A stretch of DNA of 64,000 nt. Source: Alkalimarinus alittae (lineage in GTDB: Bacteria > Pseudomonadota > Gammaproteobacteria > Pseudomonadales > Oleiphilaceae). How positions within the stretch are numbered: position 1 is the stretch's first letter; each line of letters opens with the position of its first letter. The stretch covers positions 1,836,001-1,900,000 of the forward strand of contig NZ_CP100390.1 in the NCBI RefSeq assembly GCF_026016465.1. The letters are read 5' to 3'. The position numbers were made by a program, and so were the translations under genes. Of this stretch, positions 1-64,000 are shown in pieces. The notes under the pieces are model-generated. The model did not search any database. It had not been told where the DNA came from and worked only from the letters and a program-made list of their open reading frames with translations.

Positions 1-398
1 CGTAAGTCTGCATAGCCCTGATCGAGAATGTCATTGATGATGGTGTTAAGGGTCGTTTTATATGACTGCCATTTTTCAGCTGCTGCTGTTATGTCAGGCT
101 TTATATATTCAACCGAATTAAACGATTCAAGCGTGTTCAGTACGGTGTTTACTTCATTAATGGCTTCGTTGACATCGCCTAGCAGTGCTTTGTCACCATC
201 GTTTGCGCTAAAGTTATAAAATGCGTTGATGGTAAAGTAAGATTGTATCTGAGCCTGGTGGAGGGCTTTTAGAAGGTTATCTGCTTCTTCGTTTTCTTGC
301 GCGTTTGCTGAAATGGCAACTGAAAAGAGAATAACTGAAAGCAGGGTTTTGGCTAGGTGCCGATAAGTCGTCGTAAAGTATTCGGCGAATAGCTTCAT
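1..398 (-). CDS. Partial gene: secreted protein of unknown function (C-terminus off the left edge)
   Basis: The reading frame is open from an ATG at 398 on the minus strand to the window edge, giving 132 codons without a stop. A good ribosome site (GGAG, seven bases before the ATG) supports the start. The product begins MKLFAEYF and has a hydrophobic stretch ending SVAISANA followed by QENEE, a convincing signal peptide with likely cleavage after ANA. The mature part visible is Glu/Asn/Ala-rich and predicted helical, with evenly spaced hydrophobic residues such as in LLKALHQAQIQSYF. It could be a helical-bundle sensor-like or periplasmic protein, but I do not recognise the family. The missing C-terminal part would decide. 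Confidence 0.7.
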   Translation of the reverse strand, partial: MKLFAEYFTTTYRHLAKTLLSVILFSVAISANAQENEEADNLLKALHQAQIQSYFTINAFYNFSANDGDKALLGDVNEAINEVNTVLNTLESFNSVEYIKPDITAAAEKWQSYKTTLNTIINDILDQGYADL

Positions 399-1068
399 TG
401 ACAGTCTCCGTCTTATTATTTTGTGTGCTGGGTAGAGAAACCTGATCCGGAAATGCCATTAAATAGGCTTAAGGTAAACGCTACTCATCTGGTTTATGTA
501 AAATAGGACTGACATTTATGTCAGGAATATTTTTTATTATAGTATTTTATTTAGTGCATACAAATACTTAATGGCTGAGGCTAAAGCAAGCGTTAGAGCC
601 TTGCAAGATTTTTTTGTTAATTAATGTTCCAATTAAAAATTAATAAATATCCAAGTTAGAAGATAAAGTTCATAAATCAAATTATTAATATTTTTTAACT
701 TATTGAATTTATTAAACTAAAATATATTCTCTTTAAGGTTATCATTTGAGTTGAATTGCAACTAAAATGTATAAATCTGTAGAAACGATTGACAAATGGT
801 CGATTTTTTTTCATGGTGTGCGCTCTAGATTCAAACGAGCGTATGAATTTTGAATATAGCGCCTAGTTTTAGTGGCGGATATTAACCTTGTATTGTTACA
901 CGTTGGTGTACTTTGCTGGCAATCTTGTAACGTTATTTTTGGTTAGTTTCGTATTGCTAAGACGGCCCGTTTTAATCCAATGCTGGTTAAATTACAGACT
1001 TTAACTTCTCAAAAGGAAGTAAATGAATGTAGGTTGCCAGTGCTTACTAATAGCTTGGAGAACAGTTG
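399..1068. other. Long AT-rich intergenic region before fadB
   Basis: About 670 bases with no convincing gene. It separates the divergent secreted-protein gene from fadB and must hold both promoters. The best plus-strand promoter-like pair I see is TTGAGT (746-751) and TATAAA (770-775) with an 18-base spacer, which would give a fadB leader of nearly 290 bases. A perfect TTGACA at 789-794 lacks a good -10 partner. I found no clear PsrA or FadR operator. Confidence 0.4.
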
Positions 1069-3216
1069 ATGATTTACGAAGGTAAAGCCATCACGGTTAA
1101 AGAGATCGAAGGCAGCATTGCTCAGCTAAACTTTGATTTAGACGGTGAGTCGGTTAACAAATTTAATAGACTTACTATCGAAGAACTGCGTGCGGCAACT
1201 GATAAGCTTAAAAGTGCTAAAGGTATAAAAGGTCTTGTAGTTACAAGTTCTAAAGACTGTTTTATCGTTGGTGCTGATATAACCGAATTTACAGATTTGT
1301 TTGCTGGCCCTGAAGAAGAGCTGATTGCTAGCAACTTGGCTGCAAATAGCATATTTAGCGATATTGAAGACCTTCCTTTTCCTTCTGTCACCGCAATCAA
1401 TGGTGTTGCACTAGGTGGTGGTTTTGAAATGTGTCTTTCAACTGACTATCGCGTAATGTCAACAGAAGCAAAAGTTGGGTTACCAGAAGTTAAGTTGGGT
1501 ATCTTCCCAGGATTCGGTGGTACTGTTCGTTTATCTCGCCTAATTGGTGCAGATAACGCGATCGAGTGGATCTGTGGTACTAAAGAATACAAGCCTGAAG
1601 ATGCGCTTAAGTTTGGTGCTGTAGATGCTGTAGTTGGACCAGACACGCTTTTAGAGGCTGCTGTTGATTTAGTTAAGCAAGCGATCAATGGTAAGGTTGA
1701 CTACAAGGCTCGTCGTGAAGAAAAAACCAGCAAGCTTAAGTTGAATCCATTAGAAAGCATGATGGTATTTGAAACGGCTAAAGGTTTTGTTGCTGGACAG
1801 GCTGGACCACATTATCCAGCACCTGTTGAAGCAATCAAAGTGATGCAGAAGCATGCAGGCATGTCTCGTGATAAAGCGATTGAAGTAGAAGCAAAAGGCT
1901 TCGCTAAAATGGCTAAAACGTCTGTATCTGCTTCATTGATCGGTTTGTTCTTAAATGATCAAGAGTTAAAGAAAAAAGCTAAAGATCTAGAGCCATTAGC
2001 GAGTGAAGTTAAGCTGGCTGCGGTTCTTGGTGCAGGTATTATGGGGGGCGGTGTCGCTTACCAATCAGCACTTAAAGGTACGCCAATCATCATGAAAGAT
2101 ATCGCTCAGGCGGGTATCGATCTTGGATTGAGCGAAGCTAAAAAGCTTCTTGTTAAGCGTGTAGACAGAAAGCGCATGACAGCGGCTAAAATGGCAGACG
2201 TACTTAATAGCATTACGCCAGCACTTAGCTACGGCGACTTCAAAAACGTTGATCTTGTAGTTGAAGCGGTAGTTGAAAACCCTAAAGTTAAGGGTATTGT
2301 TCTTGCTGAAGTTGAAGATCAGGTTCGTGAAGATACTATCCTTACGACTAACACCTCAACAATCTCTGTAAACTTATTGGCTAAGAGCCTTAAGCGTCCA
2401 GAAAACTTCTGCGGTATGCACTTCTTTAACCCTGTTAACATGATGCCTTTGGTTGAAGTTATCCGTGGTGAGAAAACAAGCGAAGAAACAATTGCTACAA
2501 CAGTTGCATACGCTAAAGCAATGGGTAAAACCCCAGTTGTTGTTAACGATTGCCCAGGTTTCTTAGTTAACCGTGTCTTGTTCCCATACTTTGGTGGATT
2601 TATTGGTCTTGTTCGTGATGGTGCAGACTATCAGCGTGTTGATAAGATCATGGAGAAGTTTGGTTGGCCTATGGGTCCTGCTTACTTGCTAGATGTTGTC
2701 GGTATGGATACGGGTAAGCATGCTGGTGAAGTAATGGCTGATGGTTTCCCTGATCGCATGAAGTATGATAGCGCAACGGCTATCGATGTAATGTTTGATG
2801 CGGGCCGTTATGGTCAGAAGACAGACAAAGGTTTCTATCAGTACGAGTTAGATCGTAAGGGTAAGCAGAAGAAAGTTGTAGATGAGTCAGTGTATGACTT
2901 GCTAAAGCCTGTTGTTGAGAAGCAAGAAGAGTTTACCGATGAGCAGATCATTGAGCGTATGATGGTTCCATTGTGTATTGAAACTGTTCGTTGTTTAGAA
3001 GATGGTATCGTTGAGACTCCAGCGGAAGCTGATATGGGTCTTATCTTCGGTATCGGTTTCCCTCCATTCCGTGGTGGTGCTCTTCGCTATATCGATGCTA
3101 TGGGTGTAGACAAGTTCTGTGAAATCGCAGACAAGTATGCAGACCTTGGTGCTTTATATCAGCCAACAGCTGGTATGAGAGAAATGGCAAAAGCTGGCAA
3201 GAAGTATTTCGGTTAA
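1069..3216 (+). CDS. fadB: Fatty acid oxidation complex subunit alpha FadB
   Basis: Multifunctional enzyme of beta-oxidation: enoyl-CoA hydratase/isomerase followed by L-3-hydroxyacyl-CoA dehydrogenase. It works as a hetero-tetramer with the thiolase FadA. The N-terminal crotonase half carries [21 protein letters not shown] and [13 protein letters not shown] (the two catalytic Glu residues). The dehydrogenase half has the NAD-binding [11 protein letters not shown] and the catalytic-His motif [14 protein letters not shown]. At 715 residues it equals the length I recall for Pseudomonas FadB. I start it at ATG 1069, eight bases after GGAG; a TTG just upstream at 1066 is in frame but less likely. 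FadA follows after 34 bases, so the two form an operon. Confidence 0.97.
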
Positions 3217-3223
3217 TAGCTGA

Positions 3224-4426
<1,203 letters not shown>

Positions 4427-4461
4427 GCGCTTCTAAATAGGGTGTATGACTGTTAAAGTCT

Positions 4462-4492
4462 AAAAAGACCGAGCTTGCTCGGTCTTTTTTTT
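4462..4492. terminator. Intrinsic terminator after fadA, probably bidirectional
   Basis: GACCGAGC (4467-4474) pairs perfectly with GCTCGGTC (4477-4484). An A-run precedes it and a T-run (4485-4492) follows. It lies between the convergent fadA and the minus-strand gene at 4547, so it can serve both strands. Confidence 0.9.
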
Positions 4493-4546
4493 GTTTGTCT
4501 TTTGCTTGTGGGTAAGGGAGGCTAGGCTCTGTTGTTTGCAGCGCTG

Positions 4547-5413
4547 TTAAGGTTTGCTATGTGGTGTTTGTAAATCATTGTCTGCTGAGGTGGGAGAGGG
4601 GCTTTCTGTGGCGGTTGTTGAGTGAATGCTTTCCTTGGTTCTCTCTTTGGCTGAGACTTTTGTTTCTTGGACGTTAGTTGTTAATTCAAGGTTGTCGTTA
4701 GGTGTATTAGTGTCAATTGTTGGGGGTTCTTCCTCGCTATCATGAGGCTGATTCATTTCTTTTATTCGTTGCGCAAGCGTTCTTATCAGTTCTGCCTTCT
4801 CGGGGAAGTCACCGGAAAAAGCTCTGAGCGACTCTCTGGCTTGCTTTAAGTGAGATTGAGCTAAAAGGTTGTCATTGCTATCAGAATAGCGATCAGCTTG
4901 AGCTATGTGGCTTTCAACGCCGATATCTAGCTGAAGTTTAAGTATGTGTTTTGAGAGCTCATTAAATTTAGCGCTTGAAAGCTTTTTGTTTGTTGTGAAT
5001 TTGTGTAGCAAATTCGCAACTTGCTGTAGGTGGAAGTTGGCAACATTAATGGCCTCGTCGCTCTGCATAACTCTATTTATGTCGTTATCTCGTTTCTTGT
5101 TACAAAACTTAGCATTCAAAGATTTTAGGTGAGCAAGCTGTTGTTGCGTTTTTTTGTTGTTAGGTTCAAGCGCTAATTTTTTTTCAGCAAGCATGATTAT
5201 TTGTTGGTGCAAGATGAGTATCAGGTCGTAAGCGGGGTCTGTGTGAAGTAGTGTGTTAAGAACTTCTTCAAGATCGTAAATGTTTCTTGATAGTTGGTTG
5301 ATCTTGCTTCTATTGATTGAAAGAGCTTGTTGTCTTTTGTGGGCGAGGGTACTGAAAATGATTGAAACCAGTAAAAGTCCCCCTATAAAGCTAAATATTA
5401 TTACGGTCATCAT
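4547..5413 (-). CDS. Membrane-anchored coiled-coil protein of unknown function
   Basis: A 288-residue protein that I do not recognise. Residues 3-22 form one hydrophobic segment (IIFSFIGGLLLVSIIFSTL), probably an N-terminal membrane anchor. This is followed by about 190 residues of charged, Leu/Gln-rich helical sequence with coiled-coil character. The last 70 residues are a low-complexity Ser/Thr/Pro/Glu tail that is probably disordered. Two consecutive Met codons begin the frame; no strong ribosome site separates them. It converges on fadA and is divergent from topA. Its position next to topA recalls small uncharacterised genes found there in pseudomonads, but I cannot link it to a named family. 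Confidence 0.75.
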   Translation of the reverse strand: MMTVIIFSFIGGLLLVSIIFSTLAHKRQQALSINRSKINQLSRNIYDLEEVLNTLLHTDPAYDLILILHQQIIMLAEKKLALEPNNKKTQQQLAHLKSLNAKFCNKKRDNDINRVMQSDEAINVANFHLQQVANLLHKFTTNKKLSSAKFNELSKHILKLQLDIGVESHIAQADRYSDSNDNLLAQSHLKQARESLRAFSGDFPEKAELIRTLAQRIKEMNQPHDSEEEPPTIDTNTPNDNLELTTNVQETKVSAKERTKESIHSTTATESPSPTSADNDLQTPHSKP

Positions 5414-5557
5414 TTAAGTAAATTCACTGATTGGTTGAGTATTATCTTGTTAATGTTAGTCTAATGGTTAAAACAATACTAAATTAAATAGCCATCTAAT
5501 TTGTGTCAAATTGTCATTTTTTTCCACTTAGTTATTTTAAAAAAATCTGGTAATAAC

Positions 5558-5586
5558 TTGACCCTTCGGCTACAACAACTTATATA
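5558..5586 (+). promoter_or_regulatory. Predicted sigma-70 promoter of topA
   Basis: TTGACC (5558-5563) and TATATA (5581-5586) are separated by exactly 17 bases, placing transcription start about 60 bases before the topA ATG. The pair matches 5/6 and 4/6 of the consensus boxes. Confidence 0.55.
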
Positions 5587-5653
5587 TGTCGCCAAATCTA
5601 TTTTAGTTAATCTGATGTTTCAATCAGTTGCGGAATAAAGTTAACGGAATTTT

Positions 5654-8347
5654 ATGGGTAAATCACTGGTAATAGTCGAGTCTCCTGCAAAAGCAAAGAC
5701 TATCAATAAATATCTCGGTCCTGAGTTTGTCGTGAAGTCGAGTGTGGGTCATATAAGAGACCTGCCAACGAGCGGATCGGCAAGCACTTCCACGCCAGCA
5801 GAAAGAGCGAAAGCTGCTGCTATCACCAGGAAACTGAGCCCTGAAGAAAAAATTAAGAATAAAAAGCGCAAGTCTAAAGAGCAGTTGATTGCCAGGATGG
5901 GCGTTAACCCAGAAAAAGACTGGGCCGCTAATTATCAGATCCTTCCTGGTAAAGAAAAAGTCGTCAGTGAGTTGCAGCGATTAGCTAAAACTGCTGACAC
6001 TATCTATCTCGCAACGGATTTGGATAGAGAGGGAGAGGCTATTGCATGGCATTTGATGGAGTCGATTGGTGGTGATGAGACTCGCTATAGACGAGTTGTT
6101 TTTAATGAAATAACTAAAAAAGCCATTCAAGAAGCGTTTAAAACGCCGGGTGAGCTTGATCAATCAAGAGTTAATGCGCAGCAAGCTCGGCGCTTTCTTG
6201 ATCGTGTGGTTGGTTTTATGGTGTCGCCATTACTTTGGAGTAAAGTGGCAAGAGGTCTGTCTGCAGGCAGGGTTCAATCTGTAGCTGTTAGGTTGATTGT
6301 CGAGCGTGAGCAAGAAATTAGAGCGTTTAACCCTGAAGAGTTTTGGGAGGTATATGCAGACCTTATTGCTAAGTCTGATGCTTCAACGCGTTTTCAGGTT
6401 ACTAAGTATCAGAATGAAAACTTCAGACCTGTCAGTGAAAAAGAAACCAAGCAATACACTGATTTTTTAAATTCTGCCACTTATACAGTTGATAAGCGAG
6501 AAGATCGCCCAACAAGTTCTAAGCCAAACCCTCCTTTTATTACGTCTACATTGCAGCAGGCTGCCAGTACACGATTGGGGTTTAGTGTTAAAAAGACCAT
6601 GATGCTTGCTCAGAGGCTCTATGAGGCTGGTTACATCACTTATATGAGAACTGACTCTACGAACTTAAGTAAAGAGGCTGTAGAGGCTTGTAGGGAGTAT
6701 ATTAACAAAAGCGTTGGGGCTGAATTTCTTAATGATCAGCCGCGTATATATTCAAGTAAAGATGGTGCGCAAGAAGCCCACGAAGCGATCAGGCCTTCAA
6801 ATGTTGAAATGATGGGCTTTCAAGTTGCTGGCCTAGAGAAAGATGCAGAACGACTTTATGATTTAATTTGGAGGCAGTTCGTTGCCTGTCAGATGAAAGA
6901 TGCACAATATCTGAGTTCTTCGATCACGGTCTCGGCTGGCGAGTTTTTGCTTCGAACCAAAGGTCGTGTCATGAAGTTTGAGGGCTACACTAAAATCCTG
7001 CCGTCATTTGGTAAAAAAGATGATGACATCATTTTGCCTGATTTACAGGTCGGCCAAACTCTTGATCTTAAGGCGCTTGATCCAAAACAGCACTTTACAA
7101 AGCCTTCACCTAGATATACTGAAGCGAGTCTTGTTAAGGAGTTGGAGAAACGCGGCATTGGTCGTCCATCTACTTATGCGTCGATCATATCTACCATACA
7201 AGAGCGTGGTTATGTCAGGCTTCAAAATCGTCGATTCTATGCAGAGAAGATGGGTGATATTGTCATAGAGCGTTTGGTTGAGTCGTTTGATGACTTAATG
7301 GATTATAGCTTTACCGCTAAGATGGAAGAAACATTAGATGATGTTGCTAGCGGTGAGAAAGACTGGAAGGGTGTATTAAACACTTTCTATAAAGGGTTTA
7401 CAGGACAATTAGAGAAAGCAGAGGCGCCTGAGGGTGGGATGCGAGAAAATCAGCCGACAGAGACTGATATTCCTTGTCCAACTTGCGGTCGCAATATGCA
7501 GATTAGAACCGCTAGTACGGGCGTATTTTTGGGGTGTTCGGGTTATTCATTACCTCCGAAAGAACGTTGTAAAAGTACTATCAATTTAGTCTTGGGTGAT
7601 GAAGTTGTTAGTGTAGATGATGACGATGAAGGGGAGTCACGTCTTCTTCGTAAAAAGAAACGTTGCAGTATTTGTGATACAGCAATGGATAGTTATCTGA
7701 TTGATGAGCAGCGCAAACTTCATGTTTGCGGAAACAACCCTGACTGTTCCGGTTTTGAGGTGGAGCAGGGCGTATTTAAGATTAAAGGTTATGATGGTCC
7801 GTCGCTTGAGTGTGATAAGTGCGGTTCGGAAATGCAGCTAAAATCAGGACGTTTTGGGAAGTACTTTGGTTGTACCAATGAAGCTTGTAAAAATACGCGT
7901 AAGCTTCTAAGGAGTGGTGAGGCGGCTCCACCTAAGATGGATCCTGTGCAAATGCCTGAGCTTGCTTGCGAGAAGGTGGAAGATACTTATGTGTTGAGGG
8001 ATGGCGCTGCAGGACTGTTTTTGGCAGCAAGTAAGTTCCCTAAAAATCGTGAAACACGAGCCCCTTTAGTCACAGAGATACTGCCTCATAAAGATGAAAT
8101 AGATCCTAAGTACGAGTTTCTCTTTTCTGCTCCGGTTCAAGATCCAGATGGAAATCCGGCTATCATTCGCTACAGTCGTAAAAATAAAGAGCAGTATGTG
8201 ATGACTGAGGTTGAAGGAAAGGCTAGTGGTTGGTCTGCGCACTACGAGAATTCAAAGTGGGTGGAAACACAAGCGAAAAAGAAAGTGGTTAAGAAGGCGA
8301 CTAAAAAGACGACTAAAAAAGTGGCTAAAAAGGCCACTAAAGAATAG
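5654..8347 (+). CDS. topA: DNA topoisomerase I (type IA) TopA
   Basis: Relaxes negative supercoils by a transient 5'-phosphotyrosine link. The N-terminal TOPRIM domain begins [15 protein letters not shown] and carries the acidic metal-binding motif [13 protein letters not shown] (D122, D124, E126). The active-site Tyr is Y330 in [11 protein letters not shown]. The C-terminal region has three four-Cys zinc fingers, starting [16 protein letters not shown] and CDKCGSEM, then the usual zinc-ribbon-like domain. At 897 residues it is slightly longer than E. coli TopA, mainly because of a Lys-rich insertion near residues 50-80 and a C-terminal tail of repeated Lys-Lys-Ala/Thr units. That basic tail probably binds DNA nonspecifically. 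Confidence 0.98.
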
Positions 8348-8426
8348 TGCGTTGTAATTAGCTTGAAGAGTTGCCATGTTAAGGGGTGGCTCTTTTGGCT
8401 TGAGTTGCTGGTTGTTCTGAAAGGAT

Positions 8427-8460
8427 AAAAAAAGGGTCGCTAATAAGCGACCCTTTTTTT
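8427..8460. terminator. Bidirectional terminator between topA and gltA
   Basis: GGGTCGC (8434-8440) and GCGACCC (8447-8453) form a perfect stem with a six-base loop. Seven A precede and seven T follow, so it can end both convergent transcripts. Confidence 0.9.
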
Positions 8461-8475
8461 GTGGTAAGCGAATGA

Positions 8476-9747
8476 CTACTTAGTAGGATAGTCGCGCTTG
8501 GTGTAGCCTGTGTACAGCTGGCGAGGGCGGCCGATGCGATAATCTTCGCTAACCATTTCGTTCCAGTGTGCAAACCAACCAATGGTTCTAGACATTGCGA
8601 ATATGACTGTAAACATTGAGACAGGGATGCCGATAGCTCTTAAGATGATACCTGAATAAAAATCAACGTTTGGATACAGCTTACGCTTGATGAAATATTC
8701 ATCTTCAAGTGCGATTTGCTCTAAGCGCTTAGCGATTTTAAGAAGAGGGTCATTTTCAAGACCAAGTGCTTCCAGTACTTCATCACATGTTTGACGCATT
8801 ACTTTGGCGCGTGGATCAAAGTTTTTATAAACTCTGTGTCCAAAGCCCATTAGTCTGAATGGGTCTTCTTTATCTTTTGCTTTTGCAACAAACTCGTCAA
8901 TGTGTTCGATATCGCCAATTTCTTCAAGCATTGTTAGTACGGCTTCGTTTGCTCCGCCGTGGGCGGGGCCCCAAAGTGCAGCAATACCTGACGCCATACA
9001 CGCAAATGGGTTTGCGCCAGTTGAGCCTGCTAGTCTAACAGTCGAAGTTGATGCGTTTTGTTCGTGGTCAGCATGAAGCATGAAGATTTTATCCATTGCT
9101 TCAGCAATTACTGGGTTGATCTCGTAATCGCCACAAGGGGTGCTAAACATCATATGTAAGAAATTTTCAGCGTAGTTTAATTCATTCTTTGGATATACGA
9201 ATGGCTGACCCATTGTGTACTTGTAGCACATTGCTGCCACGGTAGGCATTTTGGCTACGAGTCTGAACATTGCAATGTCACGATGTTCTTGGTCTGAGAA
9301 GTCTTTGTCGTGATAGAACGCAGAAAGAGCACCTACTACACCGCACATTATAGCCATAGGGTGAGCGTCGCGACGGAAACCATTAAAGAAGTGGGTCATT
9401 TGATCATGAACCATGGTGTGCTGGCTTACAGTCTGTCTGTATTCGTTACTTTGCTCTTCTGTTGGTAGTTCGCCACGAACAAGAAGATAACATAGCTCTA
9501 AGTAATCAGAGCTTTCTGCAAGTTGCTCAATTGGGTAGCCGCGGTGTAAAAGAACGCCATTTTCGCCATCAATATATGTAATTTTTGATTCGCAAGCGGC
9601 TGTTGAAACAAAGCCAGGGTCGTATGTGAACAAACCTTGTGCTACTAATCCGCGTACATCTATTACATCTGGGCCTACGGTTCCTGAATAAACAGGGAAC
9701 TCAACAGTGATATCGCCCACCGATAACTGTGCTTTTTTATCAGTCAT
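8476..9747 (-). CDS. gltA: Citrate synthase GltA (type II)
   Basis: Condenses acetyl-CoA with oxaloacetate to form citrate, the entry reaction of the TCA cycle. It has 423 residues, typical of the NADH-sensitive hexameric Gram-negative type. Visible family signatures are [31 protein letters not shown] and the catalytic-region motif [20 protein letters not shown] lies four bases before the ATG. It is transcribed away from the sdh-suc genes from a shared intergenic region of about 600 bases, the arrangement known from many gammaproteobacteria. Confidence 0.97.
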
Positions 9748-9774
9748 GGTGCTCTCCTATGGTCAGTGCTATGG

Positions 9775-9843
9775 CCTAAGTTCATGCGCGATACCTAAGT
9801 TCAGCGTGCATTCTTTGTAGAATCCCTCTGATTTTAGGTATCG
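9775..9843 (-). promoter_or_regulatory. Repeat-rich leader of gltA (candidate structured 5'UTR or operator)
   Basis: CGATACCTAA (9789-9798) and TTAGGTATCG (9834-9843) form a perfect inverted repeat that encloses a second small hairpin, ATTCT-TTGT-AGAAT. The sequence CCTAAGTTCA occurs twice in direct orientation, 19 bases apart. The block lies 28-96 bases upstream of the gltA start, so it would be in the transcript if gltA starts further upstream. It could be an RNA structure or a multi-site operator; sequence alone does not decide. Confidence 0.45.
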
Positions 9844-10222
9844 TGCCTACTTATCAGGCTCGGTTCATTGAAAAAAGAATTACATTAATAATTAATGCAG
9901 GCTCTTTATAAGCCTTAAACAAGTGCCAATTATGATTACCTACAAAATTTAGCGCGTTATAGCGCATGTGTATATAGCATGCGTTGTAATGTGCAATTAC
10001 GCCCAATTTTGGCGCTTTATTTGTAGTTGTGTATTAAAAAGGTGCGATTTTTAGTTGTTAAATCGCTCAACTTGTTGTTTGGGCGTATTTTTGTGCCATT
10101 ATCGTGAATATGTCGGCTGGACAACTATAGAGATTGAGAAAAATTTGTCAATGAGCATGACCTCTTACTATAGTAGTAGAGGCTATTTCTTAAGAAGAAA
10201 GATAGATAAATGGTTAGGTTAA

Positions 10223-10251
10223 TTGTAATTTTCCTGACATATCTCTATAAT
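10223..10251 (+). promoter_or_regulatory. Predicted sigma-70 promoter of the sdh-suc genes
   Basis: A perfect TATAAT (10246-10251) lies 17 bases after TTGTAA (10223-10228). The start of transcription would be near 10258, about 120 bases before the preferred sdhC start. Confidence 0.55.
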
Positions 10252-10374
10252 CTCGTTCCCGAAATAGCCAGAGTTTGTTCTCAAAGAGAGGCTATACGGC
10301 CTTCCTAAAGAATTGCCTTGAGCACCTCTCCTGTAAACTGCCCCGAAGTGGGCCCAAAAGAGTGTGAAGAAGCT

Positions 10375-10749
10375 GTGAATAGCAATAGACCTGTTAACCT
10401 AGATCTGTCCAAATTTAGTTTTCCACTACCTGCCATCACTTCGATAATTCATCGAGTCACGGGTTTGGCTCTGTTTGTTGGAGTCGCATTCGTCTTGTGG
10501 GCATTTGAAATGTCTTTAAGCGGTGAAGAAGGATTTAATGTCATTAAAGACATTATGCAGGGTTTTTTAGCCAAGTTGATTCTTTGGGGAATCCTTTCGG
10601 CTTTGTTGTATCACCTCGTTGCAGGTGTTAAGCATCTTCTTATGGATGCAGGCATCGGTGAAACGTTAGAAGGTGGTAAGTTGGGTGCCAAAATTACCTT
10701 GGTAGTTTCAATTGTATTGATTTTGCTTGCAGGAGTCTGGATATGGTAG
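10375..10749 (+). CDS. sdhC: Succinate dehydrogenase cytochrome b556 subunit SdhC
   Basis: Membrane anchor of succinate dehydrogenase (complex II), binding haem b and ubiquinone with SdhD. Three hydrophobic helices are visible. Near the N-terminus is the family motif RPVNLDL, followed by SIIHRVTG, with the conserved quinone-site Ser and Arg region. A haem-ligand His is expected in LLYHLVAGVKHL. I choose GTG 10375 (VNSNRPVNLDL), which gives 124 residues, the usual length. In-frame GTG 10348 and TTG 10318 would add up to 19 residues that look unlike the family. It overlaps sdhD by 7 bases. Confidence 0.93.
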   Translation: MNSNRPVNLDLSKFSFPLPAITSIIHRVTGLALFVGVAFVLWAFEMSLSGEEGFNVIKDIMQGFLAKLILWGILSALLYHLVAGVKHLLMDAGIGETLEGGKLGAKITLVVSIVLILLAGVWIW

Positions 10750-11090
10750 CCAACGTTACTAGTTTAGGAAGAAGTGGTTTATATGACTGGATGATACAGC
10801 GTCTAACTGCTGTTGTTCTTGCTGCATATATTCTTTTTTTATTGGGCTATTTTATAGCGACACCTGATCTGACTTATGCAGATTGGAACGCTCTATTTGC
10901 AAATAGCTGCATGAAGATTTTTACTATTTTGGCCTTGGTTTCGCTTAGTGCGCATGCATGGGTAGGAATGTGGACCATTTCAACTGACTATTTGAAAAAC
11001 GGTGTCGTAAGATTCCTTTTTCAAACTTTCTGCGGCGGCGTGATGTTTGTTTATTTCGTCTGGGGCGTTCAAATTTTGTGGGGACTGTAA
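10743..11090 (+). CDS. sdhD: Succinate dehydrogenase hydrophobic membrane anchor SdhD
   Basis: Second membrane anchor of complex II, 115 residues with three hydrophobic segments. The N-terminal region GRSGLYDWMIQRLTAVVLA and the central SAHAWVGMW (haem/quinone-site His) are typical of SdhD. Its ATG overlaps the end of sdhC and it ends three bases before the sdhA ATG, so translation of sdhC, sdhD and sdhA is probably coupled. Confidence 0.95.
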   Translation: MVANVTSLGRSGLYDWMIQRLTAVVLAAYILFLLGYFIATPDLTYADWNALFANSCMKIFTILALVSLSAHAWVGMWTISTDYLKNGVVRFLFQTFCGGVMFVYFVWGVQILWGL

Positions 11091-11093
11091 TTG

Positions 11094-12866
11094 ATGTCTA
11101 AGCTTCGAACTTTAACTTATGAAGCCATCGTAATTGGTGGTGGCGGTGCTGGGATGCGTGCAGCACTTCAGTTGACCGAGTCAGGTGTTAAAACAGCCTG
11201 TATCACAAAAGTATTTCCAACACGTTCACACACTGTTTCAGCTCAGGGTGGCATTACATGTGCGATTGCAAGTAATGATCCAAATGATGATTGGCGCTGG
11301 CACATGTACGATACTGTTAAAGGCTCTGATTATATCGGAGATCAAGACGCTATCGAATATATGTGTTCTGTAGGCCCTCAAGCAGTATACGAGTTAGACC
11401 ATATGGGTCTACCGTTCTCTCGTACCGAAGAAGGCCGTATTTATCAGCGTCCTTTTGGTGGTCAGTCAAAAGATTTCGGTAAAGGCGGGCAGGCAGCACG
11501 AACATGTGCTGCGGCAGATAGAACTGGTCACGCGCTTTTACACGCTTTATATCAAGGTAACCTTAAGGGTGGTACAACCTTCCTTAACGAATGGTATGCT
11601 GTTGATTTAGTCAAAAATCAAAAAGGCAGTGTCGTAGGTGTTATCGCTATTTGTATTGAAACGGGCGAAACAGTTTACGTTAAAGCTAAAGCAACTGTTA
11701 TGGCGACCGGCGGTGCGGGTCGAATTTTCCAGTCAACCACCAATGCTTTGATCAACACAGGCGACGGTATGGGGATGGCTCTGCGTGCGGGTTTCCCTGG
11801 ACAGGATATGGAGATGTGGCAGTTTCACCCAACCGGTATAGCGGGTGCGGGTGTTCTTGTAACGGAAGGTTGTCGTGGTGAAGGTGGATACCTGATCAAT
11901 GGTGACGGAGAGCGATTTATGGAACGTTACGCGCCAAACGCCAAAGATTTGGCTGGTCGTGATGTAGTAGCTCGTTCAATGGTTCTGGAAATTCTAGCAG
12001 GTCGTGGTTGTGGTCCTAAGAAAGATCACGTATTGCTTAAGTTAGATCACTTAGGTGAAGAAACTCTTAACTTACGTTTACCTGGTATTTGTGAGCTATC
12101 TAAAACATTTGCACACGTTGACCCTGTAAAAGCACCTGTTCCTGTTGTACCAACGTGTCACTATATGATGGGTGGTATACCGACCACTATTGGTGGGCAA
12201 GCGTTAACTCAAGATGCTGATGGTAATGATCAGATTATCGAAGGTTTATATGCGTGTGGTGAAGCGGCATGTGTATCTGTTCATGGTGCAAACCGATTGG
12301 GTGGTAACTCACTACTTGATTTAGTGGTATTTGGTCGTGCGGCTGGTATTCAAATCGAAAAGTCGCTTAAAGAAGGTTTTAGTACTGATGCAGCGACAGA
12401 AGCAGACATCGAGGCAGCTATGGCTCGCCTAGATCGCTTAAATAACTCTACCGGTGGAGAGAGTGTCGCAGCGGTTCGTGATGATCTTCAAAGCACGATG
12501 CAGTTGTACTTTGGTGTATTCCGCGACGGTGAGACCATGCAAAAAGGTCTTAAGATGCTGGATGAGCTTAGAGAGCGCGTTAACAATACGCATCTTGAAG
12601 ACAAGTCGGGTGCATTCAACACTGCTCGAATTGAAGCGTTAGAGTTAGATAACTTGTTTGAAGTTGCTTATGCGACAGCTGTTTCAGCTGAAGAGCGTAA
12701 AGAAAGCCGTGGTGCTCATGCACGTAATGACTTTACTGAGCGCGATGATGAGAACTGGCTTAAACATTCTATTTACTTCCCAGCAGAAAAGCGTGTTGGT
12801 AAGCGAGATGTAAACTTCTCACCGAAAACTGTTGAGGCGTTTGCGCCCCAAGTTCGTAGCTACTAA
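11094..12866 (+). CDS. sdhA: Succinate dehydrogenase flavoprotein subunit SdhA
   Basis: Catalytic subunit that oxidises succinate to fumarate with covalently bound FAD. The N-terminal dinucleotide fold reads [17 protein letters not shown]. The FAD-attachment region is [11 protein letters not shown]. Substrate-site motifs [11 protein letters not shown] and EGCRGEGG follow, then [17 protein letters not shown]. It has 590 residues when started at ATG 11094; a TTG directly before it is in frame but unnecessary. Close to the proteins known from Pseudomonas over its whole length. Confidence 0.98.
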
Positions 12867-12880
12867 CGGGGGATTAAAGA

Positions 12881-13585
12881 ATGTTAGTAAGTATTTATCG
12901 TTATAATCCAGAAACAGATCAAACCCCTTACATGCAGGATGTCCAAGTTGATATTCCTGATGGAAAGGACTTAATGGTTCTGGATGTATTAGGTTTGATG
13001 AAAGAGCAAGATACGACTTTGGCTTACAGACGCTCATGCCGTGAAGGTGTATGTGGGTCAGATGGTCTTAACATGAACGGTAAGAATGGTTTGGCATGTA
13101 TTACGCCACTTTCTGCTGTTGTTAAGAATAATAAACTGGTTTTACGTCCTTTACCGGGTCTTCCAGTTATTCGTGATTTGGTTGTAGATATGTCAATGTT
13201 CTACAAGCAATACGAAAAGATTAAGCCTTTCTTAATTAATGATAAGCCGGCTCCTGCTATTGAACGTCTTCAGTCTCCTGAAGATAGAGAGAAGCTTGAT
13301 GGGCTATATGAGTGTATTCTTTGCGCTTGTTGTTCAACTGCTTGTCCTTCGTTCTGGTGGAACCCAGATAAGTTTGTTGGGCCATCAGGTCTACTGCAGG
13401 CTTACCGATTCTTGGCTGATAGTCGTGATACTGCGACAAATGAGCGTTTGGCAGACCTTGATGATCCTTTCAGTGTTTTCCGCTGCAGAAGTATCATGAA
13501 CTGCGTTAGTGTTTGTCCTAAGGGTCTTAACCCTACAAGAGCGATTGGCCATATAAGAAATATGCTTCTACAGCGCGCTACTTAG
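12881..13585 (+). CDS. sdhB: Succinate dehydrogenase iron-sulfur subunit SdhB
   Basis: Carries electrons from FAD to quinone through three iron-sulfur clusters. The [2Fe-2S] ligands lie in CREGVCGSDG and the following GLAC. The [4Fe-4S] ligands lie in CILCACCSTACP, and the [3Fe-4S] ligands in CRSIMNCVSVCPKGLNP. The length of 234 residues is standard. It begins 15 bases after sdhA with GGGG upstream of the ATG, completing the sdhCDAB operon. Confidence 0.98.
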   Translation: MLVSIYRYNPETDQTPYMQDVQVDIPDGKDLMVLDVLGLMKEQDTTLAYRRSCREGVCGSDGLNMNGKNGLACITPLSAVVKNNKLVLRPLPGLPVIRDLVVDMSMFYKQYEKIKPFLINDKPAPAIERLQSPEDREKLDGLYECILCACCSTACPSFWWNPDKFVGPSGLLQAYRFLADSRDTATNERLADLDDPFSVFRCRSIMNCVSVCPKGLNPTRAIGHIRNMLLQRAT

Positions 13586-13898
13586 CGGGCTGATAGATTA
13601 TTTTGCTGGGAAACTCGTTAGAAATTAGGGGTTTCCCAGAAAATGTCTATACTGTAATGATGAATCCATGTGTTGTTGATACTAATGGCTAATATCCTAG
13701 CATTTATTTAACGCACATAATCCGGAACCTGCAATGTAAGCTCAAAAAGCTGATGTTGCAGTTTTGCTGAAAAAAAGAAAAACCACTGGTTGGCGGGTAA
13801 CACCCGTGCTATCTGTGGGGCAGCAGTCATCAAAGGTAAGTTTTTAACCGGTTGCCACCAGATAGCTCCTAGGCATTAATCAAGGCGAGCTATAGAAC
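13586..13898. promoter_or_regulatory. Structured sdhB-sucA intergenic leader
   Basis: This 313-base gap has no gene but several stems. CTGGGAAAC (13606-13614) pairs perfectly with GTTTCCCAG (13631-13639). CTGCAA (13729-13734) pairs with TTGCAG (13756-13761), enclosing AGCT (13739-13742) with AGCT (13748-13751). CGGGT (13794-13798) pairs with ACCCG (13802-13806). GCTATCTG (13808-13815) pairs with CAGATAGC (13859-13866). Conserved RNA motifs (sucA, sucA-II) are known upstream of sucA in other proteobacteria, sucA-II in Pseudomonadales. This leader may be a member or analogue; I could not run a covariance-model search. Confidence 0.5.
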
Positions 13899-16739
13899 AT
13901 GCACGAAAGCATAATGGAGCAGTTATGGCAAACTTCCCATCTGGCTGGAGGGAATTTTGCTTACGTTGAGCAATTATACGACACTTATCTGACGGACCCC
14001 AATCAGGTTCCAGAGGAGTGGAGAAGTTATTTTGACCAGCTTCCCAGGGCTGAAGAAGGCGTCACCTCTCGTGATGTGCCTCATTCAACCATCCGCGAAC
14101 AATTTCTTCATATTTCCAAAAATCAACGTCAATATAGTCAATCAGCTACACCCTCTAGTGCGACCTCTGAGCACGAAACCAAACAAATTAAAGTTCTTCA
14201 ATTAATTAACGCTTACCGATTTCGTGGGCATCAGCATGCGTCGCTTGATCCTCTCGGTATTATGGAGCGTGAAACAATTGCAGATCTTGGGCTTGCGTAT
14301 CACGGTTTAAGTGATGCAGATCTAGATCTTGAGTTTCAGACTGGGTCGTTGATGTTTGGCGCAGACACGATGGCGTTAAGAGATATTCTTGACGGCTTGC
14401 AGAAAACATACTGCGGTAGTGTCGGTGCTGAATATATGCATATTGTTGATACTGATATAAAACGTTGGTTTCAGCAAAGGCTAGAGTCCGTCAAAACCAA
14501 ACCCGAATTTGAAGCTGATACCAAAAAGCACCTGTTGGAACGTTTAACTGCAGCTGAAGGACTAGAAAAATATTTGGGCTCTCGCTACCCAGGTACTAAA
14601 CGCTTTGGGCTTGAAGGAGGGGAGAGTTTAATTCCGCTTACTGATGAGCTTATTCAGCGTGCGGGAAGTTACGGTGCCAAAGAAATTGTTATAGGTATGG
14701 CGCACCGAGGGCGTTTAAACGTGTTGGTTAACACGTTAGGTAAAAACCCTAAAGATTTGTTTAACGAGTTTGAAGGTAAGCGACTCCATGATATGGGCTC
14801 GGGTGATGTTAAATACCACCAAGGCTTTTCATCAAATGTTATGACCTCAGGTGGTGAAGTGCATCTTGCGCTTTCATTTAACCCTTCTCACCTTGAAATT
14901 GTTTCTCCTGTTGTGGAGGGGTCGGTGCGTGCTCGACAGTCTCGACGTCAGGATATTCAAGGCGAAACAGTTGTACCTGTCATTATGCATGGTGACGCAG
15001 CCTTTGCAGGCCAAGGCGTTGTTATGGAAACCTTCCAGATGTCACAAACAAGAGCTTACTACACAGGTGGTACTGTTCATGTTGTGATTAACAACCAGGT
15101 TGGCTTTACCACGAATAAGAAAGAAGATGCTCGTTCAACTGAGTATTGTACTGATGTTGCTAAAATGATTCAGGCACCGATCTTACACGTTAATGGTGAT
15201 GATCCAGAAGCTGTGTTGTTTGTGACGCAGGTCGCTATGGATTATCGGCATCAGTTTAAGAAAGATGTGGTGATCGATCTTGTCTGCTACAGAAGAAGAG
15301 GTCATAACGAAGCAGATGAGCCTTCTGGCACTCAGCCAATCATGTATAAACAGATCAAAGCTCAACCGACGACGCGCAATATTTACGCTGACAACCTAAT
15401 TAATCAGGGTGTTTTGAGTGCAGAAGAGGCTAAAAAGCTTGAAGATGAATACCGTGATGCACTTGATAATGGCGAACACGTGGTTAAAAGCTTAGTTAAA
15501 GATCCTAAGCTAGAGCTACATGTGGACTGGACACCCTATTTAGGGCATGTATGGACTGCGAAAGCTAAAACTAGCATTAACCGTAAAACGCTAGAGAAGC
15601 TAGGCAAAAAACTAGGGCAAACGCCCGACGGTTTTACGGTTCAGCGGCAGGTTCAAAAGATTATCGAAGATCGTAATAAAATGAACCAAGGTGCGATGCC
15701 CATTAACTGGGGCTATGCTGAAGTGATGGCTTACGCCACCTTGCTCAATGACGGCCATGAAGTTCGAATCACCGGTCAAGATGTAGGTCGCGGTACGTTC
15801 TCTCACCGTCATGCTGTATTGCACAGTCAAAGTGACGGTGCTGTCTATATGCCGTTAGCTAACTTGGCAGACGATCAGCCTAAGATCGAAATCTATGACT
15901 CTTTATTATCTGAGGTTGCAGTACTAGGGTTTGAGTACGGTTACGCAACCACTAACCCTAGTGCGTTGGTTATTTGGGAAGCTCAGTTTGGTGACTTTGC
16001 GAATGGTGCTCAGGTTGTGATTGATCAGTTTATTACCAGTGGTGAGCATAAGTGGGGCCGTCTTTGCGGCTTAACGATGTTATTACCACATGGTTATGAA
16101 GGCCAGGGCCCAGAACACTCTTCTGCCAGATTGGAACGGTACTTGCAGTTATGTGCTGAGCATAATATACAAGTGTGTGTGCCCACGACGCCTTCGCAGG
16201 TTTTTCATATGCTTAGACGTCAGGTGAAGAGACCATTAAGAAAGCCACTTATTGCGATTACACCTAAGAGTTTGTTGAGGCATAAAGAAGCTGTATCGAC
16301 GATAGAGGAGTTATCCGACGGTACTTTCTATACTGTTCTTCCTGAAGTTGATGTACAAGATCCTAAAAAGGTTAAGCGAGTAGTACTTTGTAGCGGTAAG
16401 GTTTATTACGACTTGTTAGAGCGCCGCCGCAACGAAGAGAAAGAAGAAGTTGCAATCGTTCGAATTGAACAACTTTACCCTTTCCCTTCTGATGACTTAT
16501 TAGACGTGTTATCGGTCTATACAAAACTTAATGACGTTGTATGGTGTCAAGAAGAGCCAATGAACCAGGGGGCCTGGTACTGTAGTCAGCATCATATGAG
16601 AGAAGTGGTACGGGAAGTTAACCCTAAGTTATACCTAAATTACGCCGGTAGACCGGCATCCGCTGCACCTGCATGTGGTTATGCATCGGTTCATGTGGAA
16701 GAACAAAATAAGTTAGTCACTGAAGCATTAGACGTATAA
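13899..16739 (+). CDS. sucA: 2-oxoglutarate dehydrogenase E1 component SucA
   Basis: Thiamine-diphosphate enzyme that decarboxylates 2-oxoglutarate and passes the succinyl group to the lipoyl arm of SucB. The N-terminus (LWQTSHLAGGNFAYVEQLY) is the typical E2-binding segment. IGMAHRGRLNVL (near 265-276) and GDAAFAGQGVV (365-375) are the cofactor and substrate motifs. The C-terminal region has the conserved EEPMNQGAWY. The 946 residues fit the family. ATG 13899 is chosen because it keeps the whole N-terminal segment; its ribosome site is weak, and the start lies just after a structured leader. Confidence 0.97.
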   Translation: MHESIMEQLWQTSHLAGGNFAYVEQLYDTYLTDPNQVPEEWRSYFDQLPRAEEGVTSRDVPHSTIREQFLHISKNQRQYSQSATPSSATSEHETKQIKVLQLINAYRFRGHQHASLDPLGIMERETIADLGLAYHGLSDADLDLEFQTGSLMFGADTMALRDILDGLQKTYCGSVGAEYMHIVDTDIKRWFQQRLESVKTKPEFEADTKKHLLERLTAAEGLEKYLGSRYPGTKRFGLEGGESLIPLTDELIQRAGSYGAKEIVIGMAHRGRLNVLVNTLGKNPKDLFNEFEGKRLHDMGSGDVKYHQGFSSNVMTSGGEVHLALSFNPSHLEIVSPVVEGSVRARQSRRQDIQGETVVPVIMHGDAAFAGQGVVMETFQMSQTRAYYTGGTVHVVINNQVGFTTNKKEDARSTEYCTDVAKMIQAPILHVNGDDPEAVLFVTQVAMDYRHQFKKDVVIDLVCYRRRGHNEADEPSGTQPIMYKQIKAQPTTRNIYADNLINQGVLSAEEAKKLEDEYRDALDNGEHVVKSLVKDPKLELHVDWTPYLGHVWTAKAKTSINRKTLEKLGKKLGQTPDGFTVQRQVQKIIEDRNKMNQGAMPINWGYAEVMAYATLLNDGHEVRITGQDVGRGTFSHRHAVLHSQSDGAVYMPLANLADDQPKIEIYDSLLSEVAVLGFEYGYATTNPSALVIWEAQFGDFANGAQVVIDQFITSGEHKWGRLCGLTMLLPHGYEGQGPEHSSARLERYLQLCAEHNIQVCVPTTPSQVFHMLRRQVKRPLRKPLIAITPKSLLRHKEAVSTIEELSDGTFYTVLPEVDVQDPKKVKRVVLCSGKVYYDLLERRRNEEKEEVAIVRIEQLYPFPSDDLLDVLSVYTKLNDVVWCQEEPMNQGAWYCSQHHMREVVREVNPKLYLNYAGRPASAAPACGYASVHVEEQNKLVTEALDV

Positions 16740-16772
16740 ACAAGAAAAGAATTTGTAGAAAAAGGATAACAA

Positions 16773-18008
16773 ATGGCAATCGAAATCAAAGCACCGACCT
16801 TCCCTGAATCTGTTGCAGACGGAACCATCGCTACTTGGCACAAAAAGCCTGGTGAACAGGTGGCCAGAGATGAGCTTATTGTCGATATTGAGACAGACAA
16901 GGTAGTACTAGAAGTAGTTGCACCTAATGATGGTGTCATTGAAAGCATCGCTAAAGGTGAGGGCGATACTGTTTTAAGTGGCGAAGTCATTGGTATCTTT
17001 GCTGATGGCGCGACTGGGTCAACGGCGGCTTCTGAAGAGACTTCATCAACGACAGCCGCTACTGACACTGAGTCGACCGAAGAGCTACTGCTGAGCCCTG
17101 CTGCTCGTAAACTAGTGGACGAAAATGGACTTGATGCGTCTGCGATTCCGGCAACAGGTAAAGGCGGTCGATTAACCAAAGAAGATGTTGTGAACTATTT
17201 GGGTGCATCGTCTGGTTCTACAACGCCTGCTGCGCCCCAGCCTGAAGCAACCAAAGCGCAGACCACTGCACCATCAATGCCTAGTCTTGATATTCCAGGG
17301 CAAGGTCGCATAGAAAAACGAGTGCCCATGACCCGTTTGCGTGCGAGTGTTGCAAGACGCCTAGTGAGTGCTCAGCAAAACGCAGCTTTGTTGACGACAT
17401 TTAATGAAGTTAACATGAAGCCAGTAATGGAACTTCGTAATCAATACAAAGACTTATTTGAGAAAAAGCACAACGGTACACGTCTGGGCTTTATGTCATT
17501 CTTTGTTAAAGCAGCTGTAGAAGCCCTTAAGCGTTTCCCAGCTGTAAACGCATCAATTGATGGTAATGACATTGTTTATCATGGTTACCAAGACATTGGT
17601 GTTGCTGTGTCATCCGAGCGTGGTTTAGTTGTACCTGTTTTAAGAGACGTAGATGGTATGGGTCTTGCTGACATAGAAGCCGGTATTCGCAATTACGGCC
17701 TTAAAGCGCGCGATGGTAAGTTGGGTATTGAAGATATGACAGGTGGCACGTTTACCATATCAAATGGTGGTGTGTTTGGTTCGCTGTTGTCGACGCCCAT
17801 TATTAACCCGCCACAAACGGCTATCTTGGGCATGCATAAAATCCAAGAGCGTCCAATGGCGGTTGACGGTGAAGTGGTTATATTGCCAATGATGTATTTG
17901 GCTTTGTCCTATGACCATAGGATGATTGATGGTAAAGAAGCGGTTCAGTTTTTGGTAACGATTAAAGAGTTACTTGAAGATCCTGCTCGAATCATCCTCG
18001 ACGTATAG
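16773..18008 (+). CDS. sucB: Dihydrolipoyllysine succinyltransferase E2 component SucB
   Basis: Core of the 2-oxoglutarate dehydrogenase complex. An N-terminal lipoyl domain carries the lipoylated Lys K43 in ETDKVVLEV. It is followed by an Ala/Thr/Pro-rich linker, the E1/E3-binding domain ([14 protein letters not shown], near 105-145), a second flexible linker, and the catalytic acyltransferase domain ending with the active-site motif SYDHRMIDG (H382, D386). The 411 residues are typical. A clear AAAGGA ribosome site lies before the ATG, 33 bases after sucA. Confidence 0.98.
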
Positions 18009-18036
18009 AAATTTTTAACTCTTATTTAAAAATTAA

Positions 18037-19488
<1,452 letters not shown>

Positions 19489-19600
19489 GCGTTGCAAGTA
19501 GCGCTACTAAATTGACTGTCGGTGAGTGATCCTCACCGATGGCTTAATAGTCCACATACCAGTGGGCATTATACAACTGTCTGGATAAACGGAAAAAACT
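19489..19600 (+). promoter_or_regulatory. Structured leader of sucC
   Basis: Two hairpins precede sucC. TCGGTGAG (19519-19526) pairs perfectly with CTCACCGA (19532-19539) over a five-base loop. CCAC (19552-19555) pairs with GTGG (19562-19565). No T-run follows, so it is not a simple terminator. A conserved sucC RNA motif is known upstream of sucC in Pseudomonas, and this may be related; that is inference. Confidence 0.45.
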
Positions 19601-20770
19601 ATGAATCTACACGAGTATCAGGCAAAGCAACTTTTCGCCGAGTATGGCTTGCCTGTATCAACTGGATACGCTTGCGATACCCCCGAAGAAGCTGCTGCAG
19701 CTGCTGACAAAGTGGGTGGCGATAAATGGGTTGTGAAGGCACAGGTTCATGCGGGTGGCCGTGGTAAGGCGGGTGGTGTTAAGCTCGTTAGCTCAAAAGA
19801 AGAAATAAAAGCGTTTGCTGAGCAGTGGTTAGGTAAGAATTTGGTGACATACCAAACAGATGCTAATGGCCAACCGGTGACTAAAATTTTGGTTGAGTCT
19901 TGTACTGACATCGCTCAAGAATTGTATTTGGGTGCGGTAGTAGATCGAAGCACGCGTCGTGTTGTCTTTATGGCGTCGACTGAAGGCGGTGTTGAGATAG
20001 AGAAAGTAGCAGAAGAAACGCCTGAAAAGATTCTTCAAGCAATTATCGACCCCTTGGTAGGCGCACAGCCATACCAAGCAAGAGATTTAGCGTTTCAGCT
20101 AGGCCTTAACAGCAAGCAGGTTAAACAATTTACTAAGTTATTCCTTGGCTTGTCTCAGTTATTCCATGATTATGATTTGGCATTGCTAGAGATTAACCCG
20201 CTGGTTATCACTGATGAAGGTGATCTTCATTGTCTCGACGGTAAAATTAATATTGATGCGAATGCACTTTACCGTCAGCCAAAGCTAGTTGAGATGAGAG
20301 ATCCTTCGCAAGAAGATGCTCGTGAAGCTGAAGCGGCAGAGTGGGAACTTAACTATGTAGCATTAGACGGTAACATTGGTTGCATGGTTAATGGTGCTGG
20401 TCTTGCGATGGGCACCATGGATATCGTTAAGCTACGTGGCGGCGAACCGGCTAACTTCCTTGATGTTGGGGGTGGTGCCACTAAAGAGCGTGTTACAGAA
20501 GCGTTCAAAATCATTTTGTCAGATGATAGCGTGAAAGCCGTATTGGTTAATATCTTTGGTGGAATCGTTCGCTGTGACTTGATTGCCGATGGTGTTATCG
20601 GTGCAGTTGAAGAAGTGGGTGTTAAAGTGCCTGTTGTTGTAAGACTTGAAGGTAATAATGCTGAACTGGGTACCAAGAAGCTGGCAGACAGCGGACTAAA
20701 TATTATAGCGGCAGAGAGTTTGGAACATGCCGCAGATTCAGTTGTTAAGGCAGCAGGGGGCCAAGCATAA
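19601..20770 (+). CDS. sucC: ADP-forming succinate-CoA ligase subunit beta SucC
   Basis: Beta subunit of succinyl-CoA synthetase, which makes ATP or GTP from succinyl-CoA. The ATP-grasp N-terminus begins [19 protein letters not shown] and has the [15 protein letters not shown] nucleotide-site motif. The C-terminal domain has FLDVGGGA and [11 protein letters not shown]. The length is 389 residues. It starts about 110 bases after lpd, behind a structured leader, and ends with an overlap of one base with the sucD start. Confidence 0.98.
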
Positions 20771-21642
20771 TGAGTGTTTTAATCGACAAGAATACTAAGG
20801 TTATCTGTCAGGGCTTTACCGGTGCACAGGGTACTTTTCATTCAGAGCAAGCGATTGAATATGGCACTCAAATGGTCGGCGGTGTTACCCCGGGTAAAGG
20901 TGGTCAGACTCACTTAGGTTTACCTGTTTTTAATACCGTTAGAGAAGCAGTAGAGCAAACCGGTGCAGAAGCATCTGTTATCTATGTACCTGCACCTTTC
21001 TGTAAGGATTCTATTTTAGAAGCCGCCAATAGTGGCATCAAACTAATTGTTTGTATTACTGAAGGTATTCCAACACTGGATATGCTTGATGCCAAAGTGA
21101 AGTGTGACGAATTGGGTGTGCGTTTGATTGGGCCTAACTGTCCAGGTGTTATAACGCCTGGAGAGTCTAAGATTGGTATTATGCCAGGGCATATTCATTT
21201 ACCGGGTAAAGTCGGTATTGTATCTCGCTCAGGAACGCTAACGTATGAAGCGGTTAAACAAACTACTGATTACGGTTATGGTCAGTCTACTTGTGTAGGC
21301 ATTGGCGGTGACCCTATTCCTGGTTCTAGCTTTATTGATATTTTAGAGTTGTTTCAGAACGATCCTAAAACAGAAGCAATCGTAATGATTGGTGAAATTG
21401 GTGGCTCTGCAGAAGAAGAAGCGGCAGAATACATCAAGCACAACGTTACAAAGCCAGTTGTTTCGTATATCGCAGGTGTAACTGCACCTGCAGGTAAAAG
21501 AATGGGACATGCAGGCGCTATTATCGCAGGCGGTAAAGGTACTGCAACTGAGAAGTTTGCAGCGCTTGAAGATGCCGGTGTTAAAACCGTTAAAAGTCTA
21601 GCTGATATTGGTAAAGCACTTGCCGAAGTTACTGGCTGGTAG
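20770..21642 (+). CDS. sucD: Succinate-CoA ligase subunit alpha SucD
   Basis: Alpha subunit of succinyl-CoA synthetase. It binds CoA through the N-terminal fold ([20 protein letters not shown]) and is phosphorylated on the conserved His in [14 protein letters not shown]. The length of 290 residues is standard. Its ATG overlaps the sucC stop (TAATG), indicating translational coupling and equal subunit synthesis. A terminator follows 55 bases downstream, closing the TCA gene array that began with sdhC. Confidence 0.98.
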
Positions 21643-21697
21643 TGTTTACCGTTACAATCCTCTAGGCTGTTTACGGGTTTAGATGAAATGTAGATTA

Positions 21698-21725
21698 AAC
21701 CGTCTCCTTAGTGAGGCGGTTTTTT
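21698..21725 (+). terminator. Intrinsic terminator after sucD
   Basis: AACCGTCTC (21698-21706) pairs with GAGGCGGTT (21713-21721), with one G-T pair, and is followed by a T-run. It is the only clear terminator seen after sdhC and so probably ends the whole sdh-suc array. Confidence 0.88.
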
Positions 21726-21834
21726 CTTTAGGGTATTTGATTTTCCGCCTTTATATGAAAAGCAGGTGGAGTGAGCGTCGTTCTAGTTTATAATTGTTTT
21801 TAATATACAACTTTACCTTTTTGAGGATACATAA

Positions 21835-23049
21835 TTGAGTGCCGTCGAGTCACAGCAACGCGTTTTATCGGGAATGAGGCCTACCGGTAAACTTCATCTA
21901 GGGCACTATCATGGTGTGCTTAAAAATTGGGTAGAGTTGCAACACGATTTTGAATGTTTCTTTTTTGTAGCCGATTTACATGCCTTAACGACGCACTATG
22001 AAGATCCTTATATTATTGAACAAAGTGTCTGGGATATGGTGACCGATTGGCTTGCAGCAGGGATAAACCCTGGCTCTGCAACCTTGTTTATTCAGTCCAA
22101 AGTACCAGAGCATGCCGAACTGCATTTATTACTATCGATGATGACCCCCCTTGGGTGGTTAGAAAGGGTGCCAAGCTACAAAGACCAGCAAGAAAGTTTA
22201 AAAGAAAAAGACCTCGCTACCTATGGTTTTTTAGGATATCCGCTACTTCAGAGTGCTGATATCTTAATCTATCAGGCTGGGCAGGTACCAGTAGGTGCAG
22301 ACCAGATAGCCCACGTTGAAATGACCCGTGATATAGCACGCCGTTTTAATCATTTATACGGTAAAGATATGGGGTATGAAGAGCAGGCCGAAGCTGCGAT
22401 TCAAAAAATGGGTAAAAAAACAGCCAAAGTTTACCGAGCATTGCGTAAACGTTTTCTTGAGCAGGGGGATGAAGCCGCCCTTGAAACAGCACGCTCATTG
22501 GTAAGAGAACAGCAAAATGTAACGCTAGGTGATAGAGAACGTTTATTTGGTTACATTGAAGGCGGCGGGAAAGTGATACTTCCTGAGCCGCAACCTCTAT
22601 TGACGCCTTCAGCTAAAATGCCCGGTTTAGATGGCAATAAAATGTCAAAGTCCTACGGCAATATGATTGGTCTTAGGGAAGAAGCAGATACGGTTGTGAA
22701 AAAAATCAGAACCATGCAAACTGACCCGCAGCGTGTCAGACGAACCGATCCTGGTGATCCTGATAAGTGTCCAGTTTGGCAGTTGCATGAGGTTTATTCA
22801 GATACTTCGGTTAAAACATGGGTTCAAGAAGGCTGTCGTAGTGCTGGCATTGGTTGTATCGACTGTAAAAAGCCGATCATTGATGCGGTGCTAGAAGAAC
22901 AAAAACCGATACATGAGCGTGCACAGCATTACGAAGAAAACCCTGAACTTGTTCGCTCAATAATTGCTGAAGGTGTTGAAACTGCTCGGGATACTGCTAA
23001 AGCAACACTAGAAGAAGTTAAACGTGCGATGGGATTATCGTATCGCTAG
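21835..23049 (+). CDS. trpS: Tryptophanyl-tRNA synthetase
   Basis: Class I aminoacyl-tRNA synthetase charging tRNA-Trp. The HIGH-type motif is PTGKLHLGHYHG near residue 16, and the KMSKS motif is in GNKMSKSYGN. A segment of roughly 70 residues before KMSKS (QKMGKKTAKVYRALRKRF and onwards) is an insertion like that in the longer pseudomonad enzyme. A CxxC-like region, GIGCIDCKKPI, is near the C-terminus. The start is TTG 21835, with GAGG eight bases upstream; no earlier ATG exists in frame. Confidence 0.95.
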   Translation: MSAVESQQRVLSGMRPTGKLHLGHYHGVLKNWVELQHDFECFFFVADLHALTTHYEDPYIIEQSVWDMVTDWLAAGINPGSATLFIQSKVPEHAELHLLLSMMTPLGWLERVPSYKDQQESLKEKDLATYGFLGYPLLQSADILIYQAGQVPVGADQIAHVEMTRDIARRFNHLYGKDMGYEEQAEAAIQKMGKKTAKVYRALRKRFLEQGDEAALETARSLVREQQNVTLGDRERLFGYIEGGGKVILPEPQPLLTPSAKMPGLDGNKMSKSYGNMIGLREEADTVVKKIRTMQTDPQRVRRTDPGDPDKCPVWQLHEVYSDTSVKTWVQEGCRSAGIGCIDCKKPIIDAVLEEQKPIHERAQHYEENPELVRSIIAEGVETARDTAKATLEEVKRAMGLSYR

Positions 23050-23076
23050 GGTCCATAGCAAAACAGGTTGTTATAA

Positions 23077-23910
23077 ATGACAGTCAACGTTGATGAAAGT
23101 AATGAGGTCGTAACAGAAACACCTCACATCCAGCAAGAGATGATATTTGCTTTCGTTGATGGGAAACCCATTACCGAGATACCGCAAGATCTGTATATTC
23201 CACCTGATGCGTTGGAGGTAATGTTAGAAACATTTGAAGGGCCTCTCGATCTGTTGTTATATCTAATTCGCCGACAAAATATGGATATTCTTAATGTGAA
23301 TGTCAGTAATATTGCGCGGCAATACATGGAATACATCGCCTTAATGAAGGCCATGCGGTTTGAGTTAGCGGCAGAATATCTGCTGATGGCCGCAATGCTA
23401 GCTGAGATAAAGTCTCGAATGTTGCTTCCTCGCCATGAAGGGAGTGATGAAGACGAAGATGACCCAAGAGCAGAACTGATTAGGCGCTTACAGCAGTATG
23501 AGCGCTTTAAACAAGCTGCTGAAGAGTTAGATGAACTTCCTCGGGTAGGGCGAGATACGTATATTAGTGAAGTCGCACCACCCGCGCTAAATGATCAAAA
23601 AAGGCATCCAGACTTATCATTGCAAGAATTGATGCTCGCGTTTAGTGAGGTACTACGAAGATCCGATATGTTTGAAAGTCACCAAATAGAAAAAGAAACG
23701 CTTTCAACGCGTGAGAAAATGGCTCACGTGCTAAGTCAGTTATCAGCGGACCGATTTACAGCCTTTGAAACGCTGTTTAATATAGAAGAAGGGCGATTAG
23801 GCGTTGTTGTTACATTTTTAGCAGTAATGGAGCTGATTAAAGAACAGTTGGTCGAGCTTGTTCAGAATGAGTCATTTGGGCCTATTCATCTTAAAGCGAG
23901 AGTGCAATGA
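23077..23910 (+). CDS. scpA: Segregation and condensation protein A (kleisin)
   Basis: Kleisin subunit that bridges the Smc heads and binds ScpB in the bacterial condensin. The diagnostic segment is FEGPLDLLLYLIRRQNMDILNV near residues 54-75. It is followed by the helical AAEYLLMAAMLAEIKSRMLLP and an acidic EDEDDPRAELIRRL region. The 277 residues fit the family. The N-terminal 45 residues (FAFVDGKPITEIPQDLYIP) are a typical proteobacterial extension. It overlaps scpB by four bases, and smc lies less than 4 kb downstream. Confidence 0.95.
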   Translation: MTVNVDESNEVVTETPHIQQEMIFAFVDGKPITEIPQDLYIPPDALEVMLETFEGPLDLLLYLIRRQNMDILNVNVSNIARQYMEYIALMKAMRFELAAEYLLMAAMLAEIKSRMLLPRHEGSDEDEDDPRAELIRRLQQYERFKQAAEELDELPRVGRDTYISEVAPPALNDQKRHPDLSLQELMLAFSEVLRRSDMFESHQIEKETLSTREKMAHVLSQLSADRFTAFETLFNIEEGRLGVVVTFLAVMELIKEQLVELVQNESFGPIHLKARVQ

Positions 23911-24611
23911 GTAACGCTGCTAAAGAGTCTGTTCAGAAAAAAGCCCCGCGAAGCACTAAGGCCTCGCGTAACAAAGTAAGAAATATCGTCGAAGCAGCAT
24001 TATTATCAGTCGGAAAAGCCATAGAAGTTGACCGTTTAGCTGAACTTTTTGATGAGTCTGAACGGCCTACAAAGCAAGCGCTTAGGGTTGCACTTGAAGA
24101 AATTACTGTAGACTGTGAAGATAAAGGGTATGAGCTGGTTAAGGTAGCGAGTGGCTATCGATTTCAGGTGAAACAGGATTTTTCTCCTTGGGTCAGCAAA
24201 CTATGGGAAGAAAGGCCTCAGCGCTATAGTCGAGCTTTATTAGAAACGTTAGCGCTAATAGCCTACCGGCAACCCATCACGCGAGGTGATATAGAGGATA
24301 TTCGAGGTGTTGCTGTTAGTTCGAATATAATAAAAACACTATTGGAACGCAGTTGGGTTAGAGTTGTAGGCCATAAAGACGTACCCGGTAAACCAGCGCT
24401 GTATGCAACAACCCGGCAATTTCTTGACTATTTTAATCTTCAGGGGCTTGACCAATTACCACCACTTTCTGAAATCAGAGATCTCGAAGCGATTGGCTTG
24501 GAGATAGAAAAACAAATGCAGTCTTCGGGTGGCACTGACGAATCTCTCGATTTTGAAAGTACCGCCCGTTCAACAGAATTCAGTGATAGTGACGACTCGT
24601 CCATTCACTAA
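23907..24611 (+). CDS. scpB: Segregation and condensation protein B
   Basis: Partner of ScpA in the Smc-ScpAB complex, made of two winged-helix domains. The conserved core ALLETLALIAYRQPITRGDIEDIRGV and the following GHKDVPGKPALYATTRQFLDYF are diagnostic. At 234 residues it has a short Lys/Arg-rich N-terminus and an acidic Ser-rich tail. The ATGA overlap with scpA means coupled translation. rluB follows 27 bases downstream, the classical scpA-scpB-rluB order. Confidence 0.95.
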   Translation: MSNAAKESVQKKAPRSTKASRNKVRNIVEAALLSVGKAIEVDRLAELFDESERPTKQALRVALEEITVDCEDKGYELVKVASGYRFQVKQDFSPWVSKLWEERPQRYSRALLETLALIAYRQPITRGDIEDIRGVAVSSNIIKTLLERSWVRVVGHKDVPGKPALYATTRQFLDYFNLQGLDQLPPLSEIRDLEAIGLEIEKQMQSSGGTDESLDFESTARSTEFSDSDDSSIH

Positions 24612-24638
24612 TATTACATAACTTTTTGGTTGTTAAAA

Positions 24639-25559
24639 ATGACGTCTGATACATCGAACACCCCATCAACAAACACTTCTTCAAGTTCGCTTGCAGGGGA
24701 ACGGTTACAAAAACTATTGGCTCAAGCGGGTGTAGGCTCCAGAAGAGAAATAGAAGCCTGGATTAAAGCGGGTCGTATCTCTCTTAACGGAGAGACAGCC
24801 AAGCTAGGTGATAGAGCCGTATTCACTGATACCATTACGCTGGATGACAAGCCGGTTAAAATGGATCGGGGTGAAATGTCTGCCCGTAGAATTCTTATTT
24901 ACAATAAACCAGAAGGTGAGGTGAGTACCAGAAACGACCCTGAAGGAAGACCTACTGTTTTTGATCGACTGCCACCACTTAAAGGCCAACGTTGGATCAT
25001 TGTGGGTCGATTAGATATTAATACCTCGGGCCTGCTACTGTTTACGACAGATGGTGAGTTAGCTAACCGCCTTATGCATCCCTCTAACGAGATTGATCGT
25101 GAATATGCTGTGCGTATTAAAGGTGATGTTGATGACGAGATGATCGCCCGACTGAAGCAAGGTGTATTACTCGAAGATGGAATGGCTAAATTTACGGATA
25201 TTCATGACTCTGGTGGTACGGGGCTTAATCATTGGTTTCATGTCGTGCTTATGGAAGGGCGAAACCGTGAAGTAAGACGTTTATGGGCTTCCCAAGGCGT
25301 ATCGGTTAGCCGTCTTAAACGTGTAAGATTCGGTTGTATGTTTATGCCGTCAAGACTTAAAGTTGGACATTTTGAAGAGTTAGGCCAAAAAGATGCGGAT
25401 AACCTTTGTGCGATGGTCGGTTTAAAGTCGAAGCCTATTACTAAGAAGAAGCCAAAAGATATTGAAAAGTTAAAAAGACAAAGTAATAAAAAAGCGAAGC
25501 CTGTATTTGAAGGTAGGCGCAGCGGTAAGCCAGGGGCAGGTGGGCGCAAAAAGAAATAG
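24639..25559 (+). CDS. rluB: 23S rRNA pseudouridine(2605) synthase RluB
   Basis: Makes pseudouridine 2605 in 23S rRNA. An N-terminal S4 RNA-binding domain (RLQKLLAQAGVGSRREIE) follows a Ser/Thr-rich leader of about 20 residues. The catalytic Asp is D126 in VGRLDINTSGLLLFT. RVKRVRFG-like residues and NREVRRLW identify the RsuA/RluB/E/F group. The C-terminal 50 residues are very basic (Lys/Gly/Arg), as in long RluB proteins. I start it at ATG 24639; an in-frame TTG nine bases earlier is possible, and neither has a strong ribosome site. Confidence 0.92.
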   Translation: MTSDTSNTPSTNTSSSSLAGERLQKLLAQAGVGSRREIEAWIKAGRISLNGETAKLGDRAVFTDTITLDDKPVKMDRGEMSARRILIYNKPEGEVSTRNDPEGRPTVFDRLPPLKGQRWIIVGRLDINTSGLLLFTTDGELANRLMHPSNEIDREYAVRIKGDVDDEMIARLKQGVLLEDGMAKFTDIHDSGGTGLNHWFHVVLMEGRNREVRRLWASQGVSVSRLKRVRFGCMFMPSRLKVGHFEELGQKDADNLCAMVGLKSKPITKKKPKDIEKLKRQSNKKAKPVFEGRRSGKPGAGGRKKK

Positions 25560-25658
25560 CTCAACATAGATTAGGGTTGAGTGACTCGATTTAACGACTG
25601 ATCACTGCGATGATTTGGACGGGGGAGTGCGTTACGTACTCCCCTGAGATCTATTGGA

Positions 25659-26624
25659 TTAGGCCGACTGTTGATCTTTGTTGTCAGAGATCCTGTTAAG
25701 TGAACCTGATAATTCTGCAGACACGACCCTGTTTCGACCACTGTTTTTTGCTTCATAGAGTGCTTTATCTGATCTTTCTAATAATGAATCTAGATCTTCA
25801 TTGTTTTTAAATGTGGCGGTGCCAAGGCTGATGGTGAGCGGTATTATTTTATCGCCATGTACAAATCGAGTCTTGTTGACAGACTGCCTTAAGCGTTCAG
25901 CAATAATTCGCGCGCCTACTTCTGTTGTTTTATTCAGCAGCACAATAAATTCTTCTCCACCGCTTCTAAAGCATAAATCGCTTTTTCTAGCAGAGTTGAT
26001 CATACACTCTACCAGTTGTTTCAATATACCATCACCTGCAGCATGGCCATGCTGATCGTTGATATTTTTAAAATGATCAATATCGACTGTAATGATGGAT
26101 AGTGGGTGGTTATGACGCCTTGATAGTTCCGCTTCTCGCGTTAAGGCAATATCGAGCGCTCTTTTGTTTCCGCAACTTGTTAGAGAGTCCTGAAGTGCTG
26201 CATCTAATGCATGTTTATACATTAGTGCATTTTTAAGTGGGTAGACCAAGGTGCTCATTAATCTCTCAAGAATAGCGAGCTCTTCTTCTTTAAACTTTTT
26301 TGATCGTGTCAGGCTGACTTCGCCTAGGTTCTCATTTTGTAGCTTTAATTTGTAATTGCAGGAGTGCGCCGCACGTTTCTCAGACGTAATATAACTGCCG
26401 ACGGTTTCGCAATTGTATTCGAATTGATCAAAACTAATGAGTTTGCCAACCTCTTCTACAAACATATTAATGATATGTTTTATGTCTAATGTCGTTTGCA
26501 AGCGGCGTGTTAGACGGGAAATGATGTCATCACTGTCTTTTAAATGTTGGGTTAGCTCGTTATAAGTCGAAACTAGACGAGCCTTTGTAAAGTCAATAGT
26601 GTCCGCTTTTTTGTATGTAGTCAT
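25659..26624 (-). CDS. GGDEF-domain diguanylate cyclase (soluble)
   Basis: Predicted to make cyclic di-GMP from two GTP. The C-terminal GGDEF domain has the active-site variant GGEEF in CFRSGGEEFIVLL. An intact inhibitory I-site RxxD (RKSD) stands exactly five residues before it, so product inhibition is expected. The start of the domain (DSLTSCGNKRALD) and the metal Asp motif VDIDHFKNIND are present. The N-terminal 150 residues look like a GAF-type sensor without membrane segments. I choose ATG 26624, preceded by GGGAG; a TTG 24 bases upstream is in frame. It converges on rluB and diverges from the GntR gene. Confidence 0.88.
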   Translation of the reverse strand: MTTYKKADTIDFTKARLVSTYNELTQHLKDSDDIISRLTRRLQTTLDIKHIINMFVEEVGKLISFDQFEYNCETVGSYITSEKRAAHSCNYKLKLQNENLGEVSLTRSKKFKEEELAILERLMSTLVYPLKNALMYKHALDAALQDSLTSCGNKRALDIALTREAELSRRHNHPLSIITVDIDHFKNINDQHGHAAGDGILKQLVECMINSARKSDLCFRSGGEEFIVLLNKTTEVGARIIAERLRQSVNKTRFVHGDKIIPLTISLGTATFKNNEDLDSLLERSDKALYEAKNSGRNRVVSAELSGSLNRISDNKDQQSA

Positions 26625-26762
26625 TCTCTCACTCCCGAATAGCGGCAAATTACTGCTATAAGTGCACGTTATCGTTACTTTCGGGTGTTTAAGCGATATT
26701 CATGCCATTAAGGTATTATCTATCTAAAACAGATGGTTGTGGTATTATTGGATGGACGGTTA

Positions 26763-26842
26763 TTGCCGGTCGGCAAAAAAATGACGCTATTGTGGTATGT
26801 TTTTTGTTCGGCTAATCAGCGAACTATATCACCGTAGTGATA
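26763..26842. promoter_or_regulatory. Two perfect palindromes upstream of the GntR gene (candidate operators)
   Basis: TTGCCG-GT-CGGCAA (26763-26776) and TATCAC-CGTA-GTGATA (26827-26842) are both perfect inverted repeats. They lie in the divergent region between the diguanylate cyclase and the regulator, 118 and 52 bases before the regulator ATG. Such spacing suits operators for an autoregulated transcription factor, but neither matches a motif I can name. Confidence 0.4.
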
Positions 26843-26893
26843 ATACTATGTGGTAAAATCATCTTAATTTTAGTTTCTAGGTTAATATCCCTA

Positions 26894-27586
26894 ATGAGAT
26901 TTCAGGCACCCGAGAGTCTGTCCGAACAGATAGCACAACATATAGGTCTTCGTATAATAAGGGCCGAATTAAAGCCAAAAGAAAGGATTCAAGAATTAAA
27001 AGTCGCTAAAGATCTTGATGTAAGTCGAGGATCAGTACGCGAGGCATTATTAATTCTTGAGCGACGGCATTTAATTAATATCTTTCCTAGAAAGGGCGCG
27101 ATGGTATCTGAGCTATCGGCTCACCATATTAATTGCCTGTATGATATTTATATCAATCTTTTATCAATGTTGGTGACAACCTTTGCAATATTGTGGAAAG
27201 AAGGCGACTTGGATGAAATGATAGGTAAGATTGAGGCGATTAATAAATTAACATCATCACCAGATAAGCCCGTTGATGAAATCGTAGAATTAGGTTTTGA
27301 GTTAGTTAGCCTGACGTATCCTATCGTCAATAATTCATATCTTGAAGAAACGCTTGAGAACTTTAAGCCTGGTGTCAGTAGAACTTATTATTTAGCCATG
27401 AAACCAAGACAAGAGCAGCTCCATAAAACCAAGGCGTTCTTTAATAACCTAGTGTCTGCTGTACTAAAACGAGATCAAGCTGAAATAGAGCGTATTGTCA
27501 TCGAGTATGGTGAGCTTCAAAGGTCTCTCGCGCTACAAGAGCTAAAAAAAGCGACTACAGAGACTCACAACGCCTATTTTACCTGA
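26894..27586 (+). CDS. GntR-family transcriptional regulator (FCD type)
   Basis: A 230-residue DNA-binding regulator. The N-terminal winged helix is typical of GntR: SEQIAQHIGLRIIRAELKP, then VSRGSVREALLILERRHLI and FPRKGAMVSEL. The remaining 150 residues are helical and resemble the ligand-binding FCD/FadR-C domain. I choose ATG 26894 (MRFQAPESL) rather than a GTG 57 bases upstream, because the extra residues look non-coding. A GntR gene directly before smc recurs in Marinobacter- and Pseudomonas-like genomes, as I recall, but its target is unknown to me. Confidence 0.88.
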   Translation: MRFQAPESLSEQIAQHIGLRIIRAELKPKERIQELKVAKDLDVSRGSVREALLILERRHLINIFPRKGAMVSELSAHHINCLYDIYINLLSMLVTTFAILWKEGDLDEMIGKIEAINKLTSSPDKPVDEIVELGFELVSLTYPIVNNSYLEETLENFKPGVSRTYYLAMKPRQEQLHKTKAFFNNLVSAVLKRDQAEIERIVIEYGELQRSLALQELKKATTETHNAYFT

Positions 27587-27681
27587 CTATTTCTTAGGTC
27601 AAAAAATGCGTTAAATACTCAATAATGGTGCCGTTATTGAACATAGCCGTTTATGAAAGAAAGATCCTCAAAGGTAGATAA

Positions 27682-30600
27682 ATGAGACTAAAATCGATCA
27701 AGCTTGCAGGTTTTAAATCATTTGTCGACCCCACCACCGTGTCGTTTCCAACCAATCTCTCTGCTGTTGTTGGCCCAAATGGTTGCGGCAAATCTAATGT
27801 GATTGATGCGGTAAGGTGGGTCATGGGTGAAAGTTCAGCAAAACACTTGCGGGGCGAATCTATGACAGATGTTATCTTTAATGGTTCCAATGGACGCAAG
27901 CCTGTTGGTCAGGCATCGATTGAACTAGTGTTCGATAATACTGAAGGTAAACTGGTCGGAGAGTTTGCTCAATTTAATGAGATATCGATCAGACGAAAAG
28001 TCACCCGAGAAGCGCAATCATTTTACTATTTAAATGGTACAAAATGCCGACGACGCGATATTACTGACCTGTTTTTAGGTACAGGTTTAGGGCCCAGAAG
28101 TTATGCGATCATAGAGCAAGGAATGATCTCTAAACTCATTGAGTCGAAACCAGAAGAGCTTAGGGTTTTTTTAGAAGAAGCCGCAGGTATATCAAAATAT
28201 AAAGAACGAAGAAAAGACACCGAACGGCGAATGAAGCGGACGGAAGAAAACCTAGACCGCCTTGCCGATATTCGCGAAGAGCTAGAAAGACAGCTATCAC
28301 ACCTACACAAACAAGCTCAGGCCGCAGAAAAGTATACTGAATTAAAGAAAGAAGAAAGGCTTAAAAATGCACAGCTCAATGCACTTAAATGGCGTGACCT
28401 AGATCGAAAACTGAGTGAAAAATCAACTCAAGTGCAAGGGTTAGAGCTTCGGCTAGAAGAAGTGTTATATGCGCGTACCGCGAACGATACACTATCAGAG
28501 CAATTGCGCATCGAGCATCATGATTCTAGCGAAAAGTTTAACAAAGTACAGGCTCTTTATTACGAGTCGGGCGCAGAAATTGCTCGGGTTGAGCAAAGCC
28601 TTCAGCACCAAAAAGAGCGAGCAGCACAGTTACAAAAAGAACTCCAAGACGTGGTGTCGTCAGTTAATGAACTTAAAGAAGAGTTAGATGCCGATCAATT
28701 GCGTCTCGATGAGATTGTGATTGAGTATGAAGAGCTTGTTCCAGAATTAGAAGAAAGTAACGCGCAGTCAGACGAGTCAGCAGAAAGGCTGGCGGTCATG
28801 GAAGATGAAATGCAGCGTTGGCAGCATGACTGGGAGCAGTTTAATCAATTATCGTCTGACGCACGTCAGCGCGCTGAAGTAGAGCAGTCAAGAATAAAAC
28901 AAAGTGAACTGTCATTGTTGCGTATCGGAGATAAAATAACACGATTGCAAGAAGAGTTGATGACGCTAGAAGATCAGAGTGATCAGGGGATTCTTGAAGA
29001 GCTAAAAGAACAAATTGCAGAAAAAGATATCGTAGTCGAGGATGCCCGAGAGCTAAGGTTAGACGCGTCTGACATCATTACAGCGAGTCGCGAATCAATT
29101 AATCAGCTAGAGCAGATACTGGCCGAAAATCGCAATAAATACCAACAGAATACCGGTGAATTAGCCTCAAAAATAGCGCTTCAAAAAGGCGCTCTTGGTG
29201 ATGATGATCAAGAGCGAATCAGCTGGTTTCAGCAGCAAGGTATTAATACAGATGCGACACTTGCTCGACAACTGAAAGTGAGCGGCGGCTGGGATACTGC
29301 TGTAGAGGTGGTCTTAGGGCGCTTTCTTCAAGGGGTTAAGGTTCCCTCTTTGGAGACCATGGCAGGTGTAGAAACCACTGATTTGACTAGCTCAATATCG
29401 TTGTTTGAAGATACTAATTCTGAGTCTATCCACGCGACTAACGTTACCGAAAACGTTAAAGGCGATCGTGGTTTCGAGAAAAAATGTCTTTCTTTATTTG
29501 TAGAAGGGCGCGGTTTTTATTCTGGCATCCTTAATAAAATTTTTACGGCTGAGAGCTTGACCGAAGCCTTGTCTGTTCGACAGACGTTATTACCCGATGA
29601 ATCAATCGTATTGCGCGATGGTACGTGGATAGGACGGCACTGGATTAACTTATTTAAGCAAGGCTCAGCCGCAAGTGGTTTGTTACAGCGCCAAAAAGCT
29701 ATCGATGAATTAACCGTGATCGTTGATGAGCAGCGTGAAATAATTTCAGCGCTTGAGAGCGAGCTTCAACAGCACCGAGTGAGCTTAAAAGATAATGAAT
29801 TAAAGCTTGAAGAGGCGGCAAGGCAAGTGTCGGAGGCAGAAAAAACGCAGTCATTATTGACCTCTCAATTAAGCTCAGCTGAAGTAAAGTTTGAGCAGCT
29901 TTTTGCCCGAGTGATCAGAACAAAAGAAGATCTTGCAGACCTCACAATTCAGAAAGAGCAAGAACTGGAGGCACTCGAAGCGTCAAGAATCGTTTGGCAG
30001 CAGGCCATGGATGATATGGATAAGAATGCTGACGAGCGTGAAATTCAATTGCAGCGGCGTGATGATATTCGGGCATCCTTAGATAACTATCGACAGCAGG
30101 CTCGACACCAGCGTGATACCTCGCATCAATTACAACTAAAAGTACAAGCGGCAAAAAATCAAAAAGAAGGTTTATCAACCACCATATATAAGCTCACACT
30201 GCAGTTAGAGCGTGTTAGTGAGCGACATCGCTTACTGCTAGAAAGCGCTGAATCAAACTCTGACCCTTTAGAAGAGCTTCAAATCAGATTAGAAGAATTA
30301 CTTGAAAATAGGCTGAATGAAGAAACGTTGCTTAATAATGCACGAGAAACCTTAGAACGTGTTGACGCTCAAATGAGAGATCAAGAGCGATCTCGAATTG
30401 AATCTGAACAAAAACTCAATGATATAAGGGGAACGTTAGAGCAAGAGCGAATGGAATCTCAAGCGCTTGAGATTCATCGTACAGGTGTTGAAGAGCAGCT
30501 TAAAAAAGATAGCTTTGATCTTGACGCTGTATTGAATATTTTACCTGAGCATGCCGAAGAGCGGTTATGGAAGGATGAGCTAGCAAAAATTGCAAATCGT

Positions 30601-31224
30601 ATTCAGCGTCTAGGTGCGATTAACCTAGCCGCTATTGATGAATATAAAATTCAAAGTGAACGTAAAACCTATCTAGACGCCCAAGATGCAGAATTAAGAG
30701 AGGCGCTAGAAACACTTGAGTCTGCTATCCGTAAAATTGACCGTGAAACCCGAGCAAGGTTTAAAGAGACTTACGATAAAGTCAATAACGGGCTCCAGGA
30801 GTTGTTCCCTAAGGTCTTTGGTGGTGGTAGTGCTTATCTTGCGCTCACAGGGGACGACCTGTTAGAAACAGGCGTTTCGATTATGGCGCGCCCTCCAGGT
30901 AAGAAAAACTCAACCATCCATCTTCTTTCAGGTGGCGAAAAAGCATTAACCGCTATTGCGTTAATATTCTCTATTTTTCAATTAAACCCCGCACCGTTTT
31001 GCATGCTAGATGAAGTAGATGCTCCGCTAGATGATGCAAACGTGGCTCGTTACGCGAATATGGTGAAAGATATGTCTAGTAAAGTGCAGTTTATTTATAT
31101 CACCCATAATAAAATCGCGATGGAAATGGCTGATCAGTTAATGGGTGTTACGATGCATGAACCCGGTGTATCAAGGCTTGTGTCTGTTGATGTAGAAGCA
31201 GCTGCTAAACTTGCTGCGGTATGA
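27682..31224 (+). CDS. smc: Chromosome segregation ATPase SMC
   Basis: Structural maintenance of chromosomes protein that loads with ScpAB and extrudes DNA. Walker A is VVGPNGCGKSNV (K37). A long coiled coil follows to about residue 490. The hinge domain is near 490-680 (AVEVVLGRFLQGVKV), then the returning coiled coil. The C-terminal head has the signature HLLSGGEKALTAIAL and Walker B FCMLDEVDAPLDD. The 1180 residues are usual. Having smc and scpAB within 4 kb of each other fits co-inheritance of the complex. Confidence 0.97.
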   Translation: MRLKSIKLAGFKSFVDPTTVSFPTNLSAVVGPNGCGKSNVIDAVRWVMGESSAKHLRGESMTDVIFNGSNGRKPVGQASIELVFDNTEGKLVGEFAQFNEISIRRKVTREAQSFYYLNGTKCRRRDITDLFLGTGLGPRSYAIIEQGMISKLIESKPEELRVFLEEAAGISKYKERRKDTERRMKRTEENLDRLADIREELERQLSHLHKQAQAAEKYTELKKEERLKNAQLNALKWRDLDRKLSEKSTQVQGLELRLEEVLYARTANDTLSEQLRIEHHDSSEKFNKVQALYYESGAEIARVEQSLQHQKERAAQLQKELQDVVSSVNELKEELDADQLRLDEIVIEYEELVPELEESNAQSDESAERLAVMEDEMQRWQHDWEQFNQLSSDARQRAEVEQSRIKQSELSLLRIGDKITRLQEELMTLEDQSDQGILEELKEQIAEKDIVVEDARELRLDASDIITASRESINQLEQILAENRNKYQQNTGELASKIALQKGALGDDDQERISWFQQQGINTDATLARQLKVSGGWDTAVEVVLGRFLQGVKVPSLETMAGVETTDLTSSISLFEDTNSESIHATNVTENVKGDRGFEKKCLSLFVEGRGFYSGILNKIFTAESLTEALSVRQTLLPDESIVLRDGTWIGRHWINLFKQGSAASGLLQRQKAIDELTVIVDEQREIISALESELQQHRVSLKDNELKLEEAARQVSEAEKTQSLLTSQLSSAEVKFEQLFARVIRTKEDLADLTIQKEQELEALEASRIVWQQAMDDMDKNADEREIQLQRRDDIRASLDNYRQQARHQRDTSHQLQLKVQAAKNQKEGLSTTIYKLTLQLERVSERHRLLLESAESNSDPLEELQIRLEELLENRLNEETLLNNARETLERVDAQMRDQERSRIESEQKLNDIRGTLEQERMESQALEIHRTGVEEQLKKDSFDLDAVLNILPEHAEERLWKDELAKIANRIQRLGAINLAAIDEYKIQSERKTYLDAQDAELREALETLESAIRKIDRETRARFKETYDKVNNGLQELFPKVFGGGSAYLALTGDDLLETGVSIMARPPGKKNSTIHLLSGGEKALTAIALIFSIFQLNPAPFCMLDEVDAPLDDANVARYANMVKDMSSKVQFIYITHNKIAMEMADQLMGVTMHEPGVSRLVSVDVEAAAKLAAV

Positions 31225-31391
31225 TTGAGTTATCAATTTAGCGAATGTAAGTGTGATATCCGGTGTTTGATAGCAATAAGAACGGTGTAATGGCTGTTAA
31301 TATTTAAAAAAATCACTAGTATATTGGCAATTACTATTCAGAATTGTGCTTCCTACCGTTACAATTGGCATTGAATGGTAATTTTTTGTTA

Positions 31392-31415
31392 ATCTCGCTT
31401 ATCGAGATCTTTTTT
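31392..31415 (+). terminator. Intrinsic terminator downstream of smc
   Basis: ATCTCG (31392-31397) pairs with CGAGAT (31403-31408) over a five-base loop, and a T-run (31410-31415) follows. It lies 168 bases after smc and about 100 bases before zipA, so zipA probably has its own promoter or depends on readthrough. Confidence 0.75.
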
Positions 31416-31514
31416 AACATGTTTGTAAGAATAAACGGTAATGGTGCAGCTAAACGGTGCTAGAGCCTGATATTAGTCGAATCTACAAACATCGACATGG
31501 TTATAAGTAAGACA

Positions 31515-32588
31515 ATGGATATGAATTTACGAGAATGGTTAGTTGTATTGGGTGGCGTGGTTATTGTTGGTATCGTAATAGACGGTATTCGTCGGATGAG
31601 ACGTGCCAGACGTGACTCAATGGAGATTTCACTCGGAATGGGTGGCGAAATACAAAACACACCCTTGGATGAAGGCTTTAACCCAGAACTCCCAAACGGG
31701 GGGGCTAGACCCGTAGGTAGTGAAAGTTCAGATTTCAACCGAGCAGATGAAACAGTTGAGAGCTGTGGTTTTAATACTGATTCACTTCGTAGCGAAACTA
31801 CAGATACTCGAATTGATATAAATATACGTAAAGAGCCGTCTATAGATACCGGTGCAGTGGGAAATAACGATTTTGACGATGACAATCTATCTTCAGTCAG
31901 AGTGGTTGCTCGAAACCCAAACGGCAGTACTGGCTCTGGCGTAAACGGGGATGAGTCTCGTGCGAATGATAAAATATCGGTAGATAGTAGTGAGATACGA
32001 GCAGCAAAAACCGTGTCGTCTACTGGTCGACTTAATAGTCAGGAAGACAAACTCAAATCTAAGATGACTTTTGGCGAAGGTCTAAAAGCGTCTGCATCAA
32101 AAGCCAAGCTGTCAAAAGCAAAGCCCAAACCTTCTAAAACAGAGAAAGTCCCTCAACCGGCTCAGGAAGTTATCGTCTTAAATGTGATGAGTCGATCTGA
32201 GAAAGGGTTTAGCGGTACTGAATTAAATACCCTTTTAAAGGCGTGTGGGGTAGAGCATGGTGATATGTCTATCTATCATCGACGTGAAAATACGGCAGAT
32301 AGCCCTATTCAATTTAGTGTAGCGAATGCAGTAGAGCCGGGTTATTTTCCTAAAGACCAGTTAGAGACAATGTCCACACCCGGTATCTGCTTTTTTATGA
32401 GTTTACCTGGACCTGACGATAACATGAGAGCATTTGACTATATGGTTGAGACAGCTCAATGTGTTGTAAGAAACTTGTCTGGCGAGATGAAAGATGAGAG
32501 AAGAAGCGACATGACACCGCAGACTCTCGAACACTGCCGTGAGCGTATCCGTGATTTTGAACGCAGACAGTTGACGGCTAGATGTTAA
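31515..32588 (+). CDS. zipA: Cell division protein ZipA
   Basis: Inner-membrane protein that tethers FtsZ to the membrane at the division site. The N-terminus MDMNLREWLVVLGGVVIVGIV is one membrane segment, followed by a basic patch (RRMRRARR). A long charged Ser/Thr-rich linker of about 180 residues comes next. The C-terminal ZipA FtsZ-binding domain runs from about residue 215 (VIVLNVMSR, then SGTELNTLLKACGVEHGDM) to the end. I choose ATG 31515 by comparison with the ZipA N-terminus; ATG 31497 would add six residues. The smc-zipA-ligA order supports the call. Confidence 0.93.
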   Translation: MDMNLREWLVVLGGVVIVGIVIDGIRRMRRARRDSMEISLGMGGEIQNTPLDEGFNPELPNGGARPVGSESSDFNRADETVESCGFNTDSLRSETTDTRIDINIRKEPSIDTGAVGNNDFDDDNLSSVRVVARNPNGSTGSGVNGDESRANDKISVDSSEIRAAKTVSSTGRLNSQEDKLKSKMTFGEGLKASASKAKLSKAKPKPSKTEKVPQPAQEVIVLNVMSRSEKGFSGTELNTLLKACGVEHGDMSIYHRRENTADSPIQFSVANAVEPGYFPKDQLETMSTPGICFFMSLPGPDDNMRAFDYMVETAQCVVRNLSGEMKDERRSDMTPQTLEHCRERIRDFERRQLTARC

Positions 32589-32620
32589 ATTAACAGTAAT
32601 TAAGTCATCGTGTATCAGCT

Positions 32621-32650
32621 AAAAAGCGAAGCAAATGCTTCGCTTTTTAT
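32621..32650. terminator. Intrinsic terminator after zipA
   Basis: AAAAAGCGAAGC (32621-32632) pairs perfectly with GCTTCGCTTTTT (32637-32648) over an AAAT loop. The stem itself ends in an A/T-run, so it could work in either direction. Confidence 0.85.
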
Positions 32651-32800
32651 TTGTCTGTTGATAATCCTACTATGAATATTTGACGACAATTTTGGGGGGA
32701 TTCTCGCGAAGCTGGGAATTCAAACCCTAAAAAGTAATTAGATTTTCGCCCACCCAAAGGTGCTCTTTTGCAGAGCCGTTGATTGTTGCGGGAATAATAA

Positions 32801-34837
<2,037 letters not shown>

Positions 34838-35020
34838 TCCATGCCGGTTACAATCAAAAGACCTTGTAGGTCTGGTCTATCTGTTGCGGCTACGCTTGGC
34901 AACTTGATACGTAAGTAAAAAAAAGGCTACCGATTCAGTGTGAAGTTACCGGATTAAAGGAGTGCTATCACCAGAAAAATCGGCATTATGTTGAGGTTAT
35001 TACTCTTCGATAACGCGAGT

Positions 35021-37042
35021 TTATAACTTACGCCTTATTAAGTCTCTAATGATAAACCTCGACGGACTGATGGCTTTGACTATCTCGGCAGAAAGAGGGG
35101 ACGGCTCATTGCATAGTTGGCTTGCAATAAACTCCGCGGCTAACGGGCAAGATGATAAGCCTTTTGAACCATGCGCAATATTGACAAATAAACCCTGATA
35201 GTACGCGCCGGAGACGTCAAACTTGGCTTTAGCATCATGGCGTAATTTAGAGAATCGATCTACCTGCTCGTTAATGTTGGGGGCTTTACCAACAATGGGG
35301 ACGTAATCAGGGGAGCTACAGCGTTGTGAGGCTCGTCCTTCAAGTGTCTTAATGTGTTTGCCTGAAAGTAACGCTTTAGCAGAATCCAACCACTCAGTTA
35401 GCTGGGAAATGTTTTTAATATGGTCTTCTTTAATCTCTTCGCAATGGTCATTCTTAAGGTCAAATGTAGCGCCGAAGCAAAATTTATGATCGGTTTGAGG
35501 GCTAATATAGCCTTCGCCACATAATACCGTTTTAAGCGGATAGTCGGCGTCTGAATTAACAACCGATACCTGGCCTCTGATGGGCTTTATTTTAAAATGA
35601 TTAAGCTGCTCGACGTTTTTCGCATCTGATGCTGAGCAAATGATAATATTTTGAGCGGTCGCTATCGTCTGGTTGTTGCAATCGATAGCGGTCCAGATTT
35701 TTGAGACTGTGTCTTGGGTTAATGCTCTTATTTGAGTATTATAACGTGTTGAAATGTCGTTACTCTCTAGCAGTAACGTACAAAGCTTTTTAGGTGCCAC
35801 CCAACCTGAATCTGGAAAGAATAGGCCACCACGGTTAAGTTCTACACCCGCTATTTGGCTAGCTTGTTTAGCATCTATAGGCGTAAAAAGGTCTTCGGGG
35901 TATTGGTTTTTACTTAAAAAATCAGCCTGTTTTTTTTTCTCTTTTTCATTCCAAGCAACTTGAATCAGACCGCATTGATTCCAAAAAACAGTTTTAAATT
36001 GTTGTTGTGTTCGATGATAGAACCGCTGGCTAAATAAAAGGTTATTAAGTGCATACTCGGTTTGAACATTAAAATCAGAAGAGAACTTATTGTAAAGTGC
36101 ACCTTGTGGGTTGCCAGAACCACCATTACCGGGTGCGTCTTGCTTTTCAACAACTAAGACGTTGAGCCCTCTCGATGCTAAGGCTGTTGCGGTTGTTGCG
36201 CCTGCGAGCCCTGCACCTACGATGATTGCATCATAATCGCAAGACGATAGGTTAACGGGTGTTCCTAGGCTGCCTTTAAACCAAGGTAAATTTAGCAGCT
36301 GGTTTACACTGGTATTATTGTTTGCGACAAAATAACCTGCATGCATTTCTTTTTTTCGCCCGAAGCCAGGCACTTTTATGACGTTAAAACCCGCACTCGT
36401 CATGCCTCGTCTAATAACTCCAGCAATACTGAATGTACTAAAGGTTGCATCTTGAGCGCTATGCAGGCCGATAATTTCGAATAGGTGTGGGCTCCACATT
36501 TCTGGGCTTTTGTGGGGTGCAAAACCATCAAGAAACCAAGCGTCCGCGAGAAATAACGCTTGGTTATATTGGTCTTCCGCATCACCAATGTAAAGCGTAA
36601 GAGTCACTAGCCCTTGTTCAAATACGAGTCGGTGGCACCCTTTTACGGGTAAAGGGTACTGCGCTATCAGTTGGTCGCTTAGGTGGCTTAAAGCGGGCCA
36701 ATTAGCCAAGGCTTTGGTTAAGTCTGAGGCACGTAATGGCGCATTTTCAACTGATACAAAGTGCAGAGGGACCGCATCACCATTTATTTTTTGATTATGC
36801 CACTCTAGCCAACAGCATAAAAAATTTAACCCGGTACCAAACCCAATTTCAGCCACTGTTAAGTGATTGCGTTTATCAATTTCTCGCAACCGTTCAGCGA
36901 TATGATTGTGTTCGAGAAATACATATTGAGTTTCTTCAATACCACTTTCTCGCGAGTAATAAACGTCATTGTGATTTTTGGAAATAGGATGGCCGACCTC
37001 ATCCCAGATGAGGTCGGCAGTGGGCACAGAAGGTAATTGCAA
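35021..37042 (-). CDS. mnmC: Bifunctional tRNA 5-methylaminomethyl-2-thiouridine biosynthesis protein MnmC
   Basis: Completes the mnm5s2U modification at tRNA wobble position 34. The N-terminal 240 residues are the SAM methyltransferase (DUF752), with VAEIGFGTGLNFL and DAWFLDGFAPHKSPEMW. The C-terminal FAD oxidoreductase domain starts at about residue 265 with AIIVGAGLAGATTATAL and removes the carboxymethyl group. The length is 673 residues, the normal fused form. The only plausible start is TTG 37042. It converges on ligA and precedes no clear operon partner; the next gene upstream on the same strand is the cyclophilin. Confidence 0.95.
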   Translation of the reverse strand: MQLPSVPTADLIWDEVGHPISKNHNDVYYSRESGIEETQYVFLEHNHIAERLREIDKRNHLTVAEIGFGTGLNFLCCWLEWHNQKINGDAVPLHFVSVENAPLRASDLTKALANWPALSHLSDQLIAQYPLPVKGCHRLVFEQGLVTLTLYIGDAEDQYNQALFLADAWFLDGFAPHKSPEMWSPHLFEIIGLHSAQDATFSTFSIAGVIRRGMTSAGFNVIKVPGFGRKKEMHAGYFVANNNTSVNQLLNLPWFKGSLGTPVNLSSCDYDAIIVGAGLAGATTATALASRGLNVLVVEKQDAPGNGGSGNPQGALYNKFSSDFNVQTEYALNNLLFSQRFYHRTQQQFKTVFWNQCGLIQVAWNEKEKKKQADFLSKNQYPEDLFTPIDAKQASQIAGVELNRGGLFFPDSGWVAPKKLCTLLLESNDISTRYNTQIRALTQDTVSKIWTAIDCNNQTIATAQNIIICSASDAKNVEQLNHFKIKPIRGQVSVVNSDADYPLKTVLCGEGYISPQTDHKFCFGATFDLKNDHCEEIKEDHIKNISQLTEWLDSAKALLSGKHIKTLEGRASQRCSSPDYVPIVGKAPNINEQVDRFSKLRHDAKAKFDVSGAYYQGLFVNIAHGSKGLSSCPLAAEFIASQLCNEPSPLSAEIVKAISPSRFIIRDLIRRKL

Positions 37043-37117
37043 AATGGAAACTCTTTAATATTAAGGAATAATTAATCGACAGTATTGTGAGGAGGCCCCA
37101 TTATTTCATTGTCGCTA

Positions 37118-37708
37118 TTATTTCACTACCGATATGCTTTTGATCACAACGGGGTCGACAGGAATATTGGCATGCATATTTCGTTTAGTCGTTTTAACAT
37201 TTTCAATTTTTTCTACCACGTCCATGCCATCAACGACATTACCAAATACGGCATAGCCCATGCTTTGAGCGCTGTAATCAAGGAAGTTATTATTCGCAAC
37301 GTTGATAAAGAATTGAGACGATGCCGAATGAGGATCACTGGTTCGGGCCATAGCAATAGTGCCACGGTTGTTGTGAAGCCCGTTAGAGGCTTCGTTTCTT
37401 ATGGGGGTTCTCGTTGGCAGTTTATCCATGCTTTTATAAAAACCGCCGCCTTGAATCATGAATCCTGGAATTACCCTATGAAAAACTGTTTTGGTGTAAA
37501 AACCACTGTTAACATAGCCTAAGAAGTTCTTAACTGTGATAGGTGCCTTTTCTGGATTTAGCTTCACGGTAATATCACCGTGATTTGTTTCTATTAACAC
37601 CTTTACATCGTTAGCCGTAGCGTTTGTATCGGCAGCGGTCGCAATAGAACTCAATATAAGGGATAGACAGAGTAAAAATGGCTTTATAAATGATATGTAG
37701 CTACGCAT
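37118..37708 (-). CDS. ppiA: Periplasmic peptidyl-prolyl cis-trans isomerase (cyclophilin, PpiA-like)
   Basis: Helps protein folding in the periplasm by isomerising proline bonds. The N-terminus has a signal peptide ([20 protein letters not shown], likely cleaved after ATA-A). The cyclophilin core shows VKNFLGYV, the catalytic Arg in [15 protein letters not shown], and [17 protein letters not shown]. Mature length is about 170 residues, as in E. coli PpiA. AAGGA precedes the ATG. A cytoplasmic PpiB-type protein would lack the signal peptide. Confidence 0.93.
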
Positions 37709-37740
37709 CTAAAGTATCCTTAGTTTGTTTGATTAGTGTT

Positions 37741-38976
37741 TTAAGATTTATTTAGTTTGCTGCATTTACCGGTTGAAATACAGTTCTTTCCTTTACGTTT
37801 TGATTCGTAAAGTGCTTCGTCAGCGCATTTTAGCAGATCTTTTATAGAATATTCCTGATCTGGGATAAGAGAGCAACAACCAATGCTAATAGTGAGCCTA
37901 TTTTGATGGGTGGCATAGGGGTGCTGAATGTTTAGTTCAAATACAGCGTTTAATATAATGGAAGCAAGCGCCGTTGCGTCCGCTTCGTTAGCATAAGGCA
38001 AGGTAATTACAAATTCCTCCCCTCCATACCGAGCGACCATATCATTAGGGCGTTGAACATGTTGCTTTAATGTTTGTGCAATACTTTTGAGGGATTCATC
38101 ACCCGCTACATGACCTTGGGTGTCGTTATAACGTTTAAAGTCATCAACATCGATCATTAATACAGAAATAGGTGTCTTTTGCCTGACTGCGTTCAACCAC
38201 TCGCGTTCTATGTGCTTATTAAAATAGCGACGATTAAAAAGGCCTGTTAATGCATCTAATGTGGACAGTTTTCTTAACTTCTCTTGTGTTTTTATAAGTT
38301 CGTCGTGCTCGTAGTTAAGGAGCTGGGAACGAACAAAGCTTTTTCGGATCTCAAACTCCATTCTTCCGTTAACAATTAGGCTTAAAATGGTAACGAAAGA
38401 ATAGATAAAAAATATTTCTGTCATTTGCTCGGTCGTGATGACCGTCAATTGGGACATTGCAAATAGCTGAGAAAGCAACATAACAAGCGCAAAAGGGAGC
38501 GCATAAGAAAAGCCTACTCGAATAATATTACATATAAATATAATGGTAATAATTGAACCAAATTGATAATGAAACTGGCCGCTGTCGGCAGCAAGTATGC
38601 CCACTAATATCAATGATAGGTGGATAATAAATGCGCCTAGACAGAGGAGTATCTGGTGCCATCGATAAGATTTGTCGAGATAAATCCCTCCCACAACTGC
38701 GAGTATTATACCTGCACCAATAGAGCGAATAATGATCGCTTGATCTATCAGCGATGGAATGACAATTAAATCTGATGCGATAAATAAAATAAGCCCTAGT
38801 ACCCCTAAGCTAGGGTATAGACGATTCTCAAATTGATAGCTTGAAAGCATGTATTGAGTATATTTGGCTTCCATCTGAGTATTAAAACGATAATAAAACC
38901 GTTTTTTTTGCAAGTATGCTTGTGCATCTCGAAGCTGATCAATCAATGTGTTGTGCTCTTTATTGTCAAAAGGCAA
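37741..38976 (-). CDS. Membrane-bound GGDEF diguanylate cyclase
   Basis: A 411-residue inner-membrane protein predicted to synthesise cyclic di-GMP. Residues 45-205 contain about six hydrophobic segments (for example LGVLGLILFIASDLIVI and ILLCLGAFIIHLSLILVGI). A short coiled coil, then the GGDEF domain with STLDALTGLFNRRYFNK, VDDFKRYND and the active-site variant RYGGEEF. The product-inhibition site RPND lies five residues before GGEEF. The start is TTG 38976, with AGGAA six bases upstream. Divergent from the MshEN-type c-di-GMP-binding candidate at 39247, which may read its signal. Confidence 0.9.
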   Translation of the reverse strand: MPFDNKEHNTLIDQLRDAQAYLQKKRFYYRFNTQMEAKYTQYMLSSYQFENRLYPSLGVLGLILFIASDLIVIPSLIDQAIIIRSIGAGIILAVVGGIYLDKSYRWHQILLCLGAFIIHLSLILVGILAADSGQFHYQFGSIITIIFICNIIRVGFSYALPFALVMLLSQLFAMSQLTVITTEQMTEIFFIYSFVTILSLIVNGRMEFEIRKSFVRSQLLNYEHDELIKTQEKLRKLSTLDALTGLFNRRYFNKHIEREWLNAVRQKTPISVLMIDVDDFKRYNDTQGHVAGDESLKSIAQTLKQHVQRPNDMVARYGGEEFVITLPYANEADATALASIILNAVFELNIQHPYATHQNRLTISIGCCSLIPDQEYSIKDLLKCADEALYESKRKGKNCISTGKCSKLNKS

Positions 38977-39246
38977 AGATATTTCCTGTCTCTAGCGGTG
39001 AAATTAGAGTGTGCATGAATGGCTTGTTCTTTAATATAGTTTAGCTTCGAAAAATAGAATCGCTACTAACTACCTGATTTAACGCTTCATTTAATTCGGT
39101 CGACATCTGGCAGTATCAAAATGTTAAGTGTACTTACATTTGTTAACCAATCGATAAGATTATACTGTGTACAAAACATACAATACATACCATTATTCTC
39201 TAGGGATCACTACTAACTCAAAACACAAATAATAGAGGTCGGGGAT

Positions 39247-39981
39247 ATGAAATCAACAAAAACAAAGCAACTAGACAAGTCCCGTCTTGGTCGATTACTG
39301 GTTAATCGCGGATATATCACAGAACAACAGCTTGATAGTGCGTTAGTACAGCAGCGTACTACAGGTCAAAAACTAGGTGAAGTGCTTGTTTGTCAGGGGC
39401 TAATCTCACAAAGAGACCTAGAGCGGACGTTAAAGCACCAGAAAAGATATCGTTATACCGCTGCTTTTGTGGCGATGGTTGTCGCGCCTTTACAGCCAGC
39501 GGTTGCATTTGCTGCAACCACACAGACAAGCAGTGCAAGCAGTGATGCGGTAGCCGCAGAACAAGTTAACGCATTTAAATCTAAGTCTGGGCTAAGGGCA
39601 CTAGATGATGAGTCTTTAGCGGGTGTATCAGCGCAGGGTATCACAGAAGATATTCAAGGCTTGATGCAGATGGTTAATAACGAACAAAAACCAGACTCGG
39701 TAAAAGTATTAAAGAATTTGACTAACGTTTTTATGCCCGTTACCAATATGCTAGCGTGGGATTCAACAGTAGAAGGTGTTGTTTACGATAGCAGTAAGCC
39801 CGTATTTGAGATGTTGGATACGGGTAAAATGAAGCTCGCACTCCCTACCAGTATCGACAGAATTAGCTTGGAAAATATTCGTGTAGCGGGTTCTGGGCCA
39901 ACAAGCCCGACGTTTGGTAGTGTGTATATGAGCGATATTAGCTTCTCACCTGATTCTAGTGTGACTATCACCGTAAGATAA
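39247..39981 (+). CDS. MshEN-domain protein fused to an exported DUF6160-like segment
   Basis: A 244-residue protein with an unusual architecture. Residues 13-36 and 42-65 form two consecutive 24-residue motifs of the form [R/K]LGxxLxxxG...LxxxLxxQ, joined by a five-residue spacer. This is the c-di-GMP-binding MshEN signature known from MshE/GspE-type ATPases. No ATPase follows. Instead come a short basic stretch (KRYRY), a hydrophobic segment TAAFVAMVVAPLQPAVAFA (71-89) like a signal or membrane segment, and a segment LDDESLAGVSAQGI (119-132) resembling exported DUF6160-type proteins. The rest is unrecognised. Gene function unknown; the two halves are seen directly, the c-di-GMP role is inferred. 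Confidence 0.8.
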   Translation: MKSTKTKQLDKSRLGRLLVNRGYITEQQLDSALVQQRTTGQKLGEVLVCQGLISQRDLERTLKHQKRYRYTAAFVAMVVAPLQPAVAFAATTQTSSASSDAVAAEQVNAFKSKSGLRALDDESLAGVSAQGITEDIQGLMQMVNNEQKPDSVKVLKNLTNVFMPVTNMLAWDSTVEGVVYDSSKPVFEMLDTGKMKLALPTSIDRISLENIRVAGSGPTSPTFGSVYMSDISFSPDSSVTITVR

Positions 39982-40020
39982 GCGTGCTTAGCGCTTCCTA
40001 ATTCCCATGTTCCCCTCTAT

Positions 40021-40052
40021 AAAAGCCTGGTCAGTTAACTGATCAGGCTTTT
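40021..40052. terminator. Bidirectional terminator between the MshEN gene and flgN
   Basis: AAAAGCCTG (40021-40029) pairs with CAGGCTTTT (40044-40052), with an inner TCAGT/ACTGA stem. It lies between convergent genes and overlaps the flgN stop codon. Confidence 0.8.
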
Positions 40053-40516
40053 GCTATTGAGTTAAGACCACCGATAGTGCTTTCCTTACCTGAAGAACCG
40101 TAGAGGTTAGGCTTATTGCTCTGGCCTCTTACAATATCCATCAATTTATTAACACGCTTGAGAGAGTGGCTGACCACCTTTCCATTGATGGTGTTTTGAT
40201 CTTGGCAGAACCTTAATCCTACATTTACTTTTCGCCAAAGTGATTGAAGTGATTCATCAGGTATTTCAGCGATGACTTTTTCAAACTCGCCTTTTTTGAT
40301 TTGGTAGCCTGCATCAACGAATAATAATGCTTTTGCTTTAGCTCGGTGTTCGATTGATTTTATGCAGGTGGATTTATCGATGGCAAGTTCTTGTATTGCG
40401 GCGTTAGAGCGCTCCTTGAGGGCGGTGCGCTCTTTATTAAGTATTTCGCTAAGTCTGGTAAGGTCTTGTATATCTTCTTGTAGCAGAGTTTTGAGTCGAT
40501 CAATTGAAAGTGGCAT
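40043..40516 (-). CDS. flgN: Flagellar export chaperone FlgN
   Basis: Cytoplasmic chaperone for the hook-filament junction proteins FlgK and FlgL. It is 157 residues long and almost wholly helical, with the typical N-terminal pattern LLQEDIQDLTRLSEILNKERTAL. Sequence is weakly conserved in this family, so the call rests on this pattern, the length and its position directly downstream of flgM (11 bases). The flgM-flgN pair is the standard sigma-28-dependent arrangement. The C-terminal tail is low in complexity (GSSGKESTIGG). Confidence 0.88.
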   Translation of the reverse strand: MPLSIDRLKTLLQEDIQDLTRLSEILNKERTALKERSNAAIQELAIDKSTCIKSIEHRAKAKALLFVDAGYQIKKGEFEKVIAEIPDESLQSLWRKVNVGLRFCQDQNTINGKVVSHSLKRVNKLMDIVRGQSNKPNLYGSSGKESTIGGLNSIAKA

Positions 40517-40527
40517 AACAATTACTC

Positions 40528-40851
40528 TTATAGAATGTGTTTCTCCATATTAAGCATTTTTTGAGCCACATTTTCAGCAGAGACGTTATAAGTGCCATCT
40601 TCGAGTGCTGCACGAATTTTTGCAACCTTATCGGAGTCAACTTGCGGTAATTCTTTCAAGCTAGCTTCAATTTGTTGGAAGTTTTTGGCTTTCCCACTAA
40701 AACTTACATTCTCGCCGCGCTTTTCTATTGGCGCTTCGTGCTTTTCAGTCGTAGAGCTGTCAATTTTTTGTCGGGCTTGTTGGGCCTCGACTGTTCGGCT
40801 TCTTGAGCCACCCGGTTGGTTCGGGTTAATACTGTTAATATCAATTACCAT
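40528..40851 (-). CDS. flgM: Anti-sigma-28 factor FlgM
   Basis: Binds and inhibits sigma-28 (FliA) until it is exported through the completed hook-basal body. At 107 residues it has the usual disordered N-terminal half (INPNQPGGSRSRTVEAQQAR) and the conserved C-terminal sigma-binding helices VDSDKVAKIRAALEDGTYNV, then AQKMLNME. AAGG lies upstream of the ATG. A strong sigma-28 promoter stands about 35 bases before the start, which gives the expected feedback loop. Confidence 0.94.
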   Translation of the reverse strand: MVIDINSINPNQPGGSRSRTVEAQQARQKIDSSTTEKHEAPIEKRGENVSFSGKAKNFQQIEASLKELPQVDSDKVAKIRAALEDGTYNVSAENVAQKMLNMEKHIL

Positions 40852-40886
40852 GATCGTAAACCTTCAATTTATAGACTCTGCTTAAC

Positions 40887-40913
40887 TTATCGACCTAATT
40901 TTAAAAAACTTTA
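40887..40913 (-). promoter_or_regulatory. Sigma-28 (FliA) promoter of flgMN
   Basis: On the minus strand TAAAGTTT (40913-40906), an 11-base spacer, then GTCGATAA (40894-40887). This differs in one base from the known consensus TAAAGTTT-N11-GCCGATAA. It is correctly placed just upstream of flgM, which is a known FliA target in related bacteria. Confidence 0.88.
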
Positions 40914-41008
40914 ACACTAAAAGGTATTTTATTTTATGTGTTGTTTAAATAAACGAGGTTATGTTGATATTTTTAGCGTATACCCCGCTTTAAATGTTAA
41001 TGAGTAGA

Positions 41009-41707
41009 TTACATAGGGACGGTTACTTCCCCTTTCGAAACAACGGTAGCGCGAATGATCCGATTAGATTTTTTGTTTTTAACCGATATCTGTTGCCCTA
41101 GTTTTCCGTCGCTTAGTGCTTCGCCCATCATTTGAACAGATATGGTGTCAGAGAGTGCGCTAATAACCACTGAATCCCCGCGTTCAATCACTTTAGGGGG
41201 TAACAGTAACCCAGGATAAAAAACGTCCCCTGCCTGTATTGAACGCCGTAGGGTCATGCCTGCGATATTATGTTTATTTATAAAATAACCTTGTCGTGAT
41301 TGGTTGACTTGTAACTCCGCGCGTTTTAAATCTGAGTCTTTTACTCTTTGACCTCTACGCAATGTTTGGCTGGCCACCCATACCTCTTTATAGACATTAA
41401 TGTTGGCTGCTACAAAGATTGACCAACGTTTTTTATCATGGCAAGTCACTTTTATTGTGTTTTTACTTCGCTCTAAAGGGTCGCCCTGAAACTCAAAAGT
41501 AAGGGGGATTTCGCATTTTGTTAAGTTCAAACGCGGGTCGATATTGCCGATTTTGAAGTCAGAGCGGAACCCTTTGTCCGCCGCTAAAGTTTCAGTAACG
41601 GTATTTAAATATTGCTGAGTCTCTTGGGATACCCACTGGCTAAATGACGATGCAGACACCGGTATTGCTAATAAAAGTAATACTAGAGTTAAAATTGGCC
41701 TGCGCAC
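41009..41707 (-). CDS. flgA: Flagellar basal body P-ring formation chaperone FlgA
   Basis: Periplasmic chaperone for P-ring assembly. The preferred start GTG 41707 gives MRRPILTLVLLLLAIPVSAS, a clear Sec signal peptide, and a mature protein of about 210 residues. The C-terminal SAF domain has VWVASQTLRRGQRVKDSDL and AGMTLRRSIQAGDVF, followed by GQQISVKN and VSKGEVTV, typical of FlgA. A GTG 72 bases upstream (41779) is also in frame and would add 24 residues. flgA lies upstream of flgM but 157 bases apart, and a separate sigma-54-type promoter is present. Confidence 0.92.
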   Translation of the reverse strand: MRRPILTLVLLLLAIPVSASSFSQWVSQETQQYLNTVTETLAADKGFRSDFKIGNIDPRLNLTKCEIPLTFEFQGDPLERSKNTIKVTCHDKKRWSIFVAANINVYKEVWVASQTLRRGQRVKDSDLKRAELQVNQSRQGYFINKHNIAGMTLRRSIQAGDVFYPGLLLPPKVIERGDSVVISALSDTISVQMMGEALSDGKLGQQISVKNKKSNRIIRATVVSKGEVTVPM

Positions 41708-41815
41708 TTTAAAAAAATGGCCTATGCTAACGATATGTAAGACGTATTTTTCAGGGCTGTGTTTATTAAAACAAGGCACATTAACACCATTTGTTGTAAC
41801 GAGTGGAATTGCTAG

Positions 41816-41842
41816 TTAAGTAAGCAAACTATGTGCCGATAG
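41816..41842 (+). promoter_or_regulatory. Sigma-28 (FliA) promoter of cheVR
   Basis: TTAAG (41816-41820), 14 bases, then GCCGATAG (41835-41842). The -10 element matches GCCGATAA in seven of eight bases and the spacing equals that at flgM. It lies about 105 bases before cheV. In Pseudomonas cheVR is, as I recall, FliA-dependent. Confidence 0.7.
41822..41839 (-). promoter_or_regulatory. Sigma-54 (RpoN) promoter candidate of flgA
   Basis: Minus strand CGGCACATAGTTTGCT: the -24 GG (41837-41836) and -12 GC (41825-41824) are separated by exactly 10 bases as required by sigma-54. It overlaps the divergent sigma-28 element on the other strand. flgA being RpoN-dependent would fit the Pseudomonas flagellar hierarchy. 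Confidence 0.6.
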
Positions 41843-41947
41843 CTAATGTTGCCGTTATGCATTGAATAAAATCTATAATTTAGTATTAACGGGTTTATTA
41901 CGTTTGGTTTTAATTTAAGAATTCAGAATAGTGCAGGGGATACACCT

Positions 41948-42883
41948 ATGGCTGGTGTTATGGATAGTGTCAACCAGAGAACTCAACTGGTTGGCGAGAA
42001 TCGACTTGAGTTGTTATTGTTTCGATTACGTGGAGTTCAGATATACGGTATAAACGTTTTCAAAGTAAAAGAAGTATTGCAGTGCCCAAAACTAACGATG
42101 ATGCCAAAGCGAAATCCAGTTGTAAGAGGTGTTGCTCATATCCGTGGTGGTACTATACCTATAATGGATATGGGGATGGCAATAGGTCAGACGCCTATCC
42201 CTGAAGATAAAATTAATAGTAGCTTTATTATCATTACAGAGTACAACCGAAAAACTCAGGGTTTTTTAGTCGGTGGAGTCGAGCGCATTGTAAACCTTAA
42301 CTGGGGTGAGATTCATCCACCTCCAAAAGGCGCAGGCAAAGAAAATTACCTGACAGCCGTCACTCAACTAGACGATAAGCTAGTAGAGATTATTGATGTA
42401 GAAAAAATACTGTCTGAAATATCTCCAGTTGAAGACACCGTTACTGCAGGTATTATTACTGAAGCTCAAACCGAAAAAGCGCAGCGTTTTAGAGTGTTAG
42501 TGGTTGATGATTCACTCGTTGCACGTAAACAGATACAAAACTGTTTACAGGCGGTGGGCTTTGAAGTTATTACCAAAAATGATGGGCGGCAGGCATTAAC
42601 ATACTTGCAAGAACAGGCCGATGCAGGGGTTAATATTACTGAGTATCTAGCGCTAATGATTTCTGATGTTGAAATGCCTGAAATGGATGGCTATACGCTG
42701 ACCACGCATTGTAAGGCAGACCCTAGGCTTGCCGGGCTGTATATTATGCTTCACACCTCGTTGAGTGGTGTTTTCAATAAGGCAATGGTTGAAAAGGTGG
42801 GAGCAGATGACTTTATGGCAAAGTTTAGCCCGGATGAATTGGCTGAGCGAGTTATGACCGTTGTTGATGAACTACACCATTGA
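41948..42883 (+). CDS. cheV: Chemotaxis protein CheV (CheW-REC)
   Basis: Adaptor of chemoreceptor arrays. Residues 15-160 are a CheW domain (LLLFRLRGVQIYGINVFKVKEVL, then VRGVAHIRGGTIPIMDM). Residues 181-305 are a response-regulator receiver domain, with the acidic pair VVDDS, the phosphorylatable D240 in MISDVEMPEMDGY, the Thr/Ser in LHTSLSG and the conserved Lys in DFMAKFSP. The 311 residues are standard. It is followed after 28 bases by cheR, giving the cheV-cheR pair usually placed next to flgA in pseudomonads. Confidence 0.96.
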   Translation: MAGVMDSVNQRTQLVGENRLELLLFRLRGVQIYGINVFKVKEVLQCPKLTMMPKRNPVVRGVAHIRGGTIPIMDMGMAIGQTPIPEDKINSSFIIITEYNRKTQGFLVGGVERIVNLNWGEIHPPPKGAGKENYLTAVTQLDDKLVEIIDVEKILSEISPVEDTVTAGIITEAQTEKAQRFRVLVVDDSLVARKQIQNCLQAVGFEVITKNDGRQALTYLQEQADAGVNITEYLALMISDVEMPEMDGYTLTTHCKADPRLAGLYIMLHTSLSGVFNKAMVEKVGADDFMAKFSPDELAERVMTVVDELHH

Positions 42884-42911
42884 ACATGTTTAGAAAACAT
42901 TTTTTGTTTGG

Positions 42912-43775
42912 ATGCATACATCTATGACCGCACGCTTGAATGCAACTTCTTCAGTGTCCGTTGACGAATACCAGCTGTTTCGTGATTTTCTTCAGCAGGC
43001 TTGTGGGATACTCCTGGGCGACAACAAACAGTATCTCGTGACAAGTCGGCTTAGAAAAATAATGGAGCAAGAAGGTATTGAGTCACTTGGGGTGCTTGTT
43101 CAAACGTTGAAAAAAGCATCATCAAGAGCATTAAAAGAAACAGTGGTTGATGCAATGACCACCAATGAAACGCTTTGGTTTAGAGATAATCATCCTTTTA
43201 GAATATTAAGCGACATATTGTTGCCTGAATTTTCTGAAAGGGGCGGTATTAAACCCGTTAGAATCTGGTCCGCTGCATGCTCTACAGGGCAAGAGCCTTA
43301 CTCGATGACTATGGTTGCTGAGGAGTTTAAACGAGCAAAACCGGGTAAGCTAAAAAGCGGCATTAAAGTCGTTGCTACCGATATCTCTCAGACGGTGTTA
43401 GCCAATGCCAAATCAGGCGAGTATGAGATGCTTGCCATTGGGCGAGGGTTATCAAAAGAGCGCCTGAATGCTTATTTTGTCGAGAAAGCCCCAGGCGTAT
43501 GGAAAGTAAAGCCTGATCTGATGAAGCACGTTGAGTTTCGTTTATTAAACCTTCTAGACCGGTATTCTATTCTGGGAAAATTTGATGTTATCTTTTGTCG
43601 TAACGTTTTAATTTACTTTTCGGCTGAACTCAAATTAGATATTCTGTCCCGAATGCATCAAGCCTTGAATAAAGGAGGATATTTGGTATTGGGAGCTTCG
43701 GAGTCATTAAATGGCCTTTCAGATAAGTTTGAAATGATCCAATGCCGCCCGGGCATTATTTACCGGGCGATTTGA
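42912..43775 (+). CDS. cheR: Chemotaxis protein methyltransferase CheR
   Basis: Methylates glutamates of chemoreceptors using SAM, opposing CheB. The N-terminal helical domain (YQLFRDFLQQACGILLGDNK) binds the receptor. The SAM domain shows MTTNETLWFRDNHPF, IWSAACSTGQEPYSM, VVATDISQTVLANAKSGEY and FDVIFCRNVLIYF. It has 287 residues from ATG 42912; ATG 42924 is an alternative. In Pseudomonas the flgB rod operon follows cheR, but here the next gene is the convergent chrR, so the flagellar cluster is interrupted. Confidence 0.96.
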   Translation: MHTSMTARLNATSSVSVDEYQLFRDFLQQACGILLGDNKQYLVTSRLRKIMEQEGIESLGVLVQTLKKASSRALKETVVDAMTTNETLWFRDNHPFRILSDILLPEFSERGGIKPVRIWSAACSTGQEPYSMTMVAEEFKRAKPGKLKSGIKVVATDISQTVLANAKSGEYEMLAIGRGLSKERLNAYFVEKAPGVWKVKPDLMKHVEFRLLNLLDRYSILGKFDVIFCRNVLIYFSAELKLDILSRMHQALNKGGYLVLGASESLNGLSDKFEMIQCRPGIIYRAI

Positions 43776-43796
43776 ACAAAACAGTCACTCTGAATG

Positions 43797-44447
43797 TTAA
43801 GTCAGAAAAGGGTTTAACATTCGTCCAAAGAACCCAGTCATTCTAAGCGGTGCATCGAGTACCGCAAAACATATGCAATCACTCGTCTCGGCAGCTTTGG
43901 GTTGGTGAACGGTATGAGTGTCTGCCAGAATAAAGTCACCCTGATGATACTCTCCTGCACTATCAGAGAAACTCCCATCCATCACTAACGTAAACTCATT
44001 GCCTTTGTGAGTATGCACGGGTAGTTCTTTGCCTGCTGAAATCTTATAGAGCTTTGCGGTGTATTGACCGTCAGAAAACGGTAACTTATATTCTTTTATA
44101 CTACGAGTCATACCTGACCATTCAAGCTGATCAAAATAACCAGGCACAAACCGACTTAACGGTTTAGGTATACGTGGGTCAATAACCTGTGTTTTTTGTC
44201 CAGTTTTTGTCGCTTCGTGCTCAGGTTCATCTAATTGCGATAGCAGTTGTGTTAATACATTGCTGCTAACTTCAACAGGGGGAGATTCTTGCATTATCTC
44301 ACCGCCTAACTGCTCATAGACTCTTATACGCTGACAACACTCAGGGCACTTTTCAAGGTGGCATGCGACTAAAATGCCCAGTGCATTGGACATTTGGCCA
44401 GCCGAAAATTGCATTAAAAGTTCGTCAGAAGGATGATAATTAGCCAT
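43797..44447 (-). CDS. chrR: ChrR-family anti-sigma factor (zinc ASD plus cupin)
   Basis: Predicted inhibitor of the ECF sigma factor encoded upstream. The N-terminal anti-sigma domain has zinc ligands H5 and H30-x3-C34-x2-C37 (ACHLEKCPECC), the classical ZAS pattern. The C-terminal half is a cupin with metal ligands in PVHTHKGNEFTLV and HTVHQPKA. In Rhodobacter sphaeroides ChrR releases RpoE on exposure to singlet oxygen; this architecture (216 residues) is the same. It overlaps the sigma gene by 34 bases, so the two are translationally coupled. Confidence 0.93.
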   Translation of the reverse strand: MANYHPSDELLMQFSAGQMSNALGILVACHLEKCPECCQRIRVYEQLGGEIMQESPPVEVSSNVLTQLLSQLDEPEHEATKTGQKTQVIDPRIPKPLSRFVPGYFDQLEWSGMTRSIKEYKLPFSDGQYTAKLYKISAGKELPVHTHKGNEFTLVMDGSFSDSAGEYHQGDFILADTHTVHQPKAAETSDCICFAVLDAPLRMTGFFGRMLNPFLT

Positions 44448-45043
44448 GTCATTTGTTCTTTCGCTAAGGTGTCTAACTTTTTCATTGCCAATCGCAACCG
44501 TGACTTTATGGTTCCGAGCGGTAAATCAAGTTCATTGGCAATCTCGCTGTGAGGTTTGCCTTCAAAATAGACTTTATAAACAATTTGCCGCTGGGTTTCA
44601 GGCAACCCGTGTAAGAGTGTACGAACGACGTTCACATTTAGATCACTTTCTACTTTATTTTCTAAATGTTCTTTTTCGGTAAAAGCCTCAGGCCATAGAT
44701 CATCGGAGCTTATAAGGTCTGGACGTTCTTTACGCACAAGGTCAATTCGCTTATTACGAACAATCGTATAGAGCCAAGTGATCGCAGAGGCCGCGCTAGG
44801 GTTAAACGTATGCGCTTTACGCCAAACAGTGAGTAACGCCTCTTGAACAACTTCTTCAGAATCCGTCGGGCTTGCCCCGCAGCGGATAGCATAAGCCTTT
44901 AGCTGTGGCGAAACTTGTTCAAATAACTGTATAAAGGCATTTCGGTCTTTATCATGCGCAATTTTAAGGACTAATGCGTTGAGTGACTGGGAAATGTCAG
45001 TTTGGGCTTGCTTCAAAAAGTCGTTCTCATTCTGAGGTTCCAA
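44414..45043 (-). CDS. ECF sigma factor, ECF11/RpoE type
   Basis: RNA polymerase sigma factor of 209 residues. Region 2 includes FIQLFEQVSPQLKAYAIRCG, SEEVVQEALLTVWRKA and WLYTIVRNKRIDLVRKE. Region 4 has LPETQRQIVYKVYFEGKPHSEIANELDLPLGTIKSRLRLAMKKL. Pairing with a ChrR-type cupin anti-sigma factor places it in the ECF11 group that answers singlet oxygen and organic peroxides. A matching promoter is seen in front of the divergent photolyase array. I saw no equivalent motif in front of the sigma gene itself. Confidence 0.93.
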   Translation of the reverse strand: MEPQNENDFLKQAQTDISQSLNALVLKIAHDKDRNAFIQLFEQVSPQLKAYAIRCGASPTDSEEVVQEALLTVWRKAHTFNPSAASAITWLYTIVRNKRIDLVRKERPDLISSDDLWPEAFTEKEHLENKVESDLNVNVVRTLLHGLPETQRQIVYKVYFEGKPHSEIANELDLPLGTIKSRLRLAMKKLDTLAKEQMTWLIIILLTNF

Positions 45044-45239
45044 CGATTTTCAAGATTAAGATCATCTCAAAAATGTAAGAAAAGCAATGATTAGTATTTA
45101 GCCTTAATTGATTGATGTTCCAAGTCAAAATATAAAGTATTGGTAACGGTTGGTAAAGGCAAACTCTCGGTAATACTCATAATTAAGCACATATTTAATA
45201 AGGATATTGTATAACATCATAAATAAAGTAACTTAAAGG

Positions 45240-45269
45240 TGATCCGATTCTAACCTAGGACCGTAAGAA
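45240..45269 (+). promoter_or_regulatory. ECF11/RpoE-type promoter before the photolyase operon
   Basis: TGATCC (45240-45245), an 18-base spacer, then TAAGAA (45264-45269). This fits the promoter type I recall for the singlet-oxygen sigma factor RpoE of Rhodobacter. It faces the phrB operon and is 50 bases from its ATG. Confidence 0.85.
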
Positions 45270-45303
45270 CTATCATAAACATAATGTTGGGCAGGAAGAA
45301 CAA

Positions 45304-45327
45304 ATGAGTGTGGTAAAAAATGCATAA
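45304..45327 (+). CDS. Possible seven-codon leader peptide overlapping the phrB start
   Basis: ATG 45304 has a good ribosome site (GGAAGAAC just upstream) and encodes MSVVKNA before TAA at 45325-45327. The phrB ATG at 45320 lies inside it in another frame and has no good ribosome site of its own. The mini-ORF may serve to bring ribosomes to phrB by coupling. It is too short to be judged as a gene by composition. Confidence 0.35.
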   Translation: MSVVKNA

Positions 45328-46768
45328 TATTGTTTGGTTTAGAAGTGATCTGAGAGTTTATGATAATCCGGCGTTAAGTGCAGCGCTACAAAACGGAAGT
45401 GTAGTAGCTATTTACCTGCTATCTCAGAAACAATGGGATCAACACTCTGTAGCACCGGCAAAACGATCACTTATCGTCGGACAACTTCTTTCATTGGCAG
45501 AACAGCTCAGTTTGCTTAATGTGCCTTTAAAAGTGATCGCTTGTAGTGACTTTTCTCAATATGCTGATGTTATCACTGAGCAAGCCTGCCTACTTGGCTC
45601 TGGACGGGTGTATTACAACGCTGAATATGAGCTTAATGAAAAACACTGTGCCGAAGCTGTCAAAGAAAAACTAGAATCGGTCAATGTCATGACTCAAGAG
45701 TTTCATGATAGCTGCATGATAATGCCTGGTCAGATCAGAACAAAGCAAGGTGAATGCTACAAAGTCTTTTCTGCTTTTAAACGCGCCTTCATAGAGCAGT
45801 ATGCTCTTTACTCACGACCCATTCTGTATAAACCCAAAGCGCAGGCTTTGATTGATGTAGAGATGGACCTAACGGCGTTAAATGAAGTCGTTACTGAGTC
45901 TAAGTGGTCATCACTATGGCCGGCAGGTGAAGATGAAGCCCATGATCGACTGAATAGGTTTGTTGAAGGTCACATTAAAGAATATGACATCAAAAGAGAT
46001 ATCCCTTCTGTAGACGGTACAAGCCAGTTATCACCTTACTTAGCGGTGGGTGCATTAAGTACAACGCAATGCATGCAAGCCGCACTCAGCTTAACAGAAG
46101 GTCGTTTTGATAGTGGGAGAAACGGCGTTTTGGTGTGGATAAACGAATTAATCTGGCGAGAATTCTACCGGCATTTGATGGATGAATACCCACGATTAAG
46201 CAAACACAAGCCGTTCAAAATAGATACTGACAGGCTTCCTTGGAAGCATGATCAGGCACTGTTTAATTCATGGGTTGAAGGGCGTACCGGCTTTCCGATT
46301 GTTGATGCGGCTATGCGACAGTTGGCTGAGACTGGCTGGATGCACAATCGATTAAGAATGATCACTGCGATGTTTTTAACCAAGCATTTATTCATTGATT
46401 GGCGTTGGGGTGAGCAGTATTTTATGGAGAATTTAGTAGACGGTGATTTAGCGTCTAATAATGGTGGGTGGCAGTGGAGCGCCTCGACAGGGGTTGATGC
46501 CGTACCGTATTTTAGAATATTTAACCCGACACGACAGTCGGAGCGTTTTGACCCTAACGGAGATTTTATTCGTCGCTACGTCCCTGAACTCGCAGGGCTA
46601 GATAGTAAGTCAATTCATCAGCCCAGTCTTCAGCAAGCTAGAAGCGCTGGTTATGCTGTGCCGATAGTCGATCATGCGACAGCGGTTGCGCAGACAAAGT
46701 TGTGGTTCAAGCAATTGTCTGAGCCAACCAGAGACTTGTTTGCTGATGAAGAGGTTCATCTAGCATGA
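45320..46768 (+). CDS. phrB: Deoxyribodipyrimidine photolyase (CPD class I)
   Basis: Repairs cyclobutane pyrimidine dimers using blue light. The N-terminal antenna domain begins NIVWFRSDLRVYDNPAL. The C-terminal FAD domain has WINELIWREFYRHL, GRTGFPIVDAAMRQL, WMHNRLRM and the signature ASNNGGWQWSASTGVDA with PYFRIFNP. The 482 residues fit the family. It is the first full gene behind the ECF11-type promoter and overlaps the following desaturase by four bases. Photolyase genes are known members of the RpoE/ChrR regulon of Rhodobacter. Confidence 0.96.
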   Translation: MHNIVWFRSDLRVYDNPALSAALQNGSVVAIYLLSQKQWDQHSVAPAKRSLIVGQLLSLAEQLSLLNVPLKVIACSDFSQYADVITEQACLLGSGRVYYNAEYELNEKHCAEAVKEKLESVNVMTQEFHDSCMIMPGQIRTKQGECYKVFSAFKRAFIEQYALYSRPILYKPKAQALIDVEMDLTALNEVVTESKWSSLWPAGEDEAHDRLNRFVEGHIKEYDIKRDIPSVDGTSQLSPYLAVGALSTTQCMQAALSLTEGRFDSGRNGVLVWINELIWREFYRHLMDEYPRLSKHKPFKIDTDRLPWKHDQALFNSWVEGRTGFPIVDAAMRQLAETGWMHNRLRMITAMFLTKHLFIDWRWGEQYFMENLVDGDLASNNGGWQWSASTGVDAVPYFRIFNPTRQSERFDPNGDFIRRYVPELAGLDSKSIHQPSLQQARSAGYAVPIVDHATAVAQTKLWFKQLSEPTRDLFADEEVHLA

Positions 46769-47751
46769 GTATTCAACAGTCTAGCAAAAATCAACTGCTT
46801 AGAAATATCGTTAGATGGATCGATGCAGAAGCAGGCTCAACTAACTCAGACCCTGTTGAGCCACATAAAATAAACTGGTTTCGATGCATACCTTTTTTGG
46901 CTGTTCATGTCGCTTGTTTGGGGGTAATTTGGACGGGGTGGAGCGCAACCGCTTTGTGGTTTTGTTTAGGCTTTTTTTGGTTAAGAATGTTTGCAGTGAC
47001 GGCATTCTATCATCGATTATTTTCTCATCGAAGCTATAAAACCAATCGAACATGGCAGTTTGTGTTTGCTGTTCTGGGTAATTCATCTTGCCAGAGAGGG
47101 CCGTTATGGTGGGCTTCTCATCACCGTAAGCATCATAAATACTCTGATCAAGAAAAAGACCTACACTCGCCTGTTGCCCATGGTTTTTGGTTTAGTCATG
47201 TGGGGTGGTTTATGTCTGAGGCGGGGTTTAAAACGGACTACTCAGTGATTAAAGATCTTGCCCGATACCCAGAGCTTCGCTTTTTAAATCGCTTTGATAT
47301 TTTAGTGCCGGCTATTTTTGCTGTATTAATTTACTTTTTAGGTGAGTTTATCGCCCATTATTGGCCCGAGTCGGGTACGAATGGTTGGCAGATGCTGGTA
47401 TGGGTGTTTTTCGTCTCTACAACTCTTTTATTTCATGCCACATTCACCATCAATTCTTTAGGCCATGTGTGGGGTTCTCGTCGGTTTGAAACAAAAGACC
47501 GTAGCCGCAACAACCCATGGTTAACACTGCTCACTTTAGGTGAGGGGTGGCACAACAATCATCATCGTTTTGCGGTCTCTGCAAGGCAGGGTTTCTACTG
47601 GTGGGAAGTTGATATTTCATACTACATTCTAAAATTTTTGTCTCTTTTAGGTATTGTGAGTGATCTTAATCCAGTGCCTGCTCGTATATTAGAAGAAGGT
47701 CAGCGAAATAGAGTGAAGGCGGGTGATAACAGTACTGAGGAGAAAGGGTAA
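46765..47751 (+). CDS. Membrane acyl-CoA/acyl-lipid desaturase (delta-9 type)
   Basis: Di-iron integral membrane desaturase that inserts a double bond into acyl chains. The three histidine boxes are intact: HRLFSH, HHRKHH and HNNHH. Several membrane segments are visible (FLAVHVACLGVIWTGW, ILVPAIFAVLIYFL). The length is 328 residues. It lies in the photolyase operon and overlaps its neighbours (ATGA with phrB, TAATG with the NTF2 gene). Here it may supply unsaturated acyl chains for the downstream methyltransferase, which needs a double bond; that is inference. Confidence 0.9.
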   Translation: MSIQQSSKNQLLRNIVRWIDAEAGSTNSDPVEPHKINWFRCIPFLAVHVACLGVIWTGWSATALWFCLGFFWLRMFAVTAFYHRLFSHRSYKTNRTWQFVFAVLGNSSCQRGPLWWASHHRKHHKYSDQEKDLHSPVAHGFWFSHVGWFMSEAGFKTDYSVIKDLARYPELRFLNRFDILVPAIFAVLIYFLGEFIAHYWPESGTNGWQMLVWVFFVSTTLLFHATFTINSLGHVWGSRRFETKDRSRNNPWLTLLTLGEGWHNNHHRFAVSARQGFYWWEVDISYYILKFLSLLGIVSDLNPVPARILEEGQRNRVKAGDNSTEEKG

Positions 47752-48200
47752 TGGCAAGTTCAGCTAAATCACCAGAGCAGGTTGTAGAGCAATTTAAAAC
47801 ACTGTACCAAACATTGAATGCGAGTAACTGTAAAAGCGACATTGTCGATGGCGTATACCGGCAAGATGTTCTATTCCAAGATAGCTTTCATCGTATCGAA
47901 GGACTTGATGAAATGAAAGAGTACTTTAATGCACTGTACTTAAATCTAAAAAGCAGCGAGTTTGTGTTTCATGATCAGTGGATATCAAACGACAGCGCCA
48001 TGCTCACCTGGACCATGACTTACGCCCATGACAGGCTAAATAAAGGTCGCGATATTAGCATGGATGGTTCAACTGAAATACGATTTGATGACAAGGTGTT
48101 TTATCACAAAGATTACTTTGATGGCGGCAGCTTGTTATATGAGCATGTGCCTGTTTTGGGAACCGTTATAAAGCAGCTTAAAAAATACATGGCTAAGTAG
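47751..48200 (+). CDS. NTF2-like (SnoaL-type) protein
   Basis: A 149-residue single-domain protein of the NTF2-like superfamily. Typical features are the N-terminal helix EQVVEQFKTLYQTL, then VDGVYRQDVLFQDSFHRIEGLDEMKEYFNALY, and the sheet region ending EIRFDDKVFYHKDYFDGG. This family includes isomerases, hydrolases and binding proteins, so its reaction cannot be stated. It overlaps the desaturase stop by one base. Its recurrence beside SDR and CFA-like genes in ECF11 clusters suggests a role in lipid modification. Confidence 0.85.
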   Translation: MASSAKSPEQVVEQFKTLYQTLNASNCKSDIVDGVYRQDVLFQDSFHRIEGLDEMKEYFNALYLNLKSSEFVFHDQWISNDSAMLTWTMTYAHDRLNKGRDISMDGSTEIRFDDKVFYHKDYFDGGSLLYEHVPVLGTVIKQLKKYMAK

Positions 48201-48227
48201 AAAGTAAAAAGTGGCAAGTAGAAAGTA
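48195..48227. repeat. Two direct copies of a 12-base repeat after the NTF2 gene
   Basis: AAGTAGAAAGTA occurs at 48195-48206 (overlapping the stop codon) and at 48216-48227, a period of 21 bases. It is A/G-rich on this strand and of unknown role. Confidence 0.6.
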
Positions 48228-48238
48228 GTTGCATCGAG

Positions 48239-48269
48239 TGATACAGGTTAATAAACGTTGTCATAAGAC
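48239..48269 (+). promoter_or_regulatory. Weak second ECF11-type promoter candidate before the SDR gene
   Basis: TGATAC (48239-48244), a 19-base spacer, then TAAGAC (48264-48269). It has one mismatch in each box relative to the site at 45240 and a spacer one base longer. It would start a shorter transcript at the SDR gene. Confidence 0.35.
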
Positions 48270-48283
48270 CAAAGGCCGATTGT

Positions 48284-49135
48284 ATGAATACTACAGAAAA
48301 AAAACGCGCAATATGGATAGTCGGTGCCTCGACAGGCATTGGTGAAGCGTTATTTCGAGAGCTGAACAACGGAAGTAACACCCTTTTTATTAGTGCTCGA
48401 GATAAAGCAAAACTAGAATCAATAGCGCAAAAATCCAATGCAACGGTTGAAGTAATTGACTTGGATATTACTGATGAATTTGCGGTTACTGCAGCGGCAG
48501 AAAACATTCGACAGCGTGTAGGGCGGCTTGATCAGGTGATCGTAAATGCCGGAACCTGTGAATATATTGACTCAGATGAAATTGATATGGCTGCAGTAAA
48601 ACGCGTGATGGATACTAATTTTTGGGGTGCATTAAATGTGATAAATGCAGCGCTACCATTACTTCGGTCAGCCCGCGCAATGAACCCCAGTTGTGCACCA
48701 CAGCTTGCCATTATGTCTAGTAGCGTAACCTATCAGGCGTTGCCAAGAGCCGGTGCTTATGGCGCATCAAAAGCCGCATTAAGGTATTTTGTAGAATCCC
48801 TGAAGCTAGACTTACAGCATGAAGGTATTGATATAAGAGTGATTAGCCCAGGGTTTGTTAAAACGCCATTGACTGATCAAAATGATTTTGACATGCCCTT
48901 TATTGTCGAAGTAGATGATGCCGCCGAAAGAATTGTAAAGGGGCTCAAATCCAATCGTTTTGACATTCACTTTCCCTCTCGCTTTACACGAATTTTAAAA
49001 ACTATTTCGTTATTGCCAGATAGCCTTCGATTCAAACTGGTGGGAAAGGCATCACGTCACTCAGAAACCTCAAACTATGTAAACCATCAGCCACATACCG
49101 ATAACAATCAACAGACAGAATTAACAAAGCCCTAG
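48284..49135 (+). CDS. Short-chain dehydrogenase/reductase
   Basis: NAD(P)-dependent oxidoreductase of 283 residues. The cofactor-binding loop is WIVGASTGIGEALF, followed by IVNAG, the catalytic Ser in IMSSSVTYQALP, and the YGASKAALRYF active-site Tyr/Lys. PGFVKTPLT follows the active site. An 84-base gap separates it from the NTF2 gene; it begins the second part of the array. An SDR gene occurs in the corresponding RpoE/ChrR lipid-modification cluster of Rhodobacter, as I recall. The substrate is unknown, perhaps a modified acyl chain. Confidence 0.92.
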   Translation: MNTTEKKRAIWIVGASTGIGEALFRELNNGSNTLFISARDKAKLESIAQKSNATVEVIDLDITDEFAVTAAAENIRQRVGRLDQVIVNAGTCEYIDSDEIDMAAVKRVMDTNFWGALNVINAALPLLRSARAMNPSCAPQLAIMSSSVTYQALPRAGAYGASKAALRYFVESLKLDLQHEGIDIRVISPGFVKTPLTDQNDFDMPFIVEVDDAAERIVKGLKSNRFDIHFPSRFTRILKTISLLPDSLRFKLVGKASRHSETSNYVNHQPHTDNNQQTELTKP

Positions 49136-49143
49136 GAATTATT

Positions 49144-50409
49144 ATGAGTCAGAAACAAAACATTGCCATCATCGGCTCAGGCATAGCGGGCTTAACAGCA
49201 GGCTATCTATTAAGTAAAAAGCATAATGTGACCTTGTTTGAAGCCAACGACTATCTGGGCGGCCATACGCACACTCGTAACGTTGAGTTAGGGGGCAAGA
49301 CATACCCAGTGAATACTGGCTTCATCGTTTTTAATGATTGGACTTATCCGAACTTTATAGAACTAATGGCACAGCTAAAAGTACAGAGTGAAGTATCGGA
49401 TATGAGTTTCAGTGTGCGGTGTGAAAATACCGGATTAGAGTATAACGGTACCAGCTTAAATAGCTTGTTCGCACAGCGACTTAATATGGCAAAACCATCG
49501 TTTATTAGGATGATCTTCGACATTATTCGTTTTAATAAGCAAACAGTAGACGCGTTGAAAAACGAAACGGTTACTGATGATCAAACGCTAGGTGAGTTTG
49601 TAAAAGAACATGGCTATTCAGAAGCGTTTGTTAATTATTATATTGTACCGATGGGCGCAGCCATTTGGTCAGCATCCGTTGATGTGATGATGGAATTTCC
49701 ACTCAGGTTCTTTTTAAGGTTCTTCAACAATCACGGCATGTTGAGCGTTGACGATAGACCTCAATGGCGTGTAATCAGTGGTGGCTCGAGATCTTATATA
49801 GAGCCTATTACTCGCCCTTACAAAGATAATATTAAACTTAATACTGCGATTGTTTCTGTTGCGCGTGATGATAAGGGTGTTGAGTTAACAGACGACGCGG
49901 GTAAAAAATATCAGTTTGACCAAGTTGTATTCGGTTGCCACAGTGATCAGGCGTTAAGAATGCTTGAACAGCCAACGGATAAAGAGAGTGAGATACTGGG
50001 GCAATTACCGTATCAAATGAATCAAGTCGTGCTGCATACTGATGAACGACTAATGCCGAAGAAAAAGCTAGCCTGGGCTGCATGGAATTACCATATTCCT
50101 CAAAGGGCCAATGACTGTGCGATGGTCACGTACAATATGAATATTTTACAAAACTTTGACGATGCGCCAGAAACACTTCTAGTGACCCTCAATCGATCTC
50201 ATGAGATCGATCCATCAAAAATTATCGATAGTTATCAATATAGTCACCCTGTGTTCACACTTGATGGTGTAAAAGCACAGCAACGACACTCAGAAATAAG
50301 TGGACATAATCGAACGCATTATTGTGGCGCGTATTGGTTTAATGGTTTTCATGAAGACGGTGTTAATAGTGGGTTGAGAGTTGCAGAAGCATTTGGTCTT
50401 TCATTATGA
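49144..50409 (+). CDS. FAD-dependent amine-oxidase-like oxidoreductase
   Basis: A 421-residue flavoprotein of the amine oxidase/desaturase superfamily. The FAD fold is IAIIGSGIAGLTAGYLL, followed by GGHTHTRNV and the C-terminal segment with HYCGAYWFNGFHEDGVNSG. Proteins of this type sit next to CFA-synthase-like genes and DUF1365 in many bacteria. In Rhodobacter a homologous gene of the RpoE regulon is tied to furan fatty acid formation. It may oxidise a methylated acyl chain. It starts eight bases after the SDR gene and overlaps the next gene by four bases. Confidence 0.9.
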   Translation: MSQKQNIAIIGSGIAGLTAGYLLSKKHNVTLFEANDYLGGHTHTRNVELGGKTYPVNTGFIVFNDWTYPNFIELMAQLKVQSEVSDMSFSVRCENTGLEYNGTSLNSLFAQRLNMAKPSFIRMIFDIIRFNKQTVDALKNETVTDDQTLGEFVKEHGYSEAFVNYYIVPMGAAIWSASVDVMMEFPLRFFLRFFNNHGMLSVDDRPQWRVISGGSRSYIEPITRPYKDNIKLNTAIVSVARDDKGVELTDDAGKKYQFDQVVFGCHSDQALRMLEQPTDKESEILGQLPYQMNQVVLHTDERLMPKKKLAWAAWNYHIPQRANDCAMVTYNMNILQNFDDAPETLLVTLNRSHEIDPSKIIDSYQYSHPVFTLDGVKAQQRHSEISGHNRTHYCGAYWFNGFHEDGVNSGLRVAEAFGLSL

Positions 50410-51260
50410 ATAAAAGCGTTACCAGTGAACGAATACTTCGTCAGAATATGCAGAGTGCCATTTACACAGGTAATATTCGTCACCGTCGCTTTGTGCCTAA
50501 TGCTCATTCATTTAATTACCCGCTATTTATGCTTTATATCGATCTAGATGAGCTGCCAGCACTTTTTTCAACCAAATGGTTTTGCTCTTTAGAGCGATTT
50601 AATCTGGTGAGCTTTAAGCGTAAAGACTACTTTTCACCAGAGCAGCCAGATCTCAAACAAGCCGTCATTAATCGTGTAAACGAAGACTTTAAATCACAAG
50701 GCCAAACAGCACCTGAAATAGCCCATGTAAGAATGTTAATGCATGCGCGCTACCTTAATATTGTTTTTAACCCTGTTGTTTTTTACTACTGCTTTGATGA
50801 TCAACAGAACCTTATTGCCATTCTTGCAGAGATAACCAATACACCTTGGGCAGAACGACACGATTATGTCTTGCCCGTTAATGAAGAGCGGGCTGATATG
50901 GGTTACCGGAGCGGTGGAGACAATAAACATATTTTCAGCTTTAGTAAAAAGTTTCATGTTTCGCCGTTTAACCCCATGAACATGGACTATCGTTGGGTGT
51001 TTGGCGTGCCTAAAGCGCATCTAGTCGTCCATATGGAAAACACCATGAAAGCCTTGTCGGGTAGCGGCAATGATGCGGTTGAAAAGCATTTTGATGCGAC
51101 GTTAAACCTCGAAAGAAAATCATTTGAAGACGATCTTTCAAAAACACTGATCCAATATCCTATTATTACCGTAAAAGTAATATTAGGTATTTATTGGCAG
51201 GCTTTTAGGCTCTGGGTTAAACGTAATCCGTTTTACGATCACCCAAAACATAGAGAGTAA
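50406..51260 (+). CDS. DUF1365 family protein
   Basis: A 284-residue protein of a family with no assigned reaction. Diagnostic stretches are IYTGNIRHRRFVPNAHSFNY, FMLYIDLDELP, NPVVFYYCFD, EITNTPWAERHDYVLP and KKFHVSPFNPM. The family is almost always found between an FAD amine-oxidase-like gene and a CFA-synthase-like gene, as it is here, so it probably takes part in the same lipid reaction. It overlaps the preceding gene (ATGA). An alternative start is MQSAIYTG, 14 codons inside. Confidence 0.9.
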   Translation: MNKSVTSERILRQNMQSAIYTGNIRHRRFVPNAHSFNYPLFMLYIDLDELPALFSTKWFCSLERFNLVSFKRKDYFSPEQPDLKQAVINRVNEDFKSQGQTAPEIAHVRMLMHARYLNIVFNPVVFYYCFDDQQNLIAILAEITNTPWAERHDYVLPVNEERADMGYRSGGDNKHIFSFSKKFHVSPFNPMNMDYRWVFGVPKAHLVVHMENTMKALSGSGNDAVEKHFDATLNLERKSFEDDLSKTLIQYPIITVKVILGIYWQAFRLWVKRNPFYDHPKHRE

Positions 51261-51306
51261 GTCATTAATATTCATTCGACAAAAGACTTAAGGTAAGGCG
51301 CTTTTT

Positions 51307-52569
51307 ATGAACAGTTCAGTAGCTGCATTGGAAAATAATAAAACTAGTCGGTTCAGTATGGCTCAGATAGCCAGAAAATTAGTTTGGCGACAGCTTGAGA
51401 AAATTCATACTGGCTCGATAGTGTTATATGAGCAGGGCGTTAGGCACTCTTTCGGAGAGGCTTTATTACCCGGCGCTGACCTCTACAGCGAAATGCATAT
51501 CCATGATATGAACTGTTATACCGACATTTTAACCGGTGGAAGTATTGGTGCATCTGAAGCCTATATGACCGGAGATTGGACTAGCCCAGACTTAACCAGT
51601 TTGGTCAGAGTCATGGCCAAGAATATGGATATTCTCGATCAAATTGAAGGTGGGTTTGCCTCAATCTCAAAACCCATGCTGAAGTGGTTTCATCGTCATA
51701 ATCAAAATACTGAGAAAGGCTCTAGACGAAACATTGCATCGCATTATGACCTAGGCAATGATTTCTTTAAGGTTTTTTTAGACCCTACTATGATGTACTC
51801 GTCTGGCATTTTTCCTTATGCCGGTGCAACCATGCAAGAAGCCTCCGAAAACAAACTTCGTAGAATTTGTGAAAAGCTGCAGCTCAGCGCAGATGATCAT
51901 GTGGTCGAAATAGGGACAGGTTGGGGAGGGTTTGCCATTTACGCAGCCAAACATTATGGGTGTAAAGTAACCACCACGACCATCTCAGAGCAACAATTTT
52001 TATTAGCCAAAGAGCGTGTTAAAGAAGCAGGTTTAGATGACAAAATAACCTTGCTGATGGAAGATTATCGTAAGCTTGAAGGCACCTACGACAAATTGGT
52101 ATCTATCGAGATGATAGAAGCGGTTGGTTGGCAGTTCTATGACACGTTTTTTGAAAAATGCGCTTCACTATTAAAACCAAACGGTTCTATGTTGATTCAA
52201 GCAATCACTATAGAAGACCAGCGTTATGAAAAAGCTAAGAACGATGTCGACTTTATACAAAAGTATATTTTCCCTGGCAGCTGCATCCCTTCAATTAATG
52301 CATTGAACACGGCTTCAATGAACTCAAGTGATATGAGACTTATTCATCTTGATGATTTTGCAGAGCATTACGCCACAACCCTTCGAACCTGGAGCAAAAC
52401 ACTGGCAGATAACCTCGATAAAGTTCGATCACAAGGTTACAGCGAAGACTTTATTAGAATGTGGTTCTTCTATCTTAGTTATTGCGAAGGCGGCTTTATG
52501 GAGCGCACTATTGGTGTATCTCACCTTGTATTTGCCAAGCCAGACTTTCGTAAAGAAATAATCCAGTAG
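51307..52569 (+). CDS. Cyclopropane-fatty-acyl-phospholipid-synthase-like SAM methyltransferase
   Basis: A 420-residue enzyme predicted to transfer a methyl group from SAM to the double bond of a phospholipid acyl chain. The SAM site is VVEIGTGWGGFAIYAAKHYG (near 199-218), with HYDLGNDFF and KYIFPGSCIPS typical of the CFA family. Compared with E. coli Cfa, the bicarbonate ligand Cys139 is replaced by Ser (S166 in MYSSGIF) and His266 by Gln (Q298 in LIQAI), while the Glu is kept (E271). It may therefore form methylated rather than cyclopropane chains. Its neighbours support lipid modification. Confidence 0.9.
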   Translation: MNSSVAALENNKTSRFSMAQIARKLVWRQLEKIHTGSIVLYEQGVRHSFGEALLPGADLYSEMHIHDMNCYTDILTGGSIGASEAYMTGDWTSPDLTSLVRVMAKNMDILDQIEGGFASISKPMLKWFHRHNQNTEKGSRRNIASHYDLGNDFFKVFLDPTMMYSSGIFPYAGATMQEASENKLRRICEKLQLSADDHVVEIGTGWGGFAIYAAKHYGCKVTTTTISEQQFLLAKERVKEAGLDDKITLLMEDYRKLEGTYDKLVSIEMIEAVGWQFYDTFFEKCASLLKPNGSMLIQAITIEDQRYEKAKNDVDFIQKYIFPGSCIPSINALNTASMNSSDMRLIHLDDFAEHYATTLRTWSKTLADNLDKVRSQGYSEDFIRMWFFYLSYCEGGFMERTIGVSHLVFAKPDFRKEIIQ

Positions 52570-52604
52570 TTGGTTTTAGTACGAACAGATGTAAGGGGTA
52601 GACA

Positions 52605-53144
52605 ATGAAAAACCAACAAACCCAGCACATTGTAATTAACGCCGTATTATTTCAATGTTGTTGGTTTTTAGCCATATTCAGCGAATGGTACTGGGCGGTC
52701 ATGCCATTATTGTTAATGATTCTTCACAACTATTTGATCAGCCCTCGTAAATTGAACGAATTAAAAACCGTTGCGGTTATTGCATTTTCAGGCATCACAA
52801 TAGACACATTGTTTAAAGTTAGCGGCATACACAGCTTTGGTGATGTTCTATTGCTAACAGAAAGAAGTGTACCCATTTGGCTGTGTGTTCTCTGGGTAGG
52901 GTTTGCATTGACGGTTAACCACTCTTTGAACTGGCTGGTAAAGAAAACACCTTTGTTTATTGTTGGGTGCGCAATAGCAGGGCCTATGTCATATAGTGCC
53001 GGGCGAGCCAATGGCGTGATTGATTTTTCGAATCAATCACTAGCCCTTATATCGATCGAGTGGATAGCTATAGCGCTGATTACAATTTACCTTGTAAGGC
53101 CGCAGGCGCTTAACAAGTTTATGGTAAGGAGGGCGGTATTGTGA
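52605..53144 (+). CDS. DUF2878 family membrane protein
   Basis: A 179-residue integral membrane protein with four or five hydrophobic segments, for example CWFLAIFSEWYWAVMPLLLMI, VPIWLCVLWVGFALTV and LFIVGCAIAGPMSYSAGRANG. The GPMSYSAGRANGVIDF stretch is the family hallmark. No reaction is known. It follows the CFA-like gene by 35 bases and overlaps the next gene, which is the recurrent position of this family in such clusters; it may help anchor or supply substrate to the lipid enzymes. Confidence 0.87.
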   Translation: MKNQQTQHIVINAVLFQCCWFLAIFSEWYWAVMPLLLMILHNYLISPRKLNELKTVAVIAFSGITIDTLFKVSGIHSFGDVLLLTERSVPIWLCVLWVGFALTVNHSLNWLVKKTPLFIVGCAIAGPMSYSAGRANGVIDFSNQSLALISIEWIAIALITIYLVRPQALNKFMVRRAVL

Positions 53145-53854
53145 TCCGAACACTTGCGTTTTCTTTTCTAATTTCGATATCAGGTTTTAGTCATGGTAAT
53201 AATATTCTTCAGTTTGAAGGTCGTGCTTATGATGCCGAAACAGAACAGTTTATATATCTTGAAAAACATACCATCACGCTAGACAAAGAGGGCAAATATG
53301 CTTCAAGTAGCGTTCAGTACCTGGATGATAATGGCGATGTATTTGCGTCAAAGCAGGTGAGTTTTGAAGCAAATTCTATTGCTCCCTCGTTTACATTTAT
53401 TGACCACAGAACAAACAGTGAAATCAGCGTTCAGAATAAAGTAGAAAGTATAAAACTCACGTCTAAATTAGGCGCTATTGAAACAACAGAAAGTGTGAAT
53501 ATTGAAACAACAAACGGTTTGGTCGTTGATGCAGGGTTTGATCGTTTTATTTACGAAAACTGGGAAACCTTGCTGCAAAATAAGGATATATCATTCGCAT
53601 TTCTGGCGATATCTCGAGCAATGCTTGTCAATCTTGACGTTAAGGAAAAAAGCCGGACCACTGAAAGTGTTGTATATGTGGTACAACCGAGTAACTTTTT
53701 CTTAAGCTTACTGGTTGACCCCATTGAGTTAACTTACCACATTGAATCACAACGTCTGACTCGTTTTGAAGGCCTGACCAATATTGCCAAGCGCAAAGAT
53801 GGCAGGGTGCAAGGGGATAATTATATTGCAGTTATTCAGTATGAGTATTTTTAG
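53141..53854 (+). CDS. Exported protein of unknown function in the lipid cluster
   Basis: A 237-residue protein I do not recognise. The N-terminus MIRTLAFSFLISISGFSHGN is a likely signal peptide. The rest is predicted mostly beta, with alternating patterns (KHTITLDKEGKYASSSVQYL, RTTESVVYVVQPSNFFLSLL) that suggest a barrel- or sandwich-like lipid-binding fold. The start is GTG 53141, with an excellent AAGGAGG upstream, overlapping the DUF2878 stop. Its place at the end of the array suggests a periplasmic step or lipid carriage; that is inference. Confidence 0.82.
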   Translation: MIRTLAFSFLISISGFSHGNNILQFEGRAYDAETEQFIYLEKHTITLDKEGKYASSSVQYLDDNGDVFASKQVSFEANSIAPSFTFIDHRTNSEISVQNKVESIKLTSKLGAIETTESVNIETTNGLVVDAGFDRFIYENWETLLQNKDISFAFLAISRAMLVNLDVKEKSRTTESVVYVVQPSNFFLSLLVDPIELTYHIESQRLTRFEGLTNIAKRKDGRVQGDNYIAVIQYEYF

Positions 53855-53904
53855 TCTCGACTTTAACTCGTCAGATATTATCAATTGTTCGGAAGAAAAA
53901 CAGT

Positions 53905-54060
53905 ATGCAGCACGATCGTGAAAAACAGCAGACCAAACAAAACTCGAAACAGTCTTTAACGGACAAGGTAAAAAACAAAAGGAGCTTGCCCTGTAGAGGT
54001 TGCCTGCCCAGTTGCATTAATTTTGACCGCTGTGAAGGCCGCCCATGGACACTAGAATAA
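53905..54060 (+). CDS. Small protein with four-Cys motif (51 residues)
   Basis: ATG 53905 to TAA 54060 encodes a 51-residue basic protein. The first 28 residues are Lys/Gln-rich. The rest contains CRGCLPSCINFDRCEGRPW, that is Cys-x2-Cys-x3-Cys-x5-Cys, a likely zinc or iron-sulfur site. GGAAG lies 11 bases before the ATG. It follows the exported-protein gene by 50 bases in the same direction, so it is probably the last gene of the ECF11 array. I do not recognise the family; a missing small gene in most annotations would not surprise me. Confidence 0.7.
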   Translation: MQHDREKQQTKQNSKQSLTDKVKNKRSLPCRGCLPSCINFDRCEGRPWTLE

Positions 54061-54213
54061 ACGAATTTTAAGTCGATATCTTATCAATTTCTGTGTAAAT
54101 AATGTACAGCATCCCTCGACATTTAGCCCTTAACTATCTATAGTGCGCCCCCCTGTGTGTCATAGTCATGCTATTGGTCCACTCTCTTATTCGTTGCTCC
54201 TAGGAATACTTCT

Positions 54214-55818
54214 TTGATATCTACCGCAAACATCACCATGCAGTTTGGCGCTGAGCCTTTGTTTGAAAACATCTCCGCTAAATTTGGTAACGGCAACCGC
54301 TATGGCTTAATCGGGGCTAACGGCTGCGGTAAATCGACGTTTATGAAAATTCTGAGTGGGGCGCTTGTACCTACATCGGGGAATGTCTCGATTACCGCTG
54401 GACAGAAAGTAGGTACCTTGAGTCAAGATCAGTTTGCTTTTGAAGAATACAGCGTAGTAGATGCGGTTATCATGGGCGATGTAGCGCTATGGAAGATAAA
54501 ACAAGAGCGTGAACGTATTTATAGTCTGCCCGAAATGTCTGAAGAAGACGGTATGAAGGTGGCCGAACTTGAAAGTCAGTTTGCAGAAATGGATGGATAC
54601 ACCGCAGAAAGTCGCGCAGGTGAGATACTGCTACATGCGGGCATTGAAGAATCCCTTCACTTTGGTTTAATGAGCCAAGTGGCGCCTGGTTGGAAATTGC
54701 GCGTACTACTAGCTCAAGCATTGTTTGCTAATCCCGATATATTGCTACTTGATGAGCCGACAAACAACCTTGATATACATACAATACAATGGCTTGAGAC
54801 GGTACTGAATCAGCGTAAATGTACCATGATTATTATTTCTCACGATCGCCACTTCCTTAATTCAGTATGTACGCATATGGCTGACATAGATTACGGTGAG
54901 CTACGTATATACCCTGGTAACTATGAAGATTTTATAGCAGCATCCACGCTAATTCGAGAGCAACTGCATACAGAAAATGCCAAGAAAAGTGCTGAAATTG
55001 ATGAGTTGCAAGGGTTTGTTAATCGCTTTTCTGCCAATGCATCTAAGGCAAAGCAAGCAAGTTCTCGTGCCAAGAAGTTAGATAAAATCAAGTTAGACGA
55101 GGTCAAAGCTTCTAGTCGATTGACGCCCTCTATTAGTCTCAAACAAGAAAAGAAATTGCATCGTCAAGCGTTGATTCTAGAAGAGCTGTCTCATGGCTTT
55201 GACGGTGAAACGCTGTTTAGTGGTGGGAACCTAATATTAGAAGCGGGTGCCAAGCTTGCTGTGATTGGCGAAAACGGGGTGGGAAAAACGACGTTTTTAC
55301 GTTGTTTGATGGATGACCTGAAAGCCAATAGCGGCGTTATAAAGTGGTCTGAAAACGCCACGATCGGTTATTGCCCACAAGACAGCACGGCTGATTTCGA
55401 TTCTGATTTGAACCTATTTGATTGGATGTCTCAATGGCGCACGCCGAAGTTTGATGACTTAATGGTGAGGGGAATACTAGGACGTTTACTTTTCACTGCA
55501 GACGATGCCAATAAAAAGGCGAGAGTGTGTTCAGGTGGAGAAAAGAATAGATTGCTGTTTGGCAAGTTGATGATGATGGATACCAATATATTGATCATGG
55601 ATGAACCGACCAATCACCTAGATATGGAAGCAATAGAAGCCCTTAATCTAGCACTAGAAAATTACGATGGTACATTAATTTTCGTTAGTCATGACCGGGA
55701 GTTTGTGTCTTCATTAGCAACCCGAGTGATAGAAATAAAAGACAAAGGCATTGTTAACTTTCAGGGTACTTACGATGAGTACCTCGCAAGCCAAGAAGAA
55801 GCCCTCCGAGTAGCCTAG
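54214..55818 (+). CDS. ybiT: ABC-F family ATPase, YbiT-like
   Basis: Soluble protein with two ATP-binding domains that acts on the ribosome (translation factor of the ABC-F type). Walker A motifs are [10 protein letters not shown] and [10 protein letters not shown]. Walker B motifs are [12 protein letters not shown] and [12 protein letters not shown]. The first signature is replaced by [14 protein letters not shown], as in YbiT; the second is [14 protein letters not shown]. Over 534 residues it aligns by eye with E. coli YbiT. The start is TTG 54214, with AGGA eight bases upstream. Not clearly part of the ECF11 array. Confidence 0.93.
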
Positions 55819-55851
55819 TTTACATTCAATAGTGCAGCATGGGGGGGTAAT

Positions 55852-56067
55852 TTATACCCACCCCATTCGCCACTCATTCTTATTTTTTAGTTCTCGCCAA
55901 TCAATAGAATATTCATTGTTATTCATAACGGCTTCTACAATGCATTCAGTCACACGTTGGTCTTCATCAAACTCAACCGCCGTGATAACAAAATGCTTTT
56001 CTTTATTGATAACCTTTGTTTTTGTCCACTTGCTTTGAAGTAACGATTTAGGGCTGACATTGTTCAT
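55852..56067 (-). CDS. TIGR02450-type small Trp-rich protein
   Basis: A 71-residue protein with three widely spaced Trp-containing motifs: LLQSKWTKTK, KEKHFVITAVEFD and YSIDWRELKNKNEWRMGW. This is the TIGR02450 pattern of unknown function. GAGGAT lies directly before the ATG. Such genes often accompany photolyase/ChrR clusters in marine gammaproteobacteria, as I recall, which would tie this one to the array just upstream. It converges on ybiT with only 33 bases between stops. Confidence 0.85.
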   Translation of the reverse strand: MNNVSPKSLLQSKWTKTKVINKEKHFVITAVEFDEDQRVTECIVEAVMNNNEYSIDWRELKNKNEWRMGWV

Positions 56068-56170
56068 ATCCTCTGAGACCTGTTAATTTGTCACGCTTGG
56101 CTTAAGTGATGTTAAATCTAAAATACAAGTGGGGCATCTAAGGGTTGATACCCCACTTGATCTTGATAGC

Positions 56171-57937
56171 TTAAAACTCGTCTTCAGCAAAATCCATTAA
56201 CGTAGATTTGCCTGCGGCGACTTCTTTAGCTAAAGCAATCATTTCTGGCTCATAGGAGCGGAAATAGTGATTAGCTGTTTTACGCTTGCTGGAAAGAAAG
56301 GCTTCACTATAATTATTCATCGTTTCAGCGTCTTCTGACTGAGAAGCCATTTTTGCCCACAATACAGCCAGCGTTGTAAGTGCAAACATTCTTAGCAGTG
56401 GCGTGGCCGCTGCCGCAGCTTCTTGTGGGTCTTTGGCTGCTTTTATAATCAGCAAACCTAGTGTTTCTTGCAGTGTTTCAATAAAGCTATTTGCTGAGGC
56501 TAAATGGCCGCTATTGCTGACACCTTCGAGCATGTTTTTCATCTCAGAAAGATAGGTATGAGCTAGTCTTCCATTGTTCAGTGTTAGCTTTCTACCCACA
56601 AGGTCGAGCGCTTGAATGCCATTGGTGCCTTCGTAAATTCTAGGTATTCTGCCGTCTCTTAATAACTGCTCTACCGGCCAATCTTGCGTGAATCCTGCTC
56701 CGCCCATTGACTGTAATGCTTGGTCACAGCTAAAGAAGCCTTCATCGGTTAAGAATGATTTAACGATAGGGGTCATAAGCTGAACGATATCGTCAGAGCG
56801 CTCTCGCTGGCTTGAGTCGGCATGCCCATGGCTTAAATCAAGATGTAGACCCGTCCAGTAAGCCATTGCTCTTGAGCCTTCAATAATCGCTTTTTGTCGT
56901 AATAACATGCGGCGAACATCAGGGTGAACAATGATAGGGTCTGCTTTTTCATTAGGGTATTCAGTACCTGCAATTGAGCGGCTTTGTAGTCTTTCTTTGG
57001 CAAAGGCTAATGAGACTTGGTAACCGGTTTCAGCCAAGCCTAATCCTTGAATACCCACCATTATTCTCGCGGCATTCATCATGGTAAACATGCATTTTAG
57101 ACCCTTGTTAGGCTCGCCAATTAGCCAACCTTTAGCACCTTCAAAGTTCATTACGCAGGTGGCAGAGCCGTTGATACCCATTTTATGTTCGAGGCCACCA
57201 CAAAATGCTGTATTTCTTGTGCCGTCTTCAAGAAACTTTGGCACTAAAAAGAGTGAAATTCCACGGCTTCCCTCTGGTGCATCGGGTAGTTTTGCTAACA
57301 CCAGGTGAACGATGTTATCCACTAGATCCTGTTCGCCACCGGTAATCCATATTTTAGTCCCCGTGATGTCATAACCGTCACCATTGGGTATAGCCTTGGT
57401 GCCAATAAGCCCAAGGTCAGTACCGCACTGCGGCTCTGTTAAGCACATTGTGCCTGTCCACTCACCAGCGATTAATTTAGGTAAGTAAGCATTCTGAAGT
57501 GCCTCGCTGCCATGTTTTGTAAGACAGTCTATAGCGCCGTGAGACAAACCAGGGTACATACCGAATGACAAATTCGTTGAGCAAACCATTTCGTCTACGA
57601 TCATTTTAAGCAAGTGCGGTAAGCCTTGGCCCCCAAAATCGGGTGATGCAGAAAGCCCGCTCCATCCTCCTTGCATATAGGTTTGATAAGCATCTTTAAA
57701 ACCGTCTGGGGTTTTAACTGAATGTGTTGCAGGGTCGTATTGACAACCTTCTCTGTCACCTTGCGTGTTTACGGGAAGCAGAACCTGCTCTGAAAACTTA
57801 GCAGCCTCATCCATTACGGCTCTAAAAAGGTCTTCAGTGGCATCTTCGAACCGCTCACACTCAGCTATTTGATTTGCTTTAAGGGTATCAAATAGCAAGA
57901 AATTCATATTATCTAAAGGGGCTTTATAGTGACTCAC
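56171..57937 (-). CDS. Acyl-CoA dehydrogenase (long form, C-terminal extension; DmdC-like)
   Basis: FAD enzyme that forms the trans-2 double bond in acyl-CoA or a related thioester. Motifs include MCLTEPQCGTDLGL, ITGTKIWITGGEQD, and the catalytic-Glu region RIPRIYEGTNGIQALDLVGR. A C-terminal extension of about 120 residues is typical of the roughly 590-residue subfamily that includes 3-methylmercaptopropionyl-CoA dehydrogenase DmdC; family membership alone does not fix the substrate. I choose GTG 57937 (SHYKAPLDNM), with GAGG six bases upstream. ATG 57958 would add seven residues. The gene stands alone. Confidence 0.9.
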   Translation of the reverse strand: MSHYKAPLDNMNFLLFDTLKANQIAECERFEDATEDLFRAVMDEAAKFSEQVLLPVNTQGDREGCQYDPATHSVKTPDGFKDAYQTYMQGGWSGLSASPDFGGQGLPHLLKMIVDEMVCSTNLSFGMYPGLSHGAIDCLTKHGSEALQNAYLPKLIAGEWTGTMCLTEPQCGTDLGLIGTKAIPNGDGYDITGTKIWITGGEQDLVDNIVHLVLAKLPDAPEGSRGISLFLVPKFLEDGTRNTAFCGGLEHKMGINGSATCVMNFEGAKGWLIGEPNKGLKCMFTMMNAARIMVGIQGLGLAETGYQVSLAFAKERLQSRSIAGTEYPNEKADPIIVHPDVRRMLLRQKAIIEGSRAMAYWTGLHLDLSHGHADSSQRERSDDIVQLMTPIVKSFLTDEGFFSCDQALQSMGGAGFTQDWPVEQLLRDGRIPRIYEGTNGIQALDLVGRKLTLNNGRLAHTYLSEMKNMLEGVSNSGHLASANSFIETLQETLGLLIIKAAKDPQEAAAAATPLLRMFALTTLAVLWAKMASQSEDAETMNNYSEAFLSSKRKTANHYFRSYEPEMIALAKEVAAGKSTLMDFAEDEF

Positions 57938-58161
57938 ATTTAACCTCGTATCTTTCATGGATAGGTCTGAAATAAAAGACCTGTTCAGTAACGTTTAAGA
58001 CTAAATACTCTGTCTTGCGTTAGGTTCTACGTAAACGATGTGCGTTTTGGATCATCTTTTATCAAAAGAAAAGATCCATTGGCATGTAATCGGCGTATAT
58101 ACACTGTTATTGGGTTAACCATAGAGCTATTTATTGAACTAAGTTTCTTAGAGAGTGTGAC

Positions 58162-58557
58162 ATGACAATATTGAGGGTAGTGGGCTGTTTATATATGTTA
58201 TCTGGTGGGTGGTGCGCTTTTGCTCCAGCGTTGGCAGCTGGTTTTTTGGGTTTTTCTTTTACAGGAAATTCCGGTTATGCTGAGTTTTTCGCGGTGTATG
58301 GCGGCCTGCAGGTGGGGCTTGGTTCGGCGCTAGTGATGAGTTCACTTATCGAACGCTATATAGAGGGGGGGCTTTATTTTGCCGCTATTCTCTCAACAAG
58401 CTTATTGATATTCAGAGTTCTAGGTATCGTCTACTATGGTAGTAATGCTGAATTGCTGAGTATGGCGATACTGGAGGCACTTATTGCTGCTGTGTTATGG
58501 ATTGGATGGATAAAGATAAGGCGTCAAGCCGAATTGGACTTTTGTAATAACTGTTGA
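58162..58557 (+). CDS. Small membrane protein (DUF4345-like)
   Basis: A 131-residue protein with four hydrophobic segments (ILRVVGCLYMLSGGWCAF, FFAVYGGLQVGLGSALVM, YFAAILSTSLLIFRVLGIVYY, MAILEALIAAVLWIGWI). The arrangement YGGLQVGLG in the second segment is typical of DUF4345-like proteins. No function is assigned. It lies 24 bases before the sugar dehydrogenase gene and may be co-transcribed with it. Confidence 0.75.
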   Translation: MTILRVVGCLYMLSGGWCAFAPALAAGFLGFSFTGNSGYAEFFAVYGGLQVGLGSALVMSSLIERYIEGGLYFAAILSTSLLIFRVLGIVYYGSNAELLSMAILEALIAAVLWIGWIKIRRQAELDFCNNC

Positions 58558-58581
58558 TTAATTGCTCAGAAAAAAACGGTA

Positions 58582-59724
58582 ATGACGATGGATAAAATGA
58601 TGCGGAAAGTGATTGTTTTGATGTTAATGTTAGTGCTTATTTATCCGCTTACTGGGTATAGTAAATCACTACACAGCGGAATTACTGAGGGCGTTAAATA
58701 CCAAGTAGAATTGGTTAAAGATGGGTTTAGAGTCCCCTGGGCTATGGCGTTTATTAGTGATCATCAAATCCTAATTACAGAACGCAGTGGCACCCTTAAA
58801 TTGTTAGATCTAGCAGATGGGAAAGCTCAAATAGTTGAAGGTGTTCCTCCTGTGTTTGCGAAAGGTCAGGGTGGCTTGCTCGATGTAGCCTTGTCACCAG
58901 GTTATAAAAAAGGGGGCTGGATCTATTTCACCTATAGCAAACCCGCTGATGATAATGGGGTTACGGCCTTTGCTAGAGCAAAATTAAACGGTACTAGCTT
59001 AGAAGGCTGGATTGACTTGCTCGTTACTAAATCTTTATCAGATACCACAAGACACTTTGGCAGCCGTATCGCATTTGATCATAACGGACATGTGTTCTTT
59101 TCAGTTGGCGATCGCGGAGTGCGTCCTAACGGACAAGACTTATCAACCCATGCAGGCAGTGTCATACGCCTCAATTTAGATGGAACGGTGCCAAAAGATA
59201 ACCCATTTATTGAAAATGAAAACGTACTACCCGAAACCTGGAGTTATGGTCATAGAAACCCCCAAGGTTTAAGCTATGATGTTAAAAATAAACGCCTTTG
59301 GCTTATTGAACATGGACCAAGAGGTGGCGATGAGCTTAATCTTATAGAGGCAGGAAAGAACTACGGTTGGCCGGTTATTTCGTATGGCAAAGAGTATTGG
59401 GGGCCTTTAAATGTGGGCGAGGCGACAGCAAAAGAAGGTATGGAACAACCTGTTAAATATTACGACCCTTCAATCGCGCCAGGTAGTTTGTTGCTTTATA
59501 CGGGGGAGGCCTTTCCTAGCTGGCAAGGCGATCTATTTGCCGGGGCGCTTAAGCTACAACATCTTAACCAAATAAAACTGAATAGCGCGGGTGAAGCCAT
59601 CGGAGAAACGCGGTTATTGGCGAGTTTAAACGAACGCATTCGATCGCTCGTTCAAAGCCAGGAAGGCTTTATTTATCTATCTACAGATAGTGGCAAAATT
59701 ATGCGTTTGATTCCTGCGAAATAA
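58582..59724 (+). CDS. PQQ-dependent aldose sugar dehydrogenase (YliI/Asd-like)
   Basis: Periplasmic six-bladed propeller enzyme that oxidises sugars with pyrroloquinoline quinone. A signal peptide (VIVLMLMLVLIYPLTGYSKS) starts the protein. Propeller and active-site motifs are VPWAMAFISD, LLDVALSPGY, RHFGSRIAFD, YGHRNPQGLSYD, EHGPRGGDELN and NYGWPVISYG. The 380 residues fit E. coli YliI. PQQ synthesis genes are not in this window. Several nearby Met codons (58582, 58588, 58597) could be the start. Confidence 0.9.
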   Translation: MTMDKMMRKVIVLMLMLVLIYPLTGYSKSLHSGITEGVKYQVELVKDGFRVPWAMAFISDHQILITERSGTLKLLDLADGKAQIVEGVPPVFAKGQGGLLDVALSPGYKKGGWIYFTYSKPADDNGVTAFARAKLNGTSLEGWIDLLVTKSLSDTTRHFGSRIAFDHNGHVFFSVGDRGVRPNGQDLSTHAGSVIRLNLDGTVPKDNPFIENENVLPETWSYGHRNPQGLSYDVKNKRLWLIEHGPRGGDELNLIEAGKNYGWPVISYGKEYWGPLNVGEATAKEGMEQPVKYYDPSIAPGSLLLYTGEAFPSWQGDLFAGALKLQHLNQIKLNSAGEAIGETRLLASLNERIRSLVQSQEGFIYLSTDSGKIMRLIPAK

Positions 59725-59762
59725 AGCGTGCTTAACCCACTCACATTCACTGAGGTAAAACG

Positions 59763-60263
59763 ATGAAAGTGTATTTCTCACATGGCAAAGAAAGCGGCCC
59801 CTGGGGTAGTAAAATTAAGAAACTCGCAGAGATTGCCAGGCAGCACGGCTGTGCCGTAGATAGCATCGACTATACCGATATGATGGACCCAGATCTGCGA
59901 GTAGAAAGGCTGCTAAGACTGCTTGAATCTGAACAAGGTGATTTTGCTCTAGTCGGCTCTAGTATGGGCGGGTATGTCTCACAGGTCGTTTCTCAGCGGG
60001 TTAATGCCAAAGGGGTTTTTCTGTTAGCGCCCGCCTTGTATATACCGACTTATAAGTGCCAGAGCTATGAGAAAAACGCATCCATTCTAGATATTGTTCA
60101 TGGCTGGTCTGATGATGTAATACCGCCTGAACATTCAATTAGATTTGCCCAAGAAGTGAAATGCTCTCTGCACCTAATTGATGGTGATCACCGACTGAAT
60201 AGTTCTTTAGATACTGTTTCTAAACTATTTGATCAGTTTATTTGCTCAATTTTGGCTGATTAG
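59763..60263 (+). CDS. Small alpha/beta hydrolase (YqiA-like)
   Basis: A 166-residue hydrolase-fold protein. The nucleophile is S67 in VGSSMGGYVS (GxSxG). A catalytic Asp is expected at D117/D118 (HGWSDDVIP) and the His at H143 (DGDHRLN). The N-terminal SHGKESGPWGSKIKKL matches the oxyanion region. It resembles the small esterases of the YqiA/UPF0227 group, but similarity is weak, so only an esterase-type activity is supported. It starts 38 bases after the dehydrogenase gene. Confidence 0.82.
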   Translation: MKVYFSHGKESGPWGSKIKKLAEIARQHGCAVDSIDYTDMMDPDLRVERLLRLLESEQGDFALVGSSMGGYVSQVVSQRVNAKGVFLLAPALYIPTYKCQSYEKNASILDIVHGWSDDVIPPEHSIRFAQEVKCSLHLIDGDHRLNSSLDTVSKLFDQFICSILAD

Positions 60264-60306
60264 ATTTAATTAGACGTGCAATCTCTTAATATTGGAACTC
60301 GCGAAG

Positions 60307-60675
60307 ATGAAACAAGACACTAGTGATGAATTGCCCTTAGTTTACTCATGTTCAGGGTGCTCTAACATTGCCCAGCTGGCGAACCAAATAGCAATTGAGT
60401 TAGATCGTGAACAAATTGCAGAAATGTCGTGTATTGCAGGGGTGGGCGGCGGTGTCAAACCGTTGGTAAAAAAAGCACAGTCTGGACGGAAAATAATATC
60501 CCTAGATGGGTGTGCTTTGCACTGTGTAAAACATTGCCTGGCACAGCACGCTATCGAGTCTACACACCATTACACATTAACCGACTATGGTGTTAAGAAG
60601 AGATACCATATGGATTTTTCTTCAGAAGATGTCGCAGAAATTAAAAAGGTGATTATCAACGATATTGATAATTGA
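60307..60675 (+). CDS. Putative zinc-binding DGC-domain protein
   Basis: A 122-residue protein of the PF08859 type, named for the motif DGC. It shows CSGCSN near residue 15, GVGGGVKPLV, and ISLDGCALHCVKHCL, giving five Cys and a His that could bind zinc. No reaction is known. I choose ATG 60307; a TTG 15 bases upstream is in frame. It follows the hydrolase gene by 43 bases and may share its transcript. Confidence 0.85.
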   Translation: MKQDTSDELPLVYSCSGCSNIAQLANQIAIELDREQIAEMSCIAGVGGGVKPLVKKAQSGRKIISLDGCALHCVKHCLAQHAIESTHHYTLTDYGVKKRYHMDFSSEDVAEIKKVIINDIDN

Positions 60676-60703
60676 AATATTGGGCGGTTCATTATGACTT
60701 AAT

Positions 60704-60791
60704 TGGCGGAGAGAGAGGGATTCGAACCCTCGGTACCTTGCGGTACACACACTTTCCAGGCGTGCTCCTTCAGCCACTCGGACACCTCTCC
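60704..60791 (-). tRNA. tRNA-Ser (anticodon GGA)
   Basis: The reverse complement folds as a class II tRNA of 88 bases including encoded CCA. GGAGAGG pairs with TCTCTCC in the acceptor stem, with one G-U. The anticodon loop reads TGGAAAG, giving GGA. There is a long variable arm (GTGTACCGCAAGGTACC) and a T loop GGGTTCGAATCCC. Discriminator G is typical of tRNA-Ser. Confidence 0.97.
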
Positions 60792-60998
60792 AGCAAGGGG
60801 CGGTACTCTATACTACATGTCTTTTAAAATCAATAGACGCCAATCTTATCGGCGCATACCTCGTTAGTGCACTATATTTAATAGAGTCCTTGTACTGAAA
60901 AGAGTCCATGTGCAGGGTTTAAAGGAGTAGGTGTGCGGGTCGAAATATAAGGCCTTTATTCAAAACAATAAAAATTACGCTAAGGTGTGTTGTTAAGC

Positions 60999-61841
60999 AT
61001 GAATCAGTTGTACGGTAAAGCTCGCTCAAGTGTGGGTAGTTTGTTTGATGTTCATAAGCATTTAGTTTTAATTTGTGCTCTAGAGCAGTTAAAACAAAAC
61101 ACTCGTCGTTTTCATTATATAGATGCGCATGCAGGGGCGGGGGGGTATGATTTAGATGTCGAGGAGGCGACTAGCTCATCAAGTTTCGGGGTTCAATGTT
61201 TGCTGGATGCGAATAAAAATGAAATGACAGAGCGATATATCGAAATCGTTAAAGGGTTTAATAGTGGGTTACCACTGACGAAATACCCAGGCTCACCGAT
61301 AATTGCGCGTAAATTAATAAGAGCCAGTGACTCAATGTCGCTAATAGAATTAAATACAGAAGAATTTAGCGAGTTGAGCCGTGTATTTCAGGTAGGCTCA
61401 AACGTAAGTATTGATCACGGGTCAGCATTCGATCGAGTGGTGAAGCATATCCCCGTTGGTGTTGATGATGGTCTGATTCTTATTGATCCTGACTACATCA
61501 TTGATGAAGATGCTACTGATACCGCAAATTTAATTATTCAATGCCGAGCAAAGTGGCCTAGTGCCATGATAATGGTGACTTTGCCTGTTACCGGTAGTAC
61601 TGCAAAAGATCGGTATGTGATCTCAATACTCAAAGATTCAGGTGTTTCTAAGTTTATCGTTAGTGACTTAGCGTTTATTGATTTTACAGGCCTAGGTGGT
61701 AACGGGGTAAACAGAATATCGCGTACCTTAATGGTTAACCCTAGGTACGATATAAAAAATACATTGGAGTCTGTATTATCACAATTAGCAAGTAGTTTAC
61801 CGGCTTCTATTAAGGCAAAAAGTCGTGTTGAATTAACGTGA
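60999..61841 (+). CDS. Divergent RlmJ-like (DUF519) methyltransferase-family protein
   Basis: RlmJ methylates A2030 of 23S rRNA. This 280-residue protein keeps the RlmJ framework: DVHKHLVLICALEQL, FHYIDAHAGAGGYDL (SAM site), YPGSPIIARKLIR and ILIDPDY. But the catalytic DPPY motif reads D163-P-D165-Y, and the N-terminal YRHSFHAGN-like block is lost (GKARSSVGS). It may be a paralogue with another substrate or reduced activity. The start at ATG 60999 is preferred; a GTG 12 bases upstream is in frame. It lies between tRNA-Ser and the SRP RNA. Confidence 0.8.
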   Translation: MNQLYGKARSSVGSLFDVHKHLVLICALEQLKQNTRRFHYIDAHAGAGGYDLDVEEATSSSSFGVQCLLDANKNEMTERYIEIVKGFNSGLPLTKYPGSPIIARKLIRASDSMSLIELNTEEFSELSRVFQVGSNVSIDHGSAFDRVVKHIPVGVDDGLILIDPDYIIDEDATDTANLIIQCRAKWPSAMIMVTLPVTGSTAKDRYVISILKDSGVSKFIVSDLAFIDFTGLGGNGVNRISRTLMVNPRYDIKNTLESVLSQLASSLPASIKAKSRVELT

Positions 61842-61888
61842 TTTCAAATTAGAGTTAATCAGCGCTTTTAATAACAAAAAACCTTTGC

Positions 61889-61894
61889 TATTAT
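61889..61894 (+). promoter_or_regulatory. Predicted -10 box of the SRP RNA gene
   Basis: TATTAT is followed directly by GCGCGTC, a GC-rich discriminator typical of stable-RNA promoters under stringent control. No clear -35 box is visible. Transcription would begin near 61901. Confidence 0.4.
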
Positions 61895-61935
61895 GCGCGT
61901 CTTCTAGGGATAGGTGCTCAGGCACTTAACCCTGT

Positions 61936-62057
61936 TATGGTGACTTTCGTTGGTTCCCACGCAACAATAAACTGTGGACCCGGTCAGGCCCGGAAGGGAG
62001 CAGCCGAAACAGTGGACTTGTGTGCCGAGGTGTAGCTGGCGGAAGTTGCCACCATAA
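61936..62057 (+). ncRNA. ffs: Signal recognition particle RNA (4.5S)
   Basis: The apical domain is unmistakable: GGTCAGGCCCGGAAGGGAGCAGCC with the GGAA tetraloop, then TGTGCCGAGGTGTAGCTGGC. The long-stem ends TATGGTG and CACCATA pair around it. It matches E. coli 4.5S RNA in the conserved Ffh-binding part. The exact ends are estimated from the pairing and may differ by a few bases. Confidence 0.95.
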
Positions 62058-62080
62058 TTTCTTCTTTTGTAGTCTTCACC

Positions 62081-62115
62081 AAAAGTTTACATAACTTCCC
62101 TAAAAGTTTACATAA
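62081..62115. repeat. Direct repeat next to the SRP RNA gene
   Basis: AAAAGTTTACATAA occurs at 62081-62094 and again at 62102-62115, a period of 21 bases (two helical turns). No gene accompanies it. The role is unknown; see findings. Confidence 0.7.
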
Positions 62116-62284
62116 TTTGCACCATATGCCTGCATAGACTACCTTGTTAGTAAGTCGACTATCCATTGGGCTGGGCTATGTATGGGAAAAATGTTGGATG
62201 TTCTCGTATAAAAAATTTCTTTAAATTTGCTAGTTCTAAAATGGGGACTGTTTTTACAATTGAGTCTCTGCTTAGGTTTGATAT

Positions 62285-62686
62285 ATGTTTTCTGATTACG
62301 GTATAACCTCAGGGGAAGAACTTTTGGTTGTAGTTCAGTTCCCTGTGGCAACCTCATACCGATACGTTGTTAAAAATGAATTAAGTGAGTACTTTCCCGG
62401 AATTCCTGATGAAGTTGAGTCGGGTTTTATACCTAGTTTGAGGCGCATATCAGATGCCCGGGTTGAATTGAATATTAATGGTAAAATCACATTATTTCTT
62501 CCACCTGAGGGTGAAGGTGGTGAAGATGTTGATTGGGATGTCTATCCACCAGGAAGTGAAGCACCAAATGTAGTTTGGGAGGTGTTTGATTTTGTTGTTG
62601 CGAGTGATGGCAGCGTCACTGTGGTACCTTTAAATAACTGGCTACCCCAAACTGAATGGGACTCACCTCCGCCACCAGCATTATAA
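62285..62686 (+). CDS. Small acidic protein of unknown function
   Basis: A 133-residue protein I do not recognise. It is acidic, with no signal peptide or membrane segment, and ends in a Pro-rich stretch (WDSPPPPAL). A central low-complexity run PPEGEGGEDVDWDVYPPGSE is notable. AGG lies nine bases before the ATG. A terminator-like hairpin follows. It lies in a small block of unrecognised genes between the SRP RNA and an Rrf2 regulator and may be a recent acquisition. Confidence 0.6.
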   Translation: MFSDYGITSGEELLVVVQFPVATSYRYVVKNELSEYFPGIPDEVESGFIPSLRRISDARVELNINGKITLFLPPEGEGGEDVDWDVYPPGSEAPNVVWEVFDFVVASDGSVTVVPLNNWLPQTEWDSPPPPAL

Positions 62687-62704
62687 CGCTAGAAGAATGT
62701 TTTG

Positions 62705-62740
62705 AAGCCCTATCAGGTGTTAAGCTTGCTAGGGTTTTTT
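62705..62740 (+). terminator. Intrinsic terminator after the 133-residue gene
   Basis: AAGCCCTA (62705-62712) pairs with TAGGGTTT (62730-62737), with one G-T pair and a 17-base loop, and a T-run follows. The long loop makes it weaker than the others. Confidence 0.6.
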
Positions 62741-62847
62741 AAATTAGGGAAAAGCTAATGTTAAAATTTCTTTTTTAGTTACAAGCAAGTACATAAGGAA
62801 TAAAATGTTTGCCTTTACCGCACACTTAACATTTAAGGGATTATCAA

Positions 62848-63219
62848 ATGAATTTTTATCAGATTAAGCCGACCTCCGCACGCATTGTGTTTTCTCTTTA
62901 CCTAATCTTATTTTCTATAACGAGCAATGCTGAAACGGGTGTAGTAGTTCACGGGGAAACGGAAGAAGCCTGCTCGGAAACAGTAATGACGACACAAATG
63001 TACGATATGATGTCTGGAATGATGGAAGTATCTAAGGGGGCATGCCCTTTAGTAAACGCTAAAGGAAAAGAGATATTTGGGGGATGTAAACACCTATCAG
63101 GCGATGGTGTTGATTGGTTTTATGATATTCCTGAATTTTATTCTGGTCCAAACTTCAAGACTGAAATTCAGAAAAGCTGTGATGAATGGGTGCAGGCAGG
63201 TGCTGACTGGCGTAAGTAA
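62848..63219 (+). CDS. Small secreted protein of unknown function
   Basis: A 123-residue protein with a clear signal peptide (RIVFSLYLILFSITSNAE, likely cleaved after NAE or NA). The mature part of about 95 residues has four Cys (EACSE, GACPL, GGCKH, KSCDE), which may form two disulfides, and many Met residues in the first half. AAGGG lies before the ATG. No family is recognised. It has its own intergenic region on both sides. Confidence 0.75.
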   Translation: MNFYQIKPTSARIVFSLYLILFSITSNAETGVVVHGETEEACSETVMTTQMYDMMSGMMEVSKGACPLVNAKGKEIFGGCKHLSGDGVDWFYDIPEFYSGPNFKTEIQKSCDEWVQAGADWRK

Positions 63220-63496
63220 TTATAGAGTTAACGAGCCAGCGGGTTTAGGGTTTGCATTCTTGTAAGCCCTGTTCGATGTTAAGCCTTGCCGTAACAGCGT
63301 CATGATGTTATTTGTCTCCAATACGCTTAATGGTTTGAATGCCTGGTTGTTTTAGCTAAATAGGGCGAAGAAACCCTGACTCCGCTTCGCTGCATCAAGT
63401 ATATTTACTCATCTATTAAGTTCATATCTAATCATTTTAATTAGTAACACCTGCTTGAGCAGCGGTGTTAATGATTCACTAGTTTATATTCTTCGA

Positions 63497-63931
63497 TCAA
63501 CCATCGCCCCTTTGTTCACGCATGGGGATTCTGTTTTGTGTGGTATTGGCTAGCGTGTATTGATTCATAGTGTTGATAAAGTTTTGCATGGCTTCTTGAA
63601 GGTAGTGTTTTAGTTGGCATGAAACCGTTAAGTTGCAAGTGTTACTCTCTGGGTCAAAACACTCCGCCGTATTCATGGTAGGTTCAAATTGCATTATTAA
63701 GTCGCCTAATCGAGTTTTATCAGTGTTTTCGGTTAATCTGATGCCTCCATTTTTCCCTTTTGTGCTCTTGATGTATCCAAGGCGAGATAAGTTGTGTACG
63801 ACTTTAACGAGGTGGTTTTGAGAGATGTTGTGGTATTCAGCGACTTCTTTAACGGTGCACAAGCGCGTTGAGTGCGTGTTTAAATACATAAGCGTACGAA
63901 GCGAATAATCTGTAAATCGTGTAATTTGCAT
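63497..63931 (-). CDS. nsrR: Rrf2-family regulator, NsrR-like
   Basis: Nitric-oxide-sensing repressor of the Rrf2 family, 144 residues. The winged helix reads MQITRFTDYSLRTLMYL and NISQNHLVKVVHNLSRLGYI, then KGKNGGIRL. Three Cys (C91, C99, C105: ECFDPESNTCNLTVSCQL) occupy the place of the iron-sulfur ligands of E. coli NsrR (C91, C96, C102), with slightly wider spacing. A target such as an NO-detoxifying gene would be expected to the right, beyond the window; only 69 upstream bases are visible. Confidence 0.88.
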   Translation of the reverse strand: MQITRFTDYSLRTLMYLNTHSTRLCTVKEVAEYHNISQNHLVKVVHNLSRLGYIKSTKGKNGGIRLTENTDKTRLGDLIMQFEPTMNTAECFDPESNTCNLTVSCQLKHYLQEAMQNFINTMNQYTLANTTQNRIPMREQRGDG

Positions 63932-64000
63932 TAAAGTCTCTGGCTTAATTTTTTTATTGTACTGATTGACTAATTCTACTATAACAAATCATAATGTGTA

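Follow-up and report, generated by a model that had tools for sequence, protein, structure and literature searches.

The gene at positions 39247..39981 (+) of the window, the 64,000-nucleotide stretch of Alkalimarinus alittae DNA analyzed in this study, encodes a protein of 244 amino acids in which an MshEN c-di-GMP-binding domain appears to form the front of a cleavable Sec-type export signal. The protein consists of MshEN, signal, linker, a DUF6160-like motif, and a beta domain. Its open reading frame starts with ATG, is preceded by a ribosome-binding-like AGAGG (39234..39238 [+], identified by eye), and is backed by a match to the NCBIfam profile NF053729 and by 72 named loci. We propose, with confidence and doubt in about equal measure, that the first 89 residues constitute a composite signal, the n-region of which is an MshEN c-di-GMP receptor that acts on the preprotein by gating or placing its export. 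Residues 13 to 65 would fold in the cytoplasm as the receptor. The last MshEN helix would run into a Sec-type signal made up of positively charged residues, about ten hydrophobic residues, a proline-containing c-region, and a signal peptidase I (SPase I) site that follows A89. Residues 90 to 244, which make up the mature part with the DUF6160-like motif and the beta domain, would reach the periplasm or the cell surface, and binding of c-di-GMP would decide whether, when, or where the preprotein is inserted and processed.

A sequence-only reading of this DNA had described two 24-residue motifs with a five-residue spacer, and they were recovered exactly at residues 13 to 36 (39283..39354 [+]) and 42 to 65 (39370..39441 [+]). 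The profile check supports MshEN at the same residues: NF053729, named c-di-GMP_motif, MshE-related, matches residues 13 to 65 with an E value of 3e-19 and 68.6 bits against a cut-off of 38. Searching the PDB with a profile of 45 orthologues returned PilF (6f8l, 2.5e-19) and MshE (5htl, 9.4e-12). Pfam gave no MshEN match on the window protein, and a whole-genome search with PF05157 did not list its locus; in the MshE-type ATPase of the same genome, the PF05157 match adjoins that of NF053729 without overlapping it. Three loci in the A. alittae genome lie above the NF053729 cut-off, namely, the gene described here, the MshE-type ATPase gene, and the gene for a 202-residue paralogue. Weak Pfam matches to DUF4388 (44 of 45 members at an E value of ≤0.1) and FumaraseC_C (33 of 45) fall inside MshEN where their stretches are shown. 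The absence of an ATPase, which had also been claimed from the letters, was confirmed. The protein ends at residue 244 without a Walker A part, and a GspE/PilB-type ATPase was ruled out.

Residues R13, L14, G15, L33, and Q36 of motif I are invariant in the 45 orthologues, and L29 is present in 43 of them. The same applies to L43, G44, L62, and Q65 of motif II, with L58 in 44 of 45. Motif II opens with R in 35 orthologues and with K in five, the window protein (K42) being one of the latter. When the c-di-GMP contact positions were taken from the accessible part of the description of the Vibrio cholerae structure (PMC5013675), the contact residues R/L/G...L...L..Q were present in both motifs, except for the K in place of R at the start of motif II. 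An AF2 model of the whole protein reached a mean pLDDT of 70.5 and a pTM of 0.36, with blocks of residues 11 to 70 at 82 to 92 and a weak linker. The predicted MshEN model matches structures such as 5htl/8pfa. The ten best Foldseek rows, and only these, were MshEN-type domains of PilF and MshE, mostly in c-di-GMP-bound form, with a probability of 1.00 and an rmsd of 0.7 to 2.0 Å over 53 to 56 columns; their E values of 0.02 to 0.11 reflect alignments that span just a quarter of the protein. Across five genomes of the genus, the protein is under purifying selection, with a dN/dS of about 0.07 for MshEN; over the stretch that begins with the signal and ends at the C terminus, dS is saturated and pN is 0.09 to 0.15. 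We infer that this domain is a c-di-GMP receptor and that the window protein itself binds c-di-GMP.

Downstream of Q65, the protein continues with K66, R67, Y68, and R69, about ten hydrophobic residues, and the pattern P81-L-Q83-P84-x-x-[SAT]-x-[AG]. The signal has a positively charged n-side at residues 60 to 70 (R60, K63, K66, R67, and R69; 39424..39456 [+]), which overlaps the end of MshEN motif II; both R60 and R69 occur in 45 of 45 orthologues. The n-side is followed by the hydrophobic h-region, residues 71 to 80 (39457..39486 [+]), and by the c-region, residues 81 to 89, with P81, Q83, and P84 (39487..39513 [+]). Position 87 (-3) is S in 22, A in 15, and T in eight orthologues; position 88 is F, L, or M; and position 89 (-1) is A in 44 and G in one. 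Small residues at -3 and -1 are the rule for SPase I. An n-h-c layout with such residues, together with two invariant prolines, is present in all 45 orthologues. Given the -3/-1 pattern, the segment after MshEN is more likely a cleavable Sec-type export signal, with SPase I cleavage predicted after A89, than a lasting anchor, although a stretch of such length and hydrophobicity could be a membrane anchor instead. AF2 draws residues 55 to 90 as one helix in which motif II and the hydrophobic segment are continuous. Of the arrangement read from the letters, in which MshEN, a hydrophobic segment, and an exported-type domain follow one another, the direct joining was upheld; in place of a lasting anchor, the marks of a cleavable signal were found.

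The 244-residue protein contains the hydrophobic segment as well as LDDESLAGVSAQGI. The exported-type domain and LDDESLAGVSAQGI can be retained from the previous description of a DUF6160-like exported part, but membership in DUF6160 cannot, being below threshold. DUF6160 (PF19657) matched four of 45 orthologues at an E value of ≤0.1 (best, 2.4e-4), one orthologue reached 21.8 bits against a cut-off of 27, and the window protein itself had no DUF6160 match in Pfam. It was consequently dropped as a family label for a sub-threshold match, and we refer to GLRALDDESLAGVSAQG at residues 115 to 131 (39589..39639 [+]) as a DUF6160-like motif. The exported beta domain, residues 150 to 244 (39694..39978 [+]), had a mean pLDDT of 81.6 when modeled alone with AF2. 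No known fold was assigned to it, as Foldseek gave no match at an E value of ≤0.001. VIA-align returned tied and weak matches with a best Z of 3.3 and an rmsd of 4.1 to 4.8, the pilus-like chain 9xfv among them; these weak fold matches are no evidence that the fold is new.

MshEN is not always attached to the beta domain. Searching the collected loci with a C-terminal-domain profile identified 127 distinct open reading frames, six of which, from four lineages, lack MshEN: one each in G014 (L084), G016 (L085), and Marinobacter vinifirmus (L148) and three in a single genus (L183 to L185). Judged by eye, L084, L148, and L183 to L185 start with ordinary-looking signal peptides, and the signal of L085 is less typical. 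L148 and L183 to L185 are in tandem with an MshEN-bearing copy. At L285 (6190-8373), from the same genome as L183 (G342), three beta-domain copies are arranged in tandem; the first carries MshEN, and the second and third carry ordinary-looking signal peptides without it, adding one tandem copy beyond the six open reading frames. L085 occupies the orthologous locus, with mnmC and flgN on either side, and no MshEN remnant was seen upstream of it in three frames. Since the beta domain is also found behind ordinary-looking signals, MshEN is a detachable front module on a protein that is otherwise exported.

The reverse situation, MshEN and signal in front of other exported parts, was found as well, and the search for this architecture in other genomes that had been suggested earlier showed that it recurs without an ATPase. 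In the same genome, the 202-residue paralogue (G000:C1:4135143-4135751; L068:7144-7752 [-]) combines MshEN (52 bits) with the lipobox LTGC, a Gly-rich linker, and an Fn3-like part. By eye, its neighbors are a DUF808-like and a ceramidase-like gene. Elsewhere, MshEN is joined to an SPase I site, five Ig-like stretches, and an Fn3-like part (L069, 663 residues); to a lipobox, Ig, and an Fn3-like part (L070 and L071); to a signal and DUF547 (L074); and to a signal, two CBM6 domains, and an Fn3-like end (L209). Several further carriers are short forms. One open reading frame (L207:2515-3225, genome G172) contains two tandem MshEN modules, then a hydrophobic segment, and ends in a short tail. The Ig, CBM6, and DUF547 parts exceed their Pfam cut-offs. 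The label Fn3-like rests on mutual similarity, with fn3 scoring below the Pfam cut-off of 25 in L069 (24.2 bits) and L205 (14.6 bits) and giving no match in L008 and L209. The lipobox protein L008 is 47 to 49% identical to L069, L070, and L071 over 86 to 89 residues and shows weak similarity to L205, L208, and L209; the Fn3-like domains behind SPase I sites and those behind lipoboxes are thus homologous. An alignment of 21 cassettes from different architectures spans 90 columns, the only difference in length being one residue in the spacer of two rows.

In total, 191 distinct MshEN frames were collected with a profile built from export and ATPase seeds and were split by a simple rule, namely, whether a long uncharged hydrophobic stretch comes next, as it does in 137. 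Walker A was found in none of these 137 frames versus 39 of the 54 others, and a lipobox was found in six of the 137. Inspected by eye, the 15 other frames without Walker A comprised ten of export type, which were either mis-indexed or had a stretch falling slightly short, and five of neither type. A tree was built from 53 columns, using 44 export rows chosen for variety; L259, L263, and L227 (the lipobox paralogue of A. alittae), all without Walker A, were dropped from its ATPase set. One branch (support 96/74) places 43 of the 44 export MshENs on one side and 43 ATPases with the export member L218 on the other, and this export-uniting branch is not among the starred ones of the tree. Both L218, which falls among the ATPases, and the ATPase L228, positioned beside the export branch, have long branches. 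By this split, the export class is mainly of one origin, and the exported part was swapped later.

Surveys at three taxonomic levels gave an estimate of its distribution. Within the order, 153 of 390 genomes matched at an E value of ≤1e-10, ATPases included, and 46 of 390, from 11 families, matched at ≤1.1e-17, all of them in frames of 98 to 321 residues (hand count). At the class level, 19 of 369 genomes matched at 1e-16; six were of export type (G000, G184, G614, G734, G659, and G546), and the remaining 13 had frames of ATPase length. At the phylum level, there were matches in 31 of 398 genomes at 1e-15, and the nine of export type all belonged to the order. It should be noted that distant export forms could be missed by a survey model built from close ones.

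Orthologues of the whole protein were identified by a scan of titled genomes, which yielded 72 loci, mostly from Marinobacter and also from Hahella, Oleiphilus, Halospina, and others. Matches extended over most of the length in 70 of them and were partial in two, L157 (an Ig-type protein) and L159 (a contig end). The nearest named relatives are from an uncultured member of the Oleiphilaceae (84% identical) and a Hahellaceae bacterium (79%). With 72 loci and the low dN/dS of MshEN, the architecture is not a product of chance.

The placement of the gene between a diguanylate cyclase and flagellar genes, as reported previously, was confirmed by Pfam, with GGDEF on one side and FlgN, FlgM, FlgA, CheW-REC (CheV-like), and CheR on the other. 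The genes flgN, flgM, and flgA occupy 40043..41779 (-). Among 73 loci (the 72 plus L087), some of whose stretches end before the neighbors, nearby genes included mnmC (71), a peptidyl-prolyl isomerase gene (67), flgN and flgM (63), and flgA, cheV, and cheR (64). A diguanylate cyclase gene was near in five, and its pairing with the MshEN protein was dropped on this account. A general flagellar link was dropped as well: among the loci compared, this neighborhood was seen only in the family of the window protein and was not seen in 16 loci of other families, of which three had a GGDEF-type match and two had a cheR- or cheV-type match some kilobases off. The divergent diguanylate cyclase of the window (37741..38976 [-]) has an intact GGEEF and, five residues before it, an RxxD (RPND); it is probably active and feedback-inhibited, judging by these two motifs. 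An inverted repeat between the MshEN protein gene and the convergent flgN (40021..40052) is, by eye, a possible two-way terminator; a pattern scan reported no terminator-like site. Upstream of the gene, FliA-like flagellar or sigma-54-like promoters, sought with consensus patterns, were found in none of 68 loci and not in the window. In one family (f38; L275, L276, L280 to L283, and L285), a trxB-like gene identified by eye is nearby in seven of seven loci, and at L275, secF- and secD-like genes follow on the opposite side from it.

By sequence comparison, the window protein is a homologue of Pseudomonas aeruginosa PA3740. The Pseudomonas-type members are matched by its C-terminal-domain profile and also have MshEN and the signal in common with it. 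In L190, L192, and L194, which are Pseudomonas-type by gene order, rplS and xerD-dsbC flank the member; two of the three loci also have a thioesterase gene, and two have a Na/H exchanger gene. This is the gene order of PA3737 to PA3742 in P. aeruginosa. The member is present in 22 of 25 genomes of the genus of L190. The neighborhoods differ, that of the window gene being flagellar and that of the Pseudomonas-type members being rplS/xerD. PA3740 is reported to bind c-di-GMP, and a review lists LKKALKKQTNLR as its binding stretch, mapped by peptide array (PMC8789108). This stretch corresponds to the motif II/signal junction of Pseudomonas-type members (LAKALKKQTNLR in L194), and the exact LKKALKKQTNLR string was not found among the collected MshEN open reading frames. 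Excerpts of another paper term PA3740 a swarming protein with uncharacterized domains (PMC5013675). The excerpted descriptions that we examined mention no export signal, in contrast to our reading of the window protein. According to the passages seen of PMC8335546, which labels PA3740 a PilZ protein, fleS or fleR mutants with raised c-di-GMP formed no less biofilm when PA3740 was deleted, a result that counts against a strong biofilm role. Extracts of two further papers report a lower level of the PA3740 transcript in a motABmotCD mutant (PMC3174259) and its upregulation in a stringent-response mutant (PMC7122816).

How MshEN could act on the exported part is constrained by the lipobox members. 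Since lipobox maturation would cut MshEN off the exported part, the receptor would have to act on the preprotein, and a mechanism shared by all members must operate before or during processing. We therefore favor gating of export over a lasting bitopic receptor, the latter over placing of export, and placing over a functional stub. The sequence-only reading had favored an inner-membrane receptor controlling a surface domain. Such an uncleaved bitopic receptor, in which MshEN would change the activity of the periplasmic domain through the transmembrane helix upon c-di-GMP binding, agrees with the continuous helix of the AF2 model, with a hydrophobic segment that could span a membrane, and with the conservation of the beta domain together with MshEN. 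However, the -3/-1 pattern in 45 of 45 orthologues and the two invariant prolines, the paralogues that have a lipobox where the SPase I site would be, and the beta domains without MshEN all argue against it. Consequently, the joining of MshEN to an exported domain stands, the lasting anchor has weaker support, and we consider the bitopic receptor unlikely.

Signal-peptide stubs are normally degraded, which speaks against a cleaved MshEN-membrane piece serving as a small receptor or sink while the exported part functions independently. The beta domain is also about equally conserved within the genus (pN of 0.12 versus 0.11). Although the strong purifying selection on MshEN and its persistence while exported parts vary would suit a functional stub, we regard this as improbable. 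Alternatively, c-di-GMP-bound MshEN might dock the preprotein at the pole, a type IV pilus, or the flagellar base, leaving the amount exported unchanged. Pilus and type II secretion system ATPases have MshEN as their regulatory domain (the sections consulted of PMC5013675), and most loci of the window protein's own family have the gene next to flgNMA-cheVR. On the other hand, no partner site was identified, and the flagellar surroundings are confined to that family in the comparison described above; we rate this possibility below the bitopic receptor and above the stub. Gating of the preprotein remains our preferred reading. Its extension to the order, with n-region receptors exerting post-translational c-di-GMP control over Sec insertion and SPase I/II processing of periplasmic or surface proteins of the Ig/Fn3-like, carbohydrate-binding, DUF547, and DUF6160-like kinds, is offered tentatively, as something we would sooner doubt than assert.

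Known targets of c-di-GMP include transcription, enzymes, pilus and secretion ATPases, and uncleaved membrane receptors. LapD, an uncleaved transmembrane c-di-GMP receptor, resembles the window protein in tying cytoplasmic sensing to a periplasmic outcome but differs in that the latter likely has a cleavable signal. Similarly, the MshE/PilB/GspE-type ATPases share the same 53-residue MshEN module, whereas the window protein has an export signal and an exported domain instead of the ATPase. As far as the parts consulted of two papers show, autotransporters and vertebrates have long functional signal peptides (PMC2805444, PMC2447879). The likeness lies in a long front part that does more than target; unlike in those cases, the front part here is a complete small-molecule receptor domain. 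Among the literature matches listed, which mostly lie outside subscription journals and were seen in part, no description of MshEN within an export signal was found. The occurrence of the same front piece on many exported proteins of relatives suggests that c-di-GMP may control which proteins leave the cell. If this is true, c-di-GMP control would have a new point of action, at which a receptor forming the front of a cleavable signal governs individual proteins while they are still in the cytoplasm. PA3740, which binds c-di-GMP and has uncharacterized domains, would gain a concrete role, and the cassette would offer a module for c-di-GMP-controlled export.

Elsewhere in the window, positions 43797-52569 contain genes for an ECF sigma factor and a ChrR-type cupin, both recognized by Pfam. 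The adjoining genes are, by eye, photolyase-, desaturase-, FAD-oxidase-, and cyclopropane-synthase-like, and the region looks like an ordinary singlet-oxygen response cluster.
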